Of a DNA stretch of 39,599 bases, positions 1-39,599 are shown one piece after another. The translations under genes and the position numbers were made by a program. The stretch covers positions 1 to 39,599 of the forward strand of contig CALVXM010000001.1 in assembly GCA_944371305.1 (NCBI GenBank), in the 5' to 3' direction. The stretch is from an uncultured Bacilli bacterium. Its GTDB lineage: Bacteria; Bacillota_I; Bacilli_A; RF39; UBA660. Positions within the stretch are counted from its first letter, which is position 1; the number at the start of each line of letters is the position of its first letter. The notes below the pieces were generated by a model. The model saw only the letters and a list, made by a program, of their open reading frames with translations. It had not been told where the DNA came from and did not search any database.

Positions 1-62
1 CACATCATATTTTTTAGTGTATTTACTATTTAATCCTCTAGTAATAGTAAGGGTATCATTTA

Positions 63-1322
63 TTAGACAACAAGGTGAATTGGAGTTACTGATACACCTT
101 GACCAAAAGCTGTTGTTGCTAGTTCTAAATCGCCAATTTTATCAACATCAAAAATAATACCATTAGCTTCGCCATTTAAATCAACACCGGTAGGACTACC
201 AAAACCAAATTTATCAATATAACTAAATAAAGTTTCTTTACCTATCCTAAGACCTAAATTAACAAATCCTGGATTACAAGAATTTTCAACAACTTGTAAA
301 AATGTTTGATCACCATGTCCCCCATGTTTCCAACAATGAATAGTTGCTCCTCCAACCTTAACTGCTCCACTATCAAAATAATGTTCCTCTTCTAAATTAA
401 CTAAATTTTCTTCTAAAGCTGTTGCTAAAGTAATAATTTTAAAAGTACTACCCGGTTCATAAGTCATCCAAATTGGTAAATTACGATTGATTATTTCAGT
501 TGTGTAATCTTCATAATTGGAAGGATCAAAACTAGGCCGAGAGGCCATCGCTAATATTTCACCAGTTTTAGGATTCATAACAATCCCTAAAGCTTGTTCT
601 GGATTATATTTACTAATAGCATTATCTAATTCTCTTTCTAAAGCAATTTGAATATTATAATCCACTGTCAAATAAATATCGATTCCATCTTGTGGTTGTT
701 CATATATTTCTGATAGTTCTAATTTATTACCTTTAGCATCACTAAAATATTTAATTGCGCCATAGCTTCCAGTTAAATAGTCATTATACATAAGTTCTAA
801 TCCAGATAATCCTTGATTATCAATTCCAACAAAACCTAAAGTATGCGCTAATAATTTACCATAAGGATAATACCTTTTACTTTCTTTTAACAAGTAAACG
901 CCAGGTAAATCCAACTCATTTATTTTATCAGCAGTCTCATAATCAAGTCTTCTTCCTTCTGGATGAACTCGTTCAATCGATGATTTTTTACTGACATGTT
1001 CATACATATCTTCATAAGAAATACCCAATATCGGTGCGATTAATTCAGCAGTTTTTTCTTTATCGACAATCTGATTAGGTATTAAAACTAAAGAAGTAGT
1101 CGTAACATTATCAGCTAATACTACACCATTACGGTCATAGATCTTACCACGGTTAGCTTCAATTGGTAAATTTCTACTCCATAAACTAGTAGCATAATTA
1201 TTTAATTTTTCATAAGAAAAAACTTGGATATAAAAAACTTTACCAATAATTAAAACAAAGAAAAACAATATTATAGACATTACTATTTTAATTCTAAAAT
1301 GAATATTCTTATTAAAAAACAT
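63..1322 (-). pseudogene. SpoVD-like class B penicillin-binding protein, C-terminally broken
   Basis: Class B PBP/transpeptidase that would crosslink peptidoglycan on the outer face of the membrane; the SpoVD branch makes spore cortex. Seen: one N-terminal membrane segment (about residues 11-33), a PBP dimerization domain containing NRGKIYDRNG, and a transpeptidase domain with the active-site motif STFK (S292, K295) and SCN (S348). The CWKHGGHGDQTF and NSCNPGFV stretches resemble SpoVD. The frame stops after FGQGVSVTPIHLVV, where relatives normally continue for 100 or more residues through the KTG motif, so the catalytic domain is incomplete. This could be a real truncation, a frameshift or an assembly fault close to the window edge. 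I place the start at ATG 1322, three bases after GGGTGAG, rather than at the upstream GTG 1334. The start codon lies in a 12-bp hairpin. The family call is solid; whether it functions is unknown. Confidence 0.8.
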
Positions 1323-1349
1323 ATACTCACCCACTTAAGTATATGTTTT
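1316..1349 (-). promoter_or_regulatory. 12-bp hairpin enclosing SD and start codon of the SpoVD-like PBP
   Basis: Perfect inverted repeat: 1316-1327 pairs with 1338-1349 around a 10-base loop. In the minus-strand RNA most of the Shine-Dalgarno sequence lies in the loop, the ATG lies in the 3' arm, and six U residues follow. It could sequester the start codon, act as an attenuator or terminator for the upstream deaminase-rhodanese transcript, or be a protein operator. The repeat is seen; the role is inferred. Confidence 0.6.
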
Positions 1350-1444
1350 AATTTAAATAATATATATCTTCAACCAATTCAAATTTTAATATAATATAAA
1401 AAGGAACTTTGAAAAAAACTATTAAAATCTATTTTTTATATTTA

Positions 1445-1807
1445 TCATTTCTCTATTTCATAATTCCAACTATCAATACCACCAAAGGTATAAACATTTT
1501 TAAAATCTAAAGCTACTAATGTTTCAGCAGCAATTTGAGCTCTAGAACCAGATTGACAATAAATAATTATTTTTTCACTTTTATTATCAGTAACTTCTTG
1601 AATAAATCTATCTTCTAATTCATCGAAAGGAATGTTAATAGCATCTTTAAGATGTCCTGTTTCATATTCATAAGTCTCTCGAACATCTAGAATAACAACC
1701 TCATTTTTATCAACCATATCATGAGCTTTAGATGCGCTTATTTGTTTATATGTCCCACTGTCACAACCGACCAATAATAAAATCAATAAAACCAATATTT
1801 TTTTCAA
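1445..1807 (-). CDS. rhodanese-domain lipoprotein
   Basis: Single rhodanese domain exported as a lipoprotein, so probably a sulfur-transfer or thiol-handling protein on the outer face of the membrane. Seen: a short hydrophobic signal peptide ending in the lipobox LVGC, then a compact rhodanese fold of about 100 residues with LDVRETYEYETGHLKDAINI and the active-site loop YCQSGSRA, whose Cys is the expected persulfide carrier. TTG 1807 is chosen over GTG 1816 because AAGGAG is well spaced only for the TTG. That leaves one base after the stop of the adenosine deaminase gene, so the two are probably co-transcribed. The physiological sulfur donor cannot be read from sequence. Confidence 0.85.
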   Translation of the reverse strand: MKKILVLLILLLVGCDSGTYKQISASKAHDMVDKNEVVILDVRETYEYETGHLKDAINIPFDELEDRFIQEVTDNKSEKIIIYCQSGSRAQIAAETLVALDFKNVYTFGGIDSWNYEIEK

Positions 1808-1808
1808 A

Positions 1809-2783
1809 TTAATCACACTCCTTGTAGTTTTTAATTATATCTATGTATTTTTCCTTTTCTATTTCACTCAAAAAAGCCGCTTTAATAGCATTAATATTCA
1901 TTCTTTTAAAATCAGACACATTGAATCCAAAAGTTTTATTCAATTTTTGATACTCTTCTGTTAATGTAATATTAGAAACCGTTCGATTATCAGTATTAAT
2001 AGTTACTAAAACTCCTAAATCATATAACTTTTTAATTGGATGACTTTGATAATCTTGATAAATATTAGTTTGAATATTACTAGTTGGGCATACTTCTAAT
2101 GTTATATCTTTATCTTTGATCAATTTAACAATATCCATATCTTCAATACATCTAATACCATGACCTAATCTTTTAGTATTAAAACTAATAGCTTTCAAGA
2201 TACTGTTTTTACCATCAGCTTCGCCAGCATGGATCGTAAAAGGAATATTATAGCTTTGAGCGATTTTAAAAAGTTCTTCAAAGTCTTCAGTTTTATATAA
2301 GCTCTCAGATCCTGCTAAATCTAAAGCAACAACACCTTTATTTAAATATTTATAAGCTAATTCAATAATTTTTTTATTTTCAAAAAATGATAAATTCCTC
2401 ATCATGCAAAGTATTAAATTAACCTTAATATTATTATCTTTTAGACTAGAAATAACTGTTTCAACTACTTCTTCCTGCGTAAGTCCTTCTTTCAAATGAA
2501 ATAAAGGGCAAAATCTAACTTCAGCATAAATAACATTATCATCTTTCAATTTAGTTATTAATTCTTTTGTTACTCTAGAAATATTTTCTTTTGTTTGCAT
2601 AATATCATTAGCTAAAGAAAATTTAGTTAAATATTCATTTAGGTTTGAACACTTATCACTAGCAACCATTTCCTCTTTTACTTCTTTAACACTTTTACCC
2701 ATCAAATCGCAAGCTGTTTTAATATCGACAGAACCATCTAAATGAAGATGTAATTCAACTTTTGGTACTAACTTAAAATTCAT
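1809..2783 (-). CDS. add: adenosine deaminase
   Basis: Cytosolic zinc hydrolase converting adenosine or deoxyadenosine to inosine or deoxyinosine for purine salvage. Seen, numbered from the chosen start: HLHLDGS with metal ligands H12 and H14, the HAGE motif (H185, E188), GHG (H208), and NTDN with the metal-binding Asp near 265. The length of 324 residues is normal for bacterial Add. The start is placed at ATG 2783, five bases after GGTGA; an in-frame ATG at 2795 would add four residues but lacks a Shine-Dalgarno sequence. The gene is followed after one base by the rhodanese lipoprotein. The adenine deaminase subgroup is possible, but the motif order fits Add. Confidence 0.9.
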   Translation of the reverse strand: MNFKLVPKVELHLHLDGSVDIKTACDLMGKSVKEVKEEMVASDKCSNLNEYLTKFSLANDIMQTKENISRVTKELITKLKDDNVIYAEVRFCPLFHLKEGLTQEEVVETVISSLKDNNIKVNLILCMMRNLSFFENKKIIELAYKYLNKGVVALDLAGSESLYKTEDFEELFKIAQSYNIPFTIHAGEADGKNSILKAISFNTKRLGHGIRCIEDMDIVKLIKDKDITLEVCPTSNIQTNIYQDYQSHPIKKLYDLGVLVTINTDNRTVSNITLTEEYQKLNKTFGFNVSDFKRMNINAIKAAFLSEIEKEKYIDIIKNYKECD

Positions 2784-2848
2784 TTTCTTCACCATTTTAA
2801 TTATATCATCTCAAACAAATAAAAAAAAGGATTATAATATAAAATATG

Positions 2849-2879
2849 AAAAAAAGAATGAGACTACCTCATCCTTTTA
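2849..2879 (-). terminator. rho-independent terminator of the LppM-like gene
   Basis: On the minus strand a 10-bp stem (one G-U pair) closes a five-base loop GTAGT and is followed by a run of T. It lies just after the stop codon of the LppM-like gene and separates it from add. Confidence 0.8.
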
Positions 2880-2880
2880 A

Positions 2881-4074
2881 CTATTGATTATTTTGATTAT
2901 CGCTCGGCGTAGATTTTAATAAATCATCAACAGAAGTTATAGTTGGTTGTTGCGTAGAACTTTGTTGGTTTAAAAATGTTCTTGGTGCTTGAGGCTGACT
3001 CATGCTTGGTTGTGTACTTACACTCGGTTGAGGTTGACTCATACTTGGTTGTGTACTTACACTCGGTTGAGGTTGACTCATACTTGGTTGTGTACTTACA
3101 CTCGGTTGAGGTTGACTCATACTTGGTTGTGTACTTACACTTGGTTGAGGTTGACTCATACTTGGTTGTGTACTTACACTTGGTTGAGGTTGACTCATAC
3201 TTGGTTGTGCACTTACGCTTGGTTGAGTAACAGGTTTTACCTCAGGTTGTGTTGACCAAGTATTTGTAGGTTCAACTACAGGCTCTTCAACTGTTTCTAT
3301 AGTATCAGCTGAATCATTAGGCATAACTTGTGGTTCACTATTAGCCACGCCACTATTTAAATTTTGTTTCTTTTTCTTAGATTTTTTAACAACTAAAATA
3401 ATAACTATAAGAATTACTAATAAAGCAATACCTCCACCAATTAAAGCTACCATTAAAATTGGAAAACTAGAGAAGTTAAATTCAAAATCAATAGTACCAG
3501 CTTCAGTACCACTTAAATCCCAAGTTAATGTTTTACCGTCATCAGAAACAGTAGTTGCATTATGACTAATTGGTTTATTTGGTAATGTTACAGTAAATTT
3601 AATGTCAATTTCAGCATCCTGTCCTTGTGATTCATTAACTGGTGAATAAACTATATTAGAAACATAATTATCACCATTTTTAGTAAATAACATCGTATCA
3701 TCCATATTAGAATCCATATTAGTGATATCAAAAGGACTTCCATCACCTGTTGCTTCATCAATATTACCTACATCAGTAGCGTCATAAGTAAATCCTTTAT
3801 AACCATCTTGATCATATCTTTCCATCGTAAAACCTTCTGGTGCTTCACCATTCATAGATTCTAAAAGTTCCCAAACATCTTCATCAGTATAAGTAGGAAT
3901 TTCTTCCCCACCACTTTGCATTGACATTAGAGCTTGAATCATTTCATCATCATAAGCCATAAAAAAGCTAAAATCTATTGTTTTATCACTTTTAATGACT
4001 AAATCATATCCACCTTTCATGCCACATCCGGTTAATAGTACTAAACCGACTAATAAAAATAAAAACTTTTTCAA
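2881..4074 (-). CDS. LppM-like lipoprotein with transmembrane anchor and repetitive cytoplasmic tail
   Basis: Envelope protein of unknown function. Seen: a signal peptide with lipobox LTGC (C17), an extracellular domain of about 185 residues resembling the LppM/DUF3153 family (long beta-rich lipoproteins followed by one helix), a membrane helix at about 205-229, a KKSKKKK stop-transfer, and a tail of about 160 residues rich in Q, P and S. The tail contains six copies of a 13-residue unit (QPSVSTQPSMSQP). The order implies both a lipidated N-terminus and a membrane-spanning helix, with the repeats in the cytoplasm. The start is TTG 4074, preceded by AAAGGAGTGAAG. It has its own sigma-A-like promoter and terminator, so it is monocistronic. 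The family call is moderate. Confidence 0.7.
   Translation of the reverse strand: MKKFLFLLVGLVLLTGCGMKGGYDLVIKSDKTIDFSFFMAYDDEMIQALMSMQSGGEEIPTYTDEDVWELLESMNGEAPEGFTMERYDQDGYKGFTYDATDVGNIDEATGDGSPFDITNMDSNMDDTMLFTKNGDNYVSNIVYSPVNESQGQDAEIDIKFTVTLPNKPISHNATTVSDDGKTLTWDLSGTEAGTIDFEFNFSSFPILMVALIGGGIALLVILIVIILVVKKSKKKKQNLNSGVANSEPQVMPNDSADTIETVEEPVVEPTNTWSTQPEVKPVTQPSVSAQPSMSQPQPSVSTQPSMSQPQPSVSTQPSMSQPQPSVSTQPSMSQPQPSVSTQPSMSQPQPSVSTQPSMSQPQAPRTFLNQQSSTQQPTITSVDDLLKSTPSDNQNNQ
2989..3222. repeat. six tandem 39-bp coding repeats
   Basis: Six head-to-tail 39-bp units beginning at 2989, 3028, 3067, 3106, 3145 and 3184. They differ at only a few positions, and the outermost two copies differ most. 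Each unit adds 13 residues to the lipoprotein tail, so changes in copy number keep the frame. There are no spacers between units, so this is not a CRISPR array. Confidence 0.95.
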
Positions 4075-4110
4075 ATTACTTCACTCCTTTTACACTCCTC
4101 TATAATAAAC

Positions 4111-4138
4111 ATTATACCATAGATTATTAATTATTCAA
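4111..4138 (-). promoter_or_regulatory. sigma-A-like promoter of the LppM-like gene
   Basis: TTGAAT at 4133-4138 and TATAAT at 4111-4116 with a 16-bp spacer on the minus strand. It overlaps the 3' end of galE. Confidence 0.6.
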
Positions 4139-5140
4139 GTCTTTATTAGAGTTTTTGACAAATTTAAATGAATCTTTACACATTTCTTCAATTCCTTTAG
4201 TTGCTTTCCAATTTAATTTATCTAAAGCATAAGTTGCATCAGCGTAGCAACTTGCAACATCACCTTTCCTTCTAGCAACAATTTTATAATTTATTTTTAC
4301 ATTGTTAACTTTTTCAAAAGTTGTAACTAAATCTAAAACACTATAACCATTACCTGTACCCAAATTATAATAATCAATACCTTTTTCTTTACAAATATGT
4401 TCAATCGCTTTAATATGCCCCTTAGCTAAATCAACAACATGAATATAATCACGGACTCCTGTTCCATCATGTGTATCATAGTCATTACCAAAAATGCTCA
4501 ACTCCTTAAGTTCACCAGTTGCTACCCTAACTATATATGGCATCAAATTATTAGGAATATCTTTTGGATTTTCGCCAATCAAGCCACTTTCATGAGCGCC
4601 TATTGGATTAAAATATCTCAAAACAGCAATTGACCATTCATTATCTGAAATATATAAATCTTTTAAGATTCCTTCGATGTATAACTTAGTTGATCCATAA
4701 GGATTAGTTGTCGATAAAGGAAAATCTTCTTTAATTGGTAACGTTTTAGGACTACCATATACAGTTGCGCTAGATGAAAAAACAATTTTTTTACAGTTAT
4801 ATTTATTCATAATTTCTAACAAAGTTAAAGTTGAATCAAGATTATTACGATAATAAAGTAAAGGTTTTAAAACACTTTCCCCAACCGCCTTAAGTCCAGC
4901 AAAATGGATAACAGCATCGATATTTTCTTTACTAAATATCTCATCGACTAAATCCTTATCACACAAATCACCTTTATAAAACTTTACTTCCTTTTTCGTT
5001 ATCTGTTTGATTTTATCAACTACATCTTCTTTTGAATTACATAAATTATCAATAATAACCACTTCATAGCCACTATCTAATAGTTCACAACAAGTATGAC
5101 TTCCTATATATCCACAACCACCCGTAACTAATATTTTCAT
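4127..5140 (-). CDS. galE: UDP-glucose 4-epimerase
   Basis: NAD-dependent cytosolic epimerase interconverting UDP-glucose and UDP-galactose (some members also act on the N-acetylated sugars), supplying precursors for surface glycans. Seen: the N-terminal Rossmann motif GGCGYIG (residues 7-13), SSSATVYG with the catalytic Ser near 124, and YGSTK giving Y148 and K152 of the YxxxK pair. The 337-residue length is typical. Its ATG follows the stop of the spoVB-like gene by three bases, and the AGGTGAGG ribosome site lies inside the spoVB-like 3' end, so they form an operon (cse60, spoVB, galE). Substrate range cannot be settled from sequence. Confidence 0.95.
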   Translation of the reverse strand: MKILVTGGCGYIGSHTCCELLDSGYEVVIIDNLCNSKEDVVDKIKQITKKEVKFYKGDLCDKDLVDEIFSKENIDAVIHFAGLKAVGESVLKPLLYYRNNLDSTLTLLEIMNKYNCKKIVFSSSATVYGSPKTLPIKEDFPLSTTNPYGSTKLYIEGILKDLYISDNEWSIAVLRYFNPIGAHESGLIGENPKDIPNNLMPYIVRVATGELKELSIFGNDYDTHDGTGVRDYIHVVDLAKGHIKAIEHICKEKGIDYYNLGTGNGYSVLDLVTTFEKVNNVKINYKIVARRKGDVASCYADATYALDKLNWKATKGIEEMCKDSFKFVKNSNKDLNN

Positions 5141-5143
5141 AAT

Positions 5144-6781
5144 CTACCTCACCTTTTTAAATTTTTTTAATATATTGTTAATAAATTCATTACCAAATAC
5201 TTGATTAAATATTTTATTTTTAAAAGATAAAATAAAATATATCAAACAACCAATAGTTGCATAAATTAAAATTTCTAACAAAGCCCACAATCTCGTCGTT
5301 GGAAAATCTGGTAATAATAATCTTATAATCATTAAACTCAAAATCATAATACCATTAATTAAGATTATCTTTATACCTGGAACAATAGTAGAGCGATAAC
5401 TAATCTTATATTTTTGTCTTAATTTATATAATAAATATATGACTGATAATCCTTGAACTAACATCGTTGTAAAAATAGAGCCATAATAAGCTTCAAATCC
5501 TAAAAAATGAAATAAATGCATCATTGGTATATTTAAAATAGCCTTTAAAATGAAACTACCAAATAAAGTTCCTAAAGCTGTTTTAGGATTATCTAAAGCA
5601 TTAGTTGTATCAACTAATACATAGAAAAATGAATTAATTATCGTCTGTAAAATAAAGAAACTAAATACATCTATACTTAAAGCATCGTAACCATAAAATA
5701 AAGTCCAAACACTACTTGATAAAAAACATAAACCTAATGTCATCGGTAGCGATATAAATAAAATTATCTTTAAAGCTTGATTAATTTTAGTAGATACTTC
5801 ATCATATCTTTTTAATGTTGCACTACTTACTACACTTGGAATAATACTCATAGTAATACCAAAAGTAATAGCTAAAATAATCATGTTTAGCTTAGCACCC
5901 CAAGTTGTAATAATACTTAAAACGTTTTCAGAAACATTAACATCATACCCTAGACCAACCAAACCTCTTACAATTGTAAAAACATCGACTGTGTTATAAA
6001 TTGATCTGATAAATTCAATTAAAATAAAAGGAAGCGAATATAAGACAATTCTTTTGAAAATAACTTTATTAGTTAATTTAGCTTCGGCTTTGGTCGGTTT
6101 TTCATTGCGCATCAAAGCTTCCCTATTTTTATTTATTTTGTTAATTATATACAAATATGCAGCTATTGCTCCAGCAGTGGCTCCAAAAGTTGCTACCCCA
6201 ACTGTTGTTGTTATCGATAAATGAAATACTTTTAAAGTTAAATAACTACCACCTACAATAACAATAACTCTCACCAATTGTTCAACAACATTAGCAATAG
6301 CAGGAACTGCCATCATTCTATGTCCTTGAACATAACCCTTACTCACACTTAAAATTGGAATAAATAATAACGCTGTCGATATAACTCTTATGACAAATGT
6401 AATATCTTCTATAGTATTACCACCTTCAATATCACCAATTATTAAATAAGCAATATTAGGTGCGAAAACAAATAAAACAATAAAACTAACAATACCTAAA
6501 CCAACAATAATATATTTTCCAATTTTATAAGCTCGTTCTTGAGCATTATAATAACCCAAAGTATTATATTCACTAACAGCTTTAGCCATCGCACTAGGAA
6601 TACCAGTCGATGATAAAGAGGCAAATACGGCATAAATCGTATAAGCATAACTATATAAAACAGCCCCTTGAGTACCAATAATAGCACGAAAAGGAATAAC
6701 GTAAATTATTCCTAAAATCTTACATAATACAATACCAATTGTTGATATCATTGCCCCTTCAACAAAGCTATTTTTTTTCAA
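5144..6781 (-). CDS. spoVB: MATE/MurJ-superfamily flippase, SpoVB-like
   Basis: Polytopic inner-membrane lipid-linked oligosaccharide flippase of the polysaccharide biosynthesis/SpoVB family; in sporulating Bacilli SpoVB is needed for cortex formation. Seen: about 14 hydrophobic segments over 545 residues and the N-terminal signature KNSFVEGAMISTIG with VIPFRAIIGTQGAVLYSYAY. The start is TTG 6781, six bases after GGGAAGTG, the same spacing as the LtaS-like gene. An upstream ATG at 6820 only exists because this frame runs through the cse60-like gene. Being behind cse60 supports a sporulation role, but a paralogue flipping another polymer with galE cannot be excluded. Confidence 0.85.
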   Translation of the reverse strand: MKKNSFVEGAMISTIGIVLCKILGIIYVIPFRAIIGTQGAVLYSYAYTIYAVFASLSSTGIPSAMAKAVSEYNTLGYYNAQERAYKIGKYIIVGLGIVSFIVLFVFAPNIAYLIIGDIEGGNTIEDITFVIRVISTALLFIPILSVSKGYVQGHRMMAVPAIANVVEQLVRVIVIVGGSYLTLKVFHLSITTTVGVATFGATAGAIAAYLYIINKINKNREALMRNEKPTKAEAKLTNKVIFKRIVLYSLPFILIEFIRSIYNTVDVFTIVRGLVGLGYDVNVSENVLSIITTWGAKLNMIILAITFGITMSIIPSVVSSATLKRYDEVSTKINQALKIILFISLPMTLGLCFLSSSVWTLFYGYDALSIDVFSFFILQTIINSFFYVLVDTTNALDNPKTALGTLFGSFILKAILNIPMMHLFHFLGFEAYYGSIFTTMLVQGLSVIYLLYKLRQKYKISYRSTIVPGIKIILINGIMILSLMIIRLLLPDFPTTRLWALLEILIYATIGCLIYFILSFKNKIFNQVFGNEFINNILKKFKKVR

Positions 6782-6786
6782 TTTTA

Positions 6787-6957
6787 TCACTTCCCATACA
6801 CAATCATAGCTGAAAAACAATAAAGTTGTTCCTCACCTACAATACTAATTGCCACTTGATATTTTATATCTATTATATCATCATTTTCGCTTAAAAACTT
6901 ATTAACACTATCTTCCAAATCTTTTTCATGACCTTCATCAAATATTTTAACTTTCAT
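6787..6957 (-). CDS. cse60: Cse60-like small sporulation protein (56 aa)
   Basis: Small acidic cytosolic protein resembling Bacillus Cse60, a roughly 60-residue product of the mother-cell sigma-E regulon with no known biochemical activity. Seen: MKVKIFDEGHEKDLEDSVN at the N-terminus, then DIKYQVAIS and a C-terminal LYCFSAMIVYG, both characteristic of the family as I recall it. The ATG follows GGTGAATAAT, and the TGA stop overlaps the ribosome site of the spoVB-like gene, giving tight coupling. It is easily missed because of its size. A TTGACA / TATTAT promoter lies just upstream; no clear sigma-E element was found. Confidence 0.8.
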   Translation of the reverse strand: MKVKIFDEGHEKDLEDSVNKFLSENDDIIDIKYQVAISIVGEEQLYCFSAMIVYGK

Positions 6958-6976
6958 ATTATTCACCGCTATTATT

Positions 6977-7006
6977 ATAATATTTTATTATCATAAGAAT
7001 TGTCAA
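6977..7006 (-). promoter_or_regulatory. promoter of the cse60-spoVB-galE operon
   Basis: TTGACA at 7001-7006 and TATTAT at 6977-6982 with an 18-bp spacer on the minus strand. The -35 overlaps the stop codon of the upstream lipoprotein gene. It looks vegetative rather than sigma-E type. Confidence 0.6.
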
Positions 7007-7404
7007 TAATTGTAAGTATAAAAATATTTATTATCTTCTGTTTCAATTAAAACTTTGAAATTGATATCACTTATTTTATCAACATAACCAATTAAAATAA
7101 TTCCTTTCTCTTCGTTTAAATTAATTTCTTCATCAACTATTCCAACACTTGGAAATATATCTTTAGTAACAACATCATGAATTACTAAAGCTTTAACTTT
7201 ATTAGCTTCTACTTTAGGGTTATCAATAATCACTTGATATATTATTCTATTTTCATTCACATTATCGATATAAAAATTAATATCAAAAGGAATATCTTCA
7301 GATATGATGTTGGTTTCTTTAAGTTCTTTAACATATAAATCATAAGGACTTATCTTATGACATCCTACCAACAATAGACATAAAATAATAAATATTTTCT
7401 TCAT
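7003..7404 (-). CDS. small lipoprotein of unknown function
   Basis: I do not recognise a family. Seen: a 14-residue hydrophobic signal ending in the lipobox LVGC, then about 118 residues alternating hydrophobic and charged positions with predicted beta character and no further Cys. It probably sits on the outer membrane face as a lipid-anchored beta domain. The ATG follows the stop of the YgjP-like gene by one base, and the ribosome site AAGGAT lies in that gene's 3' end, so they are co-transcribed. Confidence 0.7.
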   Translation of the reverse strand: MKKIFIILCLLLVGCHKISPYDLYVKELKETNIISEDIPFDINFYIDNVNENRIIYQVIIDNPKVEANKVKALVIHDVVTKDIFPSVGIVDEEINLNEEKGIILIGYVDKISDINFKVLIETEDNKYFYTYNY

Positions 7405-7405
7405 T

Positions 7406-8041
7406 TTATCCTTCCCTCAAGGTTTTCCTTATTTCTTTATAATTAGGACAATATTTCATAACTTGATTCCAAAAATTTTTCGAATGATCAAAATAAATAA
7501 AGTGCGATAACTCATGAACGATAACATAATCAATTTGGTTAATACCATATTTAATTAATTCACTATTTAAAGTTACAATTTTATCTTTTCGGTTACAAAC
7601 ACCCCATCTTGTTTTCATTTTTCTAATTCTTAATTTAGGATAAGGAATATCTTCCTTAAATAAGCTATAAATATAATCCAATCGCTCCTCATAAAGTCTT
7701 TCAGTTTGCTTCTTCAACCATTTATTTAGATAATCATTACTCTTTACAAAAATCTTATCTTCTGTTATATCAATATCAAAAGTAGGTACAATAATAACAT
7801 CATATTTCTTCCCCAAATAATAAAAATAGTTATTCTTCTCTTGTCTACTTTTATTTTTATCAATCATTTTTTTTATACTCTCATAATTATTATCTAATAA
7901 CTGTTTAATATAACCTTTACTTACAAAATAATTTGTTGTCACATATATTTTCAAGTCTTCTTTTACTCTTATATATGTATTTTTATTGTTTTTTTTCTCA
8001 ATTATAACATCATATTCTATACCATTAACTACATATTTCAT
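7406..8041 (-). CDS. YgjP-like (DUF45/WLM) zinc metallopeptidase
   Basis: Cytosolic M48-type zinc-metallopeptidase-fold protein of the YgjP/DUF45 family; substrates are unknown and some members have been linked to nucleotide hydrolysis. Seen: a divergent beta-rich N-terminal half, the conserved TRWGVCNRKDKIVTLN block, then HELSHFIYFDHSKNFW, giving the HExxH-like zinc site with a third His, and a C-terminal helix. The 211-residue length is typical. No Shine-Dalgarno sequence precedes the ATG, and a strong promoter places the expected transcript start at or within a base or two of it, so the mRNA is probably leaderless. Confidence 0.85.
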   Translation of the reverse strand: MKYVVNGIEYDVIIEKKNNKNTYIRVKEDLKIYVTTNYFVSKGYIKQLLDNNYESIKKMIDKNKSRQEKNNYFYYLGKKYDVIIVPTFDIDITEDKIFVKSNDYLNKWLKKQTERLYEERLDYIYSLFKEDIPYPKLRIRKMKTRWGVCNRKDKIVTLNSELIKYGINQIDYVIVHELSHFIYFDHSKNFWNQVMKYCPNYKEIRKTLREG

Positions 8042-8047
8042 ATAAAA

Positions 8048-8076
8048 ATTATATCATGAAATACTTACTTTCGCAA
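8048..8076 (-). promoter_or_regulatory. strong promoter giving a leaderless ygjP-like mRNA
   Basis: TTGCGA at 8071-8076, a 17-bp spacer and TATAAT at 8048-8053 on the minus strand. Only six bases separate the -10 from the A of the start codon at 8041, so the usual start distance puts +1 on the ATG. Confidence 0.75.
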
Positions 8077-8087
8077 TTTTTATGCCA

Positions 8088-9920
8088 CTATAAATCTAAA
8101 TATTGATAATAATCATTCTCTAATATTAATCTAGATATTTTAAATTTATAGTACATTTCGTTTTTAATGTTGTTAATATATTCATTACTAACACTTCCAC
8201 TAAAATCATTAGTTAAAGCATTATATTTGCCTTTTTCAGTTATAAAACTACGATTGTGGAAAATAATTGGTGAACTAGTGTTAGAGAAAATATCTTTTCC
8301 TAACAACAATCTAGAATCATAATTTATTCCGAACAAATTTAAAATAGTTGGTAACACATCTAAATTACTACAATAATTATCAATATTAATATTATCTATT
8401 TCGCTATTATATATAATTAACGGCATTTTAACCTTTTCAAATAAATCGTCTCTTTCATAATTAGATAATTCATTCATTTCATCCAAACTTAAACTATAAG
8501 GATGATGATCACCAACTAGCACAATTACAGTATCAGATAATTTATTATTTTTTTCTAATTGTTCTAATAATTTTTCCAAAGCTTTATCCAGTTCAATTTG
8601 GGTAGCTAGATAATATTTAGATTTATCCTGATATTGTAAATTAGAAACTTTATCTAAATTTTTTAAGACGATAGGATGATTTAAATCATAGTTTACATGA
8701 CCACTCATTGTCACATAATAAGTCATAAATTTATCTTTAGTTATATAATCATCAATTGTTGAATCAATTAAATCTAAATCACTAGGAATTTTTAAGTTAC
8801 AATCCATTTTATTTTCCAAACCATTTCCACATCCCAAATAATTATAACCTAAATTTTTAAAATATTTATCTCTTTTATAATAATCATAATCATAGTTATG
8901 ATAGGCACTAATGTAATAATCGTTATTTTTAAATACATTAGCATAATTATAAGGTAAATAATTATCAACCACTTTTTCTAAACTAATAATTCCGTCTACC
9001 GGTAATAATGAATTATCCAATATATATTCGCTATCGGCAGTTCCTCTTAAAAACATAGGTGAATAATAATTATTAAATTTGAAACCCGAATTATATAATT
9101 TATATAAAGTCGGCGTTATATCTTGATGAATAGCTAACTCACTAAAAGATTCCGCTAAAATAATTATTAAATTTTTGTCTTTAAATACTCCTGTATATTC
9201 ATTTTTCAAAGTTGGCTTTTGATTTTTTAAATAATTACTTATTTCAATTATTTCTTCATTATCTGTTTCAACATCAAAATTAATTTCTAAAATATTAGCG
9301 TCTTCTTCTTTTTTATTAAGAATTTCACTATTAAAATTTATTTTATCTTCAAACTTAAAAATAGTTCTTTGAATATCCAATCTAATAGTTGTTAAAAGTC
9401 CAAAATTATTTAAATTAGATATTGGTATATTAATTTCATAATAAATATTTTTTAAATCTTTATCTAAATTAATGAATACCAAACATATTAAATATAAAAC
9501 AATCGAAACAAATATCAATTTTTTATTAAATTTAAAAATAAATTTATTTTTCAAAACTAAAACTATATAAAATATAAAAGGTGAAATAAATAATAATAAA
9601 ATTAACCAATTATCAATTATACTATCAAAAATAATGTCGATAAAAGGTAATGCCATTACCCCTGTAGTAGCTGTATTAAAAATTAAAACTGTTTCAAAAA
9701 TATCATAATAAATATACTGAACAATAAAAATTAAAGTTATAATTGTAGAAATTACTATTTTGATAATTTTACTTGTTTTTTCTTTAAATATGCTACACGA
9801 TAAATCTAATATAAAACCAATTAATAAACTGAATAATAATAACATTATAACGTTAGAAATATTTCCAATGGTCGCTAGTAAGAATATTATTTCTTGTATG
9901 ATAATCAATAAACTAATCAA
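8088..9920 (-). CDS. LtaS-like phosphoglycerol transferase (sulfatase fold)
   Basis: Membrane enzyme of the lipoteichoic acid synthase/alkaline phosphatase family, which moves glycerol-phosphate from phosphatidylglycerol onto a surface acceptor outside the cell. Seen: about five N-terminal membrane helices (first roughly 150 residues), a linker, then a sulfatase-type domain with AESFSE, the catalytic-Thr motif RGTADSE (T294), SGHVNYD and the metal-binding GDHHPY. The frame extends 66 bases further to a TTG abutting the pilin stop, but that stretch encodes a terminator hairpin and lacks a ribosome site. TTG 9920 has GGGAAGTG six bases upstream, exactly as in the spoVB-like gene. There is no room for a separate promoter, so expression depends on read-through from the Hint-pilin gene. 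The acceptor could be teichoic polymer or a surface glycan/protein. Confidence 0.8.
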   Translation of the reverse strand: MISLLIIIQEIIFLLATIGNISNVIMLLLFSLLIGFILDLSCSIFKEKTSKIIKIVISTIITLIFIVQYIYYDIFETVLIFNTATTGVMALPFIDIIFDSIIDNWLILLLFISPFIFYIVLVLKNKFIFKFNKKLIFVSIVLYLICLVFINLDKDLKNIYYEINIPISNLNNFGLLTTIRLDIQRTIFKFEDKINFNSEILNKKEEDANILEINFDVETDNEEIIEISNYLKNQKPTLKNEYTGVFKDKNLIIILAESFSELAIHQDITPTLYKLYNSGFKFNNYYSPMFLRGTADSEYILDNSLLPVDGIISLEKVVDNYLPYNYANVFKNNDYYISAYHNYDYDYYKRDKYFKNLGYNYLGCGNGLENKMDCNLKIPSDLDLIDSTIDDYITKDKFMTYYVTMSGHVNYDLNHPIVLKNLDKVSNLQYQDKSKYYLATQIELDKALEKLLEQLEKNNKLSDTVIVLVGDHHPYSLSLDEMNELSNYERDDLFEKVKMPLIIYNSEIDNINIDNYCSNLDVLPTILNLFGINYDSRLLLGKDIFSNTSSPIIFHNRSFITEKGKYNALTNDFSGSVSNEYINNIKNEMYYKFKISRLILENDYYQYLDL

Positions 9921-9946
9921 TAAACACACTTCCCTTCTCTGAATAT

Positions 9947-9981
9947 CAAAAAAACTATTTTGTTTTTTTAAATAGTTTTTT
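9947..9981 (-). terminator. terminator between the Hint-pilin and LtaS-like genes
   Basis: A 12-bp perfect stem (9949-9960 with 9970-9981), a nine-base A-rich loop, and a T run on the minus strand, directly after the pilin stop. It also shows that the extra 22 codons upstream of TTG 9920 are probably not coding. Confidence 0.75.
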
Positions 9982-9986
9982 ATCAA

Positions 9987-11339
9987 TTAATGTGTTACAG
10001 ATGGAGTAAATGCATTATGCACTAAAATTGAATATTTTGTTACTAAATAATTATGCAATCCATCAACTTCCATATTATAAACAGTTACTGGTTGTTCCAA
10101 CTTTTCTAAAATAATACTATCTATTCTTAAATTACCATTTTTAGAAATCAACTCATCACCGACTTTTAAATCATAAGCTCTAATCCACCCTTTATCAACA
10201 ACATAAAATTGGTGTTTTGGAGTAACTTCTATAATATCATTTTCAACCTTAATTGTATAAATTTGATTACTTTTACCAACAAACTTATTTAAAATTGGTT
10301 TTAATTCTATTTCATCAGTAGCAATATTTATAGCATAAACTTTTTCACCTATTTTAATATCTTCGATGTTTTTATAACCATTTTCTGTATAAACCAGAGT
10401 ACCTGCTGTAAAACAAGAAGTACCAGCTGTTGTTTCAGCTACAGCTTCATTTCCCGCTTTATCAGTTACTATTACCCTTATGTTATAACTACCAGAACTA
10501 GATAAATTTTCAATTTTAGAAGTATTTTCATCTCCAGTATAAACTAATTTATAATCTGGTTCAGAAGTTTCTTTATAGTAATAAGCATATTTATCAATCC
10601 CACTACCTACTTCACTAGTATCTGATGCCTCAACACTAACTACAAAATCGGACTGATTTTCATATTTACCGGTTACTTTAACAGTAGGGACTGTCTTATC
10701 TAATTTTATAATTTGACATACTTTTTCACTATTGGATATACCATTACTTGCTATCGCACATACATAATTAACACCTTCTGTTGAAATAGTAATAGTTCCA
10801 TCAACAATATCAATAGGTTCACATTCAATAGAAGATATACAGTACTTTTTGTCATCTTCACCTGTTATATTAATAATGACATCTTCTTTAAACCAACCAT
10901 TAGCATTCATTTTACTGATATCATAATTAATAGCGACAGTTGGGGTGATAGTTCCTTCTACATCACCTTCTATTGCAAATCGCCCATCAGTAATCATAGT
11001 ATAGATATTATGATTACTTTCTACCATTAATTCAGTTATCTTACCATCAGTATAAGTTATTTTAGTTACTTTAGAGTTTCCTAAATCAATCATTTTGCTT
11101 ACTTCATCAATAGTTATTCCATCTGCACATATATCTTCTGTTCCATCTAATTGCGCCTTCATCGCTGAGGTGGCGCAATAACTCTTTATACCACTATATA
11201 CCATTTGAGCTTCAGACATTCCTGCTGATTTTCTAGCATCATTAATCACATTTAATACAATTGGTGTCGCTATAAGAGTTATTATAGCTAGTATTATAAT
11301 TACTGCTAATAATTCAATTAACGTAAATCCTTTTTTCAT
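9987..11339 (-). CDS. type IV pilin-like protein with C-terminal Hint autoprocessing domain
   Basis: Surface protein built like a pseudopilin with a self-cleaving tail. Seen: a canonical prepilin leader KKG^FTLIELLAV (Glu at mature position 5) and hydrophobic helix to about residue 30; a pilin head to about 125; a four-Cys module at about 130-215 (C167, C173, C194, C208) shared with the three giant pilins; an Ig/fibronectin-like domain at about 218-303; then a Hint domain. The Hint begins at C309 (TSCFTAGTLV), has the block-B TPKH (T373, H376), the late DGLHNY, and ends at VHN (N442). The next residue is Ala and only eight residues follow N442, so protein splicing with a C-extein is not expected. 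Cleavage or transfer at S308/C309 is the likely chemistry. The ATG is preceded by GTGAGGAGAG. The LtaS-like gene lies downstream past a terminator. Function is inferred from architecture. Confidence 0.85.
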   Translation of the reverse strand: MKKGFTLIELLAVIIILAIITLIATPIVLNVINDARKSAGMSEAQMVYSGIKSYCATSAMKAQLDGTEDICADGITIDEVSKMIDLGNSKVTKITYTDGKITELMVESNHNIYTMITDGRFAIEGDVEGTITPTVAINYDISKMNANGWFKEDVIINITGEDDKKYCISSIECEPIDIVDGTITISTEGVNYVCAIASNGISNSEKVCQIIKLDKTVPTVKVTGKYENQSDFVVSVEASDTSEVGSGIDKYAYYYKETSEPDYKLVYTGDENTSKIENLSSSGSYNIRVIVTDKAGNEAVAETTAGTSCFTAGTLVYTENGYKNIEDIKIGEKVYAINIATDEIELKPILNKFVGKSNQIYTIKVENDIIEVTPKHQFYVVDKGWIRAYDLKVGDELISKNGNLRIDSIILEKLEQPVTVYNMEVDGLHNYLVTKYSILVHNAFTPSVTH

Positions 11340-11427
11340 CTATTTCTCTCCTCACTTCTATTATATTTTATATAATTATTATAACATAAAAATATAAGGA
11401 TAAAATTTATTTTTGGTAAAAATTGTA

Positions 11428-11458
11428 AATAAAAAACTGTTAAAATTAATTAACAGTT
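11428..11458 (-). terminator. rho-independent terminator of efp
   Basis: A nine-bp perfect stem (11435-11443 with 11450-11458), a six-base loop and a T run on the minus strand. It overlaps the efp stop codon. Confidence 0.85.
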
Positions 11459-12014
11459 AAGCTCTTGAATCATATTTACCTGTACTTGTTGATATAATAA
11501 CAATATCACCTTGTTCAACAAATAAAGGAACTTTTACAACTAAGCCAGTTTCTAGTTTAGCATCTTTGGTAGCATTGTTAGTAGTATTTCCTTTAACAGC
11601 TGGTTCAGTATGAACTACTTCTAATTCTACTTTATCAGGAAGTAAAACTCCTAATAATTCTCCTTCATAAAAACTTAAATCAACGTTTAATCCTTCTTTT
11701 AAATAATTAACATCATCACCTAATTGTGCTTCAGTTAACTCAATTTGTTCATAAGTTTCCATATTCATAAAGTTGTAAGAAGAACCAGAGGCATATAAAA
11801 ATTGCATAGGTTTTTTCTCAATCATTGCTTTTTCTAGTTTGGTTCCACTATTAAATGATTTTTCGGTAGTCGAACCAGTTCTTAAATTTCTAATTTTCAT
11901 TTTGACAAAAGCCGCACCCTTACCAGGTTTAACATGAGAAAATTCTAATACTTGGTAGATATCACCATCTAAAACGAAAGTGATACCATTTTTAATATCA
12001 TTTACATTTATCAT
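11457..12014 (-). CDS. efp: elongation factor P
   Basis: Translation factor that binds between the P and E sites of the ribosome to rescue stalls at consecutive prolines. Seen: an N-terminal KOW-like domain with the tip loop VKPGKGAAF, whose Lys is the usual modification site, two OB domains, and the C-terminal GKYDSRA. The 185-residue length is exact for the family. The ATG follows AGGAGGGACTT. It is the last gene of an apparent sodA-pbp2-rpmG-efp cluster; rpmG is 12 bases upstream and a terminator follows. Confidence 0.97.
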   Translation of the reverse strand: MINVNDIKNGITFVLDGDIYQVLEFSHVKPGKGAAFVKMKIRNLRTGSTTEKSFNSGTKLEKAMIEKKPMQFLYASGSSYNFMNMETYEQIELTEAQLGDDVNYLKEGLNVDLSFYEGELLGVLLPDKVELEVVHTEPAVKGNTTNNATKDAKLETGLVVKVPLFVEQGDIVIISTSTGKYDSRA

Positions 12015-12026
12015 AAGTCCCTCCTA

Positions 12027-12194
12027 TTATTTTTTCTCTTTATGAGTTGTTGTTGTTTTACATTTTGGACAATATTTTTTTAATTCCAAACGTTCTGTTG
12101 TATTACGTTTATTTTTTTCTGTACGATAATTTTCACTTTTACATTCTGCACATTGAAGAGTTATTCTTTCTCTTGCTTCTCCTTTTTTTGCCAT
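12027..12194 (-). CDS. rpmG: 50S ribosomal protein L33, zinc-binding type (55 aa)
   Basis: Small large-subunit ribosomal protein. Seen: [18 protein letters not shown], the N-terminal signature, with [20 protein letters not shown] and two Cys pairs (CAEC and CPKC) making a zinc ribbon. The Cys-containing form is the zinc-dependent paralogue; Cys-free forms replace it under zinc starvation in some Bacilli. A strong ribosome site (AAGGAGGG) precedes the ATG. Promoter elements lie just upstream and overlap the end of the PBP2 gene. Confidence 0.97.
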
Positions 12195-12224
12195 TTTTTT
12201 CCCTCCTTCTTAAAATACTATATA

Positions 12225-12253
12225 ATTATATCAAATTTATTTATATAAATCAA
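12225..12253 (-). promoter_or_regulatory. promoter of rpmG-efp
   Basis: TTGATT at 12248-12253, a 17-bp spacer and TATAAT at 12225-12230 on the minus strand. The -35 lies inside the last codons of the PBP2 gene. Confidence 0.6.
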
Positions 12254-14315
12254 AGTATTTTTGTGAAATTCGATAAGAAATTAAACGATTTATCGGAGCT
12301 CTACTAGTAGAGGAACCTTCTTTATAAAAAATATCAGGAGAAATAACCACAAAAGAAACAGTTGGATCATCATATGGAGCATAAGCCCCAAAAGTATTAC
12401 TCATCGTTTCTGTATCGACAATTCCATCACCATCAGTATCGATAAAGCTTTCACTAGTCCCTGTTTTTCCAGCAGCATTATATTTAGAATCGATAAAACT
12501 AACTCCTAAACCACTAGAAGTCATAACAGCTCTAAATCCTTCTTGAATTCGGTCCATATATTTATCTTCTAAATCAACTTTATTAAAAATAGTCGGTTTA
12601 ACTTCATATAGTAAATCAGTCAAGCCATCCTTAGTCGGATTATATACTGCTTTTAATAAATGTGGTTGGATTCGATATCCACCGTTAGCAATAGTATTAA
12701 TGTATTGACTTAGCTGAATTGGGGTATAAGTATCAAATTGACCAATTGAAAAATCTAATAAATGTCCTGGTAATGTGCTATCACTAGTATAACCTAAACT
12801 TTCAACAGGTAAATCAATTCCTGTTAAAACTCCTAAACCAAATTCTTTAAAAGTTTTACGATATATATCAAAAGCATTAGGATCAATATCGATTTTTTGG
12901 TTATATTGATAATTAGCTTTACCAACTTTCATAGCTGTATGAAATTGATAAACATTAGATGAAAATTTTAAAGCAGAAATGTCATCAATAATTCCTAAGT
13001 TTGTCCAAGAACACTTAAGTGGCGTATCAGCAATTTTAATACAACTATCACTTCTTCTTTCACCAATTTGTAAAGCTCCTGTTTTATAACCAACCGCATG
13101 AGATGCTCCTTTAACGATTGATCCAGCAGTAACCGGAGTAGTAACAATACCCGGAGTATAATCATAAACTTTATACTCGCCATCTTTTTCAAATACCTGT
13201 TTACCTGCCATCGCTAATATTTCACCAGTTTGAGGATCACTAATAATTACAAAAGAACGATTATAATATTTAGTATTAGGGTAATCCTTACCTTTTAAGA
13301 CTTCTTCTTCTAGTATTTTTTCAACTTCTTGTTGTAGTTTTATATCGATTGTTAAAACAATATCCTTCCCCCGACTACCTTCTTTAACAATCTTTCTTGT
13401 TCCATCATCAAGTAATTGATAAACAGTTTTTTCGCCTTTTAATAAAGCTTCATATTGATATTCTAAATAACTAGTCCCAACCCGATCATTTAAACTATAA
13501 CCCAAATCCAAATAATAATCTTTTAATTCGTATGGAATACCACTTTCATTAGTAGAAACAGTGCCTAAAATTGTCTTAAAAACATTACCATAAGGATATA
13601 TTCGATTCCAATCCAATCTAACATCAAAACCTTTTATATTATTAACATTCTCAGCAATTAAAGCATATTCTTTATCAGTTACATTTTCCTTTTTTATTAC
13701 CTTCTCATCATAACTATATCCTACATTCATAAGATAATAAATATAAGCAGCCAATTTATCTTCCTCACCAAAAGTAGCTAATTCAGAATCTGTAACTCGC
13801 TCTATTTTTAAATTTTCAATATCACTAGAAGTTAGTTTTCTCTCATCTAACATAATCCATTCTTCAGCCGTTATTTTTTGTTTAGCTAACTCTTGGTTAT
13901 TTAAAACCCAAAATTTCTTTAAATTATCTTTAGATAATTTATCATAATCCAATGATATTAACTCTGCCGCTTTATAAGCAGTTGCAATTTCATCTTTAGT
14001 TGTTATATTAGCCGGTTTTTTATAAAAAATAACTTTGACAGCTTCATTATCAACGATAACCTCACCATTACGATCGTAAATCCTACCACGTGGTGTACTA
14101 GTAGAAGTTACAAAATTTTGACTTAACTGCGCAACTTTATTGATGTAATAATCATGTCTTAAAACTTGAACAACAAATAAATTAATACCTAAAATAAGCA
14201 TTATGACAATTATTATTATAATTAAAATATTATATCTTTTTTCAACTGTTTCTTTTATATCTTTATTTTTAATACTACTAATATTATAAATTTTCTTGTA
14301 TTTTTGCTTTTTCAT
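12237..14315 (-). CDS. class B penicillin-binding protein (PBP2/MrdA-type transpeptidase)
   Basis: Membrane-anchored DD-transpeptidase for peptidoglycan crosslinking, probably partnered by a SEDS protein such as the RodA found at 29014. Seen: one membrane helix (about 28-50), the PRGRIYDRNG start of the dimerization domain, a long inserted region at about 95-225, and a complete transpeptidase domain: SIVK, SSN and KTGTSE. The late DTDGDGIVDTE segment looks like a calcium-binding loop inserted after KTG. The 692-residue length fits PBP2 enzymes of Bacilli. Its ATG lies 32 bases inside the end of the superoxide dismutase gene, in another frame, with only a weak ribosome site, suggesting translational coupling. 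Confidence 0.92.
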   Translation of the reverse strand: MKKQKYKKIYNISSIKNKDIKETVEKRYNILIIIIIVIMLILGINLFVVQVLRHDYYINKVAQLSQNFVTSTSTPRGRIYDRNGEVIVDNEAVKVIFYKKPANITTKDEIATAYKAAELISLDYDKLSKDNLKKFWVLNNQELAKQKITAEEWIMLDERKLTSSDIENLKIERVTDSELATFGEEDKLAAYIYYLMNVGYSYDEKVIKKENVTDKEYALIAENVNNIKGFDVRLDWNRIYPYGNVFKTILGTVSTNESGIPYELKDYYLDLGYSLNDRVGTSYLEYQYEALLKGEKTVYQLLDDGTRKIVKEGSRGKDIVLTIDIKLQQEVEKILEEEVLKGKDYPNTKYYNRSFVIISDPQTGEILAMAGKQVFEKDGEYKVYDYTPGIVTTPVTAGSIVKGASHAVGYKTGALQIGERRSDSCIKIADTPLKCSWTNLGIIDDISALKFSSNVYQFHTAMKVGKANYQYNQKIDIDPNAFDIYRKTFKEFGLGVLTGIDLPVESLGYTSDSTLPGHLLDFSIGQFDTYTPIQLSQYINTIANGGYRIQPHLLKAVYNPTKDGLTDLLYEVKPTIFNKVDLEDKYMDRIQEGFRAVMTSSGLGVSFIDSKYNAAGKTGTSESFIDTDGDGIVDTETMSNTFGAYAPYDDPTVSFVVISPDIFYKEGSSTSRAPINRLISYRISQKYFDLYK

Positions 14316-14889
14316 AATTATTACTTACTTTACTAAAATCGACAATTGAAAAAAATTTATTTATATATTCATCTTTTCTATTTTGATAATCTAAATAATA
14401 AGCATGTTCCCATAAATCAATATTCATAATTGGTATTAATCCATAAGAGTATGGAGTATCTTGATTAGCAACATTAATTATCTCTAAATTGCCTTCTTTA
14501 TTCACGACTAAAAAGGTATACCCTGATCCTACTAATGTGTTAGCACTTTTAATAAATTCTTCTTTGAAATTATCAAAACTACCAAAATCAGCATTTATTT
14601 TGTTACTTAAACTTTCGCTTAAATTGCCATTACCTAAAATGTCAAAATACATTTCATGGTTTAAAACACCACCTAAATTAAATAAAATATTACCTCTTTC
14701 ACTCAAAGGAAACATATCGATGTTTTGAACTAGTTCTTCTTTTGTATAATCATAATTATATTTACTAATTAAATTATTTAAATTATCTAAATATTTTTTA
14801 TAATGCTTATTATAATGAATATTCATAGTATAAGCACTAATATATGGTTCATAAGCATCATAAGAATCTATTTTAATTGCTTGATACAT
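14284..14889 (-). CDS. sodA: Fe/Mn superoxide dismutase
   Basis: Cytosolic enzyme converting superoxide to oxygen and peroxide. Seen: the N-terminal helical hairpin with the first metal His in MNIHYNKHYKKYL, the second in GGVLNHEMYF, and Asp and His in DLWEHAYYLDYQNRK, so all four metal ligands are present. The usual GGxxNHxxFW is slightly altered (GGVLNHEMYF). The 201-residue length is normal. The ATG follows AAAGGAGGGAATTTT. The 3' end overlaps the PBP2 gene by 32 bases, an unusual pairing. Metal choice cannot be told from sequence. Confidence 0.93.
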   Translation of the reverse strand: MYQAIKIDSYDAYEPYISAYTMNIHYNKHYKKYLDNLNNLISKYNYDYTKEELVQNIDMFPLSERGNILFNLGGVLNHEMYFDILGNGNLSESLSNKINADFGSFDNFKEEFIKSANTLVGSGYTFLVVNKEGNLEIINVANQDTPYSYGLIPIMNIDLWEHAYYLDYQNRKDEYINKFFSIVDFSKVSNNYEKAKIQENL

Positions 14890-14966
14890 AAAATTCCCTC
14901 CTTTTATATTTTATTTAATTTTCATAACATTATTCTTATCAACATATATTATTTGTAGGTGATAAT

Positions 14967-15221
14967 ATGAAAGAAAAATTAATTAGCGAATATGTTAGTA
15001 GGATGACTTTAGATGATGTTAATAATTTTGCTTTAAAAAATGGTATTATTTTAAAAGATGATGAAGTTAAACTTATTTTTAATCATATCAAAAACAATTG
15101 GCGAACAATTGTATTTGGTAATCCAAGAGGGATACTTGATGAATTAAAATCTAAACTAGATAATACTAGTTATCAAAAAATAGAATCATTATACATTTAT
15201 TTTAAAAATCGTTACTTATAA
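14967..15221 (+). CDS. DUF2624 (YqfT-like) protein
   Basis: Small helical cytosolic protein of unknown function. Seen: 84 residues with MTLDDVNNFALKNGIILKDD and a central NHIKNNWRTIVFGNP, matching the DUF2624/YqfT pattern as I recall it. In Bacillus the family member lies beside nfo (yqfS), and here it converges on nfo with a 10-base overlap of the 3' ends, which supports the call. AGGTGATAAT precedes the ATG. Confidence 0.75.
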   Translation: MKEKLISEYVSRMTLDDVNNFALKNGIILKDDEVKLIFNHIKNNWRTIVFGNPRGILDELKSKLDNTSYQKIESLYIYFKNRYL

Positions 15222-16093
15222 TAATTTCTAATTTCATTAATTAAATCAGGATCAAATTTTTTATTTAAAATCATTGCAATCTCAAATTTATAAGGTGGAA
15301 ATAATCTTTCCTTAGACTCATTATTCAAAGTAACATAAGGTGTTTCTAATATTTTAGGAACATCTTTTAATTTGTCGTTATAAATTATTTTAATTAAATT
15401 ATCAAAACCCAAATTACCAAAACCGATATTTTCATGACGATCTTTATGACTATTTATTATATTCTTGCTATCGTTAATATGCACACATTTTAAATATTTT
15501 AAACCAATAATTTTATCAAATTCTTTTAGTACTTCATCAAAATTAGTTATATCATAACCTGCATCATTAATATGACATGTGTCTAGGCAAACTCCCAATT
15601 CATAATCAACACCATCGATGATTTTTTTTAGTTCTTCAAAATTTTTACCTAGTTCGGTTCCTTTTCCCGCCATCGTTTCTAAACAAATAGTAACATTACT
15701 CTTGCCTACTTTATTTAAATTATCGATAATATTCTTTATTCCTTCTTCTTCACTTAATTTAACGCTACTTCCTGGGTGTAAAACTAACTTAGTCATTCCT
15801 AACTGTTCTACTCTTTTAATTTCCTCTTTTAAAAATGTGACAGCAAAATCATTATTACTCGCCATATTAATTATATATGGAGCATGAACTACGACATTAT
15901 TAATATCAATATTATTTTCTTTCATTAAATTCAAACCTTTTTTTGTAAGCTCATCATCGATTGGTTGCCTTGTTGTGTTTTGTGGGGCACCTGTATAAAA
16001 CATAAAAGTAGTACTACCATAACTTAAAGCTTCCTTAACACTACCTAATAATTGCGTATCTTTTTTAAAGGAAACATGTGAACCTATTATCAT
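15212..16093 (-). CDS. nfo: endonuclease IV (AP endonuclease)
   Basis: Zinc-dependent TIM-barrel AP endonuclease of base-excision repair; in spore formers it repairs lesions at germination. Seen: MIIGSHVSF at the N-terminus, FYTGAPQNT, VVHAPYIIN, LVLHPGS, CLETMAGKGTELG, CLDTCHINDAGYD and HINDSKN, together supplying the three-metal site. The 293-residue length is typical. The start is ATG 16093 behind AAAGGAGATGATTTT; the frame extends upstream without a ribosome site. Confidence 0.96.
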   Translation of the reverse strand: MIIGSHVSFKKDTQLLGSVKEALSYGSTTFMFYTGAPQNTTRQPIDDELTKKGLNLMKENNIDINNVVVHAPYIINMASNNDFAVTFLKEEIKRVEQLGMTKLVLHPGSSVKLSEEEGIKNIIDNLNKVGKSNVTICLETMAGKGTELGKNFEELKKIIDGVDYELGVCLDTCHINDAGYDITNFDEVLKEFDKIIGLKYLKCVHINDSKNIINSHKDRHENIGFGNLGFDNLIKIIYNDKLKDVPKILETPYVTLNNESKERLFPPYKFEIAMILNKKFDPDLINEIRNYYK

Positions 16094-16112
16094 AAAATCA
16101 TCTCCTTTATTA

Positions 16113-16141
16113 ATTATAATTGATATTAGTTTTAAATACAA
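16113..16141 (-). promoter_or_regulatory. probable nfo promoter
   Basis: TATAAT at 16113-16118 with TTGTAT at 16136-16141 and a 17-bp spacer on the minus strand. The -35 match is partial. Confidence 0.45.
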
Positions 16142-16192
16142 GAAAAACTAGTTTTATTAGTTTAATTTATATTTTTATATATAAAACAACAT

Positions 16193-16220
16193 AAAAAAAT
16201 CTATCGTTAAACGATAGATT
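16193..16220 (-). terminator. terminator of the unknown gene downstream of gpr
   Basis: A near-perfect palindrome (16198-16208 with 16210-16220; effective nine-bp stem with a five-base loop), followed on the minus strand by seven T residues. Confidence 0.85.
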
Positions 16221-16941
16221 AAAAATGAATAACTTTTTGAAAACCATTTTCCTGTTTTTTAGAATACTCTTTAATATCTAAACCATTAACAGTTATTTGA
16301 CCAGTACCTTTAGCAGTTACTGCAAAATCATTAGCTTTAAGTTCTTCCGTTTTCTTTATTTTTGATTTTTTTAAAGCTCTTAATACCCGATAATCACAAA
16401 TATCGCCTTCTTTAGTGACAATTACAGAACCTTCTGTAAGGAAACCAACTTCTAAATAATTTATTAAGTATGTTTTAAAATTTTGCAATTTTTGAGCAGA
16501 CACGATAATTTCATTAATTGGCATAACTTTATCAAACCCAAACATTGTACTAGGATTTGAAGCAACATTTAAACCTAACAAATCACTTACAACACAAGCA
16601 ACATTGTTACTTAAAAGATGATTTCTTTTAGCATAGTGTTCATCTAACGTTCTTTTTCGATATAAAACTTTATTTAAATCAACTATTTGTTGTACAGAAA
16701 TTTCTTTTTTTTGAAGACCATTTTGATCTGTAAGAAAAACATCTAAATCAGCTTTTTTAAGTGTTTCAATAAATGGTTCTACAATCTCAATATTATCTAC
16801 ATTAACAATATCATACTCATCAATTGTTAAAGGTCTAATTAAGTTTTCACCCTCTAAGTTAGGAACAAAAACGACAATATTTTTACCATTTGAAATACCC
16901 GAATATAACTTATCAATTGGATAACTATGTACTTTATACAC
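16219..16941 (-). CDS. conserved-looking hypothetical protein downstream of gpr
   Basis: I do not recognise a family. From GTG 16941 it is 240 residues with no signal peptide or membrane helix. The first 100 residues look beta-rich (KNIVVFVPNLEGENLIRPLT). The middle carries a basic helical stretch around KVLYRKRTLDEHYAKRNH. The rest is mixed and ends in VIHF. GTG 16941 is preferred over ATG 16995 because GGGGGTGG lies four bases before it and a good promoter occupies 16967-16995, which would otherwise be coding. It has its own promoter and terminator, so it is a single-gene unit despite lying directly behind gpr, where Bacillus carries spoIIP; it does not look like SpoIIP. Confidence 0.75.
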   Translation of the reverse strand: MYKVHSYPIDKLYSGISNGKNIVVFVPNLEGENLIRPLTIDEYDIVNVDNIEIVEPFIETLKKADLDVFLTDQNGLQKKEISVQQIVDLNKVLYRKRTLDEHYAKRNHLLSNNVACVVSDLLGLNVASNPSTMFGFDKVMPINEIIVSAQKLQNFKTYLINYLEVGFLTEGSVIVTKEGDICDYRVLRALKKSKIKKTEELKANDFAVTAKGTGQITVNGLDIKEYSKKQENGFQKVIHF

Positions 16942-16966
16942 AGTACCACCCCCAAATACAAGGCAT

Positions 16967-16995
16967 ATTCTAGCATATTTATCAAGAAAAGTCAA
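16967..16995 (-). promoter_or_regulatory. sigma-A promoter of the hypothetical gene after gpr
   Basis: TTGACT at 16990-16995, a 17-bp spacer and TAGAAT at 16967-16972 on the minus strand. The -35 overlaps the gpr stop codon. Confidence 0.7.
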
Positions 16996-18014
16996 ATTTT
17001 ACTGTGCAAGGTCTCATTAAGACCATTACCAATCAAATCACTAAGTTTATCAATTGTAAAATCTACTTCTTTAGGTGTTACCATCATATTAAATCCAATA
17101 GGAGTTAAAACTTCAAATAATAATTGTTTAATTTCCTCATCACTTAAAGTTCCCACAATTCCTAATAAAATTTCTTTATCTTTTTTATTAAGTTTTATTT
17201 TTTCTTTTAAATAATTAGGACTATAAGCCATCAATTTATTTAAAGGATTATTAACGTTCAATTTAGAATAAGTATAATGCTTATGCATATAATTGATTGT
17301 ATCAGATACAATGGTAATAGCATCAACGACAGTTGGAACACCAATCGCTATACAAGGAATATTTAAAGTTTCAAAACTGATTTCTTTACGATTGTTACCT
17401 ACTCCACTTCCAGGATGAATACCAGTATCAGTCATTTGAATAGTTTTATTTAATCTTTCAACTGATTGGCTAGCTAAAGCATCGATAGCAATTAAAAATT
17501 TGGGTTTAAACTTTAAAGCAATACTTGCTATTACTTCGCTAGTTTCTAAACCAGTTTGACCCATAACCCCCGGAACTAAAACCGACACTCGTCGAAAGCC
17601 TTCTTCAACTTCATTTAACTCAAATAAATGATTAGTTACTAAAACATGGTTAATCGTTAATGGACCTAAAGAATCTGGTGTAGATTTAGAATTCCCTAAA
17701 CCTATTATTAAACAACCATCATCATCTTTAATATTTAGTTTTGTTAACATTTTTTTTAATTCTTTTACAAATACTTTTTCAACCTTTTTTTGATTTTCAA
17801 AATCAGTTACATCCTCAAATTCGATTGTAACATAATTACCAGTTTTTTTATTAATATTTTTACTTCCTTCTTCTGAGATAAAAACATCAGTTATTTTAAT
17901 ACCATCCTCTATCGTCTCATTAAAAACAATTCCAGCAATTTCACGATTGTTAATCGATTCGATTGCTAAATCAGTTCTTATTTGATATTTAGATAAATCT
18001 ATACTATGTCCCAT
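16992..18014 (-). CDS. gpr: germination protease GPR
   Basis: Spore-specific endopeptidase (family A25) that degrades small acid-soluble spore proteins on germination. It is made as a zymogen that removes its own short N-terminal propeptide. Seen: an N-terminal IDLSKYQIRTDLAIES containing the RTDLA-like block near the autoprocessing region, then LIIGLGNSKSTPDSLGP, VLVPGVMGQTGLET, LIAIDALASQSVERLNKTIQ and TDTGIHPGSGVGNNRKE, all hallmark GPR blocks. The start is ATG 18014 behind GGTGATTAT. It is divergent from rpsT, as in many Bacilli. No convincing sigma-G promoter was found upstream. It is a strong marker of endospore formation. Confidence 0.96.
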   Translation of the reverse strand: MGHSIDLSKYQIRTDLAIESINNREIAGIVFNETIEDGIKITDVFISEEGSKNINKKTGNYVTIEFEDVTDFENQKKVEKVFVKELKKMLTKLNIKDDDGCLIIGLGNSKSTPDSLGPLTINHVLVTNHLFELNEVEEGFRRVSVLVPGVMGQTGLETSEVIASIALKFKPKFLIAIDALASQSVERLNKTIQMTDTGIHPGSGVGNNRKEISFETLNIPCIAIGVPTVVDAITIVSDTINYMHKHYTYSKLNVNNPLNKLMAYSPNYLKEKIKLNKKDKEILLGIVGTLSDEEIKQLLFEVLTPIGFNMMVTPKEVDFTIDKLSDLIGNGLNETLHSKI

Positions 18015-18065
18015 ATAATCACCAATAATATTGTATAACCATTTATATCTTTTATACAAAAAGTG

Positions 18066-18094
18066 TTGCATTTTTAACTATAAAATGGTAAAAT
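18066..18094 (+). promoter_or_regulatory. rpsT promoter
   Basis: TTGCAT at 18066-18071, a 17-bp spacer and TAAAAT at 18089-18094, about 34 bases before the rpsT start. Confidence 0.65.
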
Positions 18095-18127
18095 GGGTAT
18101 GATTTAAAGAACTTGGAGGTGAAGATG

Positions 18128-18391
18128 ATGGCTAACATGAAAAATGCAAAGAAGAAAATTAAAGTAATCGCTAAAGAAACAAAAACTAATAATGACTATA
18201 CTGCAAGTATGAAAACTGCTTGTAAAAATGTTGAAAAAGCAGTAATTGCTAAAGATAAAACTAAAGCAACTGATAATTTGAAAACAGCTATTAAAAGAAT
18301 CGATAAAGCTACTCAAGCTGGTGCTATTAAGAAAAACACAGCAGCTAGAAATAAATCTCGTTTGACGAAAAAAGTAAATGCAATGGAATAA
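18128..18391 (+). CDS. rpsT: 30S ribosomal protein S20
   Basis: Primary-binding small-subunit ribosomal protein with a three-helix bundle. Seen: MANMKNAKKKIKVIAKE, a Lys-rich sequence, the ending NTAARNKSRLTKKVNAM typical of S20, and an 87-residue length. ATG 18128 is chosen because the family begins Met-Ala-Asn and GGAGGTG lies six bases before it; ATG 18125 is adjacent but too close. It is followed by a terminator overlapping the gene end. Confidence 0.96.
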   Translation: MANMKNAKKKIKVIAKETKTNNDYTASMKTACKNVEKAVIAKDKTKATDNLKTAIKRIDKATQAGAIKKNTAARNKSRLTKKVNAME

Positions 18392-18413
18392 CATTTACTT
18401 TTTATTTTTTTTT
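18371..18413 (+). terminator. rpsT terminator
   Basis: A ten-bp stem (18371-18380 with 18392-18401) around the rpsT stop codon, followed by a T-rich tract to 18413. Confidence 0.75.
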
Positions 18414-18438
18414 GATATAATTAATATAGGTGAATAAT

Positions 18439-19341
18439 ATGAAAAATATACTTAAGCTTTTACCTCTTGTCGTTTTATTAATCGTAGTAATTATATTTAA
18501 AAAAGATATTTCTAATTTTGTCGTTGAAAAAATTATCTTTTCTAAAGAAATCTATATTTCAACTCCCAATGATTATCATCTTGATTATGATTTTGAATAC
18601 ATTAAAGAAACAGACGATTTTGTTGCCAAAAATAAAGAACAAGTTTTAGATATTTTATATACTATTTTAAATAATGGAACTAACAATTTTTATTTCTACT
18701 GCGATTATGATGATTGTGAGAAAGATGTCGATTATTTAACTGAATCACACCAATTAATTAATATTAATAATTATGTCCATCCTTATAACAATTATCGAAG
18801 AGTAAATATAGATGTTAACTCATTCGGAAAAGTTGAGATGACTATCGAAAAATTATATACTAGTGATAATATCAATTCTATTAATAACAAAATCGATGAA
18901 ATAATAAAAGAAATTCTTACCGATGATATGACTAACAAAGAGAAAATAATTAAATTCCATGATTATATTATCGATCATACTACCTATGATTCCAATTATT
19001 TAAACATTAATTTAAATGATATCGATAATCCTTCCCATAAAGCTTTAGGTCCTTTATTCTTTGGTAAAGCATTATGCGGTGGCTACGCTGATGTTATGGC
19101 AATATTTTTAAATAAATTAGGTATACCTAATTATCGTATATCTAGTGAAAGTCATATCTGGAATTTCGTTTATTTAGATAATAATTGGTATCATTTAGAT
19201 TTAACTTGGGATGATCCAGTAACCGATAATGGTTCAAATATTAGGTTAGATAAATTTTTGCTTATCACAACTGAACAATTAGAAAAAATTAATACTGGAT
19301 ATCACACATATGACAAAAGTGTTTATTTAGAAGCTAAATAA
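18439..19341 (+). CDS. membrane-anchored transglutaminase-like protein
   Basis: Cell-surface protein with a transglutaminase/peptidase-like (PF01841-type) domain; such domains either crosslink, hydrolyse or bind peptides. Seen: an N-terminal membrane helix (about 5-22) leaving the rest outside, about 120 residues of unrecognised sequence with a Cys pair (YCDYDDC), then the catalytic core with Cys in KALCGGYADVMA, His in SESHIWNFV and Asp in HLDLTWDDP, so the triad is complete. The start is ATG 18439 after AGGTGAATA. It shares a 15-bp terminator with the convergent kinase gene. The presence of pilin-like surface proteins nearby makes a crosslinking role possible but unproven. Confidence 0.8.
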   Translation: MKNILKLLPLVVLLIVVIIFKKDISNFVVEKIIFSKEIYISTPNDYHLDYDFEYIKETDDFVAKNKEQVLDILYTILNNGTNNFYFYCDYDDCEKDVDYLTESHQLININNYVHPYNNYRRVNIDVNSFGKVEMTIEKLYTSDNINSINNKIDEIIKEILTDDMTNKEKIIKFHDYIIDHTTYDSNYLNINLNDIDNPSHKALGPLFFGKALCGGYADVMAIFLNKLGIPNYRISSESHIWNFVYLDNNWYHLDLTWDDPVTDNGSNIRLDKFLLITTEQLEKINTGYHTYDKSVYLEAK

Positions 19342-19349
19342 ACACTTTT
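19315..19349. terminator. bidirectional terminator between the transglutaminase-like and kinase genes
   Basis: A 15-bp perfect stem (19315-19329 with 19335-19349) and a five-base loop, with A and T runs on either side, so it serves both convergent genes. Confidence 0.9.
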
Positions 19350-20569
19350 TAATTGAATATTTTATAAATAGGTAAAGTAATTATTACTTTTGTTCCTTTA
19401 TTTTTCTTAGAAAAATAATCTAATGTGCCATTATGAGCTTCGATAATTTCTTGTGATAAAGAAACTCCCAAACCAGTACCATTTTTTTTAGTAGTATAAA
19501 ATGGTTCTTTTATTCTTTTTAAATCTTCTTCTGATATTCCTGAACCATTATCCTTAATAATAATTTTAAAATTATTATCAATTATCTCGTAATTAATATT
19601 TATTAGAGGTTTATTTTGATTATCTAAAGCCTCAACAGAGTTTTTAATCATATTAATTAATACTTGATTTAATCGATTATAGTCTCCTTCAACAAAAACT
19701 TCATCTTGAGAAATATTAGTTTTTAATTCAATATTTTTTTCTTTTAAAATTAACTCAAATTGATCAACTACATCTTCTAGTAACATGTTAATATCTAAAA
19801 TTTCTTTTTGGATTTTTATTTTATTCATCGATAAAAAATCTTGTAGTAAAAGAAGAATTTTTTCAATTTCTTCTTTTACGATAGTTATATATTTATCATG
19901 ACTTTTATTATTAATATCAAACATATCTAAATAACTTTTACAAACAGCTATTGGATTTTTTATTTCGTGAGTAATTTTAAATAATGAAGTCCTTATCTGT
20001 TTATCTTTTTCTAATTCTTTAATGTCCATATGTAATTTAATTATACCTTCACCCTTTTTGTACATATATAAAATTAAATAAATTATAATAATAAAACTGA
20101 TATACATAATCAAATTACTGACTATACAGTATTTGTCCATGTAGAAAAAATAAGTTATTAAAGAAAATACTGTTTTAAAAATAAAATATAAAGGTAAAAA
20201 TTTATTTGTTTTTAAAGTGAATAAATAAATTAGATAAAAACTAACATATTCTAAAATAAAAATTATAATATTAAAATCTAAAGTATAATATATACAAACA
20301 ATAATTATTGAAATTATAATAGCTACAAATGATCTTTGTTTCATATAAGATATTATTAAAGGAACATTAAAAAGTAATAATAAACTTATATTATTTTCTA
20401 TATCATTATACGAAATTAATAAATATAAACTTGATAACAATGCAAAATCTAAAATTGCCATACTTTGATCCTTATTAAGCTCTTTACTATACATACAGAA
20501 AAATAAATTAAAAATAAGTGGAAATACTAGAAGAATAACATCCATTAAAACTACATGTAATATATCCAT
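19349..20569 (-). CDS. orphan KinB-like sensor histidine kinase
   Basis: Membrane histidine kinase. Seen: six or so hydrophobic segments in the first 170 residues with no large extracellular domain, a HisKA block FKITHEIKNPIAV (H201), then an HATPase domain with N box INMIKNSVEAL, DNGSGIS, EPFYTTK and GTGLGVSLS. The layout of many helices directly joined to the kinase core, and the HEIKNP box, match KinB-type sporulation kinases that feed Spo0F/Spo0A. No response regulator lies nearby. Two tandem 0A boxes overlap the promoter, pointing to Spo0A control. The ATG follows AGGTGAGTTATT. The phosphorelay role is inferred. Confidence 0.88.
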   Translation of the reverse strand: MDILHVVLMDVILLVFPLIFNLFFCMYSKELNKDQSMAILDFALLSSLYLLISYNDIENNISLLLLFNVPLIISYMKQRSFVAIIISIIIVCIYYTLDFNIIIFILEYVSFYLIYLFTLKTNKFLPLYFIFKTVFSLITYFFYMDKYCIVSNLIMYISFIIIIYLILYMYKKGEGIIKLHMDIKELEKDKQIRTSLFKITHEIKNPIAVCKSYLDMFDINNKSHDKYITIVKEEIEKILLLLQDFLSMNKIKIQKEILDINMLLEDVVDQFELILKEKNIELKTNISQDEVFVEGDYNRLNQVLINMIKNSVEALDNQNKPLININYEIIDNNFKIIIKDNGSGISEEDLKRIKEPFYTTKKNGTGLGVSLSQEIIEAHNGTLDYFSKKNKGTKVIITLPIYKIFN

Positions 20570-20587
20570 AATAACTCACCTAAAATA

Positions 20588-20631
20588 ATTATAATATATT
20601 CTTTTATCAAATTTTGTCGAAACTTGTCGAA
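20588..20631 (-). promoter_or_regulatory. Spo0A-box promoter of the KinB-like kinase
   Basis: TATAAT at 20588-20593 (minus strand) with two perfect 0A boxes, TGTCGAA on the plus strand, at 20615-20621 and 20625-20631, spaced ten bases apart. No normal -35 exists at 17 bp. A -35-like TCGACA inside the first box lies 21 bp from the -10, an over-long spacing recalling Spo0A-activated spoIIG-type promoters. Confidence 0.7.
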
Positions 20632-20650
20632 ATATAGAATATTTTGCTTA

Positions 20651-20684
20651 AAAAAATAAATAGATAAAAATATCTATTTATTTT
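20651..20684 (-). terminator. terminator of giant pilin 1
   Basis: A 14-bp perfect stem (20653-20666 with 20671-20684), a four-base loop and a T run on the minus strand. Confidence 0.85.
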
Positions 20685-23316
20685 ATGCACAAGAATTAAA
20701 TCCTTCATAATCAATGGTAAAATTGTAGGTAAAAGTATTAGTATTACCAGCGTAATCACGATATGAATAAGTCCATGCATAACGGCAAGGATTATGACCT
20801 TCTGTTCTTTTACATCCACTAACAACATTTCCATTTTTATCATACATTTTTGTGCCATAACTATATGAATAATAACCACTTCTAGCATCAGTAAAAGTTG
20901 GTTTTACATTCCTTATTTGGAAATCTCCTACTACTCTTTTCAAACATATCTTTGCCGTACAAGTTGATCCTGAACAACTTTTATTTTGCACTGACAAATT
21001 ATAAACTTTACCAGTACTAGTTTCAGTTTGCGTAGATGTAATACCATTTAAATATGAACTACCTAAGGTTGCAGTTGGTGCTACCGTATCTCTTTTTACA
21101 GTCGTAGTACAAGTATTAGTATTTCCGGCATAATCTCTTACATAACCAGTATAAGTAGTACCACTTGTATCAACAGTTTGTGTTCTAGAAATTGTCGTAT
21201 AATCACCAATTCCTTTTTGATATACTCCACTAGTAGAATCGTAAGTAGATGAAAAACTAACAGTTACATTAGAACGATACCAACTACTAGATCCTAATGT
21301 TCCAGATTTAGTTAAACTACAAGTAGGTTTAACTGTATCTATTTTATAATAAGAACTACATACAATACCACTAGATTTACCTGATACACTTGTCGCTTGT
21401 GCACATACCCTATTAGTAGAACTATTAGTTGATAAAGTTCTAGTAGTTGTAGTTGAAGTCGGTGTACAAGATGAAGTTGAAGTAGTTGTACAAGTTTTTA
21501 GGCTTGATAGTCCACTACTACCAGTAGTTGCTGAAGTTCTTACCCCGACACTACTTGTATACCATCCGTTTAAACCTGAAGTTCCACTAGTTCTAGCAAA
21601 TGTTATTGTTGGCGTTGTTTTATCTAATTTATAAGTACTACTACATTGGGTTGAAGTTTTACCATTATTATCAGTTACTTGAATACAAACCCTATTATTA
21701 CCATTAGTCGAAATAGTAAAACTTTTAGTAGTTCCTGTAAATGTTGAAGTTGGTGTACAACTAGATGTACTATTAGTCTGACAACTCTTCATACTACTTA
21801 TTCCAGTTCCACTATTATCCGTTATTGTAGCATTTAAAGTTATATTAGAACTTACCCATGTGTTGGCACTAGTTGATGAACTATAAGTAATAGTTGGAGC
21901 TGGAGCATCAACGATTATATTTCTTGTAGCTTGTCTTACATTACCTGCTTTATCTTTAACTTGATATGTTACGGTATAAGTACCAGCTTTTGATGTACTT
22001 ATGCTAGAAGGTGTTACCGTTAAAGTTCCATCAATTCCTGATGGAGAATCGCTATAAGTTACGCCACTAGTTAGATTTACAGTCTGATATCTAGATACAG
22101 TAAGAGTATCAACGCCACCAATAACTGGTAAAGTCTTATCTAATTTATATGTATCACTACATATTTTAGTTGTTTTATTATTATTATCCGTTACTTGAAT
22201 ACAAATTCGATTGCTTCCTTCGGTTGTTATGTAATTATCTTTGATATTTCCCGTAAATGTTCCTGTTGGAGTACATTCACCAGTCGTGTTAGTTGTACAT
22301 GAAGCAGCCGATTTAATTCCGGTTCCACTATTATCAGTTACTGTAGCTCTTACATAAAAATCACTTTTTGCCCAACCATTACTATTTATTGAACTTGAAT
22401 CAAGTAGAGCGAAAGTAATTGTTGGTGCATCCGCATCGACTATTATATTTCTTATAACTTCTCTTATATTACCTGCTTTATCTCTTACTTGATATTTAAC
22501 TTGTTTAGTCCCTACTGTCGATGTATCAATTGTACTAGGCTCAATTAATAAACCTCCATCTAATCCCGATAAAGTATCATCATAAGTTACACCATTTTGT
22601 AAATCAATTGATTCATCTTTCATTATAACTAAGTCATTGACACCAGAGATAGTTGGTGGGGTCTTATCTAATTTTAAACTCTCACAAACTTTTTCACTAG
22701 TCCCTAATCCATTAATTGCAACAGCACAAACTACATTAGTTCCTTCATTCGATATTCCTACAGAGTAACTTGGCATTCTTTCTTCTATACTAGGAGTGCA
22801 TTCACTATTTGATATACAATATTTAATTCGATCTCCAGTTCCGTTTAAATTTACTAACATATTAGCTTTTAACCAACCATTAGTAAGTAAATTTTTATCA
22901 TAAGTTATCGTTAAAGTTGCTGGTTGTAATTCACATTCTTGATCATATTCAAAATCATATTGTTTAACACTATCATCCCAATAATACCAAACGCAACCTT
23001 GCATTTCTTCATCAGTCACTGGATTAATTATGCCAGTTTCCAAAAAGCCTTCCTGTTGCATTTTTGACACCATAATTGCCATTTTATCTTCAGCATTAGG
23101 TTGTCCCAAATCATTTTCGACGCTATAATTATAGGCTGCTTGTTCAATATTGTCGATAGTTATTTCCAATGATTTTTCTTTACTAGTTTTAATCGAATTA
23201 TCGACAACAGGAAAAACTATCAAAGCAATTACTCCTAATATAATTATAACCGCTAGTAATTCAACTAATGTAAATGAATTCGTTCTTTTTTTTGATTTTT
23301 TATTTTCTTTTTTCAT
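20683..23316 (-). CDS. giant pilin-like Ig-repeat surface protein 1 (877 aa)
   Basis: Pilin-like adhesin candidate. Seen: a Lys-rich leader, then S^FTLVELLAVIIILG with Glu at mature position 5, but Ser instead of the usual Gly before the cleavage point. A pilin head runs to about 140 and contains the CVWYYWD motif. It is followed by a four-Cys module (IKYCIS, VVCAV, EKVCES), Ig-like DUF5011-type domains carrying VKYQVRDKAGN and VTYQVKDKAGN, and several Thr/Ser/Cys-rich modules (SCTPTSTFTG). The C-terminal 150 residues are unlike those of the paralogues. There is one membrane helix only, in the pilin stem. No sortase motif is present. It has its own promoter and terminator. Paralogy with the next two genes is certain; adhesion is inferred. 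Confidence 0.85.
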   Translation of the reverse strand: MKKENKKSKKRTNSFTLVELLAVIIILGVIALIVFPVVDNSIKTSKEKSLEITIDNIEQAAYNYSVENDLGQPNAEDKMAIMVSKMQQEGFLETGIINPVTDEEMQGCVWYYWDDSVKQYDFEYDQECELQPATLTITYDKNLLTNGWLKANMLVNLNGTGDRIKYCISNSECTPSIEERMPSYSVGISNEGTNVVCAVAINGLGTSEKVCESLKLDKTPPTISGVNDLVIMKDESIDLQNGVTYDDTLSGLDGGLLIEPSTIDTSTVGTKQVKYQVRDKAGNIREVIRNIIVDADAPTITFALLDSSSINSNGWAKSDFYVRATVTDNSGTGIKSAASCTTNTTGECTPTGTFTGNIKDNYITTEGSNRICIQVTDNNNKTTKICSDTYKLDKTLPVIGGVDTLTVSRYQTVNLTSGVTYSDSPSGIDGTLTVTPSSISTSKAGTYTVTYQVKDKAGNVRQATRNIIVDAPAPTITYSSSTSANTWVSSNITLNATITDNSGTGISSMKSCQTNSTSSCTPTSTFTGTTKSFTISTNGNNRVCIQVTDNNGKTSTQCSSTYKLDKTTPTITFARTSGTSGLNGWYTSSVGVRTSATTGSSGLSSLKTCTTTSTSSCTPTSTTTTRTLSTNSSTNRVCAQATSVSGKSSGIVCSSYYKIDTVKPTCSLTKSGTLGSSSWYRSNVTVSFSSTYDSTSGVYQKGIGDYTTISRTQTVDTSGTTYTGYVRDYAGNTNTCTTTVKRDTVAPTATLGSSYLNGITSTQTETSTGKVYNLSVQNKSCSGSTCTAKICLKRVVGDFQIRNVKPTFTDARSGYYSYSYGTKMYDKNGNVVSGCKRTEGHNPCRYAWTYSYRDYAGNTNTFTYNFTIDYEGFNSCA

Positions 23317-23343
23317 CTCATGAACACCATCCTACTATACCTA

Positions 23344-23372
23344 ATTGTATCATACTAATCTAAAATTAACAA
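23344..23372 (-). promoter_or_regulatory. promoter of giant pilin 1
   Basis: TTGTTA at 23367-23372, a 17-bp spacer and TACAAT at 23344-23349 on the minus strand, starting directly after the terminator of giant pilin 2. Confidence 0.6.
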
Positions 23373-23400
23373 CAAAAATCAAACAATTAAGTTTGATTTT
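23373..23400 (-). terminator. terminator of giant pilin 2
   Basis: A ten-bp perfect stem (23375-23384 with 23391-23400), a six-base loop and a T run on the minus strand. Confidence 0.8.
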
Positions 23401-26002
23401 AATATACTTGACAGGTATCACTACCACTATTACCATTGTACCAAGTCTCTACGCGAATTGGATCAGCACAAGTTCCAACAGCATTACAAACTCGATATTG
23501 ATAGTTATAATATCCGCCACCATCACCTAAAACCGTACTACCCCAATTACGAGAGTATGTTTGTCCACCTTTACGATAGCAACCGCGATATTGATAGCTA
23601 CATCCACCTGATCGCGTACAACTATATCCTACAGCTATAAATCCAGGTGACATTCCTTTTTTGAAATATTGTAGATAATGACTAGATCTATGGCTAAAAT
23701 TACCACTTTGTAAAACACCATTATTAATTATTAAAGCATTACCATTAGCTACATCATAAAGTTTATTAATAGTATTGACAACTCCACGATCTACATATTT
23801 TTGATAATCGGCCCAAACAGTTGGCTTATCTTTATCAACATAAACATTAACTGAACAACTAGTCGAATTACCAGCATTATCATAAAGAGTTATAGAAGAA
23901 GTAGTAGTTGTACTAGTAAATGTTTTACTAGTTGAACTACAACCACTAGTTGAATCACTGCATCCAACAGTTATTGTTCGATTAGCTGCTGTCCATGTCG
24001 TACTAGCTCCTGATATCGTTCCACAACTTGGTTTAACTGTATCTATTTTATAGCTTGAACTACATTTGATATCACTCTTTTTACCTGATACACTAGTTAC
24101 TTGCGCACATACTTTGTTACTTGAACTGTTAGTTGATAAAGTTCTAGTATAACTGGTAGAAGTTGTACTTGTCGTTGGTGTACAAGTTGATCCTGTTGTT
24201 GTACATGTTTTTAAACTAGATATTCCACTACTTCCAACTGTCGCCGTTGCTTTTACCCCTACACTACTTCGATACCAACTATTACTTCCCAAAGTACCAC
24301 TTGTTCTTGTAAATGTTACTGATGGGGTTGTTTTGTCTAATTTGTATGTACCACTACATATCGTTGCTGTCTTGCCATTATTATCTGTTGCTTCTATACA
24401 AATTCGATTACTTCCATTAGTTGATATCGTAAAGTTTTTTGTGGTTCCTGTAAAAGTACTATTTGGAGTACAACTAGATGTACTATTAGTCTGACAACTA
24501 CTCATACTACTTATTCCGGTTCCGCTATTATCCGTTATCGTTGCCGTAACTGTAAAATCGGCATCTGCCCAGCCACTTGGATTAACATCTGAACTATTTA
24601 ATAGTTTATAACTTATCGTTGGTGCATTCGCATCTACTTTAACTGTTCTATATACTGTTGCTATATTCCCTGCTTTATCTTTGGCTTGATATGTTACAGT
24701 ATGAGTTCCTGCTTTTGTTGTACTTATACTAGATGGACTTATCGATATCGTTCCATCTGGTCCTGATAAGGCATCTGTAAAACTTACGCCACTACTTAGA
24801 TTTACTGAATTTCCTTTCATTACAGTTAAACTTGTTGCCCCACTTATTACTGGATTAGTTTTATCTAGCTTATATGTATCACTACATATCTTTGTTGTTT
24901 TATTGTTATTATCAGTTACCTGAATACAAATTCGATTACTTCCTTCAGTTGTTATATAATTATCTTTAATATTTCCCGTAAATGTTCCTACTGGCGTACA
25001 TTCACTAGTTGAATTAGTTGTACATGAAGCTGCTGTTTTAATTCCTGTTCCACTATTATCTATTATTGTTGCTCTTACATAAAAATTACTATTTAACCAA
25101 CCATTACTATTAACAGTTCCATTTGTTAAAGCAAAAGTTATCGTTGGTGCTTCAGCATCGACAATTATATTTCTTACTACTTCTCTAATATTACCTGCTT
25201 TATCTTTAACCCGATATTTTACTTGTTTAGTTCCTACTGTCGATGTATCAACTATATTAGGTTCGATTACTAAACTACCATCGATTCCTGATAAAGCATC
25301 TTCATAAGTTATTCCCGTTTTTAAATCAACTGGATCATTTCGCATAACCATTATATCGGCAATACCAGACATAATTGGTAAAGTTTTATCCATTTTAATA
25401 CTTTCACATACTTTTTCAGTTGTTCCTAAATCATTAGTTGCTACTGCACATATATAATTTGTTCCTTCTTTACTTACTCCAACCGAATAAGTTGGTAGTT
25501 TTTCCTCGATATTAGGTTCACATTCATTATTATCAATACAATACTTAATACTATCCCCATTACTTACTATATTAACTAACATATTAGCTTTCGCCCAACC
25601 ATTAGTTATTAATCCCTCATCATAAGTAATAGCAACCGTAGCCTCCTCTAAAGTACATTCTTGATCGTATTCAAAAATATATTGACTACTGTCCCAATAA
25701 TACCAAACACATCCTTCCATTTCTTCATCGGTTACCGGATTTATAATTTCTTTTTCTAAAAATCCAGTGTCTTGAAGTCGATCAAGCATTATAGCTTTTT
25801 TTTCGTCGATGCTAGGTTTATCAAAAACATTTTGAACACTATAATTATAAGCAGATAATTCAATATTATCAATTGTTTGATCTAATGAATCCTCTTTACT
25901 TTTTTTAATCGAATTATCAATTATTGGAAATGCTATTAAAGCTATTACTCCTAAAATAATAATAACAGCCATCAATTCAACCAAAGTAAAACCTTTCTTC
26001 AT
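23399..26002 (-). CDS. giant pilin-like Ig-repeat surface protein 2 (867 aa)
   Basis: Paralogue of the flanking genes. Seen: a canonical leader KKG^FTLVELMAV, a pilin head with CVWYYWD, the four-Cys module (IKYCID, NECEP, YICAVA, EKVCES), two DUF5011-like Ig domains (VKYRVKDKAGN, VTYQAKDKAGN), alternating Cys-paired modules (SCQTNSTSSCTP, RICIEATDNNG), and a unique C-terminal region from about 740 with many Tyr, Gly and Cys (YSCTRSGGCSYQYRGCY). The conserved stem and variable tip suggest a displayed binding domain. AGGTGTGATGAT precedes the ATG. It shares a 347-bp identical block with giant pilin 3. Confidence 0.85.
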   Translation of the reverse strand: MKKGFTLVELMAVIIILGVIALIAFPIIDNSIKKSKEDSLDQTIDNIELSAYNYSVQNVFDKPSIDEKKAIMLDRLQDTGFLEKEIINPVTDEEMEGCVWYYWDSSQYIFEYDQECTLEEATVAITYDEGLITNGWAKANMLVNIVSNGDSIKYCIDNNECEPNIEEKLPTYSVGVSKEGTNYICAVATNDLGTTEKVCESIKMDKTLPIMSGIADIMVMRNDPVDLKTGITYEDALSGIDGSLVIEPNIVDTSTVGTKQVKYRVKDKAGNIREVVRNIIVDAEAPTITFALTNGTVNSNGWLNSNFYVRATIIDNSGTGIKTAASCTTNSTSECTPVGTFTGNIKDNYITTEGSNRICIQVTDNNNKTTKICSDTYKLDKTNPVISGATSLTVMKGNSVNLSSGVSFTDALSGPDGTISISPSSISTTKAGTHTVTYQAKDKAGNIATVYRTVKVDANAPTISYKLLNSSDVNPSGWADADFTVTATITDNSGTGISSMSSCQTNSTSSCTPNSTFTGTTKNFTISTNGSNRICIEATDNNGKTATICSGTYKLDKTTPSVTFTRTSGTLGSNSWYRSSVGVKATATVGSSGISSLKTCTTTGSTCTPTTSTTSTSYTRTLSTNSSSNKVCAQVTSVSGKKSDIKCSSSYKIDTVKPSCGTISGASTTWTAANRTITVGCSDSTSGCSSTSKTFTSTTTTSSITLYDNAGNSTSCSVNVYVDKDKPTVWADYQKYVDRGVVNTINKLYDVANGNALIINNGVLQSGNFSHRSSHYLQYFKKGMSPGFIAVGYSCTRSGGCSYQYRGCYRKGGQTYSRNWGSTVLGDGGGYYNYQYRVCNAVGTCADPIRVETWYNGNSGSDTCQVY
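24477..24823 (-). repeat. 347-bp identical block, copy in giant pilin 2
   Basis: Every base from 24477 to 24823 matches 26964-27310 by direct reading. It codes for part of one Cys-paired module and the second DUF5011-like Ig domain. The flanking homologous sequence has diverged, including at silent sites. Confidence 0.95.
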
Positions 26003-26027
26003 ATCATCACACCTTTATCCTAGATAA

Positions 26028-26056
26028 ATTATAGCATATTAAATAGTTATTTTCAA
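26028..26056 (-). promoter_or_regulatory. promoter of giant pilin 2
   Basis: TTGAAA at 26051-26056, a 17-bp spacer and TATAAT at 26028-26033 on the minus strand. Confidence 0.7.
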
Positions 26057-26070
26057 TCGATTGTTTTGAC

Positions 26071-26104
26071 AAAAAAAGAAAATTTAAAAAACTTAAATTT
26101 CCTT
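26071..26104 (-). terminator. terminator of giant pilin 3
   Basis: A 12-bp stem with one G-U pair (26076-26087 with 26093-26104), a five-base loop and seven T residues on the minus strand. Confidence 0.75.
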
Positions 26105-26113
26105 TTTATTTGA

Positions 26114-28504
26114 TTACTTAAATGTACCATTTGAACCATCATAGGTAAATGTTTTTATAGCACTACAATTTCCAGCATTATCACAAGCTCTCATAGCATA
26201 CTGAATACTATAATCGCTAGCAAAACTTGTATGTAATTCCTCACTATAAGGTTCAGATAGATTTCCTCGAGTAATAGTCTTATTATCCGGTGATTTTAGA
26301 CTGCCATTATTAATATAATATTGCAATCTTTCTTTGGCAGAATATCCGCTTACGCAATAGTTAATTGCATTAGTTTGACTGGCTACTTTAGGAACAGCAC
26401 AATGCGATCTAGTAACTGTTAAATTATCAGCCAACTTATCATTAACTACATATTTAACACAAACTTTCCGACCTTGGCTAACATCAGGGGTACATTTACC
26501 ACCTGATGTTATTACAGGAGCAGTTTTATCTATTTTATAATTTGAACTGCAAATGACATCACTTTTTTTACCTGATACACTAGTTACTTGCGCACATACT
26601 TTATTAGTCACACTTTCACTTGATAAAGTTCTAGTGTAACTGGTAGAAGTTGTACTTGTCGTTGGTGTACAAGTCGATGCTGTTGTCGAACATGTTTTTA
26701 AACTTAATACACCACTAATACCACTAGAAGCTGTGGTCTTAACGACTACATTAGTTCTATACCAATTGTTAGTTCCAGGGGATCCGCTAGTTACTGCAAA
26801 TGTTGCTGATGGAGTTACTTTATCTAGCTTATATGTATCACTACATATCGTTGCACTCTTGCCATTATTATCTGTTGCTTTTATACAAATTCGATTACTT
26901 CCATTACTTGATATTGTAAAGTTTTTAGTAGTTCCGGTAAAAGTACTATCTGGAGTACAACTTGATGTACTATTAGTCTGACAACTACTCATACTACTTA
27001 TTCCGGTTCCGCTATTATCCGTTATCGTTGCCGTAACTGTAAAATCGGCATCTGCCCAGCCACTTGGATTAACATCTGAACTATTTAATAGTTTATAACT
27101 TATCGTTGGTGCATTCGCATCTACTTTAACTGTTCTATATACTGTTGCTATATTCCCTGCTTTATCTTTGGCTTGATATGTTACAGTATGAGTTCCTGCT
27201 TTTGTTGTACTTATACTAGATGGACTTATCGATATCGTTCCATCTGGTCCTGATAAGGCATCTGTAAAACTTACGCCACTACTTAGATTTACTGAATTTC
27301 CTTTCATTACTGTTAACATGGCTGTTCCACTTATTACTGGATTTGTTTTATCTAGTTTATATGTATCGCTACATATTTTAGTTGTCTTATTGTTATTATC
27401 AGTTACTTGAATACAAATTCGATTACTTCCTTCGGTTGTTATATAATTATCTTTAATATTTCCCGTAAATGTTCCTACTGGCGTACATTCACTAGTTGAA
27501 TTAGTAGTACATGAAGAAGCTGACTTAATTCCAGTTCCACTATTATCCGTTATTGTAGCTCTTACATAAAAATTACTTTTTGCCCAACCGTTACTATTGA
27601 TAGAACTTGCATCAGTTGGAGCAAAAGTTATTGTTGGTGCTTCAGCATCGACAATTATATTTCTTACTACTTCTCTAATATTACCAGCTTTATCTTTAAC
27701 CCGATATTTTACTTGTTTAGTTCCTACTGACGATGTATCAACTGTACTAGGTTCAATTACTAAACTACCGTCGATTCCTGATAAAGTATCTTCATAAGTA
27801 ACTCCTTTTTCCAAATCAACTGGATCATTTCGCATTACTATTAAATCAGTAACTCCAGATATAGTTGGTGGATTTTTATCTAGCTGAATACTTTCACATA
27901 CTTTTTCAGTTGTTCCTAAAGCATTAGTTGCTACTGCACATATATAATTTGTTCCTTCTTTACTTACTCCAACCGAATAAGTTGGTAATTTTTCCTCGAT
28001 ATTAGGTTCACATTCGCTATTATCGATACAATATTTAATGCTATCCCCATTACTTACTATATTAACTAACATATTAGCTTTTGCCCAACCATTAGTTATT
28101 AAACTCTCATCGTAAGTAATAGTAATTGTAGCTTCCTCTAAAACACATTCTTGATCGTATTCAAAATAATATTGATTATTATCCCAATAATACCAAACAC
28201 AACCTTCCATTTCTTCATCGGTTACCGGATTTATAATTTCTTTTTCTAAAAATCCAGTACTTTGAATACGATTAAGCATTATTGCTTTTTGATTATTGAT
28301 ATCTGGTTTTTCTAACTCATATTCCACACTGTAATTATAAGCAGCCTCTTCAATATTTTCAATCGTTTGTTCTAGTGATTTTTCTCTACTATTTTTAATT
28401 GAATTATCAATTATTGGAAAAGTTATTAAAGCTATTACTCCTAAAATAATAATAACAGCCATTAATTCAACCAAAGTAAAAGCTTTTATCTTTTTCTTTT
28501 TCAT
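26114..28504 (-). CDS. giant pilin-like Ig-repeat surface protein 3 (796 aa)
   Basis: Most upstream of the three tandem paralogues. Seen: a Lys-rich leader followed by A^FTLVELMAV (Ala instead of Gly before the cleavage point, Glu at position 5), a pilin head with CVWYYWD, the four-Cys module, two DUF5011-like Ig domains, Cys-paired modules, and a distinct C-terminal region of about 130 residues (CVKYVVNDKL, YAMRACDNAGNCSA). ATG 28504 is chosen because AGGTGAGTTT precedes it; ATG 28522 lacks a ribosome site and would add six residues. It has its own strong promoter and terminator. Confidence 0.85.
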   Translation of the reverse strand: MKKKKIKAFTLVELMAVIIILGVIALITFPIIDNSIKNSREKSLEQTIENIEEAAYNYSVEYELEKPDINNQKAIMLNRIQSTGFLEKEIINPVTDEEMEGCVWYYWDNNQYYFEYDQECVLEEATITITYDESLITNGWAKANMLVNIVSNGDSIKYCIDNSECEPNIEEKLPTYSVGVSKEGTNYICAVATNALGTTEKVCESIQLDKNPPTISGVTDLIVMRNDPVDLEKGVTYEDTLSGIDGSLVIEPSTVDTSSVGTKQVKYRVKDKAGNIREVVRNIIVDAEAPTITFAPTDASSINSNGWAKSNFYVRATITDNSGTGIKSASSCTTNSTSECTPVGTFTGNIKDNYITTEGSNRICIQVTDNNNKTTKICSDTYKLDKTNPVISGTAMLTVMKGNSVNLSSGVSFTDALSGPDGTISISPSSISTTKAGTHTVTYQAKDKAGNIATVYRTVKVDANAPTISYKLLNSSDVNPSGWADADFTVTATITDNSGTGISSMSSCQTNSTSSCTPDSTFTGTTKNFTISSNGSNRICIKATDNNGKSATICSDTYKLDKVTPSATFAVTSGSPGTNNWYRTNVVVKTTASSGISGVLSLKTCSTTASTCTPTTSTTSTSYTRTLSSESVTNKVCAQVTSVSGKKSDVICSSNYKIDKTAPVITSGGKCTPDVSQGRKVCVKYVVNDKLADNLTVTRSHCAVPKVASQTNAINYCVSGYSAKERLQYYINNGSLKSPDNKTITRGNLSEPYSEELHTSFASDYSIQYAMRACDNAGNCSAIKTFTYDGSNGTFK
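26964..27310 (-). repeat. 347-bp identical block, copy in giant pilin 3
   Basis: Partner of 24477-24823, in the same orientation 2487 bases away. Identity ends sharply on both sides. Confidence 0.95.
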
Positions 28505-28531
28505 AAACTCACCTATCTTCACTATAAATAA

Positions 28532-28560
28532 ATTATATCACAATCACCAAAATTTGACAA
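28532..28560 (-). promoter_or_regulatory. promoter of giant pilin 3
   Basis: TTGTCA at 28555-28560, a 17-bp spacer and TATAAT at 28532-28537 on the minus strand. Confidence 0.7.
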
Positions 28561-28570
28561 CAAAAAAAGT

Positions 28571-28897
28571 TTAACTATTTACTTTTAAAGCATCGATAAA
28601 CTTTTCAATTTTTTGAGCTTTCTCCCCTAAAATTATTTTCAATTGATTATCAATTTCTACAATTCCTTGAGCGCCTATTTTTTGGATTCCTTCTTTATTA
28701 ACTAATTTAGTGTTCTTAAGTTCAACTATAAAGCGCGATTTGTTAGTTTCATAACTAACAATGTTATCTTTACCTCCTAGATATTCAACTAATTTATTAG
28801 CCTCCAATTTAAAATCTTTCTGTTTTGATTTTACGATAGCCACTGCAATAATTATTAAAATAATTACAATTATCAAATATTGCCAAATATTTCCCAT
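28571..28897 (-). CDS. membrane-anchored PTS EIIB-like domain lacking the catalytic Cys
   Basis: Small membrane protein: one N-terminal helix (about 5-22) and a cytoplasmic domain of about 75 residues resembling glucose-type PTS EIIB. Seen: ANKLVEYLGGKDNI matches the EIIB start (GGKENI), GIQKIGAQGIVEID matches the middle, and GEKAQKIEKFIDAL the end. The phosphorylated Cys of DACxTRLR is replaced by Asn52 in ETNKSRF. It therefore cannot carry phosphate in the usual way and may be a structural or regulatory relic. ATG 28897 follows AGGTGATAAAA. A weak six-bp hairpin with a T run after the stop (28565-28586) may end the transcript. Confidence 0.75.
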   Translation of the reverse strand: MGNIWQYLIIVIILIIIAVAIVKSKQKDFKLEANKLVEYLGGKDNIVSYETNKSRFIVELKNTKLVNKEGIQKIGAQGIVEIDNQLKIILGEKAQKIEKFIDALKVNS

Positions 28898-29013
28898 TTT
28901 TATCACCTATTACCAATTATACTATAATTTATCAAATTTGCAAACAATTAATTGTATAATTTTAGGTTTTAGTGTAAGATAATAATAGACATAATTTAGA
29001 AAGGAGATTAATT

Positions 29014-30138
29014 GTGAAAAAAATATCAAAATATAAAGTTGATGTTTGGTTACTATTGATTTTGTTAGTTTTTGTCATTATAAGCTTAGTTACTATAAGT
29101 AGTGCTCAAGATTTGATTTCAAATAACTCTTTAGTTATTAAACAATTATTATGGTATATAGCTGGTTTTATAATCGCCTACTTTATTATGTTTATTGGCA
29201 ATGATTTTATTTATCGAAATGCTTGGTTTTTATATATAATAGGAATAATTTCATTACTAGGATTATTATTATTCGCTGAACCTATTAATAATGCTAAATG
29301 TTGGTATAGTATTCCCGGTATTGGAACAATCCAACCAAGTGAATTTATGAAAATAATTCTCATTATCACTTTAGGTACAATGATACATAAATTTAATGAA
29401 GAATTTTCTAATCCATCGGTTATGGAAGAATTCAAATTTTTAATTAAAGTAGCTATTGTCGTTTTAATACCAAGTATTTTAACTTTTTTACAACCGGATA
29501 CTGGAGTTGTACTCATATACCTACTTATCACAATTATCATGCTTTTTGTATCAGGCATTCGTTATCGGTGGTTTATTCTCTTATTTTCTATTATTTTTAT
29601 TTTAGTTGCTTTCGTCATAGCAGTATATTTTATCAATACCGATTTATTTATCAATATCTTTGGAACTGATTTTTTCTTAAGAATTGATCGATTGCTAGAT
29701 TGGTCTAATAGTAGTGGTTATCAATTAGAAAATGGCATAATTAGTATCGGGTCAGGTGGATTTTTAGGAATGGGTATCGGTAATACACCAATATATTTTC
29801 CAGAACCTCAAACTGATTTTATCTTTGCTGTTTATGCTAATAACTTTGGCTTCATTGGTACCATAATTTTATTAGGATTAATTGCCTTTTTCGATATAAA
29901 ATTAATTTTACTCGCTATTAAAAACACCAATTTAACTAATAAATTTATTATTGCTGGAATTGTTGGCATGTTAATTTATCAACAACTACAAAATATTGGA
30001 ATGACTTTTGGGTTAATGCCAATAACAGGAATTACTTTACCATTTATAAGTTACGGCGGATCTTCATTATTAAGTTATATGATTATGATTGGGATTATTT
30101 TTAATATTTCTAATGAAACTATTAGATATACTAATTGA
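29014..30138 (+). CDS. rodA: SEDS peptidoglycan glycosyltransferase RodA/FtsW family
   Basis: Polytopic membrane protein polymerising lipid II into glycan strands with a class B PBP. Seen: about ten hydrophobic segments over 374 residues, the extracellular-loop FPEPQTDFIFA carrying the catalytic-type Asp, GSGGFLGMGIGNT, and the C-terminal signature LMPITGITLPFISYGGSS. GTG 29014 follows AAAGGAGATTAATT. RodA is favoured over FtsW or SpoVE because of the short N-terminus and PITGITLPF, but the split is not certain. Confidence 0.9.
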   Translation: MKKISKYKVDVWLLLILLVFVIISLVTISSAQDLISNNSLVIKQLLWYIAGFIIAYFIMFIGNDFIYRNAWFLYIIGIISLLGLLLFAEPINNAKCWYSIPGIGTIQPSEFMKIILIITLGTMIHKFNEEFSNPSVMEEFKFLIKVAIVVLIPSILTFLQPDTGVVLIYLLITIIMLFVSGIRYRWFILLFSIIFILVAFVIAVYFINTDLFINIFGTDFFLRIDRLLDWSNSSGYQLENGIISIGSGGFLGMGIGNTPIYFPEPQTDFIFAVYANNFGFIGTIILLGLIAFFDIKLILLAIKNTNLTNKFIIAGIVGMLIYQQLQNIGMTFGLMPITGITLPFISYGGSSLLSYMIMIGIIFNISNETIRYTN

Positions 30139-30191
30139 CAGTTATAATAAATTGTGGTATATTAGTTTTCCTGTACGAGGAGAGATATTTT

Positions 30192-30638
30192 ATGAATGAA
30201 AGAAAAAAAGTCTATGTAGTATGTTGTAAAGATGAGTATAAATTAGTAGCCGAACATTTAGGCGAAATAATCGATCCAACAAAAGAAGATGTTATTCTAC
30301 CTTTTTCTTTTTTTCAGTATGAACAAATTGATACGATAATTAATCTAGTTACTCTTAAAATAATAGAAAAAATGGAAAATAAACATCAAGAATTTGCAAA
30401 AATATTAGCTAAAGAAGAATGGTATAATCGTAAGTACCAACACTTTTTATCTAAAATTGAGGATGTCGATCAAATAATCATATTAGATAATAATTCTTTT
30501 ACTTGTGATGAACAAGATATCGAAGAAAAAAATCGAGAAATGGATTATAGTTTAAAAAGTGATAAACATATTAAAAGAATCGATGCGGGATTATTTAAAA
30601 AAAAGGAAGGTAAAATGCTTAAAAAATCAATTAATTGA
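30192..30638 (+). CDS. hypothetical protein downstream of rodA
   Basis: No family recognised. It has 148 residues, is soluble, strongly charged and mostly helical, starts KKVYVVCCKDEYKLVAEHLG and ends in a Lys-rich tail (FKKKEGKMLKKSIN). ATG 30192 is preferred because ACGAGGAGAGA precedes it. It lies 53 bases after rodA with no terminator between, so it is probably co-transcribed; a strong terminator overlaps its end. Confidence 0.7.
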   Translation: MNERKKVYVVCCKDEYKLVAEHLGEIIDPTKEDVILPFSFFQYEQIDTIINLVTLKIIEKMENKHQEFAKILAKEEWYNRKYQHFLSKIEDVDQIIILDNNSFTCDEQDIEEKNREMDYSLKSDKHIKRIDAGLFKKKEGKMLKKSIN

Positions 30639-30660
30639 ATTTCGATTAATTGATTTTTTT
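30621..30660 (+). terminator. terminator of rodA-hypothetical unit
   Basis: A 15-bp perfect stem (30621-30635 with 30645-30659), a nine-base loop and a T run on the plus strand, overlapping the last codons of the hypothetical gene. Confidence 0.85.
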
Positions 30661-30666
30661 TACAAT

Positions 30667-30695
30667 AAAACAACTGATTATTCTTCAGTTGTTTT
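30667..30695 (-). terminator. rpmF terminator
   Basis: An 11-bp perfect stem (30667-30677 with 30685-30695), a seven-base loop containing the rpmF stop, and a short T run on the minus strand. Confidence 0.7.
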
Positions 30696-30860
30696 AACTA
30701 CTTCTTTACCCTTATAAGTTCCACATTTTGGACATACCCTATGTGGTTTTACTGCTTCTCCACATTTTGGACATTTTACAGTTGTATTAGCTTCAATTAC
30801 ATAATGTGTTCTTCTTTTACGTCCACGCGTTTTACTAACTTTTCTAAATGGTACTGCCAT
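30678..30860 (-). CDS. rpmF: 50S ribosomal protein L32, zinc-binding type
   Basis: Large-subunit ribosomal protein with a zinc ribbon. Seen: [20 protein letters not shown], then CPKC and a second CPKC about 14 residues later. The 60-residue length is typical. It is preceded at 18 bases by the yceD-like gene, the standard pairing in bacteria. Confidence 0.97.
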
Positions 30861-30878
30861 TTAATAACACCTCTTTCC

Positions 30879-31346
30879 TTATAATAATTCTTTTAGTTTT
30901 TCTAACTCAGGATTAATTCTATCTTCCTTATCAGTTATAAATTGCCAACCATCACCTTTTAATTTAACATCGGATACATCATCATTTACAACTCTAAGGG
31001 GAATTTCCATTAATATATTTTCCCATATTATTGGAAAAATATCAATACTATTTGTATCATTTTTGATATTTTCTTCCAACAATTCATCAAAATCATCATC
31101 GATTTCAATTAAAAAAGGATAATTCGTTGGTTTTAAAGTAATTGAACAAGGTAAAACCATAGTTCCTTTAATACTAGCTTTTAAATGATATTGATCAAAT
31201 CCATTAGTTATAGTACCTTTAATTTGAACATTATCTAATTTAATAATAGAAGTATCTTTTAATTGTTCTTTAGAAAAAGAATATTCAAAGCTAAAAGACG
31301 CCTCTTTTTCTATTCCACTTTTTAATTTTGTAATATCGACATTCAT
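30879..31346 (-). CDS. yceD: YceD/DUF177 family protein
   Basis: Cytosolic protein of the DUF177 family, linked by genetics in other species to 23S rRNA accumulation or large-subunit assembly. Seen: a beta-rich core with IKGTITNGFDQYHLKASIKG, an acidic stretch (DDDFDELLEEN), and the C-terminal DGWQFITDKEDRINPELEKL, where relatives have DPRLAKLKELL-type endings. The length of 155 residues is normal. ATG 31346 follows GGTGATGGGG. The position before rpmF supports the call. Confidence 0.85.
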   Translation of the reverse strand: MNVDITKLKSGIEKEASFSFEYSFSKEQLKDTSIIKLDNVQIKGTITNGFDQYHLKASIKGTMVLPCSITLKPTNYPFLIEIDDDFDELLEENIKNDTNSIDIFPIIWENILMEIPLRVVNDDVSDVKLKGDGWQFITDKEDRINPELEKLKELL

Positions 31347-31362
31347 CCCCATCACCACAACA

Positions 31363-31391
31363 ATTATACATAAAAAAATTTTAAAAGTAAA
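31363..31391 (-). promoter_or_regulatory. promoter of yceD-rpmF
   Basis: TTTACT at 31386-31391, a 17-bp spacer and TATAAT at 31363-31368 on the minus strand, in the divergent region shared with tmcAL. Confidence 0.6.
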
Positions 31392-31423
31392 GAAAATTTG
31401 ATATAATCTATTTAGGTGATTTT

Positions 31424-32500
31424 ATGGTCGGTATTATTTGTGAATATAATCCATTACATAATGGGCATCTTCATCATCTAAAAGAAATTAAAAAAAGATT
31501 TCCCGATGAAGTAATAACTTTAGTATTAGCTGGTAATTTTTTAAACCGTGGTGAGGTTAGTGTTTTAGAAAAATATGATAAGACTAATCTAGCTTTAGAT
31601 TACGTTGATTTAGTAGTTGAACTACCAACAGTCTTAGCCACCCAAGCTGCCGATATGTACGCTTATGGTGCGATTAGTATTTTAGATAATTTAAAATGTA
31701 ATTATCTTGTTTTTGGAAGTGAGTCAAATGATATTGAAAAACTAACAAAAATTACTCATACTATTTTAAAAAACGAAATGAAAATCAAAAAATTTATGAA
31801 ACAAGGTTATAGTTATCCAGCTAGTATTGGTCTTGCTTTAAAGAAAAATTCGAATATAGAAATAAATTCACCTAATGATTTATTGGGCATCAGTTATTTA
31901 AAAGCCATTATTAAGTTAAATAGTAAAATTAAACCGATTACGATAAAAAGAACTACTGACTACCATAATTCTTTAACAGAAGGCAAAATAAGTAGTGCAA
32001 CTAGTATTAGAAAATTAATAAGTAATCAGCAAAATATTCAAAATTATGTTCCTCATAAAACATTAAATTATATTAAAAATATTGATCTTAATGACTTTTT
32101 TTTAATTATTAAATATAAAATTCTAACCGAAGATTTAACTATATATCAAGATATCGATTTTAATTTAAACAATGCTTTAAAAAAAAATATTACAAAATCA
32201 ACTAATATTGATCAATTGATTGCTAACGTTAAAAGCAAAAATTACACTTATAATAAAATAAAAAGAAGCTTAGTTCATATTTTATGTTGTATTAAAAAAA
32301 ATAATTACAAACTAGAATATATTCACATTTTAGGATTCAATCAAAAAGGAAAAAAATATTTAAATAAAATTAAAAAAGAAGTAAAACTTCCTTTAATTAC
32401 TAACTATAATGATTTACTAAAGCAACAAATTTTAATCGATAAAATATATGCTCTAATTACTAATGATATTAAACCAATTAAGCCAATTATCAAAGACTAA
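31424..32500 (+). CDS. tmcAL: tRNA(Met) cytidine acetate ligase
   Basis: ATP-dependent enzyme forming N4-acetylcytidine at the wobble position of elongator tRNA-Met from acetate; the Bacillus gene was called ylbM. Seen: MVGIICEYNPLHNGHLHHLK, the nucleotidyltransferase HxGH motif at residues 12-15, ELPTVLATQAADMYA, and TSIRKLISN with the second nucleotide-binding block. The length is 358 residues; the C-terminal part is Lys/Asn-rich and somewhat shorter than in Bacillus. It is divergent from yceD-rpmF; in Bacillus the same genes are neighbours. AGGTGATTTT precedes the ATG. The gene overlaps miaA by four bases at the 3' ends. Confidence 0.92.
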   Translation: MVGIICEYNPLHNGHLHHLKEIKKRFPDEVITLVLAGNFLNRGEVSVLEKYDKTNLALDYVDLVVELPTVLATQAADMYAYGAISILDNLKCNYLVFGSESNDIEKLTKITHTILKNEMKIKKFMKQGYSYPASIGLALKKNSNIEINSPNDLLGISYLKAIIKLNSKIKPITIKRTTDYHNSLTEGKISSATSIRKLISNQQNIQNYVPHKTLNYIKNIDLNDFFLIIKYKILTEDLTIYQDIDFNLNNALKKNITKSTNIDQLIANVKSKNYTYNKIKRSLVHILCCIKKNNYKLEYIHILGFNQKGKKYLNKIKKEVKLPLITNYNDLLKQQILIDKIYALITNDIKPIKPIIKD

Positions 32501-33384
32501 TTATGGCTTTTTTCTTTTAAATAATTATATACTTCCAAAACCGTTTTATCAAAATTGTTAAAATCAACATTAAACCAAGTGACATTCATCTGATTATTAA
32601 ACCAAGTATATTGTCTTTTAGCATATTTTCGACTATTTCTTTTCATAATTTCCAAACATTCTTCTAAAGACTGTTTCCCCTCAAAATAAGGAAATAATTC
32701 TTTATAACCAATTGGTGTCATAACAGCCTTAGTTCTAATATTAGATTCAAAAATTTTTTTAGCTTCATCTAATAATCCTTCTTTAACCATTTCATTAACA
32801 CGATTATTAATTTTTTCATATAAAAGATTTCGATCAGTCGTTAAACCGATAAAAAAAGTATCGTACAACAATTTGTCAGTCTTTTTTTTCTCACTTATTT
32901 TTTTATGATTATTTAAACAATAATTTAAAGCTCTTACTAACCTTTGTCGATTATTAATATGAATATCGACATCTTTATCAATTTCCTTTAATTTCTTGTA
33001 GATTTCTTCATTACTTAATTCTACAAATTGATTATCATCTTTTTCTTTTTCGAATTGATAATCATATAAAGCAGCTTTGATATAAAGTCCCGTTCCCCCT
33101 ACCATAATTGGTGTCTTACCTCTTTTTAAAATATCATCAATCACTTTTCTACAATCCTTTTGATAATCATAAACTGTATAATCTTCATCAATATTTTTAA
33201 TATCAAATAAATAATGAGGAATATTTTCTTTTTCTTCTTCTTTTATTTTAGCAGTCGCAATATCTAAATTTTTGTATATTTGTGTACTATCAACATTAAT
33301 TATCTCACCATTTAGTTTTTTAGCCAATTCAATACTCATCCTTGTTTTTCCTACACCAGTAGGTCCTAATATAACTATGACCAT
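32497..33384 (-). CDS. miaA: tRNA dimethylallyltransferase
   Basis: Adds the isopentenyl group to A37 of tRNAs reading UNN codons. Seen: the P-loop GPTGVGKT at the N-terminus, VDSTQIYKNLDIATAK, PHYLFDI, MVGGTGLYIKAALYDY, NRQRLVRALNY, TPIGYKELFPYFEG, and RNSRKYAKRQYTWFN. The 295-residue length is typical. ATG 33384 follows GAGGTGAGTT. It has its own strong promoter. Confidence 0.97.
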   Translation of the reverse strand: MVIVILGPTGVGKTRMSIELAKKLNGEIINVDSTQIYKNLDIATAKIKEEEKENIPHYLFDIKNIDEDYTVYDYQKDCRKVIDDILKRGKTPIMVGGTGLYIKAALYDYQFEKEKDDNQFVELSNEEIYKKLKEIDKDVDIHINNRQRLVRALNYCLNNHKKISEKKKTDKLLYDTFFIGLTTDRNLLYEKINNRVNEMVKEGLLDEAKKIFESNIRTKAVMTPIGYKELFPYFEGKQSLEECLEIMKRNSRKYAKRQYTWFNNQMNVTWFNVDFNNFDKTVLEVYNYLKEKSHN

Positions 33385-33401
33385 AACTCACCTCTTCAAT
33401 T

Positions 33402-33430
33402 ATTATATTTAAAATAATCTTTTTAGTCAA
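33402..33430 (-). promoter_or_regulatory. miaA promoter
   Basis: TTGACT at 33425-33430, a 17-bp spacer and TATAAT at 33402-33407 on the minus strand. Confidence 0.8.
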
Positions 33431-33475
33431 TTAATATTTGCTTATATATAAACATATAATTAGGTGGTGATTAAT

Positions 33476-34564
33476 TTGAAAATATGTGTATATGCAATTT
33501 GTAAAAATGAGGAAAAATTTGTCGATCGTTTTTGTGAGTCAGTAAAAGATGCCGACGGAGTTTACGTACTTGATACAGGATCTAGTGATGATACTATCGC
33601 TCGTCTAGAAAGTCATGGTGTCAATGTTACTCAAAAAATAATTGATCCTTGGCGTTTTGATGTGGCTAGGAACCTATCATTAGAATTAGTACCTGAAGAC
33701 TACGACGTTTGTGTTTGTCTAGATTTAGATGAAGTATTAGAAAAGGGATGGAAAGACATCATTTTAAATAACTGGCAAAATGATACAACTAGACTAAGAT
33801 ATAACTACATTTGGCGTTATGATGAATATGGCAATCCGAGCGTCAATTTTTTAGCCGATAAAATTCATGCTAGAAAAAATTATAAATGGGTTAATCCTGT
33901 TCATGAAATTTTAAGCTATAACGGTGAGGAAAAATTTATAACTTGCGAAAACTTAACGATTAGTCATTATCCAGATAACAATAAATCACGGTCTTCTTAT
34001 CTTCCTTTGTTAGAATTAGCTGTTAAAGAAGATCCTACTAATGATCGTAATACCCATTATTTAGGTCGCGAATATATGTACTATCAAAAATGGAACGAAG
34101 CAATCGATATGTTAATAAGACATTTAAATTTGCCAAATGCAACATGGAAAGATGAAAGATGTGCTTCTATGAGATTTATAGCAAGATGTTATAAAAATTT
34201 AAATCGATTTGAAGAAGCTAAAATGTGGCTTAGTAAAGCCATTTTAGAAGCACCCTATTTAAGAGATCCTTATGTTGAAACAGCTTTATTATATTATCAA
34301 TTAAGAGATTGGAATAATGTTATAAAATATTGTAATGATGCTTTAAAAATAGAAAGTCACGCCAAAAGTTATATCAATGAAACATTCAGTTGGGATTATA
34401 CAATCTATGATTTATTATCGATTAGTTATTATAATATCGGCAATTATAATAAATCAAAAGAATACGTCGATAAAGCTATCATAATGGCCCCAAATGATGA
34501 AAGATTAAAAAATAATAAAATAATTATTGAAAAAAAACTAGTTAATGATGTAAAACCTAACTAG
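33476..34564 (+). CDS. family 2 glycosyltransferase fused to TPR repeats
   Basis: Probable cytosolic glycosyltransferase. Seen: a short GT-A domain (about residues 1-180) with [25 protein letters not shown] and the metal-binding DLDE near 92-95, then about 170 residues of helical TPR-like repeats ([52 protein letters not shown]). The GT2-TPR combination is typical of enzymes that modify protein or peptide acceptors, with the TPR as acceptor dock; that role is inferred. Start TTG 33476 lies five bases after AGGTGGTGA; GTG 33464 is too close to the same site. It is convergent with queA across a shared terminator. Confidence 0.85.
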
Positions 34565-34573
34565 TCTTTTTTT
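34531..34573. terminator. bidirectional terminator between the GT-TPR gene and queA
   Basis: An eight-bp stem (34537-34544 with 34558-34565) flanked by A and T runs on both sides, overlapping the ends of both convergent genes. Confidence 0.7.
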
Positions 34574-35580
34574 ATAAACATACTATCTCCAAAACTAAAA
34601 AAACGATAGTTGTTTTTTATAGCTTCATTATAAGCCTTCATAATATACTCTTTACAACTAAAGGCACTTACCAACATAATTAAAGTTGATTTAGGTAAGT
34701 GAAAATTAGTTATTAAACAATCAATTGCTTTAAATTGATAACCAGGATAAATAAAGATATCAGTCCATCCTGAACATTCTTTAAATGTACCATACAAATT
34801 CATAATTGTTTCTAAAGTTCTAGTAGTCGTTGTTCCAACCGCTATAATTCTTTTTTGATGATGATTCAAAATATCAGCAGTTTCTTTACTCATCATATAA
34901 AATTCACTATGCATCTTATGTTTAGTTACATCTTCGACATTAACTGGTCTAAATGTACCTAGTCCAACATGTAAAGTAATAGGAACAATAATTACTCCTT
35001 TTTCTTTTAATTTATACAATAAATCATTAGTAAAATGTAATCCAGCCGTTGGAGCCGCCGCACTACCTTCATTTTTGGCGTAAATAGTCTGATATCTATT
35101 CTGATCTTTTAATTTTTCATGAATATAAGGTGGAAGTGGCATCGTTCCTAATTCATCTAATATTTCAAATAAAATACCATCATAAATAAACTTTAAAACC
35201 CTTATTCCCTCATCACCTAATTTTATACACTCAGCTTTTAACTTCTCACTAAATTTAATAACTGTTCCAATTTTTACTCTTTTAGCCGGTTTAACTAAAC
35301 ATTCCCAGTTATCATTGCCAATATCCTTCAACATTAATATTTCAATTACAGCGTTAGTTTCTTCTTTAACGCCATATAATCTAGCAGGAATAACCTTGGT
35401 ATCATTAATTACTAAAATATCGTCTTTATTTAAATAATCCAAAATATCGGTAAACTGGTGATGACTGATATCGCCAGTTTCTTTATCTAAAACCAATAAT
35501 TTAGAAGCATCTCTTTTTTCTAAAGGAGTTTGTGCGATTAAACGTTCTGGTAGTTCAAAATCAAAATCATCTGTTTTCAT
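34561..35580 (-). CDS. queA: S-adenosylmethionine:tRNA ribosyltransferase-isomerase
   Basis: Transfers and isomerises ribose from SAM to preQ1-tRNA, making epoxyqueuosine. Seen: [21 protein letters not shown] at the N-terminus, [56 protein letters not shown] and [17 protein letters not shown]. The 339-residue length is normal. ATG 35580 follows GAGTGATTATA. It is the last gene of the ruvA-HAD-ruvB-queA operon, and ruvB-queA is a common pair. Confidence 0.97.
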
Positions 35581-35590
35581 TATAATCACT

Positions 35591-36601
35591 CTATTCTATT
35601 TCTAATTTATTTTGATGATCTATTTTTAAATGTTCATAAGCTTTTTCCGTTACAATTCGACCTCGACTAGTTCGTTTTAAAAAACCATTTTGTAATAAAT
35701 AAGGTTCATATACATCTTCAATAGTCGTCTGTTCTTCACCAATACTTGATGCAATTGCATCAATACCAACTGGTCCACCATTAAATTTTTCAATTATTGC
35801 CTTAAGTAAATTATAATCAGTTTCATCTAAACCTAACTCATCTACTTTAAGTTTTCCTAAAGCCATAATTGTTATCTTCTTATCAATAACACCATCACCC
35901 AACACCAAAGCATAATCTCTTACTCTTTTAAATAGACGATTAGCAATTCTTGGAGTCCCACGACTACGCTTAGCTAGTTCAATTGCAGCATCATCTTCGA
36001 TCGGTGTATTTAATACTCGACTAGTTCTTTTAATTATACTAGACAATTCTTCAATCGTATAATAATTTAACTTTGATATAATTCCAAATCGATCTCTTAA
36101 AGGACTAGTTAAATCACCAGTTCTAGTCGTTGCTCCTACTAAAGTAAAAGGCGGTAAATCAATCCTAATATTACGACTATTAGAATCTGCTCCGACAATG
36201 ATATCTAAAGTAAAATCTTCCATAGCAGAATATAAAACTTCCTCAATATATCTTGGAATTCGATGGATTTCATCGATAAACAAAACATCACCCGGTTCCA
36301 AAGTTGATAAGATAGCCGCTAAATCCCCAGTTTTTTCGATAGCAGGTCCACTAGCTGTCTTAATATTAGTTCCCAACTCATTAGCGATGATATAAGCCAA
36401 AGTAGTTTTACCTAATCCTGGAGGACCATATAATAACACATGATCTAACGGTTCTTCCCTCATTTTAGCAGCTTTGATAAAAACAATTAAATTTTCTTTT
36501 ATTTCACTTTGGCCGATATATTCATCAATACTATCTGGTCTAATTGTTTTTTCAAAAGTATCTTCTTTTAATTCATGATTAGTTACAATTCTCTCGTCCA
36601 T
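35591..36601 (-). CDS. ruvB: Holliday junction branch-migration helicase RuvB
   Basis: AAA+ motor that drives branch migration with RuvA. Seen: [11 protein letters not shown], Walker [10 protein letters not shown], Walker [10 protein letters not shown], sensor 1 [20 protein letters not shown] including the Arg finger region, sensor 2 RGTPRIANR, and the C-terminal winged helix with [16 protein letters not shown]. The 336-residue length is typical. The ATG follows AGGAGTAATATT, and the HAD gene ends five bases upstream. Confidence 0.98.
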
Positions 36602-36605
36602 AATA

Positions 36606-37106
36606 TTACTCCTTTATATATTTTAAAATGTCTATCCAATTATCGAATGATTTAAGACTATCATATTTATTATTAAATAAAATTACATCAATATTTAATT
36701 TTTTTACTTCTAAACAATTATTGATATTATCATCGATAAATAAATCAATATTTAATTCTTTACATTTATAAGCTTTACCTTGCTCAAAACAATCAAAATA
36801 AATTTCTTTTATCGGTAAATTATTTTTATTAATAAATTCTAAAGTTAATTTTTTTAAATTGTTAGAATAGTAATTACTTCTAGCTGTTATAATATATAAT
36901 TCATGATTCTCACTTAAATTATCTAACACTTCCTTGACATGAGGAATTAATTCTATTTCTTTGGTAATATCATCAATATACTTATTATAAAATTTTTTCT
37001 TATCCTCAAAATTTTGAAATTGTTTCACGCCATATTTATTTAAATATTCTAATACTTTTTCGCTAGTAGATGCAATTGTATCATCGAAATCAATACCTAT
37101 TTTCAT
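36606..37106 (-). CDS. HAD-superfamily phosphatase, 5'-nucleotidase (NT5C-like)
   Basis: Probable cytosolic nucleotidase or phosphatase. Seen: the N-terminal catalytic motif DFDDT (D6 nucleophile, D8 acid), the second HAD motif IITARS, and the acidic FIDDNINNC motif near 123; the cap is short. The 166-residue length matches the small NT5C-like group. It lies between ruvA and ruvB, separated by four bases from each, so it is expressed with the recombination genes; substrates cannot be named. Confidence 0.85.
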
Positions 37107-37110
37107 AACT

Positions 37111-37662
37111 TTATTTTAAGAATAGTTTTAATGCTTCTTTAATTTGATCTTCGATTGATAAATTAGTATCTACTTGACGAACAACTTTTAATATATCTGA
37201 CGTTTTATATCCCAAACCTTTTAAAACTTCAATTAACTCATCATTAGTTTTAGTTTCAACTATACCATTTGTATTTAATTTACCTTTTAAGTCTAAAATT
37301 ATCTGACGAGCTACTTTATCGCCAATTTTAGGAAATTTTTTTAAATATAAAATATTTTCTCTTTCAATAGCATCAATTATACCACTAATGGAACCAGTTG
37401 CAATAATTGGCAAAGCCATTTTACATCCTAATCCTTTAACTTCAATCAATTTAAGAAATAGATCTTTCTCTTCCTTTGTTTTAAAGCCATAAAGCGATAA
37501 TTCGTCTTCCTTAACATTTTGATAAATATATATTATATAATCTGAATCTATATCAAAAGAATATGGATTAGGAGTATAAATCAAATACCCAATCCCGTTA
37601 TTGTCTAAAACAATATAATTGCTTTCTATCATCTTAACTGTACCTTTTATATATGCATACAT
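37111..37662 (-). CDS. ruvA: Holliday junction DNA-binding protein RuvA
   Basis: Tetrameric junction-binding subunit that loads RuvB. Seen: the N-terminal OB domain (MYAYIKGTVKMIESNYIVLD, GIGYLIYTP), two helix-hairpin-helix motifs (IEVKGLGCKMALPII and KFPKIGDKVARQIILDLKGK), and a C-terminal RuvB-binding domain with LKGLGYKTSDILKVV. Length 183 residues. ATG 37662 follows CAGGTGGTATT. Confidence 0.96.
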   Translation of the reverse strand: MYAYIKGTVKMIESNYIVLDNNGIGYLIYTPNPYSFDIDSDYIIYIYQNVKEDELSLYGFKTKEEKDLFLKLIEVKGLGCKMALPIIATGSISGIIDAIERENILYLKKFPKIGDKVARQIILDLKGKLNTNGIVETKTNDELIEVLKGLGYKTSDILKVVRQVDTNLSIEDQIKEALKLFLK

Positions 37663-37678
37663 AATACCACCTGATATT

Positions 37679-37707
37679 ATTATACCAAACATAGTTTTGA
37701 AAGTCTA
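37679..37707 (-). promoter_or_regulatory. promoter of the ruvA-HAD-ruvB-queA operon
   Basis: TAGACT at 37702-37707, a 17-bp spacer and TATAAT at 37679-37684 on the minus strand. The same hexamer pair and spacing precede the large lipoprotein at 39437-39465. Confidence 0.75.
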
Positions 37708-37708
37708 T

Positions 37709-37731
37709 TAAAAAAGCAATCATTTGATTGC
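37709..37731 (-). terminator. terminator of the large lipoprotein gene
   Basis: A seven-bp stem (37716-37722 with 37725-37731), a two-base loop and a T run on the minus strand. Confidence 0.7.
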
Positions 37732-39381
37732 CTACTTTTTATAATCATCCCATTCAACAATACCACAGAATGGATTTTCCGAATTATAACCATCTTGATT
37801 TCCTAAAAAGATATCCATTAAAAATGCTAATACAAATGGTATTATAAACAATAATACTGCTGCTATTAATCTTGTTGAAAACTTCTTAAACGCTTCTTTA
37901 GAACCCTTATCAGCGTCACCACTTACGATACTTTTAATAAAATCTAATGTCCCCAATCCTAAAGCAAGAAGCGGTCCAGCTATTTTTACAATATCTAAAA
38001 TTTGTTTTAAAATATCAATAAAATCGTTTGATAAAAGATTACAACTTCCTTTCAGATCACCGGTAAGTCCAATAGTAGCTGCTTCAGTTAACATATCACC
38101 AAACGATATACATTCATACATTCTTTTATCAAAACCATCTTTTTCTCTATTGCTTGCAGCAGTAGCATAAAAACTATTACAATATTCAACAACATCTTTG
38201 ATTTTTTGCTCAGTTAAATATTCAATTTCATCATCTTTAATATTACTTAAATCACCATAGTAATTAAACCAACTAAAAGGAGTATCTACACCATCTAATT
38301 GAATAGACAATTTACCATTAATATTTACCCCTTTATAAGTAGCTAATCTATGAAAATATGGTTCTAACGACCTAACTAATAATCTGAATTTGGTACCATC
38401 CAATTTAACAATTTGTTCGACATCATAATCTCCCACTGTAGCTCCTCCAGCAGCGGTAGAATCAACAGTATAACCATTAGGACAAACTAGTTTCCCTTCA
38501 TCATCTGTCATAACACCAGAACTCATATTTTTGAAATCAACTAAAGTAAAGACCGTACTAGCAATTGTTTCACTAAATTTAAATTCATCTTCAACATTTG
38601 TCCAATTATAGTTTTCTTTAAAAATTGATTTACTAGCTAAATTATCATTATTAATCTCTTCATCTTGTTTATTTATTGCATAATAGATATTTCCATCATC
38701 TTTCTTCCAATAATAAATCATAAAATAAGCATTATTAACATCCATACTATCTCTTACTGTATAAAAGGTACTACACCAATTTTCTCTATATTGAGGAGTA
38801 CAGTATTCAAGACATTTAAATTTAGCCGCTGTTCCATCTGCTAATTCATCACAACCGCAATCATATTTATCATTGTTATTTTTATTTTTTTCATTAAATA
38901 TTGTAATAAAACTAGTTCCTTCATCCTGATATTCAGTCGAAAAATCAAATGTCGTTATAGCTCCATCACCTAATTTATAGTAAAGAGTTGGATAAGGACA
39001 TGTTGCATCACTATCACTTTGCTGTATATTTTGGTCATTAAATTCAAATGATAATCTAATAGATTGATCACCATATAAATCTATTTCGTAAACACCATCC
39101 TTCATTCTATCACGATATTCGACTTCAACATCACCTTTTAAACCACTAAAACTAAAACCATAATCATCTATACTATTAAAATAGAAGTTCAAAGTCGGAT
39201 CAGCATTTTCTTCAAATAAACTTTGCATTGAAAGATATAAATTGTTACTATTATTATCAGCTTCATAAGTATCATTTATGTACCAACTACATTTCGTTCC
39301 TTCAGGTGGAAGCTGAATTTCTGCACAACCACTAATCAAAAAAATCAAGAAAAACAATACTATATATTTTACTTTATTCAT
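37732..39381 (-). CDS. large Cys-rich lipoprotein with C-terminal two-helix (VirB2/TrbC-like) region
   Basis: Unknown function. Seen: a signal peptide with lipobox ISGC (C19), about 430 residues of extracellular sequence with roughly a dozen Cys in clusters (YDCGCDE, KCLEYC, NWCSTF), then two hydrophobic helices near 457-480 and 503-527 separated by a charged loop (SGDADKGSKEAFKKFSTR), and a short tail with one Cys. The two-helix tail resembles VirB2/TrbC-type membrane proteins in spacing and loop character; this is a structural impression, not a firm family call. CGGAG lies seven bases before the ATG. It has its own promoter and terminator. No secretion-system genes are visible around it. 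Confidence 0.7.
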   Translation of the reverse strand: MNKVKYIVLFFLIFLISGCAEIQLPPEGTKCSWYINDTYEADNNSNNLYLSMQSLFEENADPTLNFYFNSIDDYGFSFSGLKGDVEVEYRDRMKDGVYEIDLYGDQSIRLSFEFNDQNIQQSDSDATCPYPTLYYKLGDGAITTFDFSTEYQDEGTSFITIFNEKNKNNNDKYDCGCDELADGTAAKFKCLEYCTPQYRENWCSTFYTVRDSMDVNNAYFMIYYWKKDDGNIYYAINKQDEEINNDNLASKSIFKENYNWTNVEDEFKFSETIASTVFTLVDFKNMSSGVMTDDEGKLVCPNGYTVDSTAAGGATVGDYDVEQIVKLDGTKFRLLVRSLEPYFHRLATYKGVNINGKLSIQLDGVDTPFSWFNYYGDLSNIKDDEIEYLTEQKIKDVVEYCNSFYATAASNREKDGFDKRMYECISFGDMLTEAATIGLTGDLKGSCNLLSNDFIDILKQILDIVKIAGPLLALGLGTLDFIKSIVSGDADKGSKEAFKKFSTRLIAAVLLFIIPFVLAFLMDIFLGNQDGYNSENPFCGIVEWDDYKK

Positions 39382-39436
39382 AAAAACAACTCCGTTTCTA
39401 AAATGATATCATTACACTACCTATATCACTATAACC

Positions 39437-39465
39437 ATTATATCAGACACAACTTTTAAAGTCTA
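39437..39465 (-). promoter_or_regulatory. promoter of the large lipoprotein gene
   Basis: TAGACT at 39460-39465, a 17-bp spacer and TATAAT at 39437-39442 on the minus strand. Confidence 0.7.
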
Positions 39466-39466
39466 T

Positions 39467-39496
39467 AAAAGAAATAATCATATAATTATTTCTTTT
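39467..39496 (-). terminator. terminator of the gene entering from the right edge
   Basis: A 12-bp perfect stem (39467-39478 with 39485-39496) and a six-base loop, overlapping the stop codon of the partial gene. The T run is short. Confidence 0.55.
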
Positions 39497-39599
39497 TCCA
39501 AAATATTCTAATTAAATAAAAATCTAAAATAATATAAACCACTAACAATAACCACAACAAAACAGTTGTAAAAATACCAGATGAATAAATTTCAATAAT
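39486..39599 (-). CDS. C-terminal end of a membrane protein (partial)
   Basis: The last 37 codons of a frame that continues beyond the right edge. It contains one hydrophobic helix (TTVLLWLLLVVYIIL) and ends RIFWKKK, as expected for a protein whose last helix leaves a short basic cytoplasmic tail. It overlaps a terminator hairpin. No family can be assigned from this fragment. Confidence 0.6.
   Translation of the reverse strand: MIEIYSSGIFTTVLLWLLLVVYIILDFYLIRIFWKKK

Follow-up and report, generated by a model that had tools for sequence, protein, structure and literature searches.

What switches on the orphan sensor kinase gene at 19349–20569 on the minus strand of the window (the whole 39,599-nucleotide stretch analyzed here), and which response regulator does its product serve? 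The organism belongs to a family of Bacilli with roughly 1-Mb genomes. A survey of these uncultured Bacilli predicts sporulation for some of them and notes that, in the Erysipelotrichales, the sensor kinase known from Bacillus sporulation is not found (PMC10868615). We consider it likely, from the sequence comparisons that follow, that a spoIIG-type, Spo0A-activated sigma-A promoter drives this orphan membrane histidine kinase, which in turn most probably phosphorylates Spo0A directly.

The promoter of the kinase gene

The layout of the region upstream of the kinase gene is as follows. Read on the minus strand from 20631 to 20588, the sequence is TTCGACA-AGT-TTCGACA-AAATTTGATAAAAGAATATAT-TATAAT; that is, TTCGACA-N3-TTCGACA-N21-TATAAT. 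The TATAAT is separated from the ATG of the kinase gene (20569) by 18 nt containing an AGGTGA-type ribosome-binding site. The distal box (20625–20631) and the proximal box (20615–20621) are both TTCGACA, or TGTCGAA on the plus strand, and both are perfect matches to the 0A-box consensus. The preliminary description of this DNA correctly placed the two boxes ten bases apart, start to start, and correctly measured 21 bp between the -35-like TCGACA (20620–20615) within the proximal box, which is the first box on the plus strand, and the -10 hexamer TATAAT (20588–20593, minus strand). A degenerate third box, TTTGATA (20605–20611, minus strand), matches at five of seven positions and continues the 10-bp period. 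The description omitted two alternative -10 hexamers at ordinary spacing in the window copy, TCGACA-N16-TATATT and TCGACA-N18-TATTAT. The promoter is separated from the surface-protein gene upstream by a terminator-like hairpin and T-run (AAATAGATA...TATCTATTT followed by T7; 20634–20682, minus strand), which was read from the sequence by eye and was not flagged by the automated scan; in relatives, a terminator-like hairpin likewise lies 5′ of the boxes. No Rfam family was matched anywhere in the window. As read from its sequence, the kinase promoter region has the spoIIG-type layout: a 0A box over the -35 position, an over-long spacer, and a sigma-A -10.

The tandem arrangement and the 21-bp register exceed chance; single boxes do not. 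TGTCGAA occurs five times in the window, against 2.5 expected, and since this excess is not significant, single-box counts were dropped as evidence. The full 44-nt pattern, with up to three mismatches allowed, is found once in the window and not at all in 100 dinucleotide shuffles. The exact tandem pair occurs three times in the 1.14-Mb genome, and a search of 60 genomes for it returned 59 sites, against none for the reversed-pattern control. Within the window, the best tandem score 5′ of the other 33 genes is 10 of 14, compared with 14 of 14 for the kinase gene.

Orthologs of the kinase are present through most of the family. Twenty-nine of them, from 13 genera and with 39–69% protein identity, were scored. 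Nearly all have TTCGACA-N3-TTCGACA, or a close form, upstream, and at least 12 of the 14 tandem positions match in 26 of the 29. In an analysis anchored on the -10 and covering spacers of 19–23 only, TTYGACA, the counterpart of the proximal box, was found 20–22 bp upstream of a TATAAT-like -10 in all 29, the distance being exactly 21 bp in 27. The distal box is matched at six or seven of seven positions in all 17 same-genus orthologs scored, and the third box reaches six or seven of seven in several orthologs. The second box typically lies one helical turn from TTYGACA. This partner box is on the upstream side of TTYGACA in the window's genus, at 31 bp from the -10, and on its downstream side in most other genera, at 11 bp from the -10. 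Bases outside the boxes and the -10 vary freely. On sequence comparison, such conservation resembles the outcome of selection on a promoter whose spacer is over-long, the situation expected if an activator replaces the -35 contact.

The ordinarily spaced hexamers allow a different reading, in which Spo0A represses: an ordinary sigma-A promoter would use the -10 spaced at 16 or 18 bp, the boxes over the -35 would block RNA polymerase, and the feedback on the kinase would be negative. Both hexamers are present in the window copy, within the window's genus a -10-like hexamer is found at offset 16 in 13 of 17 cases as well, and Spo0A represses directly elsewhere, e.g., comK at high level (PMC3297582). 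The other genera argue against this reading. When offsets were scanned without restriction in 12 other genera, -10-like hexamers were found at 16, 17, and 18 in only 3, 0, and 2 of them, versus 12 of 12 at 21, the only offset with such a hexamer in every genus. Furthermore, spoIIGA, an expected activation target, has the 21-bp register too. Repression seems unlikely, and Spo0A probably activates the kinase promoter.

The kinase and its phosphotransfer partner

The kinase has 406 residues, with several hydrophobic segments in the first 172, followed by HisKA and HATPase_c domains (Pfam) and the phospho-acceptor His201. The DHp and ATPase domains are intact. Among the family orthologs, His201 is invariant and the DHp motif near-invariant, and hardly any variation is seen in the DHp segment that determines the choice of partner. 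The label "KinB-like" given earlier to the kinase is apt for its architecture, that is, several membrane segments and no PAS domain found, and fails for its sequence, which has no KinB family model match. KinB orthology was rejected because of the predicted specificity residues, AVSYDM in place of the TVGFQL of KinB, together with the lack of a KinB model among the matches listed. Spo0F-directed kinases have the specificity residues TxGFQL (PMC6136694). AVSYDM, and the AVGYDM also seen among the orthologs, differ from these and do not exactly match any characterized Spo0A kinase.

Downstream of the kinase gene are a convergent gene for a transglutaminase-like protein, the gene for ribosomal protein S20 (18113–18391; the call is our reading of the translation), and the germination protease gene gpr. 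In relatives, the gene order is ftsW, an EIIB-like gene, the boxes, and the kinase, with the EIIB-like gene directly before the kinase. The window keeps the EIIB-like gene (28571–28906) followed by an ftsW/rodA-family gene (29014–30138) in the same order, and three paralogous genes for Ig-like surface proteins with an N-methylation motif (20683–28522) separate this pair from the kinase. The promoter has remained with the kinase. The EIIB-like protein that usually precedes the kinase (loci L014, L015, L018, L031, L032, and L033) has an N-terminal membrane segment. Because no cysteine is present in the copies read, it has probably lost phosphotransfer; it might be a sensor or an accessory protein. 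A further protein, encoded at 9987–11339 on the minus strand of the window, begins with an N-methylation motif and ends in a pretoxin-HINT/intein-like domain (PF07591, E 9e-23).

No response regulator gene is adjacent to the kinase gene, and a genome-wide census of kinases and receivers bears out the earlier description of the kinase as an orphan. All other true histidine kinases of the genome are paired or hybrid, with pairing judged from coordinates. Three receivers are unpaired: Spo0A, a REC-only protein, and an Hpt-REC protein. In genera with few two-component systems, Spo0A and the orphan kinase alone are left without a partner. In the related genome G032 (91% complete), three receivers were found, namely Spo0A and two that belong to kinase pairs; its histidine kinases comprise the two paired ones and the orphan, so that no other unpaired partner is left. 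G019 and G036 come close to this state. The assignment of the partner is by elimination within metagenome-assembled genomes that are 88–94% complete.

The components of a Bacillus-type phosphorelay were also sought. No SPOB_a match above the cut-off was obtained for Spo0B, and Spo0F was not recognized, the sole REC-only protein being without the Spo0F specificity residues. Spo0B diverges fast, and a cryptic copy is still conceivable. On these searches, the genome does not appear to encode the Spo0F and Spo0B of a Bacillus-type phosphorelay. Since neither protein was recognized, direct transfer from the kinase to Spo0A is likelier than a phosphorelay of the B. subtilis type, and we judge it quite probable that the kinase acts directly on Spo0A.

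The two additional receivers deserve description. The gene for the REC-only protein, P0004 (contig C23 of the same genome, 4735–5112; L119), lies between the L27 and obg genes, the position of spo0B in Bacillus. The Hpt-REC fusion, P0005 (contig C3, 13657–14409; L120), is an orphan; its receiver shares about 56% identity with P0004, and the two may form a small relay. P0004 was considered as Spo0F itself or as a stand-in for Spo0B and was not adopted, as searches of other genera in the family yielded no ortholog.

Another explanation is that Spo0A activates the kinase gene while the kinase serves some other receiver or relay, such as the REC-only and Hpt-REC proteins. The kinase would then be a sporulation-stage output kinase, or it would feed Spo0A indirectly. 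Both extra receivers are orphans conserved in the window's genus, which is in keeping with this proposal. However, the other family genera searched keep the kinase, the boxes, and Spo0A, no ortholog of either receiver was found in them, and Spo0A is the sole unpaired receiver in G032. We regard service to another receiver as improbable, on a par with repression.

It is less probable still that the kinase works mainly as a phosphatase of Spo0A~P, so that its Spo0A-driven expression would be negative feedback. Many histidine kinases are bifunctional, and the C. difficile literature describes phosphotransfer proteins and orphan kinases that reduce sporulation. In the present kinase, however, no sequence feature favors a phosphatase role, and the catalytic ATPase domain is intact.

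Spo0A and its candidate regulon

The preliminary description made its reading depend on spo0A, and the gene is present in the genome (TIGR02875, 254.7 bits versus a cut-off of 200). The DNA-binding domain of the encoded protein is close to that of solved Spo0A (1LQ1, E 6e-42; also like 1FC3) and keeps the SRVER-IRHA stretch. Across the family, spo0A was found in 36 of 37 genomes, and it accompanies the kinase in nearly all kinase-bearing genomes. This co-occurrence is weak evidence on its own because some genomes without a clear kinase ortholog (G022, G024, G028, and G029) also have spo0A. The sole genome in which spo0A was not found, G031 (90% complete), is also without a clear kinase ortholog or an exact tandem box. 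Genome G018 has two adjacent spo0A genes (contig C31, 5726–7336; Spo0A_C matches at 6134 and 7025).

The recurrent targets of the exact tandem box are the kinase gene, a gene for a ComK homologue, the intergene between a cold-shock gene and agrB, and, in G020, G032, and G050, spo0A itself; a few sites have no evident target. In the window's own genome, two perfect 0A boxes and a near-perfect third (contig C21, 6377–6403; L122, L004) lie just upstream of the gene for the ComK homologue (PF06338, E 4e-39), which is between dnaN and recF, and the boxes are in phase with a TATAAG -10. The ComK-linked sites are homologous in about ten genomes of the genus and have up to three boxes. The second site in this genome (contig C6, 51503–51519; L121, L003) places exact tandem boxes about 80–90 bp upstream of the cold-shock protein gene, between this gene and an agrB-like gene (PF04647) that is divergently oriented, and the same arrangement is found in several relatives. 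In this genome, spo0A is itself preceded by one perfect box, 82 bp upstream of its start. Binding of Spo0A is documented at the spo0A region (PMC3485338) and at the comK region, comK being repressed at high Spo0A level (PMC3297582). The ComK homologue seems, from its boxes, to be Spo0A-controlled as well, and the genes that share the exact tandem box would form a Spo0A regulon.

The spoIIGA gene is also present in the window's genome. When scored on the GACA core, since a threshold of five of seven box positions missed most loci, 20 of 28 spoIIGA loci in the same genomes have GACA-N21-TATAAT-like sequences. Their boxes are weaker, AACGACA or AATGACA. Because a terminator-like hairpin partly overlaps the region, spoIIGA is supporting, not clean, evidence.

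The proposed resemblance to Spo0A-activated sigma-A promoters therefore gains support from two sides: family members keep both the layout and its register to the -10, and other genes known or expected to be controlled by Spo0A have this pair of boxes as well. A different regulator sharing the TTCGACA core, or a chance repeat, is suggested by the near-chance frequency of single TGTCGAA sequences and is very improbable given the fixed register in 29 of 29 orthologs, the lack of matches in shuffles or reversed controls, the perfect agreement with TGTCGAA, the Spo0A core, and the recurrence of the repeat before spo0A and comK. As judged from these comparisons, the tandem boxes are very probably Spo0A sites.

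The proposed feedback loop and known systems

We propose the following sequence of events. Spo0A~P would bind head-to-tail, occupying the boxes along a single face of the helix. Bound Spo0A would replace the -35 contact and turn the N21 promoter on; we infer this replacement because the proximal box occupies the place of the -35 and the spacer exceeds the length suited to sigma-A alone by about 4 bp. The kinase, on receiving its signal, would autophosphorylate at His201 and hand the phosphate to Asp58 of Spo0A. More Spo0A~P would thus make more kinase, and such a direct positive loop would sharpen entry into sporulation. Allowing for the correlation between the component estimates, we believe the loop as a whole to be the likely arrangement.

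More tentatively, at somewhat less than an even chance, sporulation entry in this family may be governed by a minimal, self-reinforcing two-protein switch, with the membrane kinase and Spo0A directly coupled and the kinase promoter as the most conserved strong Spo0A target, the others being ComK and the cold-shock/Agr locus. If so, the kinase is a candidate for the sporulation sensor kinase missed by the gene-content survey of related Erysipelotrichales-type genomes. The promoter points to this candidate through its regulation, not its sequence, and predicts a direct feedback loop from Spo0A to the kinase. The conserved tandem box can serve as a search pattern by which to trace the Spo0A regulon of unculturable organisms.

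Promoters of the B. subtilis spoIIG type likewise combine 0A boxes over the -35 region with a sigma-A -10 at the end of an over-long spacer, the spacing at spoIIG being 22 bp. The spoIIG boxes are weak, whereas the present promoter has a perfect tandem consensus and drives a sensor kinase. B. subtilis KinB resembles the kinase in being an orphan of similar size with several membrane segments and no PAS found, and differs from it in the sequence features given above. According to one report, the kinB promoter is not subject to specific regulation during sporulation (PMC5540618).

Clostridial direct Spo0A kinases, such as C. acetobutylicum CA_C0903 and CA_C0323 and C. botulinum CBO1120, are also orphans with no Spo0F or Spo0B recognized, and their direct transfer to Spo0A is what we predict for the present kinase. 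The specificity residues of CA_C0323, NVSAQV, have V and S in common with AVSYDM. Unlike these clostridial kinases, the present kinase has no PAS found, belongs to a Bacilli lineage, and has conserved 0A boxes on its promoter; no 0A-box promoter for the clostridial orphan kinases is described in the open-access papers searched. C. difficile CD2492, considered as a precedent for a Spo0A-controlled kinase, was set aside, as Rosenbusch et al. 2012 mentions it only as a proposed Spo0A kinase. In the open-access literature, which is a subset of the whole, we found no case of direct Spo0A control of a sporulation-kinase promoter.

In B. subtilis, Spo0A feedback runs via AbrB, sigma-H, and kinA and also via spo0A autoregulation (PMC12090719). 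Like the loop proposed here, it is positive and raises Spo0A~P at the entry into sporulation. The kinase arm of the B. subtilis circuit runs via sigma-H, whereas the kinase arm in this family would be direct, via the 0A boxes.
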